A stretch of 44,820 nucleotides of DNA, from assembly GCA_902386205.1 (NCBI GenBank), contig CABMIH010000025.1:1-44820 (forward strand), read 5' to 3'. A program made the translations under genes and the position numbers. The notes under the pieces are model-generated. The model searched no databases. It was not told the origin of the DNA and worked only from the letters and a program-made list of their open reading frames with translations. Below are positions 1 through 44,820 of this stretch, piece by piece. The number at the start of each line of letters is the position of its first letter. Positions within the stretch are counted from its first letter, which is position 1. Source of the DNA: an uncultured archaeon. Lineage in GTDB: Archaea > Halobacteriota > Methanosarcinia > Methanosarcinales > Methanoperedenaceae.

Positions 1-1180
1 ACGCAGGAGATTCAGGAGAATAAGCAGTGATGGAAGGGCCATAGATAGGCTCAGTTACTATCCAGTCCCATACCTGCATTGCGGTTCCGTTAACATTGGT
101 CGCCACTGCTGTAACGTTCCATGAACCAGATTCAGCATGCGTGTTTGCATATTGGGATTCAGTCACGCCTTCATCATATCCGACCTGTGTCCCATCAACG
201 AACCATCGTATGGTTACTGACTGGTTGACAGTGATATTGAACGCTCTTATTGCTCCTGCCGTATCATAGACTGGAGACGGAGGAGAATAATCTATTATAG
301 CAGGGCCGGTCGGAGGTTCGGCTACTATCCAGTCCCATATCTGCATGGCAGTACCGTTAACGTTGGTCGCTACTGCTGTAACGTTCCACGAACCTGTGGC
401 TGCATTGGTATTGGTATATGCTGAATCCATTACGCCTTCATCCGTGTAAACCTGAATACCGTTCAGATACCAGATAATGTTGACCGTTTGATTTACAGTT
501 ACGGAAAAACTTCTTGCTGCTCCTGAAATATCATACGCAGGGGATGCAGGAGAATAAGCAGTGATGGAAGGGCCATAAACAGGTGCTGGTTCAGCAGGAG
601 CATCTGTGCAGATATCATCTACCAGGAAAAAGTTACCCGAATCATGAACTATTATGTAAGAGATATCCGGAGCACTGACATCTACAGTCAGTCGGGTCAT
701 CCACCCCATGTCAACGTTAGGACCTGTCGATGCGCTATCAAGTATATCCCCATTTTCGTTAAGTGCTTCTAAGGTAAGGCCGGTTTCTGTACTTGTCAAA
801 ATACTGAAGTAAGCTGCGGTTCCATAAATAAAGTTAATCCGGCCCTGTGGTTGGGATGGACCCAACCATGCCCATTTATATCCATCGCTTGTGAATATTC
901 CATATGGCCATTTTCCGTTATAATTCCCGGTTGCAAAGTCGCCTATTACCCAATCATTTCCATCTGTCGTAGTGAACTGTAATCCAGGTATGGTACTTGA
1001 AATAGGATCACCGTCATTCCCATTTTCAAAATCCATTAACCTGAAATTGCAAGGATTTGTCGTCACTCCTGTCTCAACAGTTCCGGCGCTTGCCGTATCT
1101 GCAAAAGTCAAAAAAACTAACGTGCTAATAACAACAAGACTTGCGAGCAAGTCGGCCTGGTTCGAAATTTTAAATCTCAT
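1..1180 (-). CDS. Secreted/surface repeat protein, 3' end beyond window
   Basis: The frame is open from an ATG at 1180 to the left edge (393 codons), so the C-terminus is missing. A Shine-Dalgarno GGTGGAG lies at 1187-1193. Residues 1-30 form a signal peptide (basic start, LLASLVVISTLVFLTFADTA, then ASA before G). Residues about 35-190 look like a beta-sandwich binding domain (DFENGNDGD near the start, FLVDDI near the end). From about residue 200 come tandem repeats of about 89 residues (267 bp), each with YSP.SP.YD, W-Y/F-x-x-G-x-Q-V, SWNVTAVATNVNGTAMQ and WDWIV. Two full copies and the start of a third are visible. These resemble Ig-like repeats of Methanosarcinales envelope proteins. Many N-x-S/T sites suggest glycosylation. 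The ligand and the anchor cannot be judged. Confidence 0.85.
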   Translation of the reverse strand, partial: MRFKISNQADLLASLVVISTLVFLTFADTASAGTVETGVTTNPCNFRLMDFENGNDGDPISSTIPGLQFTTTDGNDWVIGDFATGNYNGKWPYGIFTSDGYKWAWLGPSQPQGRINFIYGTAAYFSILTSTETGLTLEALNENGDILDSASTGPNVDMGWMTRLTVDVSAPDISYIIVHDSGNFFLVDDICTDAPAEPAPVYGPSITAYSPASPAYDISGAARSFSVTVNQTVNIIWYLNGIQVYTDEGVMDSAYTNTNAATGSWNVTAVATNVNGTAMQIWDWIVAEPPTGPAIIDYSPPSPVYDTAGAIRAFNITVNQSVTIRWFVDGTQVGYDEGVTESQYANTHAESGSWNVTAVATNVNGTAMQVWDWIVTEPIYGPSITAYSPESPA

Positions 1181-1411
1181 ATTTATCTCCACCATTTAGT
1201 ATCGACTATTGGCTCAGGTGTTGCTAAAAATCGGCGAACTTTTTACAATGCAACTTTTGAGTATAGGTCTTAACACCATTTTGCCAATTTTCTGGTATAC
1301 AACATGAAAACGTTATTCTATTTAACATTTATCATGATCGTTATTATAATGATGATATAATTTTGTATAATAATGTATAAACAAAAATAACAAAATCCAG
1401 CATGCTGGAGT
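1181..1411. other. AT-rich intergenic region
   Basis: This is the leader and promoter region of the minus-strand surface protein plus the tail of the pilin-like cluster. It contains the SD at 1187-1193 and a very AT-rich block at 1315-1395 with imperfect ATTATAATGATGAT-type palindromic words. I see no open frame with coding character. Confidence 0.5.
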
Positions 1412-3115
1412 TCAGCTTACAGTCGCTACAACATCATTTTGGCTGATGTACAGGTACATGATGGCGGTTCCCGTAGCCACATTGGTGTTGGTGTTTTTCA
1501 GGGCCTCATCATAATGCATTTCTTGATTATTTTCAAGATCAAATTTTTTTCCTACTATGGCGCCATAGACCTTGGCGTTATTAGACAGATCTATTTCAGC
1601 CGCTGGTGCCCATATAAAACCGGTATATTCTGCGTTATTTTCGATATCTATATCCTGAGAATCTGAACTGATAATCTGGAAAAGGACCGAAGTCTGGTTT
1701 GTGTCAGGATTTATTTTCACGTCATTTCCTATCTCTATTTCACTGTTCAGGTACAATCTCACTGGATAATTACCATTTACTATGAGGTTCACGTTATTAT
1801 GCAATTCGATATCGGCCTCAACCGCAATATTTATTGCACCATCTCCTGTGTTGAATATCAGTTCATCGTAATTTTCCATGTCAAATTTAGTAAGATAATA
1901 GTTCCCTGTATACATTGTACAGGTATCCCAGGAGGTACCATTAGGATGTTTGCCATCTAATATTGTGTTTCTTGCACCATTTAGACAGTCTGAGTTGCTG
2001 TTATTATTACTGGCATTGTATTGATTTATCTTGCTCTGGACAAGGTATGTTGTGCTCCCCAGGCTCAATCCTTCGACCTTTGGATATTTAATTCCCAACA
2101 CTGTGACACTACCAAATGACTTGGCATATGCATCCTTCATTATTTTACCGCCACCTGTTATATCTGCTCCGGTCATAGCGCTCCCGTTCACGACCGCGCC
2201 GTTCTTGATTTCAATTTTCTTGGTTGCGCGGATACTCCCGTTCCCAGATTTGCTTATGGAATATGGCCCTTTAGAGGAATCATAGCTATCTGTCTCCGCA
2301 TTTTCTTCCATTTCTATCTCATCAGACGCCAGTGCGCCGTATGAGAAATTGGTGGTCAAAGGTGGGGTCGTAAGGGTAATGGTAACCTTTTTCTCGCCCG
2401 GATCCTGATTGACCTTTACTAATGATATGCTCTCGAAATAGTCTGCCCAAGCATCATAATACTCGCTTTTTATAGTGATACTGACCTCTGTAACGTTCTC
2501 AGGGATCGGATTCTTATAAGTGGCACCCGGATATATCATCCGGGGTTCGCCTACCCTCTCGATCTTTAGAGAAGATGATCCCTTCCCTCCTAAGGAAGAA
2601 TTCCCTGAAATATTGACCACCGGGAAAGTCATCGTAATCCCGTTGTAGTTGAACTCAGGCGGGGAAAGCATTACGCTTCCTTCAGGGTATTTGCTCCATA
2701 CCCCACCGCCTTCATAGGCCACTTCCCTGTCCCCCATCCTGTAAATTACCTTCCCCATAGGTATTGTAATGCTGGTTACAGTGCCTGTTCCATTTTTAAG
2801 CTCAAATAAAACATAACTCTCTTCTGATAAAGGATGGCCGGCTTCTAGCGACGAGTTGGATACAACAGATATGGATCCTCCGCCTGCATCAAGATTAATG
2901 ATTTGCATCGGTGATTCTCCAAGTGCGACTTTGCTTGCGCGTGAGTCGAACACTGTATACATCTGTTCCGCGTTCCTGACCTTTGCCATTTCCTCCATGC
3001 TATTAATCGTGGGAACGCCCACAAGCATTATCATGGCTATTCCTGTAATGGTTAAACCGAGTATTATTATGTGTCCTACGATCTCAACTTCTGCACTCTC
3101 TGATTTCAGGAACAT
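1412..3115 (-). CDS. Pilin-like membrane-anchored protein with beta-helix-like C-terminus (DUF7289/DUF7305-like)
   Basis: 567 residues. One N-terminal hydrophobic helix (about 12-35) is preceded by ESAEVEIVG, the same acidic-Ala-x pattern as its neighbours. The middle (about 60-300) resembles the upstream 3115-3888 protein: both share KVALG.(S/A)P, a VAYEG.GVW.KY block and VVxISGNSS. The C-terminal part (about 440-560) has spaced Asn-rich turns (IELHNNVN, IEIGNDVK, DIENNAEY, DLSNNAKVYGAIVGKK) typical of a right-handed beta-helix, and ends near HYDEAL as in the DUF7305 C-terminal domain. Family numbers are from memory. Its ATG overlaps the upstream stop (TAATG at 3117-3113), which implies coupled translation. 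It is probably an extracytoplasmic pseudopilin-like surface protein of unknown function. Confidence 0.8.
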   Translation of the reverse strand: MFLKSESAEVEIVGHIIILGLTITGIAMIMLVGVPTINSMEEMAKVRNAEQMYTVFDSRASKVALGESPMQIINLDAGGGSISVVSNSSLEAGHPLSEESYVLFELKNGTGTVTSITIPMGKVIYRMGDREVAYEGGGVWSKYPEGSVMLSPPEFNYNGITMTFPVVNISGNSSLGGKGSSSLKIERVGEPRMIYPGATYKNPIPENVTEVSITIKSEYYDAWADYFESISLVKVNQDPGEKKVTITLTTPPLTTNFSYGALASDEIEMEENAETDSYDSSKGPYSISKSGNGSIRATKKIEIKNGAVVNGSAMTGADITGGGKIMKDAYAKSFGSVTVLGIKYPKVEGLSLGSTTYLVQSKINQYNASNNNSNSDCLNGARNTILDGKHPNGTSWDTCTMYTGNYYLTKFDMENYDELIFNTGDGAINIAVEADIELHNNVNLIVNGNYPVRLYLNSEIEIGNDVKINPDTNQTSVLFQIISSDSQDIDIENNAEYTGFIWAPAAEIDLSNNAKVYGAIVGKKFDLENNQEMHYDEALKNTNTNVATGTAIMYLYISQNDVVATVS

Positions 3116-3888
3116 TATTCTATCTCCGCATATATCTGGGTATTAAGTATATAAACGTCCAAATTTTTAGTTCTGTTAAATACAGCAGTATATGTGCCGC
3201 TTGTGGAGCTGTTCGTCATCCAGCCCATTTTATTTATATTCTCAAAGTAATCTTTCCATCCCGATACGTAATCTCCTTTTATTGTAATGGTGATGTTGCT
3301 GACATTATTATAGATACTAACGCTGGGTGACCCTTCCGCCCTTATCCTGCTCAGGCCGTTTCCACCTATGCTTGAATTCCCGCTTATCTGGACAACAGGT
3401 ATGACAAGCGCGCCGCTCTGGTTGGCAAAGAGTGGCCTGTAAGCATTCAGGGTTACACCTTGCTGGTATTTTATCCATACTCCTGTACCTTCGTAGGCAA
3501 CAACAGTATCTCCAATGGAATTCTGGATGGTGCCAAGCGTCGAATCAAATAGTGTTATTTCTTTATTTGTGGAATTTGTCGCATTGATTTTTATAGTACT
3601 GTCCATTGAAACGCTTAATCTTCCCCCGTACATTTTCAGTTCTACGCTTTTGGATGGGGCCTGCCCGAGCGCTACTTTGTTCAGGTTTTCTGCCATTACA
3701 ACAAAACTCAGCTTTGTATTCTCTATGTACCTGGCTTCCTGGGCATTCTTCAAAGCCGGATAGCCGGCAAGCCCTATAACGCTAAGGGATAGGATAAGTA
3801 TCCCGAGGATCGTGACAAAATCCACTACTTCAGCAACTGCATCCTGCGATTCCAGGAACGATCCGGGATTTAGGATTTCTATTGGCAT
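3115..3888 (-). CDS. Pilin-like membrane-anchored protein (DUF7289-like)
   Basis: I choose the ATG at 3888 (MPIEILNPGSFLES). The frame is open up to 3966, but those 26 extra residues are Cys/Tyr/His-rich and unlike a membrane-protein start. A TATA-like box at 3918-3927 lies about 35 nt upstream of 3888. The product has about 257 residues with one helix (about 18-40) after ESQDAVAEVVDF, then an extracytoplasmic domain rich in N-x-S/T with the KVALGQAPS, VVAYEGTGVWIKY and VVQISGNSSIGG blocks shared with the 1412-3115 product. It is a likely paralogue or duplicated partner of that protein. Function unknown; probably a minor pilin-like subunit. Confidence 0.75.
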   Translation of the reverse strand: MPIEILNPGSFLESQDAVAEVVDFVTILGILILSLSVIGLAGYPALKNAQEARYIENTKLSFVVMAENLNKVALGQAPSKSVELKMYGGRLSVSMDSTIKINATNSTNKEITLFDSTLGTIQNSIGDTVVAYEGTGVWIKYQQGVTLNAYRPLFANQSGALVIPVVQISGNSSIGGNGLSRIRAEGSPSVSIYNNVSNITITIKGDYVSGWKDYFENINKMGWMTNSSTSGTYTAVFNRTKNLDVYILNTQIYAEIE

Positions 3889-3917
3889 AATCACTAAAAT
3901 AGACTGTGTCGGGCAAA

Positions 3918-3927
3918 GTATATATAT
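3918..3927 (-). promoter_or_regulatory. Internal TATA-like box in the pilin-like cluster
   Basis: ATATATATAC on the minus strand sits in the 74-bp gap before the ATG at 3888. It is the only sizeable gap in this cluster. Spacing fits a transcript starting about 10 nt before that ATG, so the last two genes may have their own promoter. Confidence 0.4.
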
Positions 3928-3962
3928 CCTATCATAATGTTGATAATGAGCATAATAGCAAT

Positions 3963-4442
3963 TCAACTTTTTTGAATGATATCAATACTGTTACTGGTTT
4001 TATTATAATAAAGCATGTATATTTCAGCACCGCTGTATATTTTTCGTGCAGTAAAATTCATGGACATATTGAACGGTACCGTGACTTTAGCCCCGTTGTC
4101 GGATTCCATGATTATCCTGTTCGGCGAACCCGTTATATTTATGGTATAGCTTTTACCTGCTATTGATTCAGGGATTGCGATCTCATATTCAAGTGAATTT
4201 ATAGTTCCACCATAAGAATTGGTAATATTGATCAACGTATCAACAGAGGTTATTTTTATTGCAAGCCCGCTACCCATGATTTTAAAGCTTTCCTGCATGG
4301 CTGACTTTTCTGTGTCTCTTGAAAGGGAGTAAAAAGAAATGATAAGTGCGGAAAATACCAGAACGGTAACGGCAAACATCAATATGAACCCCAGAGAAAT
4401 GGATACCGCTTCATCATTTTTATACAGTTTCCTAAATTTCAT
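3963..4442 (-). CDS. Pilin-like small membrane protein (DUF7266-like)
   Basis: 159 residues. A basic start (MKFRKLYK) and NDEAVSISLGF precede one long hydrophobic helix (about 17-42), followed by an outside domain of short beta-strand-like segments with N-x-T/S sites. This is the layout of archaeal pilins: short basic leader, acidic residue, single helix. It lies 4 bp after the 4447-5268 gene and before the promoter gap at 3889-3962. DUF7266 is a recollection from haloarchaeal clusters that carry the same mix of genes; the call rests mainly on topology and context. Confidence 0.65.
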   Translation of the reverse strand: MKFRKLYKNDEAVSISLGFILMFAVTVLVFSALIISFYSLSRDTEKSAMQESFKIMGSGLAIKITSVDTLINITNSYGGTINSLEYEIAIPESIAGKSYTINITGSPNRIIMESDNGAKVTVPFNMSMNFTARKIYSGAEIYMLYYNKTSNSIDIIQKS

Positions 4443-4446
4443 GACA

Positions 4447-5268
4447 TCACCGTGGAACAGAAACAGGAATAGTGATATTGGAGCGCACCCTGCTTGAAGA
4501 AAACGTTACTGTTGCGTTCAGGATATAATCGCGGGCACGGGTAAAAGCGCTGCCGTAGGTTGCGTTTCCTTTGATATTGAATCTGCCTGAGGCAGCAGTA
4601 CCGTTTATGAAACTGATTTTAGAACTGTTGCTCCCTATGCTTGTGTTTAAATTATAAGTGGTATTTAGCAAATTGATATAGGAAAAATTCACGCTATGAT
4701 AAGAACTAATAGTATAGTTACTGATTTTTATGCTGTCAGTCCCGTCCAGTTTCAATGACCATATAAATGCGCCTGTTGTCTGGTTGGTTATATTTATTTC
4801 AAAATTCAGGCCTGAAACGTTTCTTAGTTCAAACGTTGATACATTTTTAATGCTTTCTATCACAGTCCAATTCCCAACCCCATTTGCAGTCCCGTTCTCT
4901 GTAAATGCCGGATAACGGTAATACGCCCAATTGCTTGTATCCCAGGTTACATTCACACCTTCGCCATGCAGTACATAGATTTTGGATAGATTACCATTAA
5001 AAATATTCATCTGCTTGTTAAATTCACCAATGTCCCCGGTTTTAGCTGCTGTACGATATGCACTCCTGGCCTCATCCTGTGTAATCTGCACCAGGTTGAC
5101 TATCTCGCTTTTTGATGGTTCGCTTCCGGCACCTACCGCTGTATTGATCTCGAATATGATGCTGTTCAGTATCACCGTGGTTATCACAAGACCTATGGCA
5201 ATAATGAAACCTGCAAGAAGCATGAACTGGGCATTCCGGTCGTTTATTATTTCCATCACGTTCTCCAC
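4447..5268 (-). CDS. Pilin-like membrane-anchored protein (DUF7261-like)
   Basis: 273 residues. NDRNAQFMLLAGF leads into a hydrophobic helix (about 15-38), then a helical stretch (about 45-95) and a Ser/Thr/Asn-rich extracytoplasmic domain with many N-x-S/T sequons. The start overlaps the preceding gene by 13 bp (5256-5268), arguing for coupled translation. NAQ before the helix matches NAQ and DAQ in the two genes upstream. No catalytic motif is visible, so a structural role in a pilus-like or envelope assembly is the most economical reading. DUF7261 assignment is by memory of haloarchaeal clusters. Confidence 0.65.
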   Translation of the reverse strand: MENVMEIINDRNAQFMLLAGFIIAIGLVITTVILNSIIFEINTAVGAGSEPSKSEIVNLVQITQDEARSAYRTAAKTGDIGEFNKQMNIFNGNLSKIYVLHGEGVNVTWDTSNWAYYRYPAFTENGTANGVGNWTVIESIKNVSTFELRNVSGLNFEINITNQTTGAFIWSLKLDGTDSIKISNYTISSYHSVNFSYINLLNTTYNLNTSIGSNSSKISFINGTAASGRFNIKGNATYGSAFTRARDYILNATVTFSSSRVRSNITIPVSVPR

Positions 5269-5864
5269 AGGACCAGCTTAACATCGATTATATTGAATGG
5301 ATCGATCATGGGATCCATAGATTTTATCGTATAATTTGCCAGAGTGAGACCGCTTAAGTCGGATTTTTGCAATACGATCTTTCTTGAAACTATCACAGCA
5401 TTACTTGATGGGACCCCTGCGTATATCCATTGAACCGATTCTGAAGGCACAGTGTTGTTATTTATACGCCTGATGTACGTCAGTTCTACTTTATGGGCTA
5501 TGCCCTGGCTGATCAAAGTAGAATTCAGGACATCAGTCAGGTTATTGATGAGAACATTCTGCGGATACGCAGGGTCTGAATTTTCGATGTACCTCGTTCC
5601 ATTCCATAAATAAACCCTGCCGTCCCATTTGATGATATCGTTCTTGAGCTTCGAATTGTACCCCGGCTCCGCATAATCCAGCGTATTGAGGAGATCCTGC
5701 CCAAGCGCCGCAAGTTCTGATTCCACATGCGCATTTGAGGTTGAGGAAGTAAGGGGTGTCATCGAGGTCGCATCTATCGCATATATTATCACTCCGAGCA
5801 GGAGTATTGATGCCGCCACGCCTTCAAGTGTATGCAACTGGGCATTATCGTCAAACATTACCAC
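5256..5864 (-). CDS. Pilin-like membrane-anchored protein (DUF7288-like)
   Basis: 202 residues. MVMFDDNAQLHTLEG precedes one helix (about 17-34, SILLLGVIIYAID), then a soluble domain with SELAALGQDLLNTLDY, WDGRVYLWNGTRY and VIVSRKIVLQ. It overlaps both neighbours (7 bp with 5858-6382, 13 bp with 4447-5268), so it is clearly part of the cistron. The TLEG/AASILLL start and the ALGQDLLNTLDY segment recall DUF7288 proteins of haloarchaeal pilus-associated clusters (recollection, not a search). An alternative start at Met3 would change little. Confidence 0.65.
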   Translation of the reverse strand: MVMFDDNAQLHTLEGVAASILLLGVIIYAIDATSMTPLTSSTSNAHVESELAALGQDLLNTLDYAEPGYNSKLKNDIIKWDGRVYLWNGTRYIENSDPAYPQNVLINNLTDVLNSTLISQGIAHKVELTYIRRINNNTVPSESVQWIYAGVPSSNAVIVSRKIVLQKSDLSGLTLANYTIKSMDPMIDPFNIIDVKLVLWRT

Positions 5865-6382
5865 ACCTTCACGGAAATTATGGCAGTTTCATTATAACCA
5901 GTAGAGGAATTTACGATCATTACAAGGCGCTTTGTCTGGCCGATATCTAAATTTTCAGGGGGTGAGGGGCCGCCCTGGTACATGGGCTTATCCGGGTTTG
6001 ACAGATTTGCAGCAGATACGTTAAAGTCAAAAACGTTCTCGCTGCTAAAGAGCCCGACTTCACGGAGTGCATCATTATACGCTGTCAGATCATAGCTTTT
6101 CAATCTTGTTTTTGTGAAATAATCCAGTTTTCCCTGGTCTATGGTATTCACCTGGCCCGATTTATCGGCTGTGAGGACGCGCTCCACAAGTACAGTGCTG
6201 ACCCTGTCCGCAGCCAGCGTTACTTCATCCGAACCTGACTGGAAAGGGAGGAATAAAGAATACATGAACTGGAATACAAAAGCTACGGTAAGGAGAAAAA
6301 CACCCATGCCTGCAACATAGTCTATTGTTATCTGGGCGTCCTGGTTTGTTTCTTCATTTTTATATGACAGGAATAAAATCAT
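5858..6382 (-). CDS. Pilin-like membrane-anchored protein (DUF7287-like), first gene of cluster
   Basis: 174 residues. NQDAQITIDYVAGMGVFLLT introduces the single helix (about 22-48), followed by a domain containing SDEVTLAADRVSTVLVERVL and a C-terminal strand-rich part. The DAQITIDYVAG motif is typical of DUF7287 proteins as I recall them. It is the promoter-proximal gene of a six-gene minus-strand run. No pilus ATPase (PilB) or platform protein (PilC) lies in the cluster itself; the upstream plus-strand neighbour is an unrelated ABC ATPase. Any secretion machinery must be encoded elsewhere. Confidence 0.65.
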   Translation of the reverse strand: MILFLSYKNEETNQDAQITIDYVAGMGVFLLTVAFVFQFMYSLFLPFQSGSDEVTLAADRVSTVLVERVLTADKSGQVNTIDQGKLDYFTKTRLKSYDLTAYNDALREVGLFSSENVFDFNVSAANLSNPDKPMYQGGPSPPENLDIGQTKRLVMIVNSSTGYNETAIISVKVW

Positions 6383-6502
6383 AAGAATAGAATGAATTAG
6401 TCAATACCTGTTAATAAGCATTATCATTAGCATTATCAGTAATATGTATTTTGTTAGTGTTAATGTCCGGAATAAAGCTTTTCGTCTTTCCGGTCATTTT
6501 AC

Positions 6503-7429
6503 ATGCCAATGCTTGCAGTCAGGTCAGAAGGGATATACAAATATTATAAAGACAGGCTCCAGGGGAAAAAAGAGGTATTGAAGAATGTTTCCCTTGATAT
6601 AGATGAAGGGGAGATTTTCGGCATCCTTGGGCCAAACGGCGCCGGGAAGACCACGCTCATTTCAATACTTTCAACGCTTACAATACCAGATGCAGGAAAA
6701 GTTGAGATTTTCGGGCTTGATGCGATAAAGCAGGCAAACCGTGTGAAAAGTATCGTTAATGTCAGCAGCGGGAACCCGAATTTCCCCTGGAGCCTTACGG
6801 TCATTGAGAACCTTCGGTATTTTGCTATGCTCTACGGGCTAAAAAATAGGGAGGAGGCGATAAGAAATGTTATAAACACACTCGAGCTTGGGCCCTTCAT
6901 GAACGCCAGGTTCGATTCCCTGTCCACAGGCACAAAGCAGCGGCTCTCGCTCGCAAAGGCCCTCCTAAACCAGCCGCGTCTCCTTTTCCTTGACGAGCCC
7001 ACAGTCGGTCTTGACCCTGATATGGCGATAAAAATCCGCAGACTTATCAGGCAAATTCATGATGAAAAAGGTATCACTATAGTGCTTACAACGCATTACA
7101 TGAAGGAGGCTGAGCAACTCTGCGGCCGTATAGCGTTCCTCAAAAAAGGCGAGATAATAGCAAAAGCATCACCTGATGAATTAAAGAGGCAGATGAAACT
7201 TGGGGAGGCAATAACCATCGATTACGAATGGGAGTTCGATATTACGCGATTAAAGGATATCCCACAGGTAATTGATATCATAAGTGAAAAAGGAAAAATA
7301 AAGATAGTCGCAGAGAATGTTGAATTTATTATTGACAGGGTATTGAAGATGTTTTGTGATGTGCATATCAGGAACATAGAGATTTCCCAGCCAGATCTTG
7401 AGGATGTGTTCCTGAAGCTTGCGAAGTAA
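6503..7429 (+). CDS. ABC transporter ATP-binding protein (ABC-2/NatA type)
   Basis: 308 residues. Walker A GPNGAGKT at 43-50, signature LSTGTKQRL at 140-148, Walker B LLFLDEP at 160-166, D-loop GLDP, and the switch His in TTH at about 198. STGTKQ in place of SGGQ is usual in the ABC-2 exporter group. The Q-loop region reads NVSSGNPNFPWSLT, with no obvious Gln. Residues 230-308 form an accessory domain. No permease gene is adjacent: rpiA follows 42 bp downstream and the pilin-like cluster diverges upstream. A partner permease may lie elsewhere, or the subunit may serve another complex. Either Met1 or Met3 could be the start. Confidence 0.9.
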   Translation: MPMLAVRSEGIYKYYKDRLQGKKEVLKNVSLDIDEGEIFGILGPNGAGKTTLISILSTLTIPDAGKVEIFGLDAIKQANRVKSIVNVSSGNPNFPWSLTVIENLRYFAMLYGLKNREEAIRNVINTLELGPFMNARFDSLSTGTKQRLSLAKALLNQPRLLFLDEPTVGLDPDMAIKIRRLIRQIHDEKGITIVLTTHYMKEAEQLCGRIAFLKKGEIIAKASPDELKRQMKLGEAITIDYEWEFDITRLKDIPQVIDIISEKGKIKIVAENVEFIIDRVLKMFCDVHIRNIEISQPDLEDVFLKLAK

Positions 7430-7470
7430 ATGGATATTTTATAAATAAAAAAAGCATATTTAAGCAGGAT

Positions 7471-8154
7471 ATGAATAACCCCACACTGGTCAACCCCAAA
7501 CAGGCAGCAGGCGAATGTGCAGCAGAGCTTGTGAAAGACGGCATGATAATAGGGCTCGGAACCGGCTCAACCACTGCTTTTGCAATACAGGCACTGGGCA
7601 GGCGCGTCGCGGGGGGCCTGGCAATCCTTGGCATCCCCACATCATACCAGTCCGCATTCCTGGCTGCTGAGTGCAAAATCCCGCTCACGACCCTTGATGA
7701 GCATCCCGTCGTTGATATCGATATCGACGGCGCAGACCAGGTCGCAAATTTCATTGGCATCAAAGGAGGAGGCGCAGCGCATACCCGGGAAAAGATCGTG
7801 GCAATGTCATCAAAACGTTTTGTGGTCGTAGTGGACGAATCCAAATGTGTCAATGTCCTGAACTATCCTGTACCACTTGAAGTCCTGCCGTTTGCGCGAC
7901 AACTGGTAATAAAACAGGTAGCAGAACTCGGAGGAAGCGCACGGATACGCATGGGCGTAAATAAGGACGGCCCTGTTATTTCAGATAATGGTAATCTTAT
8001 TATGGATGCGGATTTCGGTGCAATCGATGACCCTGTATCGCTTGGCGAGATACTTTCTCAATGTACCGGGATAGTGGAACACGGGATATTCACAAATGTG
8101 AGTACTGTTTATATCGGGAAAAAAGACGGGTCTGTAGAGATCATGGAAACTTAG
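7471..8154 (+). CDS. rpiA: Ribose-5-phosphate isomerase A
   Basis: 227 residues, the usual length. It interconverts ribose-5-phosphate and ribulose-5-phosphate in the cytoplasm. Family motifs are all present: GLGTGSTTAFAI (phosphate-binding loop), DIDGADQVA, KGGGAAHTREKIVA with the catalytic-region Glu, VVDESKCV, PVPLEVLPFA and DNGNLIMDADF. The ATG is preceded by GCAGGAT and by a TATA-like TTTTATAAATA at about 7437-7447. Its stop overlaps by 4 bp the stop of the convergent nucleotidyltransferase gene. In archaea this enzyme feeds ribose-phosphate into nucleotide synthesis; the gene seems monocistronic. Confidence 0.96.
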   Translation: MNNPTLVNPKQAAGECAAELVKDGMIIGLGTGSTTAFAIQALGRRVAGGLAILGIPTSYQSAFLAAECKIPLTTLDEHPVVDIDIDGADQVANFIGIKGGGAAHTREKIVAMSSKRFVVVVDESKCVNVLNYPVPLEVLPFARQLVIKQVAELGGSARIRMGVNKDGPVISDNGNLIMDADFGAIDDPVSLGEILSQCTGIVEHGIFTNVSTVYIGKKDGSVEIMET

Positions 8155-9326
8155 GAACCCTTAATATTATTGCCATAATCATCGTTCCCGAGGTTTTCTT
8201 TCACCCTTGTCCCTTTTTTGACCGTGACTTCGGGCCATATCCTGATCTCAGAATGGATTGTTACCTCGTCCCCGATTAAAACCCTGGGGCCGATAACGCT
8301 TCCGGTCTCCAGTATGCAGGAATCCTTTATCCTTGTGGCATTATCTATCACTGCGCCTGAAATCCCCGTGTTTACGCCAATATGGACATTGTCAAATATG
8401 TAAGAGGAGAGTATCCTTGAATTATCGCCTATCGTGCAGTTTGAGCCGATTGATGTATAAGGTCCTATCAATACATTGTCCCCGATCGTGGTATTCTCAC
8501 CGATGACTATTGGCCCTACAATCGAGGAATTTGAACCCAGGGAAACATCATGACCTATATCGATAGGCCCTGTCACTTTAGCGTCCTTAATGCTGAGCCG
8601 CCCTGATATCTTGGTGCCGGGCATCTTTTCAAGCATCCACCTGCATGCTTCCCTGTAAGCCCTGGGGTTGCCTATATCCGTCCACCTGCCGCGTACCAGG
8701 AAACCGTTTATGGTTTCCCCTTTTATCATAAGGTCGGGAAAAAGGTCTTTTGCAAAATCGTATTTGTTCCCGGGTATCCACTCCAGGATTTCAGGATCAC
8801 ACACATAGATACCCGTACTTGCAAGATTGCTGAATATCTCGCCAGGTCCCGGCTTTTCAAAGAAACGGTTAATCCTGTTATTGACGTCCAGATCTGCGAT
8901 ACCATATTCGTGCGGGTCATCGATGGGAATCAAACCGATGGTCACGGGTGCGTCATTCTTCTCATGGAAGCGCACGAATTCCCGCAGTCCCAGGTCCATG
9001 ACATGGTCTCCCCCCACGACCAGGAAAGGTTCTCCTTCAAAGAGTTCCCCGGCATTCTTCACACTCCCCGCGGTTCCCAATTTTTCTTTTTCATGCACAT
9101 ATTCGACGTGCACGCCGTACATGCTTCCGTCACCGAGTGCAGCTTCTATTTCCCCGCCAAGATACCCGAGGGTAAGCACGATATCATTGAAACCTTCAAG
9201 CGCCAGGTGCTCGACAAGGTGTACCAGCGAAGGTTTATTCAACAGCGGGATCATTGGTTTTGGCCTGTCAAAGGTCAGGGGCCGAAGTCTTGTCCCTTCG
9301 CCTCCACACATTATGCATGTCTTCAT
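8151..9326 (-). CDS. Sugar-1-phosphate nucleotidyltransferase with left-handed beta-helix C-terminus
   Basis: The preferred start is the ATG at 9326 (MKTCIMCGGEGTRLRPLT), because the nucleotide-binding G-G-x-G-T-R-L-R-P motif must lie at the N-terminus; the frame extends open to 9380. The product has 391 residues. Residues 1-230 form the nucleotidyltransferase domain (RPKPMIPLLNKP, VVGGDHVMD, FFEKP, WTDIG). Residues 250-385 carry hexapeptide repeats (VSLGSNSSIVG, IGENTTIGDN) of a left-handed beta-helix. It resembles archaeal mannose-1-phosphate guanylyltransferase or glucose-1-phosphate transferase proteins that supply activated sugars for surface glycans. Substrate cannot be fixed from sequence alone. 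Confidence 0.88.
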   Translation of the reverse strand: MKTCIMCGGEGTRLRPLTFDRPKPMIPLLNKPSLVHLVEHLALEGFNDIVLTLGYLGGEIEAALGDGSMYGVHVEYVHEKEKLGTAGSVKNAGELFEGEPFLVVGGDHVMDLGLREFVRFHEKNDAPVTIGLIPIDDPHEYGIADLDVNNRINRFFEKPGPGEIFSNLASTGIYVCDPEILEWIPGNKYDFAKDLFPDLMIKGETINGFLVRGRWTDIGNPRAYREACRWMLEKMPGTKISGRLSIKDAKVTGPIDIGHDVSLGSNSSIVGPIVIGENTTIGDNVLIGPYTSIGSNCTIGDNSRILSSYIFDNVHIGVNTGISGAVIDNATRIKDSCILETGSVIGPRVLIGDEVTIHSEIRIWPEVTVKKGTRVKENLGNDDYGNNIKGS

Positions 9327-9398
9327 CCTAATCCTGCCTGAAATTAATCCGTGAGTATATAGAACTAACGAAAAAGACATATTTGTAATTAAGGAAAA

Positions 9399-9408
9399 AT
9401 TTAAAAAC
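9399..9408 (+). promoter_or_regulatory. TATA-like box upstream of polyamine cassette
   Basis: ATTTAAAAAC preceded by purine-rich AAGGAAAA (BRE-like) lies about 30 nt before the ATG at 9434. No clear Shine-Dalgarno precedes that ATG, so the transcript may be nearly leaderless. Confidence 0.4.
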
Positions 9409-9433
9409 TATGAATAATTATTAGACCCTGCGG

Positions 9434-10894
9434 ATGAAAAAAAGAATGAAAAAAAAATTTAACAATAAAATCCTTATTATCGGCTATGGCTCAGTTTCTC
9501 AATGCACCCTGCCCGTTTTATTGGACAAGATCGATGTCCCGCCAGAAAACATTACCATAATTGATTTTGAGGACAAATCAAAAGCCCTGAAAAAATATAC
9601 TGATCAGGGATTAAAATATTTCCGTGAAAAAATTACCCCGGAAAATATAGATCAAGTTTTGTCAAAATATCTGGATAATGGTAGCTTGCTCATAGATCTG
9701 GCGTGGAATATCGGCGCCAATGATATTATTAAATGGTGCCATGATCACGAAGTATTGTACGTTAATACATCTGTAGAACTCTGGGATCCTACCGAGGGAA
9801 TTTATACAAAAAGCCCCTTTGAAAAATCGCTTTATTGGCGGCAAATGCAATTGCGCGAACTTTCCCGTGATTGGAAAGATGCGCCAACCGCTGTTATTGA
9901 CCATGGCGCAAATCCCGGCCTGATATCTCACTTTGTCAAGCAGGCATTGCTGGATATTGCAGCGCGTACCATTTTTGATAAAAAAGCATCCGTGCAGGAT
10001 GAAGAAGAAATTGCTCGACTTGCAAAAGACAGAGATTTTCCCCGGCTGGCGAAGAAATTGGGAATTAAAGTGATACATTGTAGTGAGCGAGATACTCAAA
10101 TTGCCAACAGGCCAAAGGAAGTTAACGAATTTGTAGGGACTTGGAGCATTGAAGGATTACGGGAAGAAGGGACGGCTCCGGCTGAAATAGGCTGGGGGAC
10201 GCATGAGCAGAAGCTGCCACCCCTGGCCAATATACCTCCATGCGGACCTAAAAATCAGATCTTTTTGCCCCAGATGGGCATTAATACATATGTCAGATCG
10301 TGGATACCGAATGAAGAAATTATCGGTATGATGATCCGGCATGGTGAAGCATTTGGACTTTCAGACCGGTTGACTGTCCGGGAAGACGGCAAGGCGATAT
10401 ATCGGCCTACTGTAAATTATGCCTATATGCCCTGTCATGATACGCTTTCCTCGCTTTGGGAATTGCGCGGGCGGAATTACGAACTCCAGCCAAAGATCAG
10501 GATTATGACAAATGAAATTATATCTGGCGAGGATACTCTGGGCGCGCTATTGATGGGTCATTCTTATAATTCCTGGTGGACGGGCAGCTCTTTGAGCATT
10601 GACCAGGCCAGATCTCTTGCTCCCGGCCAGAACGCCACAACCCTTCAGGTAGCGGCTGGTATTGTAGCTGCCGTACTCTGGATGCTTGAAAATCCGCGGG
10701 AAGGTATTAAACTGCCCGACGACCTGCCTCATGATTTTGTTCTGGATATTGCCAAACCGTATCTCGGAAAATTTATTTCGACCCCGTCGGACTGGACGCC
10801 TCTTAAGAATCGCAAAATATTTTTTAAAGAAAATCCGGCGGCGAAATACAATCCCGATCCATGGCAAATTGAAAATTTTCTTTTCATAGGTTAA
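9434..10894 (+). CDS. hss: Homospermidine synthase (saccharopine dehydrogenase-like)
   Basis: 486 residues, the length of bacterial homospermidine synthase, which couples two putrescine molecules into homospermidine using NAD. The N-terminal Rossmann motif is ILIIGYGSVSQCTLPVL. Further family blocks are LIDLAWNIGANDIIKWC, YVNTSVELWDP, AVIDHGANPGLISHFVK, EFVGTWSIEGLREEG, MPCHDTLSSLWELRG and GHSYNSWWTGS. Codon use is strongly A/T-ending (many AAA, ATT, TTT), unlike rpiA before it. The PLP decarboxylase follows after 27 bp, so the pair can make polyamine from an amino acid. Start could also be Met5 at 9446. The protein looks bacterial and was probably acquired laterally. Confidence 0.9.
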   Translation: MKKRMKKKFNNKILIIGYGSVSQCTLPVLLDKIDVPPENITIIDFEDKSKALKKYTDQGLKYFREKITPENIDQVLSKYLDNGSLLIDLAWNIGANDIIKWCHDHEVLYVNTSVELWDPTEGIYTKSPFEKSLYWRQMQLRELSRDWKDAPTAVIDHGANPGLISHFVKQALLDIAARTIFDKKASVQDEEEIARLAKDRDFPRLAKKLGIKVIHCSERDTQIANRPKEVNEFVGTWSIEGLREEGTAPAEIGWGTHEQKLPPLANIPPCGPKNQIFLPQMGINTYVRSWIPNEEIIGMMIRHGEAFGLSDRLTVREDGKAIYRPTVNYAYMPCHDTLSSLWELRGRNYELQPKIRIMTNEIISGEDTLGALLMGHSYNSWWTGSSLSIDQARSLAPGQNATTLQVAAGIVAAVLWMLENPREGIKLPDDLPHDFVLDIAKPYLGKFISTPSDWTPLKNRKIFFKENPAAKYNPDPWQIENFLFIG

Positions 10895-10921
10895 TAAATT
10901 CTTAATAATATCGGTACAATA

Positions 10922-12100
10922 ATGATCGAAAAACAAAAAAAAATTTTAGAAAAAATTGCCCTGGAACATGGTACGCCTGTTTTTATAATAGATCATAAAA
11001 AAATCAAGGAGAATTATCGTGAATTCAGGGAAAAATTACCTGATGTGCAAGCATATTTTGCTGTAAAGGCCAATTCCAACCCTGAAATTATCAAAACTAT
11101 GTATGATTTGGGTGCAAGTTTTGATGTGGCTTCTTTCCCTGAATTTATGCAGGTTCATGAAAATATCAAGCATTTGTCCGAAAAAGAACAGGAAGATTTT
11201 ATCTGGAATAAAATTATCTATGCCAATACCATCAAGCCTGCCGAAGTCCTGGCCAAATTAAATGATTATAAGATCTTAGTTACTTTTGATAATATTGAAG
11301 AATTGAAAAAAATAAAAAAACACTCCCCTGATGTTGGTCTGATTTTGCGGATACGCGTACCCAATACAGGTTCTATGGTTGAGCTTTCTTCAAAATTCGG
11401 GGCTCATCCCGGAGAAGCGGTTGATCTTATCGCCGAAGCCCTGAATCTGGGGCTTGGGGTTGAAGGTATTAGTTTCCATGTCGGCAGCCAGTGCAATAAT
11501 TTTGATAACTATTCGCAGGCTTTGAATTTCGCCTCATCGATTTTCAAGGAAGCAGAATTAAGAAAATATCATATAGGGTTTACCGGCAAGGATTACAAGA
11601 AAAGAAAAATATTAGATATTGGCGGCGGATTTCCGGTTAAATATACTCCGGACGTGAAATCTTTTGCCGTCCTGGCTGAAATGTTGAAATCGGAAATAAA
11701 GCGTTTGTTCCCTAAAGATGATATTCAGGTTATTGCCGAGCCTGGGAGATTTATGGTTGCGACAGCCTGTACTTTGATCACGAAAATTGTTGGCAAAGCT
11801 GTTCGTGATGGAAAAACATGCTATTACCTGGATGACGGTGTTTATCACACTTTTTCAGGACAGGTTTTTGATCATCAGCACTATCCGCTGCATTCCTTCA
11901 AGAAAGGAGAGAAAAAAGTTTGCGCTACGTTTGGCCCCACTTGCGACGCTTTCGATACGATTTCACTGGCTGATGAGCTGCCAGAAGATCTGCAAATTGA
12001 CGATTTGCTTTATGCTGAAAATATTGGTGCATATACGATCGCTTCAACCACCTATTTTAACGGTTTCCCGCCTCCGAAAGTGGTGCATTTGAATAAATAA
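10922..12100 (+). CDS. PLP-dependent ornithine/lysine-type decarboxylase (fold III)
   Basis: 392 residues of the alanine-racemase-fold decarboxylase family. The PLP lysine lies in AYFAVKANSNP. Other signatures are GASFDVASFPEF, ISFHVGSQC, ILDIGGGFPVKY, VIAEPGRFMVA (phosphate binding) and GPTCDAFDTI, where Cys-Asp are the substrate-side residues of ornithine/lysine decarboxylases. The missing DAP-type substrate signature and the neighbouring homospermidine synthase favour ornithine (giving putrescine), with lysine or carboxynorspermidine as alternatives. Same AT-rich codon use as hss. A candidate IS-type terminus lies about 100 bp downstream. Confidence 0.88.
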   Translation: MIEKQKKILEKIALEHGTPVFIIDHKKIKENYREFREKLPDVQAYFAVKANSNPEIIKTMYDLGASFDVASFPEFMQVHENIKHLSEKEQEDFIWNKIIYANTIKPAEVLAKLNDYKILVTFDNIEELKKIKKHSPDVGLILRIRVPNTGSMVELSSKFGAHPGEAVDLIAEALNLGLGVEGISFHVGSQCNNFDNYSQALNFASSIFKEAELRKYHIGFTGKDYKKRKILDIGGGFPVKYTPDVKSFAVLAEMLKSEIKRLFPKDDIQVIAEPGRFMVATACTLITKIVGKAVRDGKTCYYLDDGVYHTFSGQVFDHQHYPLHSFKKGEKKVCATFGPTCDAFDTISLADELPEDLQIDDLLYAENIGAYTIASTTYFNGFPPPKVVHLNK

Positions 12101-12320
12101 CCTCTCTCTCGCAGGGCAAATTTTTCAAAAAGACTTCGACTATATTTACTTCAAATAAGTCGTATGGCTAATGGGGCGAGATATTCCATGACCACGTTAT
12201 TTGGGGAATTTTACACCGCCGTTGACATTCAAAACTGACAGTAAAGACCGTCTGGTCTCAGTGGTTGCTTTTGAGCAGCCATTAATCTTTAATTCATCCA
12301 AGTAGTATTCCGATATCGTT
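12101..12320. other. Intergenic region with possible insertion-sequence terminus (12203-12240)
   Basis: 12203-12240 reads GGGGAATTTTACACCGCC, then GTTGACATTC and AACTGACAG. It resembles IS21-family terminal regions as I remember them (GGCGGTG..AAATTCCCC next to TGTCAG). No transposase frame and no second end are visible, so this would be a relic. 12135-12165 also holds a weak inverted repeat (GACTTCGAC/TAAGTCG). The assignment is tentative. Confidence 0.3.
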
Positions 12321-12365
12321 ATGGTTAATTCCTCAAACATAATACAGCGACATAATATAGAAAGA

Positions 12366-14255
12366 ATGTACAATGCAGATTTATTCTGGTGCAGAAAGTG
12401 CAATATCCCGCTGCTTGATGAACGATGCGGCATATGCCATGAAAAAGGTCATCATATTGAACTCACCCCGCCGGGAGACGTGCGGTTCTCTTCCCCTTAT
12501 GAAAAGGACATAATTAACGAACTTGTCTTAAAATCATTTGGAATAAATCCTCTTGCTGGGAAACATATCCTTCTGAACAAAATCCCTGGCGAAGATAAAA
12601 CAGACGAGATCATCGTGGACGGCCTTATCTTCGGGATTTTGAGATTCGACATGAGAGAACTCATTTTCAAGCTTGACCTGATGATAGAAGGAGCCAGGGC
12701 TCTTCTTGATTCAGGAATCAATAAAAAGCTTGTTACAATATCCGCAAGCGGGCGGCACCTGAGCGGGAAAACGATAGATGGAAGCGAAATCTTCGAGTGC
12801 TCGGACGACATCAAAAAAGGCGATACAGTATTCGTAGTTGCTAAAAACCTGAGTGGTTTTGGCGTATCGTTCAGGGATGCCGGGGATTTGAAAACCCCCG
12901 GCAGGTCCATAAGGATAAAGAAGATCGACTCGGGAAAAACGTCCTTCCTGCGCGGACATCCGGCAAAGGATGAAATTATCCGCGCCAATGCGCCTCACAT
13001 GAAGAGGCTTGCAAGGGATGCCATTAACACTATCAGGGGGATCGCCAACCAGAAAGAGTTCAGCGATTTGCCGGTATATGTTTCTTTCAGCGGGGGAAAG
13101 GATAGTCTTGTTACCCTTGACCTTACACGAAGTGCAGTAAAAAGACAGGTAAAAGTTTTTTTTGCGAACACCGGGATTGAGTTTCCCGAAACAGTTGATT
13201 TTGCGAGGAAGTTCTGCAAAAAAAACGATATCGAATTGATCGAAGTGGAGGCAAAGGAAGCTTTCTGGGAGAACCTGCCGAGTTTCGGGCCTCCTGCAAA
13301 AGATTTCAGGTGGTGCTGCAAGGTGTGTAAGCTTGCGCCGATCAACTCGGTCATGGAGGAATGTTCAAGAGGCGGGCGCAGGTGTCTCACAATCGACGGG
13401 AAAAGGAAATACGAGTCCTTTGCCCGCGCCAGGATAGCCCCGAAAGAGGAAAATCCTTTCATCCCAGGCCAGGTGAGCGTGTTCCCGATACGCAACTGGC
13501 GCGCGATCGAGGTGTGGCTCTACATTTACTACTGGAAACTTGAATACAATCCCTTATACGACCTTGGATTTGAACGGGTCGGCTGCTGGCTGTGCACCGC
13601 AGAACTCAGCGCAGAATATTACAGGTTCAAAGAGCTGCATCCTGAGCTTTTTATGCGCTGGAACGAATATCTATTGAACTGGGCAGGAGAGCATGGACTT
13701 GAAAATAGGTTCATTGAACACGGTTTCTGGCGGTGGAGGCATTTGCCGCCCAAGATGGTACGTCTTGCTGAGGAACTCGTGATAAACACGGTATTGAAAG
13801 GTAAAGAAGAAGAGTTCGACATCGTGGTGACGGGTGGGATTTCACCATGCAGGACAGGGGGATACACAATGGAAGGAAAGATCACGGGACTTGCGCTCGA
13901 TAAAGCCCAAAATATCGCGAATATGCTTGGTGAGAATGTATTCTCTGAAGACCTCGGAGTGCTTTTGATAAGAGATAAGGGCTCAAGTGTCAAAATATTT
14001 TCATCAGGACATATATCTGTCAATGCCCCGGGCAGGGAAGAAGCGCTCTCACTTTTTAAGAATACGGCAAAACAATTGATCAGGGTGAAGAAATGCACAA
14101 AATGCGGTGTGTGTTTGAATATATGCCCGGTCGGCGCTATCACCATCGATCCCGGATTGGAAATAGGGAAGGAGTGCATCCGATGCGGGAAATGTACGGA
14201 GTCGTGGGTCGTTGCGAAGTATTTTGACAGGATTTTGCCGGGATTAGGGGATTAA
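12366..14255 (+). CDS. Zn-ribbon/PUA/PAPS-reductase/ferredoxin fusion protein
   Basis: I place the start at the ATG at 12366 (MYNADLFWCRKC), since relatives begin shortly before the Zn-ribbon; the frame is open from 12321. About 629 residues. A zinc ribbon (CRKC, then CGIC) is followed by a PUA-like domain (about 90-190), a PAPS-reductase/PP-loop domain with SGGKDS (about residue 245) and FRWCCKVCKLAP, and a tail with two ferredoxin-type Cys sets (CTKCGVCLNICPVGAI and CIRCGKC). The PP-loop implies adenylylation chemistry with ATP or APS/PAPS. The Fe-S tail suggests electron delivery. Such fusions are found in methanogens; the substrate is unproven and the PUA domain leaves an RNA-thiolation role possible. 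Confidence 0.85.
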   Translation: MYNADLFWCRKCNIPLLDERCGICHEKGHHIELTPPGDVRFSSPYEKDIINELVLKSFGINPLAGKHILLNKIPGEDKTDEIIVDGLIFGILRFDMRELIFKLDLMIEGARALLDSGINKKLVTISASGRHLSGKTIDGSEIFECSDDIKKGDTVFVVAKNLSGFGVSFRDAGDLKTPGRSIRIKKIDSGKTSFLRGHPAKDEIIRANAPHMKRLARDAINTIRGIANQKEFSDLPVYVSFSGGKDSLVTLDLTRSAVKRQVKVFFANTGIEFPETVDFARKFCKKNDIELIEVEAKEAFWENLPSFGPPAKDFRWCCKVCKLAPINSVMEECSRGGRRCLTIDGKRKYESFARARIAPKEENPFIPGQVSVFPIRNWRAIEVWLYIYYWKLEYNPLYDLGFERVGCWLCTAELSAEYYRFKELHPELFMRWNEYLLNWAGEHGLENRFIEHGFWRWRHLPPKMVRLAEELVINTVLKGKEEEFDIVVTGGISPCRTGGYTMEGKITGLALDKAQNIANMLGENVFSEDLGVLLIRDKGSSVKIFSSGHISVNAPGREEALSLFKNTAKQLIRVKKCTKCGVCLNICPVGAITIDPGLEIGKECIRCGKCTESWVVAKYFDRILPGLGD

Positions 14256-14324
14256 CCGTTTTGCCAGGCACATTGGACTAAGCGCCCTAAAAAGAAGAAC
14301 AAAACAATCTTCAAAGCCCTGACA

Positions 14325-14432
14325 TGCTCCGATCGGGATTTGAACCCGAGTCTCTGGCTGTCTTTATTCCAGCGCGGGAACGCGCTAAAAATTTGAAAGG
14401 CCAGAATGATTGGCCTGCTACACTATCGGAGC
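14325..14432 (-). tRNA. tRNA-Glu (UUC) with a 34-nt intron
   Basis: The minus strand folds into a cloverleaf. The acceptor stem GCTCCGA pairs with TCGGAGC, discriminator A at 14325, no encoded CCA. The T-arm is TCGGG-TTCAAAT-CCCGA. The anticodon stem CTGGC/GCCAG closes the loop CTTTCA-A, anticodon TTC. An intron of about 34 nt (14360-14393) interrupts the gene at the canonical 37/38 position and contains an AGCGCG/CGCGCT hairpin, as expected for splicing-endonuclease processing. A TATA-like box lies upstream at 14455-14464. Confidence 0.93.
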
Positions 14433-14454
14433 GGTGGAACCTAATAATACACTT

Positions 14455-14464
14455 CTATATTTAA
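14455..14464 (-). promoter_or_regulatory. TATA-like box for tRNA-Glu
   Basis: TTAAATATAG on the minus strand lies 23-32 nt upstream of the tRNA 5' end, the spacing expected of an archaeal promoter. Confidence 0.5.
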
Positions 14465-14583
14465 TTGTTTGGTATGAACCTCCATTACACAAATTTCCTT
14501 GAGAAAAGGATGATTTAATATGGAATGCGATAGAGTCATGCTATTCTCTAAAAACAAATATACAGGACAAGAGGAATAAACCA

Positions 14584-15156
14584 ATGAACTTTAAAGGGAG
14601 CAGAACTGAAAAAAACCTTCTTGCGGCTTTCGCTGGCGAATCGCAGGCAAGGAACCGATATACATACTTTGCAAGCGCGGCCAAGAATGAAGGATTTGAG
14701 CAGATATCGGCGATTTTCATTGAGACCGCGGACAATGAAAAAGAACATGCAAAAATATTTTTCAAACACCTCCAGGGCGGAGGTGTGGAAATAACCGCGA
14801 TGTATCCCGCAGGCGTCATCGGGAAGACCTCTGAAAATTTACTTGCAGCGGCGGAAGGAGAAAAACTCGAATGGGGGACCTTATATCCGGGATTTGCAAA
14901 GATAGCAGAAGAGGAAGGATTCCCTAAAGTCGCCGAATCATTTACCGAGATCGGCGAGGTGGAACAATTCCACGAAAAACGGTACAGGGCATTATTGAAT
15001 AATGTAAAAGAAGGGTCTGTATTCAAAAAGAAAAAAGTCATAAAATGGCACTGCCGGAACTGCGGATACATACATGAGGGACCCGAAGCGCCAAAAACAT
15101 GCCCGGCTTGCCAGCATGCTCAATCCTATTATGAGTTACTGGCCGAGAACTGGTAG
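14584..15156 (+). CDS. rbr: Rubrerythrin
   Basis: 190 residues. Non-haem di-iron peroxidase that reduces hydrogen peroxide in anaerobes, fed by rubredoxin or NADH:rubredoxin oxidoreductase. The ferritin-like domain has iron-ligand helices with [26 protein letters not shown] and [15 protein letters not shown]. The C-terminal rubredoxin-like domain has [10 protein letters not shown] and CPACQ (two CxxC pairs). A second, divergent rubrerythrin is at 32264-32812. ATG follows AGAGGAATAAACC. The YkgJ-like Cys-cluster gene starts 22 nt after the stop, so they may be co-transcribed. Confidence 0.96.
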
Positions 15157-15178
15157 CCATTTCCCATGCGAAAGTTTT

Positions 15179-15592
15179 ATGAAGGCCCTGAACTGCAACA
15201 TCAAGCTCTGCAATTCCCGGTGCTGCCGGAACTGTGCTGTACTGACAGGAGATGAGGTTTTAAAGCTGATAGAAGATGTCAGGAAAGAGTACGCCCTTGA
15301 ACTTGACCCGAAAAAATATTTCAGGAAGGCAAAGGGAAAACATGGGGTATATTTTGCATTAAAGATGATAAAAGGCCAGTGCATTTTCCTGAATAAGGAA
15401 AAACGCTGCCGCATATACAGATGCCGCCCGGCTTTATGTGAGCTGTACCCTGTTATTGATGTGGATGCCGTGGATGAACATTGCCCGGAAGTTAAGGAAA
15501 TCCCTGATGAGTTTTTGGCCGTTTTAAAAAAACGCTACGCAGCCGAGATAGATGAAAATATAAAAAAGGAGCAGGAGTTATGGTTCATCTGA
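15179..15592 (+). CDS. YkgJ-family Cys-cluster (Zn/Fe-chelating) protein
   Basis: The frame is open from 15074, inside rbr, but the conserved domain starts at MKALNCNIKLCNSRCCRNC; I take the ATG at 15179 (137 residues). The family signature is a Cys-rich N-terminus (C-x4-C-x3-CC-x2-C) followed by GQCIFLN..KRCRIYRCRPALCELYP, the CxxC.R...C pattern that binds an Fe-S or zinc centre. Function in the family is poorly defined. Position directly behind rubrerythrin suggests a redox or metal link, which is inference. Confidence 0.8.
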   Translation: MKALNCNIKLCNSRCCRNCAVLTGDEVLKLIEDVRKEYALELDPKKYFRKAKGKHGVYFALKMIKGQCIFLNKEKRCRIYRCRPALCELYPVIDVDAVDEHCPEVKEIPDEFLAVLKKRYAAEIDENIKKEQELWFI

Positions 15593-15638
15593 CATATAAA
15601 TCATCTAGAAATCATGGCTTCTCCTTATCCTCAAGAAA

Positions 15639-15650
15639 AATATATATAAA
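15639..15650 (+). promoter_or_regulatory. TATA box for the 15683-16197 gene pair
   Basis: AATATATATAAA after purine-rich AAGAAA (BRE-like) lies about 35-45 nt before the ATG at 15683. The strong SD AGGGGTG lies between them. Confidence 0.5.
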
Positions 15651-15682
15651 TAAAACAAAACCATAAGAAGGGGTGAAATATT

Positions 15683-16057
15683 ATGGCAGACACTATTCAG
15701 GAAATAAAAGAAGACAGGTTTAGCAAGGATAACGTTACCCATCTTCTTGCTTTAGTAATCGTGGTCGGAGTAATGGGATTGTATGTAAAACATCTGTGGT
15801 GGACACCTACGGCTGAAGACCTGAAAGCCGTAGAAGCTACAGGAACGTATTTAGGCAGCACTATCGCTCTTGTCCTGGGCTATTATTTTGGATCTGCTGT
15901 AGGTGAAAAACAGGCCAAGACCGCAGAAAAGGATAAGAACCTTGCTAAACAAACAATGAGTAATGAACTGGATGACTTGAAAGCAAAACTTGACAGCCGT
16001 TTAAAAGAAATAAAGGACCTGAAAACTGACATTCAAAATATAATAGGAACACCGTGA
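15683..16057 (+). CDS. Small membrane protein with coiled-coil tail, unknown function
   Basis: 124 residues. A charged N-terminus (1-18) is followed by a helix at about 22-40 (LLALVIVVGVMGLYV), a short loop WWTPTAEDLKAV, a second helix at about 52-72 (STIALVLGYYFGSAVG), and a Lys/Glu-rich cytoplasmic coiled coil (about 74-120). A strong SD (AGGGGTG) and its own TATA box support expression. A 44-residue coiled-coil frame follows 5 nt after the stop. No family recognised. The shape (two helices plus coiled coil) suits an oligomeric membrane scaffold. Confidence 0.75.
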   Translation: MADTIQEIKEDRFSKDNVTHLLALVIVVGVMGLYVKHLWWTPTAEDLKAVEATGTYLGSTIALVLGYYFGSAVGEKQAKTAEKDKNLAKQTMSNELDDLKAKLDSRLKEIKDLKTDIQNIIGTP

Positions 16058-16062
16058 TTTTT

Positions 16063-16197
16063 ATGGAAGAATCAACAGAAAATGAGAAGCTTAAAAAGCT
16101 GTCACAACTCAGGAATAAATTGGAATCGATAGAGATTTGTCTGGAAACAGATATAAAAAATATGGAACAGCAGAAAAAAAGAGTAATGAAATATTAG
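16063..16197 (+). CDS. 44-residue charged coiled-coil mini-protein
   Basis: ATG at 16063, TAG at 16195-16197. The product is almost entirely Glu/Lys/Leu/Gln-rich helix (heptad-like LKKLSQLRNKLESIEI...) with one Cys. It starts 5 nt after the membrane protein's stop and codes in the same style, so it may be a partner of that protein's coiled coil. Too short to identify by family. Confidence 0.5.
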   Translation: MEESTENEKLKKLSQLRNKLESIEICLETDIKNMEQQKKRVMKY

Positions 16198-16257
16198 CCA
16201 TTACAAATGGCGGATCGTGCAGTAGAATATGCTAAAATTCTAAATCCCGAATGGATC

Positions 16258-16374
16258 TTATCCGCCGGTGACGCTATTTGTTCCGATACAGCATTCGCAG
16301 AGCGCTGTTTCACCGCAGTATGGGCATGCACACCTGCATTCTTCGAAGGGATAACCGCAATTTTCACATATCAT
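16258..16374 (-). CDS. 38-residue Cys-rich (zinc-finger-like) mini-protein
   Basis: Minus strand, ATG at 16374 and TAA at 16258-16260. The product carries nine Cys in 27 residues in three close sets: CENC, CRCACPYC and CECC. This arrangement is hard to obtain by chance and resembles a treble-clef or double zinc-ribbon. GGGAGGAATA lies upstream, but 12-16 nt from the ATG. The opposite strand has an open frame (16207-16428) without coding character. The gene stands alone, convergent with the coiled-coil gene. Function unknown: nucleic-acid binding or metal buffering are both possible. Confidence 0.6.
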   Translation of the reverse strand: MICENCGYPFEECRCACPYCGETALCECCIGTNSVTGG

Positions 16375-16460
16375 GTCTTCCAGGACTATTCCTCCCAATA
16401 TTGCATTTATGTTCTAAGAGCTAAGTAGTTTTCGGTTCAGCCAGATTTCGGCCAGACTGG

Positions 16461-16481
16461 ATCAGGAACAAGTTTCCTGAT
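16461..16481. repeat. Inverted repeat upstream of the DUF1646 gene
   Basis: ATCAGGAA (16461-16468) and TTCCTGAT (16474-16481) form a perfect 8-bp inverted repeat. A TATA-like AAATTATAAA follows at 16491-16500. The position just upstream of the promoter suits an operator; a hairpin in a read-through transcript is the alternative. Confidence 0.35.
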
Positions 16482-16584
16482 TAAAACCACAAATTATAAA
16501 AGAGTTAGTGTTAAATAGGCAAAAAAGAATTTTCAGGCTTTTGGTGGTCTGGAATAAATATTAGCACAGGAGGAAAGAATAGTT

Positions 16585-17706
16585 ATGGCACTTGACTTAG
16601 GAATCACAATAGGACTTTTCATAATATTCCTGATCGTATTGATCGGGCCGTTTAAGATAAAGATCATTGAGCAGAACCTGGAAGTATTCCTGTTCATATG
16701 CGGAGTACTGGCTCTTACGATTTCGGGTTTTGTCACCCTTCCGGGTGAAGAAACGGGCTGGAGATTGAAGATTGTCGAAGAAGCTTTAGTAGCTCCAGTA
16801 TATATTAAAAATCCATTTAATATCCCTGTAGGTATTTTTCAAGTTGTATTGATTGTAGGATTAGTTATTTTCAAATATCATGAACCCATCCACCGTGCAA
16901 TCCGGTGGATGGTTGAGAAGCTCTCTTTAAAGATAATGGCATTCATTCTTATCGCAGTTCTTGGTCTTGTTTCCAGCGTAATCTCTGCCATTCTTGCCGC
17001 GATAATACTTGTAGAGATGGTCAATGCGATGCCTCTCACAAGGAAATCCAAGATAGATCTCGTAGTTATCGCATGCTTCTCAATAGGTCTTGGAGCTGCT
17101 CTCTTGCCTTATGGTGAGCCACTATCGACAATTGCGATCTCAAAACTTGCCGGGCCTCCATACGATGCACAGATTGACTTTTTATTCAATCTGCTTGGTA
17201 TTTACATTATTCCCGGTATCGTTGCATATGGCATCATTGGAATGTTCTTCCTCGGAAAAGCCAGCACGAATGACCCCGGACTGAAGGCTGAAGATTACAA
17301 GGAGACTCTTAAAGATGTTATAATGAGAGCTGTCAAGGTCTATGTATTCATTATGGCACTTGTATTCCTTGGTGATGGCTTCAAGCCGATAATCTTTGAG
17401 TACATTGCGAAAATGCCTTCCGAGATACTCTTCTGGGTCAACATGGTCTCAGCGATATTGGATAACGCCACCCTGACAGCTGCCGAGATCGGGCCAACCT
17501 TTTCACTATTACAGATAAAGGCGGCGCTCATGGGACTATTAATTGCGGGAGGCATGCTGATACCCGGCAATATACCCAACATCATTTCGGCAGGGAAGCT
17601 CGGGATTACAAGCAAGGAATGGGCAAGACTTGGAGTGCCTCTCGGACTTGTGACAATGGGTGTATATTTCGTTATCCTTTTCGTCCCAAGCTACCTCAAC
17701 CTGTAA
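16585..17706 (+). CDS. DUF1646 family membrane transporter (putative cation/anion symporter)
   Basis: 373 residues with about ten hydrophobic helices (first LGITIGLFIIFLIVLIGPF). The order matches the DUF1646 family of archaea, distantly related to Na+/H+ or anion permeases of the ion-transporter superfamily. Two pseudo-repeated halves contain conserved loops: CFSIGLGAALLPYGEPLSTI in the first and LDNATLTAAEIGP plus GNIPNIISAGKLGI in the second. A strong SD CAGGAGGAAAG precedes the ATG. Substrate unknown. A 21-bp inverted repeat lies upstream. Confidence 0.85.
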   Translation: MALDLGITIGLFIIFLIVLIGPFKIKIIEQNLEVFLFICGVLALTISGFVTLPGEETGWRLKIVEEALVAPVYIKNPFNIPVGIFQVVLIVGLVIFKYHEPIHRAIRWMVEKLSLKIMAFILIAVLGLVSSVISAILAAIILVEMVNAMPLTRKSKIDLVVIACFSIGLGAALLPYGEPLSTIAISKLAGPPYDAQIDFLFNLLGIYIIPGIVAYGIIGMFFLGKASTNDPGLKAEDYKETLKDVIMRAVKVYVFIMALVFLGDGFKPIIFEYIAKMPSEILFWVNMVSAILDNATLTAAEIGPTFSLLQIKAALMGLLIAGGMLIPGNIPNIISAGKLGITSKEWARLGVPLGLVTMGVYFVILFVPSYLNL

Positions 17707-17732
17707 AAAAGCAGAATAAGAATATACGCGGT

Positions 17733-17753
17733 AGGGGCAGATTGTATGCCCTT
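17733..17753 (+). terminator. Candidate hairpin terminator after DUF1646 gene
   Basis: AGGGGCA (17733-17739) pairs with TGCCCTT (17747-17753) around a 7-nt loop, followed by T-containing ATCGTTCTATTT. It lies 27 nt after the stop. Weak, because archaeal termination is mostly T-tract driven. Confidence 0.3.
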
Positions 17754-17839
17754 ATCGTTCTATTTATGTAATAGAAAACACAATTGCAGGGGCTGGGAGA
17801 TATCAAGATGGCAATACTTATGACACAAAAAATTAACCT

Positions 17840-17848
17840 CATATATAA
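17840..17848 (+). promoter_or_regulatory. TATA-like box before the 398-residue protein gene
   Basis: CATATATAA lies about 34 nt before the ATG at 17882. The SD AGAGGTC lies just before that ATG, inside the predicted transcript. Confidence 0.4.
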
Positions 17849-17881
17849 CCAGGAATATTTTCTTCCAAAGAGGTCATTTGC

Positions 17882-19078
17882 ATGAAATACCTGTTTGGCG
17901 ATTCAACCGAATTTCCCATGCAAAGGGACTTCCTCGGGCTGCTGGATGATTTCATAGAGACCGGGGTCAAAGCTGTGACCCTTGAGAATAATGTTCTTGA
18001 CCTAAAAGAGACCATAATTACAAGACGCAAGTTCAAAAACTCTGTTCTGGACGAGATGGACAATTATCTCTTAACTGTCGAGAATGCCATTTCCGGGGCT
18101 GTCTCAAGCAGTAAAGAGCAGGAAACACTCCTTCCGTACTCCCAGCAGAGTAAGGATTTCCTAAAAAAATTCATCGAAGATAGCAAGGCAAAGTTCTCGG
18201 ATGAGAGATCAGCGGAAATTGTGCAACTTGAAGAAAAAATAACCGGGACAAATGAAGAGAACAGGAAAACGCTGGAATCCTTTTTCATGGGGGATCCCGT
18301 TCCTATCATAAATAAAAAATACACAATCAAGACAGGAGAGAAAGGAAATTCCGCCAAAGTACAGGTCGATTGCGAGGGCAATATCTCCTGCATTTTCGAA
18401 ATCGCATCTTCAGCAGTACCATTCTGGAAGGGACATGTCAAAGCCCATGATTTTGTAAAAGGCATTGAGATCCCGGCGAGAATGAAAAAACCATTTCTTA
18501 AAAAAGAACTTTTGCCCGATATTATCAGCATCGATGAATATTTCTTAAACGACCTCATCCTTTCTGGAAAAGAACTTGAAGTTGTTTTCAGAAAAAAACT
18601 TGAGAACGCATCTGAAAGATTCAGGCTGAAAATGATTTTCGCGGATGAATTTGAAGTTACGGTTTACCATGCGGATGAAAAAGGTGTTGAAAAGAACATT
18701 CAGGAAGTTGCAGAATTGAAAAATTCACTGAGTGTCCTGAGACTTCGCGAACTTGGTGAAAAAATCGTTGAACAGGCAAATAATCTCTATCCTGCAAGGC
18801 AACACCTGGAATGCATTTGTCTGGATGGCAAGGATGTGTTTGAAGAAAATCTTGTCTTTGAACTCATGCAGGAAGTTGCAGAGATCTTCGCCCCCTGTGT
18901 GGCAGAGATAAAAAAACACAGCCCTTCGGGAGAGGAACTATCCCTTAAAGCAGAAGATGAAACCGGGAAACGAAGCGAGATATATCTTAGAAAATCAACT
19001 GTTATAGAGAAACTCAAAGAGATAAAAGAAAAGGGTGACAGGTTGTCCCAAATCCTGGAGATAAGGCAACTATTTTAA
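17882..19078 (+). CDS. Conserved-looking protein of unknown function, 398 residues
   Basis: Soluble, highly charged protein. The N-terminus KYLFGDSTEFPMQRDFLGLL looks like a conserved motif. Residues about 25-150 are helical and coiled-coil (LEEKITGTNEENRKTLESF). Residues about 150-260 look beta-rich (YTIKTGEKGNSAKVQVDCEGNISCIFEIASSAVPFWKG is the core segment, positions about 150-185). The end is again helical with DLKxIxEK-type repeats near 370-395. I recall similar hypothetical proteins beginning with FGDST-FP in some bacteria, but no function. It has its own TATA box and SD, and no obvious partner: the next cistron is a redox pair. Confidence 0.75.
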   Translation: MKYLFGDSTEFPMQRDFLGLLDDFIETGVKAVTLENNVLDLKETIITRRKFKNSVLDEMDNYLLTVENAISGAVSSSKEQETLLPYSQQSKDFLKKFIEDSKAKFSDERSAEIVQLEEKITGTNEENRKTLESFFMGDPVPIINKKYTIKTGEKGNSAKVQVDCEGNISCIFEIASSAVPFWKGHVKAHDFVKGIEIPARMKKPFLKKELLPDIISIDEYFLNDLILSGKELEVVFRKKLENASERFRLKMIFADEFEVTVYHADEKGVEKNIQEVAELKNSLSVLRLRELGEKIVEQANNLYPARQHLECICLDGKDVFEENLVFELMQEVAEIFAPCVAEIKKHSPSGEELSLKAEDETGKRSEIYLRKSTVIEKLKEIKEKGDRLSQILEIRQLF

Positions 19079-19120
19079 ACTATAACATAATACATAGATA
19101 TTATAGTAGCAGGTGAGTAT

Positions 19121-19213
19121 GTGCCAGAAGAAAAAAGGGATAAAAGGAAGCAAATGAAAGAAAAATGCAAATCGTGCGGTACCTGCTACCCGAGGAGGAA
19201 AGCAAATGAGTAA
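19121..19213 (+). CDS. 30-residue Cys-motif mini-protein upstream of thioredoxin
   Basis: GTG start at 19121 with the strong SD AGGTGAG four to five nt before it. The frame runs to TAA at 19211-19213, overlapping the thioredoxin ATG (19206) by 8 bp. The product is basic and charged, with CKSCGTC near the middle, a CxxCxxC pattern able to bind metal or form disulphides. Thioredoxin's own SD (GAGGAGG) lies inside this frame, so the two are translationally linked. It may be a true mini-protein or a leader peptide. Confidence 0.45.
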   Translation: MPEEKRDKRKQMKEKCKSCGTCYPRRKANE

Positions 19214-19478
19214 AGTTGTTCTAATGGATTTTTATGCAGAATGGTGCGGACCCTGCAAAATGCAGGACCCTATCAATGAGGAGATAAAGAAGAAATTCGG
19301 GGATAAGATAGAGTTAAAGAAGGTCGACGTCGATACGAACTATGAACTTGCTGCAAAATACACGGTTCATGCAGTACCAACGCTTATTCTTGAAAAAGAC
19401 GGCACACTGTTCAAGCGCTATGTTGGCGTGACCCGCGCAAACGTGCTGGAAGCGGATATTAACGCAGCTTTAAAGTAA
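19206..19478 (+). CDS. trx: Thioredoxin (short archaeal type)
   Basis: 90 residues. Disulphide reductase with the active site WCGPCK at about 13-18 and the cis-Pro loop AVPTL at about 59-63. It is shorter than bacterial thioredoxin and resembles the methanogen thioredoxin/glutaredoxin-like proteins. The strong SD GAGGAGG precedes the ATG. It overlaps the mini-protein upstream and is followed after 11 nt by the MBL hydrolase gene, so the three probably form one operon. Confidence 0.95.
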   Translation: MSKVVLMDFYAEWCGPCKMQDPINEEIKKKFGDKIELKKVDVDTNYELAAKYTVHAVPTLILEKDGTLFKRYVGVTRANVLEADINAALK

Positions 19479-19489
19479 AGAGGTTTTTA

Positions 19490-20473
19490 TTGAAACCTTT
19501 ATTTGATCTTGGTGTCCTGCCGGTCAGGCACAGGACAGGTAGAGGCTTCAAACCGCATGTATCGTTGATTTTTAATGCAGGGAAAAGGCTGACCTTTGCC
19601 ATTGATACAACGAACTCACATTCACCGCAGCCGGATGCATATTTAATAACCCACGCGCATTCGGACCATAATGGCAAGTCCGCCATGCTCTCCGGGAAGG
19701 CGGTATGCTCGGTTGAGACCGCACGTGCCCTTGAAATCCTGTACGGTAAGAAATATGCCGGCCGCACGTTCAGGGTCGGGGAAACGATAAACATAGACGG
19801 GGTAGAAGTAAAAACGTATCCCACACATCATACCATCGGATCATGCGCTTTTTACTGGCAAAATGAAGTTGGAACAAGGATCCTTATCACCGGGGATGTG
19901 AAGGACGCAAAAGACCTGCCGGCATGTGATTGTCTTGTAACAGAGGCAAACTATGGAGATTATGAGGACCCAAGCTGCCATTTCGAGGATGATATCGACT
20001 CGTTCAAAGAGATCGTTGAGGCATCCCCCGATGACCTGGCTTTCGGGGCGTATGCATTCGGGAAAGCCCAGCGCGCTGTGAGTTTGCTTCGCGACTCAGG
20101 TTATGCAGGGGAAATAGGGATGGATCCCGCCTCGCTTGCACTTACTGAAGGGTTGATGGAGAACACAGGCCCTCTTGTTGACCTTGAGAGCAACTGCGGT
20201 ATCCGAATAACCACACCTGCGCAGATACCATCGCTTAAGGTATCAAAAAAATTCATACTGACGGGGAGACGCGACTACAAGTTTCCCACAATCAATATCA
20301 GTGACCATATGGACGTGAACGGCCTTATCAACATGGTGCACAAATGCGCCCCCAGCGCAGTCATTACCTACCATCCCGGCGGGCACAGGCCGCTTAAGCT
20401 TGCATCTTATTTGAATAAAGAAGGGATATATGCCCGGGCGCTCCAGCAGATAAATACTGTTATTGAGATGTGA
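19490..20473 (+). CDS. Metallo-beta-lactamase-fold hydrolase, RNA-processing exonuclease type
   Basis: 327 residues. TTG start at 19490 with AAAGAGGT upstream. The metal-binding motif THAHSDHNG is at about 54-62; further metal ligands are in YPTHHTIGS and LITGDVKDAKDL, with a final YHPGGHR near the C-terminus. The spacing resembles archaeal MBL proteins annotated as exonucleases or mRNA 3'-end processing homologues, without the KH domains of true CPSF homologues. A nuclease role is inference. It follows thioredoxin closely and converges with the HD gene (22-bp gap). Confidence 0.8.
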   Translation: MKPLFDLGVLPVRHRTGRGFKPHVSLIFNAGKRLTFAIDTTNSHSPQPDAYLITHAHSDHNGKSAMLSGKAVCSVETARALEILYGKKYAGRTFRVGETINIDGVEVKTYPTHHTIGSCAFYWQNEVGTRILITGDVKDAKDLPACDCLVTEANYGDYEDPSCHFEDDIDSFKEIVEASPDDLAFGAYAFGKAQRAVSLLRDSGYAGEIGMDPASLALTEGLMENTGPLVDLESNCGIRITTPAQIPSLKVSKKFILTGRRDYKFPTINISDHMDVNGLINMVHKCAPSAVITYHPGGHRPLKLASYLNKEGIYARALQQINTVIEM

Positions 20474-20495
20474 CTTTATAAAGTATGATTCTATA

Positions 20496-22013
20496 TTACT
20501 GGGGTCGTGTGTAATAATCTTGGAGCGTTCTCTGTTTTTTATATAGCGGCAAAATCTTGGCATCAGTTTCAGCCGTTTCTTTAAATTTGATATCAAATAT
20601 TTCTTCAAATAGAGCTTTGCCTTCTTTACACGCTTTATCCCTATATTTATCACTCGCGAAAATATGCCCCTTCCATTTATTTGCCATGTAGGATTCTAGC
20701 CATCCTTTTTGTGGAAAAATTTCTTTTAACGCTTTAAACTCGCCACCTATTTTAATAATCTTTTGTTGCGTTTCACCTAATTTAGGGGTCATAGGTAAGT
20801 CTATTGCAACATCATATTCTGTGCAATCATTGCCGATTCTTTCAGCCAACACTTTATTTAATCCTCTTATCTCTATAGGATGCTCAGAATATTTTAAAAC
20901 ATCAAATAATTGATTCTGAGATTCATCTTTTACGGTTTTTGAAGCTATAACAAGGCATCTTTTAAAAGTTTGACGGCTCTTTAACCTTTTGCAAAGATCA
21001 TTCACATTAGAATTGCCTGAAGATAGCTTTAATAAATCAAAGTCATCAAGCTTTAAGAGATCAACTGGTGATTCTATTATATTTCCATTGATTTCGATTT
21101 TTTCATCTATGAGCATTCTCAGAATAGAGATAATCATATGGTCAAGTGCTCTGACTTTCTGGTGATGGTAAATTGCGGAATATAACATTACTTTTGCTAA
21201 TATTAATTGTTCAAGTGGCATTATTCCTTTTTCATACATTATCAATTTTCTACGCTCGCCCTCAGAAGTTTGAATTTTCTCAATACCAAGCGATAGTAAA
21301 AGACGGTCTACCCCTAAAGCTAATTCTACTCCACTGAAGTCGCTGTCTCTTACTATATAATCCAACTTGTCCGCATCGATTTGACCATTTATTAAATCCG
21401 CAATATATTGTTCTTCGCTTGGATCATCAACTTTCCCAAGCAAATAATTTGATATTTTATCGAGACCCAATTCTACTTTATACTCTGTTGATAAATCCTC
21501 AAAAAAAGATTTAAAAACGTCACTTTTTATTATATAATGGCCAAGTATTTCATGTGGTTTACCACCTAATCTGATCTTTTCACTTTGTATCGAAGGAAAA
21601 TCCATTAATACCGTTTCTGAGACATGAGAGAAAGGACAATGGCCTATATCATGAAGTATAGCACACATTCTTAGATCGGATAAAATTTTTGTCCTATCAC
21701 TTGAAGGCAAAAATGACAGAGAAACATTTTCGGTAAGCGAATTCCACATTTTATTTATTGAAATTGCAACACCTAAGGTATGCTCGAATCTTGAATGACG
21801 AGCTGTAGGAAATACGTTATAAACAGGTCCAAGTTGTGATATGTATTTAAGCCTTTGAACAACCGGCGTATCAATAACCGCTATTTCGTGCTTAGAAAAA
21901 TGATGGGTTCCAAGCTTTGTCATATGAATAACTTTAGGTTCTCTAATGTCATACAATGGAAGCTCCCCATAATATTCATCCATGAACTTATTGATGCTGG
22001 TTTCTAAAGTCAT
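20496..22013 (-). CDS. HD-domain phosphohydrolase, dNTPase-like (COG1078 type)
   Basis: 505 residues. HD-superfamily metal site: H73 in ARHSRFEHTLG, H121-D122 in LHDIGHCPFSH (with H125 and H130), and a distal Asp in IDADKLDYIVRDS. This is the signature of dGTPase/SAMHD1-like enzymes, which hydrolyse dNTPs to nucleoside plus triphosphate. The C-terminal 200 residues are not recognisable. It is AT-rich like the 123-residue gene 28 bp upstream, and both differ from flanking genes. Members of this family can be housekeeping or antiviral; the pairing with an unknown small protein is notable. Confidence 0.88.
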   Translation of the reverse strand: MTLETSINKFMDEYYGELPLYDIREPKVIHMTKLGTHHFSKHEIAVIDTPVVQRLKYISQLGPVYNVFPTARHSRFEHTLGVAISINKMWNSLTENVSLSFLPSSDRTKILSDLRMCAILHDIGHCPFSHVSETVLMDFPSIQSEKIRLGGKPHEILGHYIIKSDVFKSFFEDLSTEYKVELGLDKISNYLLGKVDDPSEEQYIADLINGQIDADKLDYIVRDSDFSGVELALGVDRLLLSLGIEKIQTSEGERRKLIMYEKGIMPLEQLILAKVMLYSAIYHHQKVRALDHMIISILRMLIDEKIEINGNIIESPVDLLKLDDFDLLKLSSGNSNVNDLCKRLKSRQTFKRCLVIASKTVKDESQNQLFDVLKYSEHPIEIRGLNKVLAERIGNDCTEYDVAIDLPMTPKLGETQQKIIKIGGEFKALKEIFPQKGWLESYMANKWKGHIFASDKYRDKACKEGKALFEEIFDIKFKETAETDAKILPLYKKQRTLQDYYTRPQ

Positions 22014-22041
22014 TTAAGTTACACTAACTTATCAAAAACAA

Positions 22042-22413
22042 CTAACGTCTTAGTTTTGTATTTAGTTCATTTCCAATTTCTTTTAAAATTTGGTACTCTT
22101 CAGCCCTAAATTTAGGCTTAATTTTTTCATCGACATAGTTTTTGGTACCTGCTGACAATTGAACAAATTCATAGTCAGGGTTTACTGTTTTTAAAACTCT
22201 TGAAATTTTAGCTCTAGTCAAAACTCTTTCTATCAAATCTGAATACGGAAACGTTCCAGTTGTAGAGAATCTAAATTCATTAAATAACTGTGGATATTTT
22301 TTTGATGATTCATATAATGTGCTCTGGAAAACTTCATCATCAAACCTTATCGGTTTTTCCTCTAAATCCATTTCTTTTAAAATAACTCTTATTTTATCGT
22401 CTGGAAATATCAT
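22042..22413 (-). CDS. Unknown 123-residue protein, partner of HD phosphohydrolase
   Basis: Not recognised. Charged and mixed alpha/beta: DDKIRVILKEMDLEEKPIRF, then helices with YESSKKYPQLFNEF, SDLIERVLTRAKISRVLKTV (looks like a helix-turn-helix-sized pair) and a charged C-terminal helix. SD-like GGTGGT precedes the ATG and TTTAAAAAATATGG-like AT tracts further upstream could serve as promoter. It is the first gene of a two-gene unit with the HD protein. It could regulate or modulate that enzyme. Confidence 0.65.
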   Translation of the reverse strand: MIFPDDKIRVILKEMDLEEKPIRFDDEVFQSTLYESSKKYPQLFNEFRFSTTGTFPYSDLIERVLTRAKISRVLKTVNPDYEFVQLSAGTKNYVDEKIKPKFRAEEYQILKEIGNELNTKLRR

Positions 22414-22748
22414 GACATTACCACCATATTTTTTAATTATTTATTTTTATCTATCCATGACACATTTGTTCTCTAAAATATCCATATCGATTATCCTTTA
22501 TCATTATAATGATAATCACAATTATAATATAGTATATTATTGTATATAACTTATTCTCTTAATAAGTGAATATCTTAGATTTTGTATGTAATATATTATT
22601 GATAGATTCATTAGGAAAACTAATCATAATTGTTATCTTAGACCTCCATGTCTTTTGAAAAATTTTATATTTTAAACACTCCTTGCACTAAAATAGGTTT
22701 ATGTTAATTAAGAGTTATTAAAACTTTCGATTACTTTTAAAGATACAA
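22414..22748. other. AT-rich non-coding stretch with perfect palindrome
   Basis: 335 bp with no coding character. It contains the perfect 18-bp palindrome TTATCATTATAATGATAA (22498-22515) followed by TATAGTATATTATTGTATA-like runs. It holds the promoter of the 22413 gene at its left edge and a decayed gene at its right. No RNA gene or repeat array seen. Confidence 0.6.
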
Positions 22749-23043
22749 TCATCCCAGCATCCGTGCAAGTTCCTCGCCTGTCAACTTTTGCCTTGCGGCC
22801 TGATCATCCCAGAGTTTCCTGAAATACATCATATTTTTTCAGGAACACATCCAGATTCCTGTACACTTCTTTGATCAAACCGCACCTGGCTGCACATAGA
22901 GGCGCTACGATGCATACATCAATATCACTTCGAGGTGTCTGATCGCCTTTTACAACAGACCCATAAATAAGTATTGAAAGCACATCCTTCCGCTCAAATA
23001 GAAAAGAAAAATCTTTCTTTATTATAGTTGAGACTTCAGCCAT
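22749..23043 (-). pseudogene. Nucleotidyltransferase (MNT-type) gene, deleted and frameshifted
   Basis: The N-terminal 79 codons (ATG 23043, stop at 22804) carry the MNT motif YGSVVKGDQTPRSDIDVCIV (G-S-x3-G-x6-S-D-x-D), and end shortly after KKYDV. The next frame, up to a TGA at 22749, reads YFRKLWDDQAARQKLTGEEL, which matches the usual C-terminal end of this family. The 35-45 residues normally between these parts (the IFEELPLYIK-type segment) are missing, so an internal deletion shifted the frame. Such proteins are commonly one half of HEPN/MNT toxin-antitoxin pairs. Confidence 0.65.
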
Positions 23044-23123
23044 TTATTTATTACCTCTAAGAAATATTTGAAACTGGGAAGATGGACCTGGATTGATTCA
23101 ATTGCTAAACATATTTTCTGTCC
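23022..23123 (-). pseudogene. Gene fragment, C-terminal end of unknown (possibly HEPN-like) protein
   Basis: The frame GQKICLAIESIQVHLPSF... runs 33 codons to a TAA at 23022, overlapping the MNT start by 22 bp. It has no start of its own: the frame runs back into the end of the methanogenesis marker 8 gene. It reads like the last helices of a small helical protein. Position next to an MNT gene suggests a HEPN partner cut off by a deletion whose edge lies at the marker 8 stop. Identity uncertain. Confidence 0.3.
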
Positions 23124-23992
23124 TAAATCAGCGGCCTTGGCTGCTTCTCATCCGGCTGTACCGGAAGCTGCATCGTATTTATCAGGATGGGATCGGTGAC
23201 CTCTTTTGCGCGCTCAAGGAGCAGTTCTTTCCCGCACTGCGTGATTGCAAATATGGGAATTGCAGTGCCGAACTGCGCTATCGTTTTTCCCGCGATACAC
23301 CCGCGGATCCATTTTGAGGTGCATCCCGTGGTCATGTCCACAAGTGACAGGAACTCTTTTGCCTCATTCTCGGCCATGCCAGTGGTATGAACGCCAAAAC
23401 CGATCACCTGTACCTTATGTTTTTCCTCAAGCCTGCGGATTGTCCGCATGTCTTTTGCGCTCGTGACCGAAACCCCTATTTTCTTGTAGCCAAGCTCGAT
23501 GGCCTTTTCCACTCCTGCGACCTGGTTGAGGGCAGCGGTACCGGGATCAAGCACGATACCGCCCACTTCGTGTATCCGCTCTATTAGCTTTGGTATGGGT
23601 GTTGTCTCAACAAGGCCTGAGATGCGCGAGCCCATCCCCTGCGCAAGCTTTGGATTGCTCGTGATCACAGTTCCCGCGCCATCGCATGCCGTCACGCATG
23701 TATCCAGGAGGCCGCGACGCAGTCCTGTCATGAAGGTCTCGCTTGCACCGAAACCCACGAATATCTCCATCTCTATGGCCCTGTCCTCTGTGAACAGGCC
23801 GAAATCCTTTATCCTGAACTCGATATTCTCTTTTGCGGTCTTTGATGTGAATTTCTTTATCCCGCGAACCTTATCAAATATCGGGCAATATTCTGTTTCC
23901 GGTTCTCCCGCTTCAACTACTTTACCGCCCTCGACCACAACGCGTGTCTTTCCGAGAGCTTCCATTACGTGCCTGTCTTTTTGTTTTGCCAT
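23123..23992 (-). CDS. Methanogenesis marker protein 8 (DUF2099)
   Basis: 289 residues, matching the methanogenesis marker 8 family found in methanogens and methane-oxidising archaea. Recognisable blocks are HVMEALGKTRVVVEGGKVVE, EYCPIFDKVRGI, FVGFGASETFMTGLRRG, VTACDGAGTVITSNPKLAQG, GTAALNQVAGVEKAI, VHTTGMAENEAKEFL, CTSKWIRGCIAGK and AIFAITQ-like IPIFAITQCGKELL. Biochemical role unknown; its distribution ties it to methyl-coenzyme M metabolism. It supports the methane-archaeon assignment. A remnant gene directly abuts the stop codon. Confidence 0.9.
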   Translation of the reverse strand: MAKQKDRHVMEALGKTRVVVEGGKVVEAGEPETEYCPIFDKVRGIKKFTSKTAKENIEFRIKDFGLFTEDRAIEMEIFVGFGASETFMTGLRRGLLDTCVTACDGAGTVITSNPKLAQGMGSRISGLVETTPIPKLIERIHEVGGIVLDPGTAALNQVAGVEKAIELGYKKIGVSVTSAKDMRTIRRLEEKHKVQVIGFGVHTTGMAENEAKEFLSLVDMTTGCTSKWIRGCIAGKTIAQFGTAIPIFAITQCGKELLLERAKEVTDPILINTMQLPVQPDEKQPRPLI

Positions 23993-24074
23993 GATTGTAA
24001 TTATTGGTCTTTGCGGTATTAATCGTTAAGATGTTGACAAATTTTGATAAGTTCAGGCAAAATTTGCCTTGAAA

Positions 24075-24632
24075 TTATCCTCTTAACATTTTCATGATAT
24101 CGTGCTTTGTCACCATACCTATTACTATTCCCTTATCGAGCACGAGCACAGCGGTATATTGTTCAAGTATCCTCGAGACGGTGTTCGCATCGCTTGCAGG
24201 GGAGACAGTTGGGAATGAGTCGCCCATGATATTCCTCACAAGCAGGTGCGATACTTTTTTTAAATCCTGGTCTGTCATGGAACGCACTATCTGGTCGGTC
24301 GAGATGCTGCCGACCGGGACACCGTTGTCAATAACTGGCATCTGGGAAAAGCCGTGTTCTTCCATGATCCTGGCAGCCTCTTCTATCGAATCCCCAGAGC
24401 TTGTATGTATCACGGGGGAATGCATGATGCTCCGTACTATGATCCTCTCTTTTCTTGCAGCATCGAAAGCATCGAATATCTTGCGCAGCGTGGAAAGCCT
24501 CGGATCGACATCATCCGATTCTATTCTGGCAATGAGCGGCTGGCTTACCCCTGCGCGGGTAGCAAGTTCACTCTGGGTGAGGCCAAGTTCAAGCCTGGTT
24601 TTCTTTATATCTTCGGGTGTGGGGAGGAACAT
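24075..24632 (-). CDS. HTH-XRE plus CBS-pair transcriptional regulator
   Basis: 185 residues. Residues about 8-62 form an XRE-type helix-turn-helix (TRLELGLTQSELATRAGVSQ, then PLIARIESDDVDPRLSTL). Residues about 66-185 are two CBS domains (IMHSPVIHTSSGDSIEEAAR... and IMGDSFPTVSPASDANTVSR...), which commonly bind adenosyl ligands. This architecture is widespread in archaea. SD GGGGAGGAACAT-like GAGG lies inside the coding start region, so initiation may be near-leaderless. An inverted repeat and TATA box sit just upstream. Confidence 0.92.
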   Translation of the reverse strand: MFLPTPEDIKKTRLELGLTQSELATRAGVSQPLIARIESDDVDPRLSTLRKIFDAFDAARKERIIVRSIMHSPVIHTSSGDSIEEAARIMEEHGFSQMPVIDNGVPVGSISTDQIVRSMTDQDLKKVSHLLVRNIMGDSFPTVSPASDANTVSRILEQYTAVLVLDKGIVIGMVTKHDIMKMLRG

Positions 24633-24633
24633 G

Positions 24634-24652
24634 CTATTACTATGGGTAATAG
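24634..24652. promoter_or_regulatory. Candidate operator of the HTH-CBS gene
   Basis: CTATTAC-N5-GTAATAG is a perfect 7-bp inverted repeat that starts 2 bp upstream of the start codon. A TATA-like ATATAAAT (minus, about 24653-24662) lies directly behind it. ATTACTATG recurs at about 24660. The site fits autoregulation by the HTH protein. Confidence 0.45.
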
Positions 24653-24751
24653 AGATTTATATTACTATGCTTTAAATTAATATTATTGTATGGGTCTAAA
24701 GTCAAAGATTTCGTGACTGCATGGAAACATAAGGGAAAACGACACCCTTAA

Positions 24752-24761
24752 GTTTAATAAA
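24752..24761 (+). promoter_or_regulatory. TATA-like box for tRNA-Leu
   Basis: GTTTAATAAA lies 24-33 nt upstream of the tRNA 5' end. Confidence 0.45.
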
Positions 24762-24784
24762 GTTAATTCAGCGTAGCCCACCAT

Positions 24785-24867
24785 GCGGGGGTAACCAAGC
24801 GGCCAAAGGTGATAGACTCAAGATCTATTCTCGCAGGAGTTCAAGGGTTCAAATCCCTTCCCCCGCA
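24785..24867 (+). tRNA. tRNA-Leu (CAA)
   Basis: Class II tRNA with a long variable arm. Acceptor GCGGGGG pairs with CCCCCGC, discriminator A at 24867, no encoded CCA. Anticodon stem ATAGA/TCTAT closes the loop CTCAAGA, anticodon CAA. T-arm AAGGG-TTCAAAT-CCCTT. No intron. Confidence 0.95.
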
Positions 24868-24893
24868 TAAGCGCGAATCGAAACAGCCTCTTT

Positions 24894-26021
24894 TCACATA
24901 AGCTCCCTGACAATCTTCTTTATCTCTTCAATCCCGGCATCTGTCTTAAATGAAATCCCGGAAAAATGCGTGCGTGAAGCTTTAAAACCTCTCTCCTTCA
25001 GCGCTGAAATGAGTTCATCCGTGGGCATCGCGGTGATGCCCAGGGACTTGCATATTTTATGGTAATCGTAATGCATCGGGATTTCAAGTTCATCCCTGCA
25101 TGCAGCTATCAGCTTTTCAACCTGTTTGAAATCTCTTTTTTTTGCCTCGCGCATCACCTCGCTGCAAAAATCGCTATCGTGCAACCTGCCAAGCCATAGC
25201 GGCCCTGCCAGTGTTGTTGTGTGCCCGCAGACAGGACATTCCTCTTTCATATGAACCGCAAGCCCGTATTTCCATTCCCTTGCACCGCACCCGAAGCAAT
25301 GCGAAATAAAACCCAAATTCTCCAGACACTTATCTGCTTCATTGATGCCTTTTTTGACTGATGCGAATAGCCTCACATAATGCGCCGATGCATAGGAAAG
25401 GAGAGGGGTCATGGCTTTATCATGCTTTGCAAGTTCCCTTGCGACAGCGCCCATGAGTATCCTTACTCCCATCTCAGGGTAATATTCGGTCTTAAGAGGC
25501 ACTGCTGCATAGTTCCTGATCCCGGCTTTTTTGTGCGCTCCGCACAGGGGCGCAGTATCCGTGGCAGTGATGCAAAGGAGGCGCTTGGTTCCGCGGCATG
25601 CCGCATCCAGGAAAGGTGCGGGGCTTCCGAACGGATCAAGGTCGATTATGTCAAAACTCCCGTCGAGCATCACGACATTGGCATTTCGTTTTACCGCAGT
25701 GCAGTTTGAGAGGTTGTTCAGGGCTATATTTTTCTTTATCAATTCAAAGGAAGTTTCATCCCAGTCGCTCATTGTAGTATTGAGCCCGACCTCTTTTGCG
25801 ATACGAAGGCCCCTTATGCCTGAAGCCGAAAGCGCGTCAAGGTATGTGTATTCGGGGCTGGTTTTTGAAAAACATGCGATGGCCGCCACGGCAATGTCCC
25901 GGTTCATTCGCATGGCGGGATTATAAAATACCGCAGCCGAGGATGGGGGAAAACTTGAGGTTTCATCCGGGACCGGGACTTCAACACTGGTTTTTCCTTC
26001 GGCAATGATTTTGGTGAGCAT
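24894..26021 (-). CDS. trm1: tRNA (guanine26-N2)-dimethyltransferase Trm1
   Basis: 375 residues. SAM-dependent enzyme forming m2,2G at position 26 of tRNAs. N-terminal blocks: EGKTSVEVPV, AVFYNPAMRMNRDIAVAA (the conserved F-x-N-P...R-D motif). SAM-binding part: YLDALSASGIRGLRIAKEV and MSDWDETS. Catalytic motif DLDPFGSPAPFLDAA. C-terminal zinc site: CFGCG and CPVCG. It ends a probable operon TfoX-like, THEP1, trm1, 13 bp after the THEP1 stop. Full length and intact. Confidence 0.96.
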   Translation of the reverse strand: MLTKIIAEGKTSVEVPVPDETSSFPPSSAAVFYNPAMRMNRDIAVAAIACFSKTSPEYTYLDALSASGIRGLRIAKEVGLNTTMSDWDETSFELIKKNIALNNLSNCTAVKRNANVVMLDGSFDIIDLDPFGSPAPFLDAACRGTKRLLCITATDTAPLCGAHKKAGIRNYAAVPLKTEYYPEMGVRILMGAVARELAKHDKAMTPLLSYASAHYVRLFASVKKGINEADKCLENLGFISHCFGCGAREWKYGLAVHMKEECPVCGHTTTLAGPLWLGRLHDSDFCSEVMREAKKRDFKQVEKLIAACRDELEIPMHYDYHKICKSLGITAMPTDELISALKERGFKASRTHFSGISFKTDAGIEEIKKIVRELM

Positions 26022-26034
26022 TGGAAAGGCCTAT

Positions 26035-26570
26035 TTAAACGGGATTGTTTTTTAAAGTATCTATTGATTTATTCAGTATATTCGCGATTTCCGATACCAG
26101 GCGTTCCCTGTTCTCCGGCGTAACAGTATAAACCAGGAACTCCTTTCTTATCTTCTCAGCTACCGGGTGGTTGGATTTCTGGTGCAGTACCACAAGCATG
26201 TTCCTATCAGAACCAAGAGCTTCCTCAACCGCGCGGATAAATTCGGGCGATTTGAATTCCATCGGGGCTATCTCATCTATCGCTATCAGTTCAGAGTTCA
26301 TAGCATTTTTGATTGCGTTTGCTCCTATTGTTTTTAAGTCCCCAAGATTAACATGGTAACTGCCCACACGCGGGCCTGTACCTTCTTATGAGCAAGTACC
26401 CCCTGATTTCCGGTTGCAATATCCCTTATTTCGAATCCCACGCGCTCTCCTTTTTCCCTTATGTCAGCGCTTGTTATACCCCCGCAGGTACAGGCGAGTT
26501 TTTTCAGGACATTGCGGCAGACTGTGGATTTTCCTGAGCCCGGGGCTCCTGTGATGGCGATTCGGATCAT
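26035..26570 (-). pseudogene. THEP1-type nucleoside-triphosphatase gene with a single frameshift
   Basis: Translation starts at ATG 26570 (MIRIAITGAPGSGKSTV, a P-loop) and follows the family through CGGITSADIREKGERVGFEI and GVLAHKK. It then leaves frame near 26371-26382. The adjacent frame continues with GPRVGSYHVNLGDLKTI, IDEIAPMEF (Walker B-like), VLHQKS and a normal C-terminus to 26035. One base added near GTACAGGCCC restores about 178 residues, the usual length. The remainder is undamaged, so this is a recent mutation, a sequence error or, less likely, programmed frameshifting. It lies 4 nt after the TfoX-like gene. Confidence 0.75.
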
Positions 26571-26574
26571 TTTG

Positions 26575-26943
26575 CTATGGTAATTTCTTTTTCCTCTTTT
26601 CCTTCTTCGCTGGCAGCGATGAAACATACTGGAAAGAACGGTCAAGCCACTCCCGGAATTTCTCAGGATTACTGTATAGGGAATCAGGCAAAACCACATA
26701 TTCCTTCATTATCCGGCCCTTTACAGGCTCAAAAGGTATAACTTCGTCATATTCTGATATAATCTCATCCCTGTCCGGTCCTGACAGGCGTATGAACATA
26801 ACGTCTTCGAATATGCCGGCAAGCATATTGTTGTTCACAAAAAAAGCCGGGAAACCGAACATCTTCTTTTTCGTAACATCGTAAATTGAAATTTTCTCCT
26901 CAAGGAATTGGCTTAGTTCTTCATTGGGTTTTTTCCAGGCCAT
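26575..26943 (-). CDS. TfoX N-terminal-domain protein
   Basis: I choose the ATG at 26943 (MAWKKPNEELSQFLEEKI); upstream in-frame sequence to 27021 is unlike the family. 122 residues. The TfoX-N core is KKMFGFPAFFVNNNMLAGIF and EDVMFIRLS. A C-terminal Lys/Arg tail (KKEKRKKK) follows. The family is named after a competence regulator, but stand-alone N-domains have no assigned function. First gene of the operon leading to THEP1 and trm1. TATA-like ATATAAT immediately precedes the start, so the real 5' end is uncertain. Confidence 0.75.
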   Translation of the reverse strand: MAWKKPNEELSQFLEEKISIYDVTKKKMFGFPAFFVNNNMLAGIFEDVMFIRLSGPDRDEIISEYDEVIPFEPVKGRIMKEYVVLPDSLYSNPEKFREWLDRSFQYVSSLPAKKEKRKKKLP

Positions 26944-27040
26944 ATTATATTGTTGGTCAGGTTGTGTATAAAAGGACTTTCCTTTTGACACACCAGCAAA
27001 TATTAATCCTGATATGCACATATAAATTGAGGTGTTAGTA

Positions 27041-27412
27041 ATGCCAACAATTGTTCATTTTGACCTGCCTGCAGACGATGTGGAGAGAGCGAAGAAATTC
27101 TATGAAAAGCTATTTGATTGGAAATTCAACCAGGTGCCGATGCCAGCTCCCTTCTACCTTATCGAGACAAAAGATTTGAATGGGAATCCGGGAGTGGGCG
27201 GTGGGATGGGAGAAAGAAAATTGCCCGGACAGAGTACTATGAACTACATCGGCGTACCGTCTGTTGAAGAATACATTGCAAAAGTAAAGAAGCTGGGTGG
27301 TAATATCATAATGCCAAAAACAGCAGTATCCGGGTGGGGTTATCTTGCTATCTGCGTTGATACCGAAAATAATAAATTCGGGATCTGGCAGGAAGATAAG
27401 AACGCAAGGTAA
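27041..27412 (+). CDS. VOC-superfamily (glyoxalase-like) protein
   Basis: I choose the ATG at 27041 (MPTIVHFDLPADDVERAKKF) because the SD GAGGTG lies 6 nt upstream; the GTG at 27032 would overlap the SD. 123 residues, one pair of beta-alpha-beta-beta-beta modules: FDLPADDVERAKKFYEKLFDWKF at the N-terminus and IGVPSVEEYIAKVKKLGGNI in the second half, ending with FGIWQED. Such proteins bind a metal and a small substrate; several members act as antibiotic-binding or lyase enzymes. No specific substrate can be given. Confidence 0.9.
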   Translation: MPTIVHFDLPADDVERAKKFYEKLFDWKFNQVPMPAPFYLIETKDLNGNPGVGGGMGERKLPGQSTMNYIGVPSVEEYIAKVKKLGGNIIMPKTAVSGWGYLAICVDTENNKFGIWQEDKNAR

Positions 27413-27429
27413 TGCATGAAAACAAAAAA

Positions 27430-27460
27430 GGGAGAGAAGGAGAAAGCAGCCTTCCCTCCC
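27430..27460. terminator. Hairpin between convergent VOC and cupredoxin genes
   Basis: GGGAGAGAAGG (27430-27440) pairs with CCTTCCCTCCC (27450-27460) with a single mismatch, around a 9-nt loop. It sits between two convergent stops, so it could end both transcripts. Confidence 0.5.
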
Positions 27461-27477
27461 TGCTCTTCTCATATTAT

Positions 27478-30141
27478 TTATTCTGAATTTCCGTCTTCGT
27501 TCTCATCTTCATGAGAGACAGGTTTGATAGCACCGAAGAGACCGTGCTGCTCATCATTGATGCCTGCGGCAAAGAACAGGTTGTTAACAGGCCCCGCATT
27601 GGCGCCGTTGCCAAAGCCCAGACCCCAGAGTCCTTCAATAGAAATCGGCTTGCCATCGAGTCCCTTCAGGAAGCCATTGAAGTTCCCATTTTCAGGATCA
27701 AAAGCGGCAATCTGTCCGCTTCCGAAATTGCCAACCAGCAAATGTTCGCCAAACTTCCCGAAATCCGAGGGTGCAAGCGTTATCCCCCAGGGCGCATCCA
27801 TCCAGTTCCCATGTTTCAGGCGCATCAGCAGTTTTCCATCAGGGTCAAAAATATCTACGAAGCCAAGCCCGGGGCCGTTTGTATTATCGTGTTTCTGTGC
27901 ATCCTGCTGGGCAAAGGAGACAAATATCTTGCCCTCAATGTTTTGCACATTGAAAGGTGCAAAGCCCGAAGGAATGCGTTTATCAGTGAAGGCCCCTGCA
28001 GCCAATGTGACTTTATTGAAATTTGTATCAAATACATCAACTGTGCCTCCGCGGAAGTTCGCAACATAGAGGACATTCATGTTATCTTTTTTGGCTATGG
28101 TTGCGCCTTTGTAAACCGCGCCAGGCGAGTTGTCAACTTTAAGTGTGGCATTGTTGGAATCAACGGTACGGTTCCAGGCAGATATTGTCCCGTCTTCTGT
28201 TACGAAAATGAATGCTGCCGGCTTGCCAGGCGCAACTTCGAAATCCGACCCTCCATTGAAAACGATCCCGGTCGGGGTCGATGGGCCGCTTCCACCTGCG
28301 GGCGGAGGTATTGTGACGATCAGCGGATTGCCGGGTGGGAAGGGGACTCCCGTTCCGTTGTACAGAGTTGAAACTCCCATACCATTGTCAGCGACCCACC
28401 AGGGACCTGATGGCGGATGAGCAATACCCCAGGAGTTCACGAGGTTGGGATCGGTGATTTGTGCAAGACCCGAAACGTCAGAGACAAGATTGACTTGATT
28501 ATACCGATCTGCAGCCGCAGGCATTGTTGGTATCAGGCTCTGTACCGGCCTGTTGAAGAAATTGTTATCAAGGGAGTTCTCACCACGTACCAGCGTTATA
28601 AGCCTGACAGGAGAACTGGTAGGCACATAGCCTTCCTTGAGTTTTTCCTTAACGAGATACATGCCTGCCGGGAGATTATCGAACCTGTAGAAACCCTCGG
28701 CATCGGTTACAGTTTCTTTCTTGATATCTTTGGTTTCCACACCGATTCCCCGCAACTCAATCTCCCAGCCTTGTAGGCCTTTCTCGCCAGCATCATTCAT
28801 TCCATTACCATTGACGTCATTGATTTTTGTTCCTGATATGCTTCCTCCCGGCGGAAGCACATTTATCTCTCCCAGCATCTTCATTTCATCGTGGATAAGA
28901 CACATATATTCAAAATTACCCGGCTCGATGAATGTAAGATTATAGCTTGCTCCCGGAAACAGTATCCCTGAGTTATAGAATCCTGTTCCATTATAGCCGT
29001 CAACACCTGATGGACCTGCTGCTTCAGGATTTATAATAAAGCCCGGAAGTAAGAATTCAGGAGGAACCTGGTTAGCAGCCAGGAACGATACTGTATGTAT
29101 CTCCATCGGGTTAAGTTGAGTCCACATTACATTATCTCCCTGGTTGATTGTCAATGTGCCTGGGGTAAATCTCATGTAGGCTGCATCATGTTTTACGACT
29201 TCACCGCAGGCAACTTGCTCATCGCCTTTTTCTATAGAAACAATCCAGCCCCTGTTCATTATTCCGAATCCGGGAGGAACGTTAATGTCTGTCATAAATG
29301 TTGCGCTGCCTTTAGAATCTGCTGTCATATTGCCGAGTGGAAATACCGTTGACCCGGGCATTTTGCACGTTCCTATCCTGATATTTGCAGAATCCAGACT
29401 GTTTGGTTCTAATCCGGTAATGTCTATTTTGACATTAAGATCCACCGGACTTGGCATACTCAAAGTTGCCTTTCCATTCACGGAAGAATCTATTTGATTA
29501 ATATCTACATTTACCATTTCTGGTGATGGAATATCGATAAATATCTTCCACATAGTTGTGCTATCGGGACCCGGAGATGATGTCACCATCTGTTTCACTT
29601 TATTTGCCAGATCTCTTCCAACATCTATGTCTTTTTGCAGGTCAATCCTGCCCTGAATATTGTATTCTTCTTGTGTAAATGGATATTTACTTCCAGACGG
29701 CTGTACAATTACAATACCCTGCATCCCCGAATGAACCAGACATTGATAGGAAAATATTCCCGGTTCAGTGAATTTCAGCGAATAGTTACCGCCTGGTGGT
29801 AAGATTCCTGAACTTACAAATCCTGTTCCACTATATTCCGAACCTCCTGAAGGAGATAATGATGCCGGACTGCCGTCCGGGGGCGGTGTTTGTCCGGACA
29901 GGAAACTTATAGTATGGAAGTTTCCTCCAATGCTCCATTTAATGGTATCTCCGACATTGATAATAATTATCCCGGGATAGAATGCCATTCCCTGTATTGC
30001 CATGTCTTTAGTCTGTCCGCCTGCTATCACATTCCATGTCGTATTCTTTGACATTGCATCTGGATTTCCAGATACCATACCTGTTGTCGCCATGACTATT
30101 ATTGTCGTTAAAAGCAAAATAGTCGCCTTATTTTTACTCAT
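27478..30141 (-). CDS. Secreted double-cupredoxin protein with SdrD-like and TIGR03118-like domains
   Basis: 887 residues. Signal peptide 1-25 (ATILLLTTIIVMATTGMVSG). Two plastocyanin-type domains: about 35-150 with ligands H76, C134, H137, M140 (YQCLVHSGM), and about 315-430 with H349, C414, H417, M420 (YMCLIHDEM). Between them (about 195-310) is a beta-rich region that may be CHRD-like. Residues 432-535 form an SdrD B-like domain (ISGTKINDVNGNGMNDAGEK). Residues 545-870 match the TIGR03118 domain (DPNLVNSWGIAHPPSGPWWVADNGMG). The charged C-terminus shows no anchor. SD GAGGGAGAGG precedes the ATG. A copper electron carrier at the cell surface is likely. Confidence 0.85.
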   Translation of the reverse strand: MSKNKATILLLTTIIVMATTGMVSGNPDAMSKNTTWNVIAGGQTKDMAIQGMAFYPGIIIINVGDTIKWSIGGNFHTISFLSGQTPPPDGSPASLSPSGGSEYSGTGFVSSGILPPGGNYSLKFTEPGIFSYQCLVHSGMQGIVIVQPSGSKYPFTQEEYNIQGRIDLQKDIDVGRDLANKVKQMVTSSPGPDSTTMWKIFIDIPSPEMVNVDINQIDSSVNGKATLSMPSPVDLNVKIDITGLEPNSLDSANIRIGTCKMPGSTVFPLGNMTADSKGSATFMTDINVPPGFGIMNRGWIVSIEKGDEQVACGEVVKHDAAYMRFTPGTLTINQGDNVMWTQLNPMEIHTVSFLAANQVPPEFLLPGFIINPEAAGPSGVDGYNGTGFYNSGILFPGASYNLTFIEPGNFEYMCLIHDEMKMLGEINVLPPGGSISGTKINDVNGNGMNDAGEKGLQGWEIELRGIGVETKDIKKETVTDAEGFYRFDNLPAGMYLVKEKLKEGYVPTSSPVRLITLVRGENSLDNNFFNRPVQSLIPTMPAAADRYNQVNLVSDVSGLAQITDPNLVNSWGIAHPPSGPWWVADNGMGVSTLYNGTGVPFPPGNPLIVTIPPPAGGSGPSTPTGIVFNGGSDFEVAPGKPAAFIFVTEDGTISAWNRTVDSNNATLKVDNSPGAVYKGATIAKKDNMNVLYVANFRGGTVDVFDTNFNKVTLAAGAFTDKRIPSGFAPFNVQNIEGKIFVSFAQQDAQKHDNTNGPGLGFVDIFDPDGKLLMRLKHGNWMDAPWGITLAPSDFGKFGEHLLVGNFGSGQIAAFDPENGNFNGFLKGLDGKPISIEGLWGLGFGNGANAGPVNNLFFAAGINDEQHGLFGAIKPVSHEDENEDGNSE

Positions 30142-30400
30142 ATTAATCCTCTCCCTCTTCTACTAAACTCTGATCATTTGTTGTTACAAATGCATTTCTT
30201 GAAGTGTCCATGCACATGTCAGACCCCCCAAAGCCAACATACCCCATTGCATGTTTGTTTCAAAAGTCAAGCATGTCTTCAGGCATTTCAATCAATTACT
30301 TGAGATACGCTGCTGTATCTCATAAGATACTGGTTTTTGTACATATTTAAAACTATCTACTCTTTGGTCGGAGAGAGGCCCCTGAGGTTTGTCTTTATTG
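30142..30400 (-). promoter_or_regulatory. Long leader of the cupredoxin gene with inverted repeat
   Basis: TGAGATAC-GCTGCT-GTATCTCA (30301-30322) is a perfect 8-bp hairpin. A TATA-like TTTAAATATG (minus) lies just upstream at about 30338-30349, so the hairpin would lie at the promoter or 5' end of a leader of about 170 nt. ATTTGTTGTTACAAAT at about 30177 is a second palindrome. No open frame is seen. Confidence 0.4.
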
Positions 30401-30763
30401 TTAGCTTCGCATTCTATCAAGATTATCCTTTGCATGTTGATGGGATGAAACTGTAAAAAAACCGTTCAACATTTCACATTTTTCATATTCATTACAACTT
30501 GCACATGTGTTAAATTTTTTCTCCCGGCAGCATTTTCTAATCGGGCAGTTTCCGCACCCTATGAAAAGGCCGCTTTCTGATTGGCAGCCTCTGCAATTCA
30601 TATCTTCTGGCTTCAGGAAATTCTCCCCAAGATATTCTGAGTAAAGTTTGTACCAGTCATTGGCAGTTTTTTGTCTCAATTCATCATCATCATTTTCTGT
30701 TGCAATAAATACAGGACAGTCATTACAGTTCAATCCGCAACACCCAAATTTTTGTCTTTCCAT
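30401..30763 (-). CDS. DUF3795 Cys-rich protein
   Basis: I choose the ATG at 30763 (MERQKFGCCGLNCNDCP) with SD AAGGAGAAA upstream; the longer frame to 30811 overlaps the upstream gene. 120 residues. DUF3795 signature: CGLNCNDCPVF, CRGCQSE, CGNCPIRKCC and CASCNEYEKCE, in all 14 or so Cys likely binding metal. Function unknown in the family. It follows the AlkZ-like gene after a 13-bp gap and probably shares its transcript. Confidence 0.85.
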   Translation of the reverse strand: MERQKFGCCGLNCNDCPVFIATENDDDELRQKTANDWYKLYSEYLGENFLKPEDMNCRGCQSESGLFIGCGNCPIRKCCREKKFNTCASCNEYEKCEMLNGFFTVSSHQHAKDNLDRMRS

Positions 30764-30776
30764 TTTCGGTTTCTCC

Positions 30777-31910
30777 TTACCCTTGTAAAATGATGTCGGG
30801 ATCTTTTCCACCTATAAAGTGACCAAGCTTCCCAGCTTGTTGTTCAATCAGTTCTAAGAGGGGTTTATTCGTTTTTTCAAAAACGGAAAGGGTAATTTTT
30901 AATCTATTTTTATCTTCTTTGAAACTCCATGTTCCGATAATGTGTCCATTAACTAAAATAGAGGGGGATATTTCCCCTCTTGTGCTCCAATACACTCTCT
31001 TCTCATACTCTTTCGATACCAGCCTCTCCCTGTTCTTATAACCCATAATATACGGATCAAATTTTGGGAGAAGATGGACAGTATCTTTTCCAGAAGAAAA
31101 TCCCTGTAAATGCTCCAGATCAGATTTAAGGATGAAAAAAGTACCCTCTATTCCACGAATATTAATATCTTCTACTTTATCTCCCATTTCTTCCAAAATT
31201 TCTTTGACCTCCCCTTTGGTATTGCCAATCCACCATGCAATGTCCTCGACCACAGCGGGCCCGAAACCTGAAAGGTAATGTAAAATAACTTTCTCTTTTG
31301 CTTCATGTTCACTCAAAGCCTGCAGGTCGACAGAGGGAGACCATTTTTTAAAGGTTACGTAGGTATGGAGGTTGCTCATCCAATCTCCTTTTGGTTTACC
31401 CGGAACAAGGATAGCAGAATGACACATTTGGCGAAGACTCCATTGCCCAAGGCTCATATCTCCATATTTAGTCTTGACCATGTCCTTAAGTTCTGATATA
31501 TGATCGGTCAATTCTTGTGCCGTAAGCGGACCTTTCTCATCCAGGATTTTTAACATTCGATCATGAATGGGTTCAAATCTGATAAGAGGATGTCTTCCTC
31601 CTGCCCGTTTAGTCGCCTGATAGTATTCCACAACATGATCTGCAGGGACTATATGAAGTGTTGCCCGTATGCCCCATATCTTGATTAACGTTCTCCTTTC
31701 ATACAATTCTTTGCCCAAATCTTCCTTTTGAAAATTATCTATTCTATTCCATAATGAAAGATAAGGGGTCGATGCAACCTGAGCATGAAGGCCACAGATA
31801 TCTTTTACAACTTCAACTAAACACTTGCTCTCTGCCTTTGAATGCTCAGCGAGATGCTGTTTATACAGTGCGAATTGGTTTACTTGCTCTATATCGATAT
31901 ATCCTGGCAT
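30777..31910 (-). CDS. Winged-helix DNA-binding protein, AlkZ-like DNA glycosylase family (HTH_42)
   Basis: 377 residues. The family comprises tandem winged helices. Landmarks are GLHAQVASTPYLSLWNRI near residue 40, RTLIKIWGIRATLHIVP, YLSGFGPAVVEDIAWWIG, LLPKFDPYIMGYKNRERLV and GHIIGTW near the end. AlkZ itself uses a Q-x-Q catalytic pair at the first landmark; here it is H-x-Q (HAQ), as in some AlkZ-like subgroups as I recall, so glycosylase activity on bulky or crosslinked bases is plausible but unproven. Lies upstream of DUF3795. Confidence 0.85.
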   Translation of the reverse strand: MPGYIDIEQVNQFALYKQHLAEHSKAESKCLVEVVKDICGLHAQVASTPYLSLWNRIDNFQKEDLGKELYERRTLIKIWGIRATLHIVPADHVVEYYQATKRAGGRHPLIRFEPIHDRMLKILDEKGPLTAQELTDHISELKDMVKTKYGDMSLGQWSLRQMCHSAILVPGKPKGDWMSNLHTYVTFKKWSPSVDLQALSEHEAKEKVILHYLSGFGPAVVEDIAWWIGNTKGEVKEILEEMGDKVEDINIRGIEGTFFILKSDLEHLQGFSSGKDTVHLLPKFDPYIMGYKNRERLVSKEYEKRVYWSTRGEISPSILVNGHIIGTWSFKEDKNRLKITLSVFEKTNKPLLELIEQQAGKLGHFIGGKDPDIILQG

Positions 31911-32032
31911 CTTTTTTATCTATCCTAGCACTCAGGAACAAACAAATTCTTGGTTGCCGCATCAAGTTCTTTGTCAAGCTTTTGCTGGCAGTATAAGTAA
32001 TATTTTCATTAGATAGGCTTCAGCAATGTTAA

Positions 32033-32257
32033 TTATTCGCTTTGATGTGAACCTTTTATAATTACCTTTCCACCGCCTGTGATCAGGAGGTAAAGACCGA
32101 TAGCAAAAGCGGCAACCACGAAGGGTGCTAATGTTGAGCCGCCCGCGATACATGGTAATATTAATATTGTGGGCTGGGTGACCGTACAAAAATACAGCGC
32201 ATAAACCAATGGGAGGCACATTATGAACCCGATTATCCGTAAGTAGTTCTTATTCAT
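32033..32257 (-). CDS. Small membrane protein, two helices, unknown
   Basis: I choose the ATG at 32257 (MNKNYLRIIGFIMCLPL), with SD AGGTG just upstream; a GTG at 32263 is also possible. 74 residues with helices at about 6-28 and 42-62 and a positively charged tail (KVIIKGSHQSE). The start lies only 6 nt after the rubrerythrin stop, so it is translationally coupled to it. Function unknown. It may serve the same stress response. Confidence 0.7.
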   Translation of the reverse strand: MNKNYLRIIGFIMCLPLVYALYFCTVTQPTILILPCIAGGSTLAPFVVAAFAIGLYLLITGGGKVIIKGSHQSE

Positions 32258-32263
32258 GGGCAC

Positions 32264-32812
32264 CTATTTAAACGCAGTAAATTTATCTCTGGATGCACCG
32301 CAGAGGGGGCACTTATCAGGCGCTTCCCCTTCCAGGGTATATCCGCAAACTTCACAGACCTGGATCGGGCCGAGTTTAGCGTCCTTTCCCGAGTTAACCG
32401 AATCCAATGCTTTATCATAAAGCTGCTTATGCATTTTCTCGGTGCCATACGCCCACTCAAAGCTTTTTTGTGCGCCTTTTTCTTCCTGGAATTTTGCCAC
32501 TTCCATATATACGGGATACATTTCCTCGATTTCAAATGTCTCACCCGCGATGGCCAGTTTAAGGTTTTTCCTGGAATCGCCCGGGCCAAAAGCCGCCATG
32601 CTGTTTGCGACAAATCCGCCGTCCAGGTGTGCCAGTTCCCGGTAATGGTCTCCTGCATGTATATATTCAGCATGGGCGACAGCGCGAAATAACCGGGCCA
32701 CATTATTGAATTTTTCTTTTTCGGCCTGATTTGCAAAATGTAAATACCTCATGTGCGCCTGGCTTTCCCCCCCAAATGCATTGATAAGATGCTGTTCGGT
32801 CATTTTCTTCAT
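32264..32812 (-). CDS. rbr: Rubrerythrin, second copy
   Basis: 182 residues. Ferritin-like di-iron domain with FGGESQAHMRYLHFANQAE and FRAVAHAEYIHAGDHYREL, AIAGETFEIEEMYPVY and YGTEKMHKQLYDKAL. The C-terminal rubredoxin-like domain has CEVCGYTLEG and CPLCGA. It belongs to a different subgroup from the copy at 14584-15156. A small membrane protein gene follows 6 nt after its stop. Role: peroxide reduction under oxygen stress. Confidence 0.95.
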   Translation of the reverse strand: MKKMTEQHLINAFGGESQAHMRYLHFANQAEKEKFNNVARLFRAVAHAEYIHAGDHYRELAHLDGGFVANSMAAFGPGDSRKNLKLAIAGETFEIEEMYPVYMEVAKFQEEKGAQKSFEWAYGTEKMHKQLYDKALDSVNSGKDAKLGPIQVCEVCGYTLEGEAPDKCPLCGASRDKFTAFK

Positions 32813-32900
32813 TTAAGAACCTCCCTTTAAATCAATTCCCTTTTTTTGTATTTATACTTAACTTCACCGCGAATTTTCAAATTTAAAGAACAGGTTATCG

Positions 32901-33290
32901 CTATCCCCCTTCCAGCAATTTCAATATCTTTATCCCAAGCTCGATGCATTCCATTTTATCTTTGACCCTCTGGAGGTCTGTCTCATTTTCAAGGCTTTCT
33001 GCAACGCTCTGGACCTTGTTTTTTGTCAAAAAAGCGATCTGATAGTAATCGCCTTGCTGCTTTATACCAGGCGCTGCTTCTTTTCTAATTTCTACTTTTC
33101 TGGGTGTTTCGGGTTCCCGGCCAGCCTTTTTGTCATCCCCGTCCCCGTATTCACATACCGGGCACAATACTTTTCCCTGATACCTGAACAGGGGAGCCCC
33201 GCAGTCATGATGTGTCGCCAGCATGGTCCCTCCTCTTTCAAGGAGATGCGTAATCCTCTGTATTTTTGTATTTTCATCCATTATTGGCAT
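32901..33290 (-). CDS. Sjogren's/scleroderma autoantigen-1 (p27) family protein
   Basis: 129 residues. The conserved domain is HLLERGGTMLATHHDCGAPL, with the zinc ligand Cys of DCG and the CPVC pair in GKVLCPVCEYG. A charged linker (about 55-80) and a C-terminal helix with ESLENETDLQRVKDKMECI follow. The family is found throughout archaea and in eukaryotes (ZNRD2); function is not established. The SD GGTGAT precedes the ATG. Divergent from the UPF0147 gene. Confidence 0.88.
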   Translation of the reverse strand: MPIMDENTKIQRITHLLERGGTMLATHHDCGAPLFRYQGKVLCPVCEYGDGDDKKAGREPETPRKVEIRKEAAPGIKQQGDYYQIAFLTKNKVQSVAESLENETDLQRVKDKMECIELGIKILKLLEGG

Positions 33291-33370
33291 TTTGTATCAC
33301 CGAAAGTCTTTTAGTGGAATAGTCTAATTATGCACGGCTTGTTTTATAAAGTAGTCTGGAGTGATTAATC

Positions 33371-33640
33371 GTGTCCCAAAATCCAGCCGATGTAATAAGG
33401 CAGTGTGTTGATGTACTGGAACGTATCGTCAACGACAACTCTGTTCCAAGAAACATCAGGCGCACAGCTGAAAATATGAGAACCACACTCTCCAATGAGA
33501 AAGAACCCCCATCAATGAGAGCTGCTATGGTGATCTCAAGGCTTGATGAAATCGGCAACGACCCCAACGTACCTATACATACGAGAACTCTGATCTGGGG
33601 GCTTTCAAGCCAGCTTGAGACCATACCTGTTGACAAGTGA
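33371..33640 (+). CDS. UPF0147 family protein
   Basis: 89 residues, all-helical, conserved only in archaea. Family core: [21 protein letters not shown] and [21 protein letters not shown] start at 33371 with SD GAGTGA. It lies just left of the origin repeats and shares the divergent promoter region 33291-33370 with the p27-type gene (TATA-like TTTTATAAAG at about 33341-33350). Function unknown. Confidence 0.9.
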
Positions 33641-33672
33641 TCGCCCAGGAACAGGAATAAACTGAAGCACCT

Positions 33673-33695
33673 ACCCCATTGTTTCGTATGGAAAC
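33673..33695 (-). repeat. ORB (reverse orientation)
   Basis: Minus strand reads GTTTCCATACGAAACAATGG then GGT. It matches the forward copies at most positions and is the only inverted copy, left of the AT-rich block. Confidence 0.75.
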
Positions 33696-33750
33696 AATGA
33701 TTTTTCTCTTTTCGGGTCTTTCTAGTCTGGAACCTGTACATTCGTGAGAA

Positions 33751-33860
33751 TACTTCGATTTCATGTTTTTTGTCTTTTATATGTTTTTTAAATTTTTACA
33801 ACGTTATTTTTATATTGATTAAAAAGCGAAATGTTTATATACAGTTAAAGCCAAGGAAGA
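33751..33860. other. AT-rich block, candidate duplex-unwinding element
   Basis: Almost pure A/T with long T and A runs (TTTTTTAAATTTTTAC, TTTTTATATTGATTAAAAAG), bracketed by oppositely oriented ORBs. Confidence 0.6.
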
Positions 33861-33912
33861 ACCCATTGGTTAGTTGTAATATCAATAAAAACCATACGAA
33901 TTGGTTATCCCG

Positions 33913-33935
33913 GTTTCCAGAGGAAACAAAGGGGT
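33913..33935 (+). repeat. ORB (forward copy 1)
   Basis: GTTTCCAGAGGAAACAAAGG then GGT. Best match to the euryarchaeal ORB consensus. Confidence 0.85.
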
Positions 33936-33952
33936 AGGTCTGCCATTCAGGC

Positions 33953-33975
33953 TGTTCCAGTGGAAATAAAGGGGT
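33953..33975 (+). repeat. ORB (forward copy 2)
   Basis: TGTTCCAGTGGAAATAAAGG then GGT, 40 bp after copy 1 in the same orientation. Confidence 0.85.
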
Positions 33976-34081
33976 GATGTCCTGAACCAATAGAAATACC
34001 TGAATCATGATGGAAGGAAACGTGCAAAAAACCAGGTTTTAGCGACTGAATAATTAAACCAAATCCCCCGTTATTCTGGCA

Positions 34082-34104
34082 GAATCCAAAGGAAACAAAG
34101 GGGT
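34082..34104 (+). repeat. ORB (forward copy 3)
   Basis: GAATCCAAAGGAAACAAAGG then GGT. It lies 33 bp upstream of the nearest possible cdc6 start and may allow autoregulation. Confidence 0.85.
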
Positions 34105-34166
34105 CGCCACCAAAAGTCTTAATACCTTTCCTTCCATTGCATCAAGTGCTAAGGAGGGTCGAAGTA

Positions 34167-35408
34167 TTGGATATAGGAACTGCATCAATAAAAGGTATCT
34201 TCGAGGATATGCTATCGATAGTGAATATCTTCGAGAATAGAGAGGTTCTTCGCTCGACATATACGCCTGATTATCTTCCTCACAGGGACGACCAAGTAAA
34301 AGGATTGGCAACGATCCTGGTTTCTGCTCTCAGGGGAGAAACACCGTCCAATGTTTTAATATATGGAAAGACCGGGACAGGTAAAACAGCAGTGGCGAAA
34401 CATGTTGGGAAGGAACTTGAAAGGACCGGCGAATTATACGGCATACCGTGCGTTGTTATTTATATAAATTGCGAAGTAGTGGATACCCAGTACCGCCTGC
34501 TGGCATCTCTTGCCAGGCAGTTCGGGAAGGAAATACCAATGACGGGATGGCCCACGGACCAGGTATATTCAGAATTCAAGAACGCCGTGGATTCAGATAG
34601 GCGCATTGCAATAATAATGCTTGACGAGGTGGACAAGCTCGTTGATAAAGGGGATGACGTGCTGTATAATCTCACACGGATAAACTCAGACCTTAAAAAG
34701 GCAAAGGCGAGTCTCATAGGTATAACCAATGATTTGAAATTCACGGATTTCCTGGATCCAAGAGTGAAAAGTTCACTCGGGGAGGAAGAGATAATATTCC
34801 CGCCATATGATGCCAACCAGTTAAGGGATATCCTTCAGGAAAGGGCCAAAATGGCATTTAAACCCGGCGTGCTTGAAGACACAGTAATCCCGCTTTGCGC
34901 AGCATATGCTGCACAGGAGCACGGGGATGCAAGAAGAGCTCTTGATCTTTTGCGTGTATCCGGGGAAATTGCGGAGCGGGCTAAGTCCACAAAAGTGCTT
35001 GAAACCCATGTAAAACAGGCCCAGGAAAAAATCGAGACTGACAGGATAGTTGAAGTGGTCAAGACCCTTCCGACACAATCAAAACTGGTTTTACTGAGCA
35101 CTGTCCTCCTGTGCAAGAACGGTGATAGCAATCTCACAACAGGGGAAGCCTATAATGTTTACAAACAGATGTGCCGGATAATAGGAATCGAGGTACTGAC
35201 GCAGCGGAGGGTGACGGACCTGATATCAGAACTTGATATGCTGGGCATACTCAATGCAACAGTTGTGAGCAAGGGCAGGTACGGGAGGACCAAGGAGATA
35301 TCTTTGAGCGTCCCGACGGAAAGCACGAGCAAGGTGTTATTTGAAGACTACAGGCTGAAACCTCTTGAGGAATACAGGCCGCCGACACAGGCAAAGTTAT
35401 ACGCCTAA
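34167..35408 (+). CDS. cdc6: Orc1/Cdc6 replication initiator
   Basis: 413 residues from a TTG at 34167, chosen because the SD AAGGAGGG (34151-34158) lies 9 nt upstream; the frame is open from 34137. AAA+ ATPase with Walker A GKTGTGKT, Walker B IIMLDEVD, sensor 1 GITNDL, sensor 2 HGDARRALDLL, and a C-terminal winged helix (about 330-400) that binds ORB. It recruits MCM at the adjacent origin. Its 3' end overlaps by 12 bp the convergent signal peptidase gene. The three forward ORBs lie directly upstream. Confidence 0.96.
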   Translation: MDIGTASIKGIFEDMLSIVNIFENREVLRSTYTPDYLPHRDDQVKGLATILVSALRGETPSNVLIYGKTGTGKTAVAKHVGKELERTGELYGIPCVVIYINCEVVDTQYRLLASLARQFGKEIPMTGWPTDQVYSEFKNAVDSDRRIAIIMLDEVDKLVDKGDDVLYNLTRINSDLKKAKASLIGITNDLKFTDFLDPRVKSSLGEEEIIFPPYDANQLRDILQERAKMAFKPGVLEDTVIPLCAAYAAQEHGDARRALDLLRVSGEIAERAKSTKVLETHVKQAQEKIETDRIVEVVKTLPTQSKLVLLSTVLLCKNGDSNLTTGEAYNVYKQMCRIIGIEVLTQRRVTDLISELDMLGILNATVVSKGRYGRTKEISLSVPTESTSKVLFEDYRLKPLEEYRPPTQAKLYA

Positions 35409-35972
35409 TATTTTTCTGGGAATAAGCGAAACATATCCAAGCAATGGAACCCGGTAAAACCGGGCAACCCCTATTACCCATTCTTTTTTTACCGGCTGGT
35501 TGAAACTTATGCTTCCCTGCTGGTCATACGATGGATTCGTTTTCAGGTTATCCCCTTTTGTAATATAGCCTGGATACGGTGCCGCGAGCCCGCCCGGCCA
35601 CATTGGCTCTCCAGTTTCCACATAATACCTGGCGCGGTGGATGATAGGAGTAACCCCTTCCCTGCCATAGGGTTTATAAAGGATCACATCACCGTAATCC
35701 CCAAAAGATGTATAACCGCTCCCTTTTCCTTTTTCGTAAGTTGTTATATTTGTGCGGTCGATACTCTCGACAAAAATGATATCCCCTATCTGGATATTCG
35801 GTATCATGCTGCCGCTTTCCACGGCTACCATCGGAGCCCATAGCCCGAAAACGATATGAGAGATGGTAGCAAAGATTGCTACGACAAAGATAACAGTTAG
35901 AAAATCCCGTACAATCCCCACCCAAAAATTTTCGCTTTCATTAAATTCTTTTATTTTATCCTTTATATGCAT
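35397..35972 (-). CDS. Signal peptidase I (archaeal/ER type), third of tandem triplet
   Basis: 191 residues. Membrane-bound S26 protease with N-terminal helix (about 22-44) and cytoplasmic charged start (MHIKDKIKEFNESENF). Catalytic Ser55 in VESGSMIP, catalytic His112 in PIIHRA in place of the bacterial Lys, and Asp141 in TKGDN, as in ER Sec11. It ends in a hydrophobic segment (LLGYVSLIPRK). Nearly identical in layout to the two genes upstream. Probably cleaves signal peptides of exported proteins. Confidence 0.92.
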   Translation of the reverse strand: MHIKDKIKEFNESENFWVGIVRDFLTVIFVVAIFATISHIVFGLWAPMVAVESGSMIPNIQIGDIIFVESIDRTNITTYEKGKGSGYTSFGDYGDVILYKPYGREGVTPIIHRARYYVETGEPMWPGGLAAPYPGYITKGDNLKTNPSYDQQGSISFNQPVKKEWVIGVARFYRVPLLGYVSLIPRKILGV

Positions 35973-36032
35973 GAACAGAACCTAATATCCAGAAGAAAGT
36001 ATAAAGTTTTGGGTGGATAGGAATAGGAAAAG

Positions 36033-36623
36033 TCAAATACCCAGAGTCTTCCTCGGAATAAAGGTAATATAACCCAGGATAGGTACCCGATAAAATCGTG
36101 CAGCCCCAATGACCCATTCCTTTTTTACCGGTCTGCCCTCACTTGTATTTCCCGGCTGACCATGGCAAATGTTCCACTGGACGTCAAGCAGGTTGTTGTT
36201 GTCACCTTTTGTGATATAGCCGGAATAAGGAGCCGGAGGACCTCCAGACCACATTGGCTCTCCTGTTTCAACGTAAGCCATGGCCCTGTGTATTATCGGC
36301 GTAACACCTTCCTTTCCGCACTTTTTGTACAGAATAACGTCGCCGTAATTGTCAAAGGTCTTATAATCAATCTGTTTTCCCTTATTATATGTGATTATTT
36401 GAGTCCGGTCGATACTTTGAACAAATATGATATCACCTACCTGCATATGAGGTGACATGCTCTCGCTTTCGACAGCGACCGCAGGTGACCAGCGCCCCAG
36501 GGAGATATATGATACAGATGCAAAGATAGCCACTACAGAAATCACGAAGAGAAAGTCTCTTAATAGTCCAATCCAATAATTCTGGCTGTTCTTGAATTCT
36601 TTTATTTTATCCTTTATACTCAT
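36033..36623 (-). CDS. Signal peptidase I (archaeal/ER type), second of tandem triplet
   Basis: 196 residues from ATG 36623 (MSIKDKIKEF), chosen because the SD AGGAT lies 8 nt upstream and the start aligns with its neighbours; ATG 36629 is possible. Catalytic Ser is in VESESMSPHM (changed flanking residues), His in PIIHRA, Asp in TKGDNN. A longer loop after GDNN, with Cys in WNICHGQ, distinguishes it from the other two copies. 12 nt upstream lies the stop of the first copy. Confidence 0.92.
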   Translation of the reverse strand: MSIKDKIKEFKNSQNYWIGLLRDFLFVISVVAIFASVSYISLGRWSPAVAVESESMSPHMQVGDIIFVQSIDRTQIITYNKGKQIDYKTFDNYGDVILYKKCGKEGVTPIIHRAMAYVETGEPMWSGGPPAPYSGYITKGDNNNLLDVQWNICHGQPGNTSEGRPVKKEWVIGAARFYRVPILGYITFIPRKTLGI

Positions 36624-36641
36624 ATGCATGGATCCTATATC

Positions 36642-37202
36642 CTATAATATCTTCCTGGGTATGAGCGAGATATACCCCATCAGAGGAATGCGGAAAAATC
36701 GTGCAATTCCAATGACCCATTCCTTTTTTACAGGCTGGTTCTTACTTATGCTCCCCTGCTGGTCAGATAAAGCGTTGTTATCTCCTTTTGTAATATAGCC
36801 TGCATGCGGTGCCATGGGCCCGCCCGGCCACATCGGGTATCCTGCTTCCACATAGTACCTGGCTCGGTGGATGATAGGGGTACTGCCCTCCTTGCCAAAT
36901 TTCCTGTATAATATCACGTCGCCATAATCCCCGAAAGAAGCATAATCCGTTTCCTTTCCTGTAGAGTAAGTAATTATTTCGGTACGGTTGATACTTTCAA
37001 CAAAAACGATATCCCCTATCTGGATATTCGGTATCATGCTGCCGCTTTCCACAGCGACCATGGGGGCTGCGCGCCCGAGGGCGAGATAGGATGCAAGGGA
37101 AAAGATCGCCACGACCGTTGCCATGAAAAGAAAATCCCGTACAATCCCTACCCAGAAATTTTCACTTTCATTGAATTCTTTTATTTTAGCCTTTATATGC
37201 AT
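36642..37202 (-). CDS. Signal peptidase I (archaeal/ER type), first of tandem triplet
   Basis: 186 residues. Ser in VESGSMIPNI, His in PIIHRARY, Asp in TKGDNN. The loop after GDNN is the shortest of the three. N-terminus MHIKAKIKEFNESENF nearly matches the third copy, while parts of the body match neither neighbour exactly, consistent with duplication followed by divergence. It is divergent from the DP1 gene; the intergenic region 37203-37300 holds both promoters. Confidence 0.92.
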   Translation of the reverse strand: MHIKAKIKEFNESENFWVGIVRDFLFMATVVAIFSLASYLALGRAAPMVAVESGSMIPNIQIGDIVFVESINRTEIITYSTGKETDYASFGDYGDVILYRKFGKEGSTPIIHRARYYVEAGYPMWPGGPMAPHAGYITKGDNNALSDQQGSISKNQPVKKEWVIGIARFFRIPLMGYISLIPRKIL

Positions 37203-37300
37203 TTACATGAATCCTATATCTGAATAAAGTATAAATGTTTGCCTGCTTGACAATGTACCGAGGAAAATCTTATCTCATTTCACAGATATAAGTTCTGGTT

Positions 37301-38725
37301 ATGGAGACTGGTGATATAATCCAGATTTTTGCACAATCTGGATTCCAGGTTGACCCGCAAGCGCTGGATATTTTACGAAGCGGATCGCCTGAACTGATAA
37401 ATAATATATTAAGATCAATAGATAGTTCGGTCCTTGTAGTGGGAAAAGAGCATATAAGGCAGGATAAAATCGAAGAACCGGCAAGAACCCCGGACATTGT
37501 AAAACCTCTAAAAAGCAAAACCATTCAAAGCCATGTTACAGTGCTTTCAGACATAACGAACCAATCAACCTGTATCGGGGAATACGTCGATTTCGTGCAG
37601 TATTTCAGAGATCGCTACAGTTTGCTGGGCGACCTGTTGAGAAAAAGAGTAAGTGCAAGACCGATTGAAAGCCTAAAAAAAAGAAACATGGATGGAAGGG
37701 AGGAACTCTCTATCATCGGCATGGTACTGGATATAAGGACAACCGCCAAAGGGCATAAACTGATAGAGGTAGAAGATCCATCGGGAACTATACCTGTCCT
37801 GATCCACAAGGAAAAGGATAAGGAGCTTTTTAAACTGGCCGGATGTATTCTCCAGGATGAGGTAGTGGGAGTGACGGGCACGCTGTCCAGCGATGGCGGT
37901 CTTATGTTCGCAAACAGGATAATCTGGCCTGATATTCCAGGCACTTTTAAAACTACATTGGACGGGAAAAAAGAAGGAAAGGCCGTGTTCATATCAGATA
38001 TCCATGTAGGCAGCAAGACTTTTCTTGAAGACGCCTGGCTAAAATTCGTTGACTGGCTCGGGGATGATATCAGTTATCTTGTTATCGCAGGGGATGTGGT
38101 GGACGGGATAGGGGTGTTCCCAAACCAGGACAAGGAGCTTGCGATTCTGGATATTTACGAACAATATGAAAAGGCGGCCGGGTACCTTAACGCAGTGCCG
38201 GGTCATATTAAAATTATCATATCACCGGGAAATCACGATGCTGTGAGGCAGGCCGAACCGCAGCCGCGCTTCCCTGAAAGAATAACCAGGATGTTCAGGA
38301 ACGACATAACATTTGTAGGAAACCCGGCCCTCGTGGAAATAGGCGGTGCAAAGGTACTTATTTACCACGGAAGGTCGATGGACGATATTATTGCAAGTAT
38401 CCCTGGTTTTTCTTACAACGACCCGACAAGGCCAATGCATGAGATGCTAAAGCTGCGGCATCTTTCACCCATATATGGTGGCAGGGTATCTATTGCGCCT
38501 GAAAAAAAGGATCATTTTGTGATTGACCCGATACCTGACATCCTTCACTGCGGACACGTCCATACAGTCGGGGTTTCACGTTATAAAGATGTATTAGCCA
38601 TCAATAGCGGCACATGGCAGAGCCAGACGGAGTTCCAGAAAAGAATGAACCTTAAACCCATGCCGGCCAGGGCTACGGTTGTTGATCTTGCAGATATGAA
38701 ATATACCATCATGCCTTTTAATTAA
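37301..38725 (+). CDS. polB: DNA polymerase D small subunit (DP1), Mre11-like exonuclease
   Basis: 474 residues. DP1 is the 3'-5' proofreading subunit of archaeal PolD. The N-terminal part (1-70) is helical; an OB-fold follows at about 140-225 (LSIIGMVLDIRTTAKGHKLI and IPVLIHKEKDKELF). The calcineurin-like phosphoesterase domain runs from about 226 to the end: ISDIHVGSKTF, VIAGDVVDGIG, ISPGNHDA and HCGHVHTVGVSRY. All metal-binding motifs are present. The exonuclease gene begins 2 nt after its stop. Confidence 0.96.
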   Translation: METGDIIQIFAQSGFQVDPQALDILRSGSPELINNILRSIDSSVLVVGKEHIRQDKIEEPARTPDIVKPLKSKTIQSHVTVLSDITNQSTCIGEYVDFVQYFRDRYSLLGDLLRKRVSARPIESLKKRNMDGREELSIIGMVLDIRTTAKGHKLIEVEDPSGTIPVLIHKEKDKELFKLAGCILQDEVVGVTGTLSSDGGLMFANRIIWPDIPGTFKTTLDGKKEGKAVFISDIHVGSKTFLEDAWLKFVDWLGDDISYLVIAGDVVDGIGVFPNQDKELAILDIYEQYEKAAGYLNAVPGHIKIIISPGNHDAVRQAEPQPRFPERITRMFRNDITFVGNPALVEIGGAKVLIYHGRSMDDIIASIPGFSYNDPTRPMHEMLKLRHLSPIYGGRVSIAPEKKDHFVIDPIPDILHCGHVHTVGVSRYKDVLAINSGTWQSQTEFQKRMNLKPMPARATVVDLADMKYTIMPFN

Positions 38726-38727
38726 CA

Positions 38728-39489
38728 ATGCTGAAAAATACCTACATCCACATACCCGGAATCGGCCTGACGACAGAGCGGCAGATATGGAAATGTGGAA
38801 TACAAAACTGGGAAGATTTCCTGGAGAACCATGACATCATAAAGGCAGCAAAAGCCAAAAGGCGACTATTGTTTTGCGGTGTCGAAGAATCAATTGACCA
38901 ATTATCAGGCGGTAATCACGTTTTTTTTGCAAGGCGGCTTAAGACCGGCGATCACTGGCGGGCATATCGTTATTTTAAGGAAGATACAGCATTCGTTGAC
39001 ATTGAAACCACAGGCCTTTCACCGGGATATGACAGGATAACAATGATCGGCATCTATAATGGAAAAGAGACAAAAACGTTTATCAAAGGAATTGATCTTG
39101 ACAAGGCGCCGCTTGAGCTTGCAAGGTATAAACAGCTTGTCACCTTTAATGGCGCGCGGTTTGACCTGCCATTTATCGAGCGGGAATTCCCGGGATTCTT
39201 CAACCACCTGCACATCGATCTTCTATATCCTTTGAAAAAGATAGGATACAGCGGCGGACTTAAGAAAATCGAGCAACAGCTTGGGATGAATAGGAGCGAG
39301 GAGACTGAAGGGATATCGGGATTTGATGCTGTGAGACTATGGAACAGGTACGAAAGGGGGGATGAGGAGTCTCTCGATATCCTGGTAAAGTATAATATGG
39401 AAGATGTAGTGAATCTTGAAAAAATTATTGAGATGACCTACTTGAAGATGGTCGAGAGTGAGACAAAGACCGGGTGCGGGCGAAACTGA
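38728..39489 (+). CDS. DEDD-type exonuclease (RNase H-like, YprB family)
   Basis: 253 residues. Exo I motif FVDIETTGLSPGYD, Exo II TFNGARFDLPFI, Exo III YNMEDVVNLEKI (Y-x3-D type). N-terminus (1-70) has an HhH-like segment (IPGIGLTTERQIWKCGIQNW). Such proteins are conserved in methanogens. Start at 38728 lies 2 nt after the DP1 stop, so coupling to polymerase expression is likely. Probably acts in nucleic-acid repair or trimming; substrate undetermined. Confidence 0.88.
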   Translation: MLKNTYIHIPGIGLTTERQIWKCGIQNWEDFLENHDIIKAAKAKRRLLFCGVEESIDQLSGGNHVFFARRLKTGDHWRAYRYFKEDTAFVDIETTGLSPGYDRITMIGIYNGKETKTFIKGIDLDKAPLELARYKQLVTFNGARFDLPFIEREFPGFFNHLHIDLLYPLKKIGYSGGLKKIEQQLGMNRSEETEGISGFDAVRLWNRYERGDEESLDILVKYNMEDVVNLEKIIEMTYLKMVESETKTGCGRN

Positions 39490-39511
39490 AATATCTTTTT
39501 GTGGAGATCAG

Positions 39512-39949
39512 GTGGAATTAATAATCAAATTACTGACAGTCTTTTGCCTTGGGGCACTTGAGCTGTGGGTAGCCATCCCGGCAGGAATAGCTCTTAATCT
39601 CCATCCTCTTCTGGCAGGTATTACTGCCGGGGCAGGGGCTATAGTTAGCGTAATTATCATATTGATGCCTGGTAAGCGAATAAGAACATGGCTCATGCGG
39701 AATAGGAAAAATGGAGGAATGAAGCACAGTCGGTTATACATCATCTGGGCGCGCTATGGAGCGGCAGGACTGGGATTGTTGTCGCCTATTCTTACCGGCG
39801 CTCCCCTTGGCACTGCTCTTGGCGTTGCGCTGGGTGTCCCCGCAGGCCGCCTGCTTCTATGGATGAGTCTTGGTATCGTTGTCTGGAGTCTCTTGCTGTC
39901 GTTTGCTGCCATTCTTGGGTTGGCAGGAATGGGGGCACTGGGAAATTAA
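39512..39949 (+). CDS. Small multidrug export protein family (COG2426)
   Basis: 145 residues from a GTG at 39512 with the SD GGAG about 5 nt upstream; the frame is open from 39458 but overlaps the exonuclease end. Four hydrophobic helices: LLTVFCLGALELWVAIPAGI, LAGITAGAGAIVSVIIILM, GAAGLGLLSPILTGAPLGTALG and LLLWMSLGIVVWSLLLSF. The conserved SPILTGAPLGTALG loop marks the family. The export substrate is unknown. Confidence 0.85.
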   Translation: MELIIKLLTVFCLGALELWVAIPAGIALNLHPLLAGITAGAGAIVSVIIILMPGKRIRTWLMRNRKNGGMKHSRLYIIWARYGAAGLGLLSPILTGAPLGTALGVALGVPAGRLLLWMSLGIVVWSLLLSFAAILGLAGMGALGN

Positions 39950-39972
39950 AAAAGTATGTTTGTAAATTGGGT

Positions 39973-40359
39973 TCAAAAATTATAGATTATATTTATATTG
40001 TTCAACACAATAAGAAAATAGACGAAATTCAGGAAAAAAATCAGGAAAACAAGGTTCAGGCCCGATATGACCGCTATCGAGATCGTCCAGCCATTCGAAT
40101 CTGATAATAAATGCATAGTGCTTCTCCATTGCGTTTTTATCGTATAACCCAGCATAACAACTACAAGGATTTTTAAAGCCGACGGCAAAAACATCCCGAA
40201 TAACTCAAAAAGATAGGCTGTTCTTTCATTGGCTTCATAGGCATTGAAATATTTTATTCCGATATAAGTGCTGATAATGTCAAGCATGTTCAATAGGATA
40301 AGTAAATAAAAACCATATTTTATTGTCTTTTTATAGGTCGGTAAGATATTCTCAAACAT
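39973..40359 (-). CDS. DUF5658 membrane protein
   Basis: 128 residues with four hydrophobic helices. The DUF5658 signature is NMLDIISTY and NAYEANERT near the first loop, followed by helices SALKILVVVMLGYTI and ISGLNLVFLIFFLNFVYFL. Function unknown. A TATA-like CTTTAAATAA (minus) lies at about 40441-40450. Confidence 0.8.
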   Translation of the reverse strand: MFENILPTYKKTIKYGFYLLILLNMLDIISTYIGIKYFNAYEANERTAYLFELFGMFLPSALKILVVVMLGYTIKTQWRSTMHLLSDSNGWTISIAVISGLNLVFLIFFLNFVYFLIVLNNINIIYNF

Positions 40360-40575
40360 TCTGGTTAATCCTATCTTTGAATTTTTTGTCGCAATCTATC
40401 CTTTCCGAGAAAGCTTGCCCATATACCAGAACGTCTCGTAATTATTTAAAGCTTTCTAAATTATTCTATACAGTTCATTATAATCATAATAATAAAGTAC
40501 AGCCTAATAGCAGGTTCAACTCAATCGGAACACTTCTCTCCTAAAAAAACAGTTCAGGCGCGCTTTCAGGTCAAA
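40360..40575. other. Intergenic region
   Basis: 216 bp with the DUF5658 promoter and an AT-rich stretch (TCATTATAATCATAATAATA at 40475-40494). No coding frame of merit. Confidence 0.5.
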
Positions 40576-40842
40576 TCAAGTCTTTGCTCTCGGTATCCTG
40601 AATATCTGGAATCCAAGTATATTTTTTATTAATTTGAAGGGTTTTTCAAGCCGCAATCTGAATCTTAAAAAAGGAACAATGATACTCTCAAAGAAAAGAA
40701 CCAGCCTGCTCTCAAAAAACCTGATGTACAGAAATGTGATCAAAAAAGGTATAACGAAAATAAAGAGCAATGCAAATGCATCATCCGGGGTAGCGTAAAA
40801 CCAATCAGGATATGTTTCCTTAAAGCTTTGAACGTCAAACAT
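40576..40842 (-). CDS. Small membrane protein, unknown
   Basis: 88 residues from ATG 40842 (MFDVQSFKETYPDWFYATPDD); a TTG at 40845 is possible. A hydrophobic helix at about 23-42 (AFALLFIFVIPFLITFLYIRFF) is followed by a strongly basic, amphipathic C-terminus (FLRFRLRLEKPFKLIKNILG). No family recognised. Divergent from the MfnD-like gene. Confidence 0.6.
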   Translation of the reverse strand: MFDVQSFKETYPDWFYATPDDAFALLFIFVIPFLITFLYIRFFESRLVLFFESIIVPFLRFRLRLEKPFKLIKNILGFQIFRIPRAKT

Positions 40843-40887
40843 CAATAAGATTATAGTTTTTATACTTATAAATAATTATTCTATCTT

Positions 40888-41784
40888 ATGAGAATACTTG
40901 TCGCTGAATACGCTGTTGGGTCAGGAATACCTGAATTCATGCTTGAAGGAAAGGCAATGCTGGGCACTCTTGCCAGGAGTTTTGTTTCTTGCGGCCATGA
41001 GGTTTTTTATCCGACAGGAGGCATGCGGGTTGATGCGGGAGAGGCGATTATTACTGAAAATTTCGAAAAATCAATAGCTGAGTTATCAAAAAAGTCTGAC
41101 GCAGGACTGGTCATTGCACCTGATGAATTTCTTTCTGACCTCACAACCATTGTGGAAGAAAATACTGCAAATCTTGGATGCCCCCAGGATTCCATCCGTC
41201 TCTGCGCCGATAAACTCGAATGCACGAGGGCCCTTCTTCGGGGAAAGATCCCGGTCCCGGAAACCATAGGTAAAGGAAAATATGATGGCGACTACGTGAT
41301 AAAACCCAGATACGGATGCGCTTCAGAGGGAATTCATAAAAGCAAAAGCGGCACTTTAAGAGAAGGATTCATAGCTACCCGTTTTATTCCCGGTGAACAC
41401 CTCAGTGTAAGCCTGGTGACAGGAAAAACACAACTGCCGCTTACGGTCAACAGGCAATTGATAGAAATCAATGAGAAAATTTCATATAAAGGTGGTGTAG
41501 TACCGTATTTTTGCGAAAGGAACAGGGAGATTATTGAAACAGCTAAAAAAACAGCAAAGCTCCTGGGATGCAGGGGATATGCGGGCGTGGATATAGTGCT
41601 CGGGGATAAACCGTACGTTGTGGATGTCAATCCGAGGCCTACTACATCCATCATAGGGATATCAAGGGTGCTTGGGACAGAAATTGCAGACCTGATACTC
41701 AGGTCAAAATTCGGGGAACTTCCAGAGAAAGTTGAAGTGAATGGCAGTTTTATATTTACAAAAGAGGAGTTACTTAGGTTTTAA
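40888..41784 (+). CDS. mfnD: ATP-grasp ligase, probable tyramine-glutamate ligase
   Basis: 298 residues. N-terminus RILVAEYAVGSGIPEFMLEG, substrate and ATP-lid part DYVIKPRYGCASEGIH, ATP-grasp signature GDKPYVVDVNPRPTTS at the end. It is the size and pattern of MfnD, which joins glutamate to tyramine in methanofuran biosynthesis; related ATP-grasp ligases of methanogens are the alternative. Methanofuran is required by methanogens and methane-oxidising archaea. Stop overlaps the convergent flippase gene by 15 bp (41770-41784). Confidence 0.7.
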   Translation: MRILVAEYAVGSGIPEFMLEGKAMLGTLARSFVSCGHEVFYPTGGMRVDAGEAIITENFEKSIAELSKKSDAGLVIAPDEFLSDLTTIVEENTANLGCPQDSIRLCADKLECTRALLRGKIPVPETIGKGKYDGDYVIKPRYGCASEGIHKSKSGTLREGFIATRFIPGEHLSVSLVTGKTQLPLTVNRQLIEINEKISYKGGVVPYFCERNREIIETAKKTAKLLGCRGYAGVDIVLGDKPYVVDVNPRPTTSIIGISRVLGTEIADLILRSKFGELPEKVEVNGSFIFTKEELLRF

Positions 41785-42792
41785 AGAGAGCCATAAATAA
41801 AAGCCTCCAAGTAATGTATTTAACCAGTAGTTCACGAGCCTGTAGAGCCACGTTGCAACAATTGCGATCTCGGCGGGTACGCCGCTGAATATGAATAATG
41901 CCGCCATGGTACCATCCACGATACCAAGGCCGCCTGGAAGAAACAGGGGAAGCCACCCGCTCATCATTGAAATAGTATAAGTGATGATAAGTACGCTGAT
42001 ATGGATATGTGTCTCTCCCAGGGAAAGAAATACGGCATATATCGCAAGAATGTCAAAAATCCACCCGAGGAATGAAAACAATGTGGCTTTTACAAGACCA
42101 TGTTTATTATCATGTATATTTTTTAGACCACCGTGGAATGAATTGATGGATTCCTGCACTGCATCTGCATACGCCTGTTGGTCAAATCCTTTTTTTACCA
42201 ATCCTATGAACGGAGCAAGGAACCTGATGGAGGAATTTACAAATGAAGAGAGTTTATCTTTCCTTATATAGAAATAGATGATGAGGCCAAAGAGGCTAAA
42301 GGCAAGTCCGATAGAGAATGCGATGGCCAGTAATTCCGCGGTCCCGAGCTTGATTTCAGGTTTTGAAAACAGGAGCGCTACGCCAAGGCCGCCTATGACC
42401 AGGAAAGGGAACATGTTCAGCATCCTCTGCGAGACAACGCCTGCAAAACATTCGGCTTTGCTTGTGCCAGTCTCTTTTCCAAGGAGCATGGCCTTTACAG
42501 GTTCGCCGCCGGTCCCGAATGTGGGTGTGATATTGTTGATGAAACCACCGGCCATGAAAAACGTGAATAATTTATAAAGACTGATATTGGCCGGGATAAG
42601 GTATTTCCATGTTATTGTGAAAACAAGGATATTTAGAAAATTGAACAGGATTACCAGCAAAAAAAACAGCTTGTTGGCGTTTTCTATCAATAAAAGGAAC
42701 TTCTCAAACCCTATCTCCTTTGTGAATGACACAAAGATTATAGCTCCAATAACGACCACAAAAAAAATATTTCTTGCTTTGAACCGTTCCAT
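41770..42792 (-). CDS. UPF0104 / flippase-like integral membrane protein
   Basis: 340 residues with about eight helices, first ARNIFFVVVIGAIIFVSFTK. The lysylphosphatidylglycerol-synthase membrane-domain family (AglD2/GtrA-like flippase) is marked by GGFINNITPTFGTGGEPVKA, the loop ECFAGVVSQRMLNMFPFLVIG, GWLPLFLPGGLGIVDGTMAAL and the C-terminal YRLVNYWLNTLLGG. Likely moves or modifies lipid-linked substrates in surface-glycan synthesis; no specific substrate. Confidence 0.85.
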   Translation of the reverse strand: MERFKARNIFFVVVIGAIIFVSFTKEIGFEKFLLLIENANKLFFLLVILFNFLNILVFTITWKYLIPANISLYKLFTFFMAGGFINNITPTFGTGGEPVKAMLLGKETGTSKAECFAGVVSQRMLNMFPFLVIGGLGVALLFSKPEIKLGTAELLAIAFSIGLAFSLFGLIIYFYIRKDKLSSFVNSSIRFLAPFIGLVKKGFDQQAYADAVQESINSFHGGLKNIHDNKHGLVKATLFSFLGWIFDILAIYAVFLSLGETHIHISVLIITYTISMMSGWLPLFLPGGLGIVDGTMAALFIFSGVPAEIAIVATWLYRLVNYWLNTLLGGFYLWLSLKPK

Positions 42793-42925
42793 GAAATCCT
42801 ACTGATAGTAGCGCTCACAGTAAATAAAATTGCTGGTAGATTGCAGTCAAATGATTTAAATAGCTAAAAGTAATATCATCTATTGCCTTTAAGGAATTAT
42901 GAACTTTGGAGGCAGAGGGTATAAA

Positions 42926-43354
42926 ATGTCATCAGTGAGCGAAGATGCCATGTTCAAGGCATTATTGAAAAACAAACCTGAACCAAAACCGCAGGTGGCG
43001 CAGAAGACTGAAATCCAGGTCAGGAGGGAAAACACTCCAAAACCCGGAAGCGAAGATGCCATGTATAAAGCTCTCCTGAACAGGCCGCAGAAACAGCAGG
43101 TCATACAGAAACCGCAGGTTAAAGAAAGTGCTCCTGTGGCCCAGGTAATTGCGGAGCCGAAAATGGAGGTTCCCGTGATCGAGACAAGAGTTGCCCAGAG
43201 TGTGAAACCTGCCGAGACCGAGGCGATCGTGGAATCAATAAAGGGCCTTAATGCAAGCGTGAACCTGGTGCACGGGCTTTTAAAGACCGTGATAATCCCT
43301 GTGCTTGTTTTGATCCTTCTTATCGGGGTCGGGATACTCATTAAAGCAAAATAG
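42926..43354 (+). CDS. Unknown protein with repeated SEDAM motif and C-terminal TM helix
   Basis: 142 residues from ATG 42926, preceded by the SD-like GAGGG (42915-42919); an ATG at 42899 is possible. Two copies of SEDAM-F/Y-KALL followed by Lys/Gln/Pro-rich linkers, then a C-terminal helix (VNLVHGLLKTVIIPVLVLIL...GVGILIKAK), so it is tail-anchored with a long cytoplasmic, probably disordered, stretch. No family recognised. The short repeated motif may be a docking element. A TATA-like TTTAAATAG lies at about 42854-42862. Confidence 0.7.
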   Translation: MSSVSEDAMFKALLKNKPEPKPQVAQKTEIQVRRENTPKPGSEDAMYKALLNRPQKQQVIQKPQVKESAPVAQVIAEPKMEVPVIETRVAQSVKPAETEAIVESIKGLNASVNLVHGLLKTVIIPVLVLILLIGVGILIKAK

Positions 43355-43361
43355 GAAAAAT

Positions 43362-43739
43362 ATGGAAGAAGTAAAACCACAGACTGAAAAAGATAAAGTC
43401 CTTGCAGATCTTGAACGCATGCTTGAGGGCTTATCAGAGAACTCGAAACAGCCCATACTTGAGCTGATCAGGAAAAGAAAAGTGGAACTTGGCCTCCTGA
43501 GCTCGGATCTGCCGAATGCGGGATATAAATTGAGAAAACGCAGAACTCAGCCAAAACCGGCGCATGGGACAGATAAAATCAATCGTGAAGCAGGTAAGGA
43601 TTCCCTCCGTAAAATTGCCCTGGGCGTGGGCAGGGTTTCGGAAACCAGGGAAACAAAGCCGCAGGATATTGACGTAAAAGATGAGCCTCTTAAAAAAGAT
43701 AAAAAGACACTGGAAGAGGCGGACTCATATAAATATTGA
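43362..43739 (+). CDS. Unknown charged protein, partner of the SEDAM protein
   Basis: 125 residues. Starts 7 nt after the previous stop, so the pair is co-expressed. The N-terminus (1-40) is helical (DKVLADLERMLEGLSENSKQ); residues 55-125 are basic and low-complexity (YKLRKRRTQPKPAHGTDK, DEPLKKDKKTLEEADSYKY). No domain recognised. GatC follows after 66 bp with its own TATA-like TTTTTTAAATAA (43743-43754). Confidence 0.65.
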   Translation: MEEVKPQTEKDKVLADLERMLEGLSENSKQPILELIRKRKVELGLLSSDLPNAGYKLRKRRTQPKPAHGTDKINREAGKDSLRKIALGVGRVSETRETKPQDIDVKDEPLKKDKKTLEEADSYKY

Positions 43740-43805
43740 ATATTTTTTAAATAAAGGTCTTAAAGCAAAGGCTTATTACGTTTAATTCAGATTGCAGGGA
43801 GCATT

Positions 43806-44087
43806 ATGATCTCCAGAAAAGACCTTGAGCACATAGGTTGGCTTGCGCGCATTGAATTAAGCGAGGAAGACAAGGATAAATACACGCCCAAGCTCAATTC
43901 TGTTCTTGATTATTTCGGTGAGCTTGATAAAGCGGATACTGAAGGCGTTTCTCCCACATATCACGTCCTTTTGATGAGCAACGTTTTCAGGGAGGATGCG
44001 CCGGTAAAATCACTATCCCAGGAAGAAGCGCTTTCAAATGCCCCCAGGAAGCAGGACGGGTTCTTCAAGGCGCCAAGGATGATGTAA
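43806..44087 (+). CDS. gatC: Asp/Glu-tRNA amidotransferase subunit C
   Basis: 93 residues, typical GatC length. Structural subunit that links GatA and the tRNA-binding subunit. Motifs: ISRKDLEHIGWLARIELSEE near the start and PTYHVLLMSNVFREDAPVKS, with NAPRKQDGFFKAPRMM at the C-terminus. SD GCAGGGAG precedes the ATG. GatA starts directly after (ATG overlaps TAAATG context, 44085-44090). The archaeal amidation of Asp-tRNAAsn (GatCAB) is the likely pathway. Confidence 0.95.
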   Translation: MISRKDLEHIGWLARIELSEEDKDKYTPKLNSVLDYFGELDKADTEGVSPTYHVLLMSNVFREDAPVKSLSQEEALSNAPRKQDGFFKAPRMM

Positions 44088-44820
44088 ATGGCAACGATCA
44101 ACGAACTTAGAGAGAGAATCCATGCCGGGTCCTCAGAGGAAATAGTTGCCGCGTACATTGAGAAAATCGAGTCAGGCAGATTGAACTCTTTTATCACGCT
44201 GGCTAAAGAGAGTGCGCTTTCAAGGGCAAAGGAAATCGATGTTGAGGGACATGAAGGGCAATTATCAGGAATTCCAGTTGCGATAAAGGATAATATTTCC
44301 ACAAAAGGCATCATGACCACATGCGCTTCAAAGATCCTGACAGGCTATGTCCCGCCTTATGACGCCCATGTTATCGAGAGGTTAAAAGATGCCGGCGCTG
44401 TGATAATCGGAAAGACCAATATGGACGAGTTCGCAATGGGCACATCTACAGAGACAAGTTTCTATGGCCCGACAAAAAACCCCTGGGATATGTCCAGGGT
44501 GCCTGGCGGTTCATCAGGCGGAAGCGCAGCGGCTGTTGCAGGGGGGGAAGCACCTCTTGCACTGGGTTCGGACACCGGCGGTTCTGTCCGCTGTCCTGCT
44601 TCGTTCTGCGGCGTTGTGGGATTAAAGCCCACGTATGGTGCAGTATCACGCTTTGGCCTTGTCGCTTATGCCAACTCGCTTGACCAGATCGGGCCTTTTG
44701 GCACGAGCGTTCGCGATACTGCAGTAATTTTTGATGTAATCGCAGGATATGACCCGCGGGATTCCACATCGGTCAGGACAGAAACAAATTATTCATCGGC
44801 CCTTGAAAACAATGTAAAAG
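44088..44820 (+). CDS. gatA: Asp/Glu-tRNA amidotransferase subunit A, 3' end beyond window
   Basis: ATG at 44088 immediately after the gatC stop; 244 codons visible, open to the right edge. Amidase-signature enzyme that hydrolyses glutamine and transfers ammonia to misacylated tRNA. The catalytic triad is visible: Lys in IPVAIKDNI, and two Ser in the amidase signature ([15 protein letters not shown] and [13 protein letters not shown]). [20 protein letters not shown] and STETSFYGP are conserved loops. The C-terminal half is missing. Confidence 0.96.

Follow-up and report, generated by a model that had tools for sequence, protein, structure and literature searches.

What is the stretch of DNA between positions 33641 and 34166, where four copies of a repeat stand directly upstream of a cdc6 gene in an uncultured archaeon? 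The window, meaning the whole stretch of 44,820 nucleotides that was analyzed, is the entire contig C25 of a 2.79-Mb genome in 88 contigs, and that genome was examined by sequence-model and pattern searches. An earlier note on the DNA had read the site as the chromosomal origin of a "methane archaeon," with the classical arrangement of ORBs. The named relatives of this cdc6, at 87 to 98% identity, belong almost all to Candidatus Methanoperedens. Therefore, the host is an ANME-2d methane oxidizer, in agreement with the note. We conclude that in this Candidatus Methanoperedens archaeon the site is very probably a chromosomal replication origin of the oriC1 type, a reading supported by sequence, layout, gene context, and genus-wide conservation.

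Sequence and layout of the cdc6-adjacent ORBs

As proposed from the letters alone, one inverted and three direct ORBs lie upstream of cdc6 (Table 1). We scored them on a 29-position ORB matrix derived from 96 distinct sites that adjoin cdc6 in the genus. The four reach 39.0, 35.2, 33.0, and 27.9 bits on a matrix whose training included these same sites. No other site in the window exceeds 10.6 bits, and 1 Mb of Markov control sequence, taken on both strands, yielded one site of at least 15 bits. All four core matches named in the earlier note are real, but the core is exact in just two: in a pattern search of the window, GGAAACAAAGGGGT was found unchanged at 33922-33935 (+) and 34091-34104 (+), whereas the copy at 33962-33975 (+) differs from it at one position and that at 33673-33686 (-) at two. 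The direct copies share 90 to 95% identity across 20 nt, and complementarity between the inverted arms (33669-33695 and 33913-33939) is 89% across 27 nt. The core reads TTTCCA-n3-GAAAY-AAA-GGGGT, and the ORBs of this site fit the TTCCA-n3-GAAAC-n3-GGGG organization expected of archaeal oriC1-type origins. Across the AT-rich block the inverted ORB is turned toward direct ORB1. Both are extended by GGGGTAGGT, an extension common to most inverted ORBs in the genus. Searches with the site gave no match in Rfam or among PLSDB plasmids, and two ORB-derived patterns had no exact match in IMG/VR contigs.

Table 1. Features of the proposed origin, its neighbors, and ORBs elsewhere in the same genome (G000)
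Feature	Position	Strand	Remarks
UPF0147 / stationary-phase-response family gene	33371..33640	+	Left border of proposed origin; NF003319, NF053638, PF03685
Inverted ORB TTTCCATACGAAACAATGGGGT, then AGGT	33673-33694	-	Present in 26/26 genus loci
AT-rich block, candidate duplex unwinding element	33695..33913		71% A+T overall; 82-85% at 33760-33839
Distal CATYGGTTTT-type repeat CCATTGGTTAG	33863..33873	+	-49 to -55 from ORB1, 25/25 loci
Proximal CATYGGTTTT-type repeat GAATTGGTTAT	33898..33908	+	-13 to -17 from ORB1
Direct ORB1 TTTCCAGAGGAAACAAAGGGGT, then AGGT	33914-33935	+	Matrix and pattern match
Direct ORB2 GTTCCAGTGGAAATAAAGGGGT	33954-33975	+	Weak or missing in few relatives
Direct ORB3 AATCCAAAGGAAACAAAGGGGT	34083-34104	+	Matrix match; abuts cdc6 promoter-like block
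BRE/TATA-like block ACCAAAAGTCTTAATACCTTTCCTTCCATTGCA of cdc6	34108..34140	+	25/25 loci; putative promoter
orc1/cdc6 initiator gene	34167..35408	+	TTG start; Shine-Dalgarno-like AAGGAGGG just upstream
DNA polymerase II small subunit (DP1) gene	37301..38725	+	NF003118, 620.8 bits (cutoff 445)
Second orc1/cdc6	L012 1501-2553 = G000:C9:65087-66139		28% identity to first
Dispersed ORBs	C4:11690, C4:11901, C9:12732, C15:11516, C74:6455, C75:2776		
Family A elements	L095 7732 = G000:C9:12732; L097 2775 = G000:C75:2776		Weak ORB, ~164 bp, CATCATTATnATnAnnATnATAATTTA, strong ORB
Family B	L096 6453 (G000:C74), L098 7510 (G000:C15)		AAATGTATATnAT + AT-rich stretch before ORB; also in G005, G007, G008
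C4 locus, between TusA and 175-aa gene	L094 7688-7928 = G000:C4:11690-11926		Two strong + two weak ORBs

The layout is not peculiar to this contig. One inverted ORB, together with direct ORBs at about -250 and -85 and usually at -213, recurs in all 26 genus cdc6 loci examined. A few loci have a weak -213 copy or none. The inverted ORB lies at about -420 to -580 in most loci and at -834 in G014; in G010 it reads -651, a value counted from a cdc6 match that begins inside the gene. Since all 26 loci share this layout, the site is very probably oriC. The gene at its right is an ORC1-type initiator (NF001625, 670.7 bits; cutoff, 501), whose best relatives in PDB are 2qby chain A (Cdc6 homolog 1; E 1.9e-120) and 2v1u (7.7e-113). 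About 2 kb downstream of cdc6, within a shared replication-gene neighborhood, lies the DP1 gene. Three tandem signal-peptidase-like genes, recognized by inspection, adjoin cdc6 on the minus strand at 35397-37202.

GC skew, a check named in the earlier note, proved a weak test. In the window the cumulative minimum falls at 37282, 3 kb from the origin, and there is no clear switch. In the first 400 kb of a 546-kb contig of the relative G014, the origin falls within a wide local trough, and the global minimum lies elsewhere.

The AT-rich block, its paired repeat, and the putative cdc6 promoter region

In the block from the inverted ORB to the first direct ORB, A+T content is 67 to 84% in every genus locus measured, and the ORBs flank an AT-rich block here as the earlier note had described. 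A pair of direct repeats precedes ORB1 in all 25 loci compared. ACATYGGTTTT stands about 50 bp upstream of ORB1 and AATYGGTTTT about 15 bp upstream, and the two are spaced 33 to 38 bp apart. In several loci both copies vary jointly (for example, ATGGG/ATGGG in L023 and AATGG/AATGG in L014). Such joint change, counted here over related genomes, is as expected if a single protein reads both copies. At the other end, a BRE/TATA-like block, ACCaAAAGTCTTAATACC, stands at an invariant distance from the ORB nearest cdc6 in 25 of 25 loci. Because this spacing does not vary, the earlier suggestion that the ORB next to the start may autoregulate cdc6 is strengthened; the spacing supports occlusion of the presumed promoter by Orc1 at ORB3, and it is what such occlusion would require, short of proof.

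By analogy with oriC1 of Sulfolobus, Pyrococcus, and the haloarchaea, we infer binding, melting, initiation, and autoregulation at this site. Orc1/Cdc6, the product of the neighboring gene, would bind the four ORBs with a fixed polarity. The two facing ORBs with GGGGTAGGT ends would then set two MCM helicases on the AT-rich block and open it, and Orc1 bound at ORB3, against the putative cdc6 promoter, would probably limit its own transcription. In Sulfolobus islandicus, both DUE-flanking ORBs are required in vivo (PMC12141716).

We compared the site with known origins. Haloarchaeal oriC1 and oriC2 are likewise AT-rich, flanked by ORBs, and beside cdc6; no halophile-type G-string was identified at the Methanoperedens origin, and its extra ORBs are scattered through the genome, not set downstream of the origin. 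Replication genes lie near Pyrococcus oriC, as they do here. The Pyrococcus ORBs also stand directly upstream of cdc6 (PMC4010727), but their number and spacing differ from those described here, and initiation in Pyrococcus has been mapped experimentally. Sulfolobus/Saccharolobus oriC1 (Orc1-1) is next to orc1 and has inverted ORBs flanking an AT-rich DUE, within which lies a further conserved motif, ucm (PMC12141716). Here, in contrast, there are four ORBs, three of them direct, and the paired CATYGGTTTT at the DUE edge takes the place of ucm, which it recalls by position although the sequences are unlike. The least expected result lies outside the window: the presence of dispersed ORBs.

A second orc1/cdc6 and ORBs away from the origin

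A search for other cdc6 copies and ORBs, also named as a check, turned up both. One other orc1/cdc6 is present in the genome, on contig C9, and several ORBs lie on other contigs. The product of the C9 gene matches the Pfam winged-helix domain weakly, below the cutoff, and roughly 1.5 kb scanned upstream of the gene holds no ORB-like site. It is possibly a non-initiator paralogue.

With the ORB sequence model, we found further strong ORBs away from cdc6 in the genus genomes searched. In a deeper search of eight genus genomes, the strong set extended to an E of about 0.05 and noise began at about 0.2, with a gap between them. Nearly all of the dispersed ORBs are intergenic or overlap only short ORFs; the L143 site has a conspicuously low A+T content and may lie in coding sequence. 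They sort into families by their flanks.

Family A carries CATCATTATnATnAnnATnATAATTTA right beside the ORB; this sequence includes the AT-rich dyad ATTATnAT-n4-ATnATAAT. In most cases a weak ORB also precedes the strong one by about 161 to 166 bp. A 63-nt model made from eight genomes matches all 31 genus genomes; in each, the top hit has an E of at most 3e-10 and there are one to three strong copies. The copies are mostly at two neighborhoods, the mcm/purM side and the 3' side of tatC or nearby. They lie 54 to 930 bp upstream of mcm in seven genomes (G000, G005, G007, G008, G009, G012, and G016) and in a different clade they adjoin purM. Sequence inspection and mutual tblastn, not a profile search, identified mcm, purM, tatC, and some other neighbors. 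A CTGCCCACTATCCTCCTT-like string occurs upstream of the weak ORB in L095, L109, L113, L140, and L142, at two different family A neighborhoods.

In all seven genomes compared, family C is flanked on one side by nitroreductase/TusA genes and on the other by a 175-aa gene that has no Pfam match. The ORBs of the C4 locus form an apparent tandem unit with spacings of 157, 55, and 157. An ORB of this locus is kept in seven of seven genomes compared and is followed by ACAGTTATTCACAGTTT in most; an Rfam search at the locus gave no match.

Alternatives and possible roles of the dispersed ORBs

Could the ORBs at cdc6 serve mainly as operators of that gene, with replication starting elsewhere or independently of an origin? 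ORB3 is tied to the promoter-like block, and Thermococcus kodakarensis is reported to replicate with neither Cdc6 nor its presumed origin (PMC5663688). However, just one of the four ORBs is at the promoter, and the conserved inverted ORB is some 500 bp away on the upstream side, past the AT-rich block, in a layout like that of proven origins. We therefore consider an operator role without origin use very unlikely. An accidental gathering of similar 14-mers has practically no probability left: it is refuted by scores of 28 to 39 bits against 10.6 for the runner-up and by a layout kept in 26 loci.

A further reading, which is compatible with oriC1, makes the site one of several chromosomal origins, the others being the dispersed ORB elements. 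Full ORBs in AT-rich surroundings on C4, C9, C15, C74, and C75, and the recurrence of family A in every genus genome (31 of 31), speak for it. However, none of the dispersed sites is beside cdc6 or was seen to have two ORBs facing each other over a long AT stretch, and where ORBs are paired the second one is weak; we regard this reading as rather unlikely. Because further ORBs exist elsewhere in the genome, we leave the wording "chromosomal origin" open to a second initiation site. With the oriC1-type origin as the preferred reading, Candidatus Methanoperedens, the host of Borgs and large plasmids, gains a precise predicted origin with testable parts, useful for read-depth growth-rate estimates and vector design.

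The dispersed ORBs are real as sequence and would presumably be bound by Orc1. We tentatively propose, with slightly less than even confidence, that they form a second layer of Orc1/Cdc6 sites. These would be low-copy intergenic composite elements (weak ORB, about 157 to 166 bp, strong ORB), kept genus-wide at mostly set neighborhoods that include the mcm promoter side in one clade. They would serve to titrate the initiator or to regulate, coupling the expression of replication genes to origin firing, or they would be dormant origins that lack an initiator gene of their own. All three roles (titration, regulation, and dormant origins) are possible. A datA-like titration role would mean that these boxes lower the amount of free initiator; what the sequence shows is boxes away from the origin, in mostly conserved neighborhoods. 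The exact intergenic position of the elements shifts between clades. Bacteria regulate initiation through DnaA boxes spread over the chromosome. If Orc1 binds the dispersed ORBs, control of archaeal initiation by spread initiator sites becomes directly askable.

The idea of simple promoter operators is weakened because several dispersed ORBs lie between convergent genes (L133 and L135), and that of mobile elements is weakened by low copy number and conserved neighborhoods. Because most genomes hold two copies of the family A dyad, we set aside the possibility that it acts like dif.

There are precedents. An extra ORB cluster at Haloarcula oriC2 has been proposed as a negative regulator of initiation (PMC4010727), and Sulfolobus Orc1-2 is a transcription regulator, but with a different motif (PMC9738581). 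Isolated, unpaired ORB motifs away from orc1 have been tabulated for Ca. M. intestinalis of the Methanomassiliicoccales (PMC4153887); those are two sites in one genome, whereas here composite elements extend across a genus. A few ORBs outside the origin occur in other Methanosarcinales as well. At one site in the genus (L138 5123, G004:C17:11127), an ORB lies about 200 bp upstream of a radA-like gene and just behind an RPA-like gene, both recognized by inspection.
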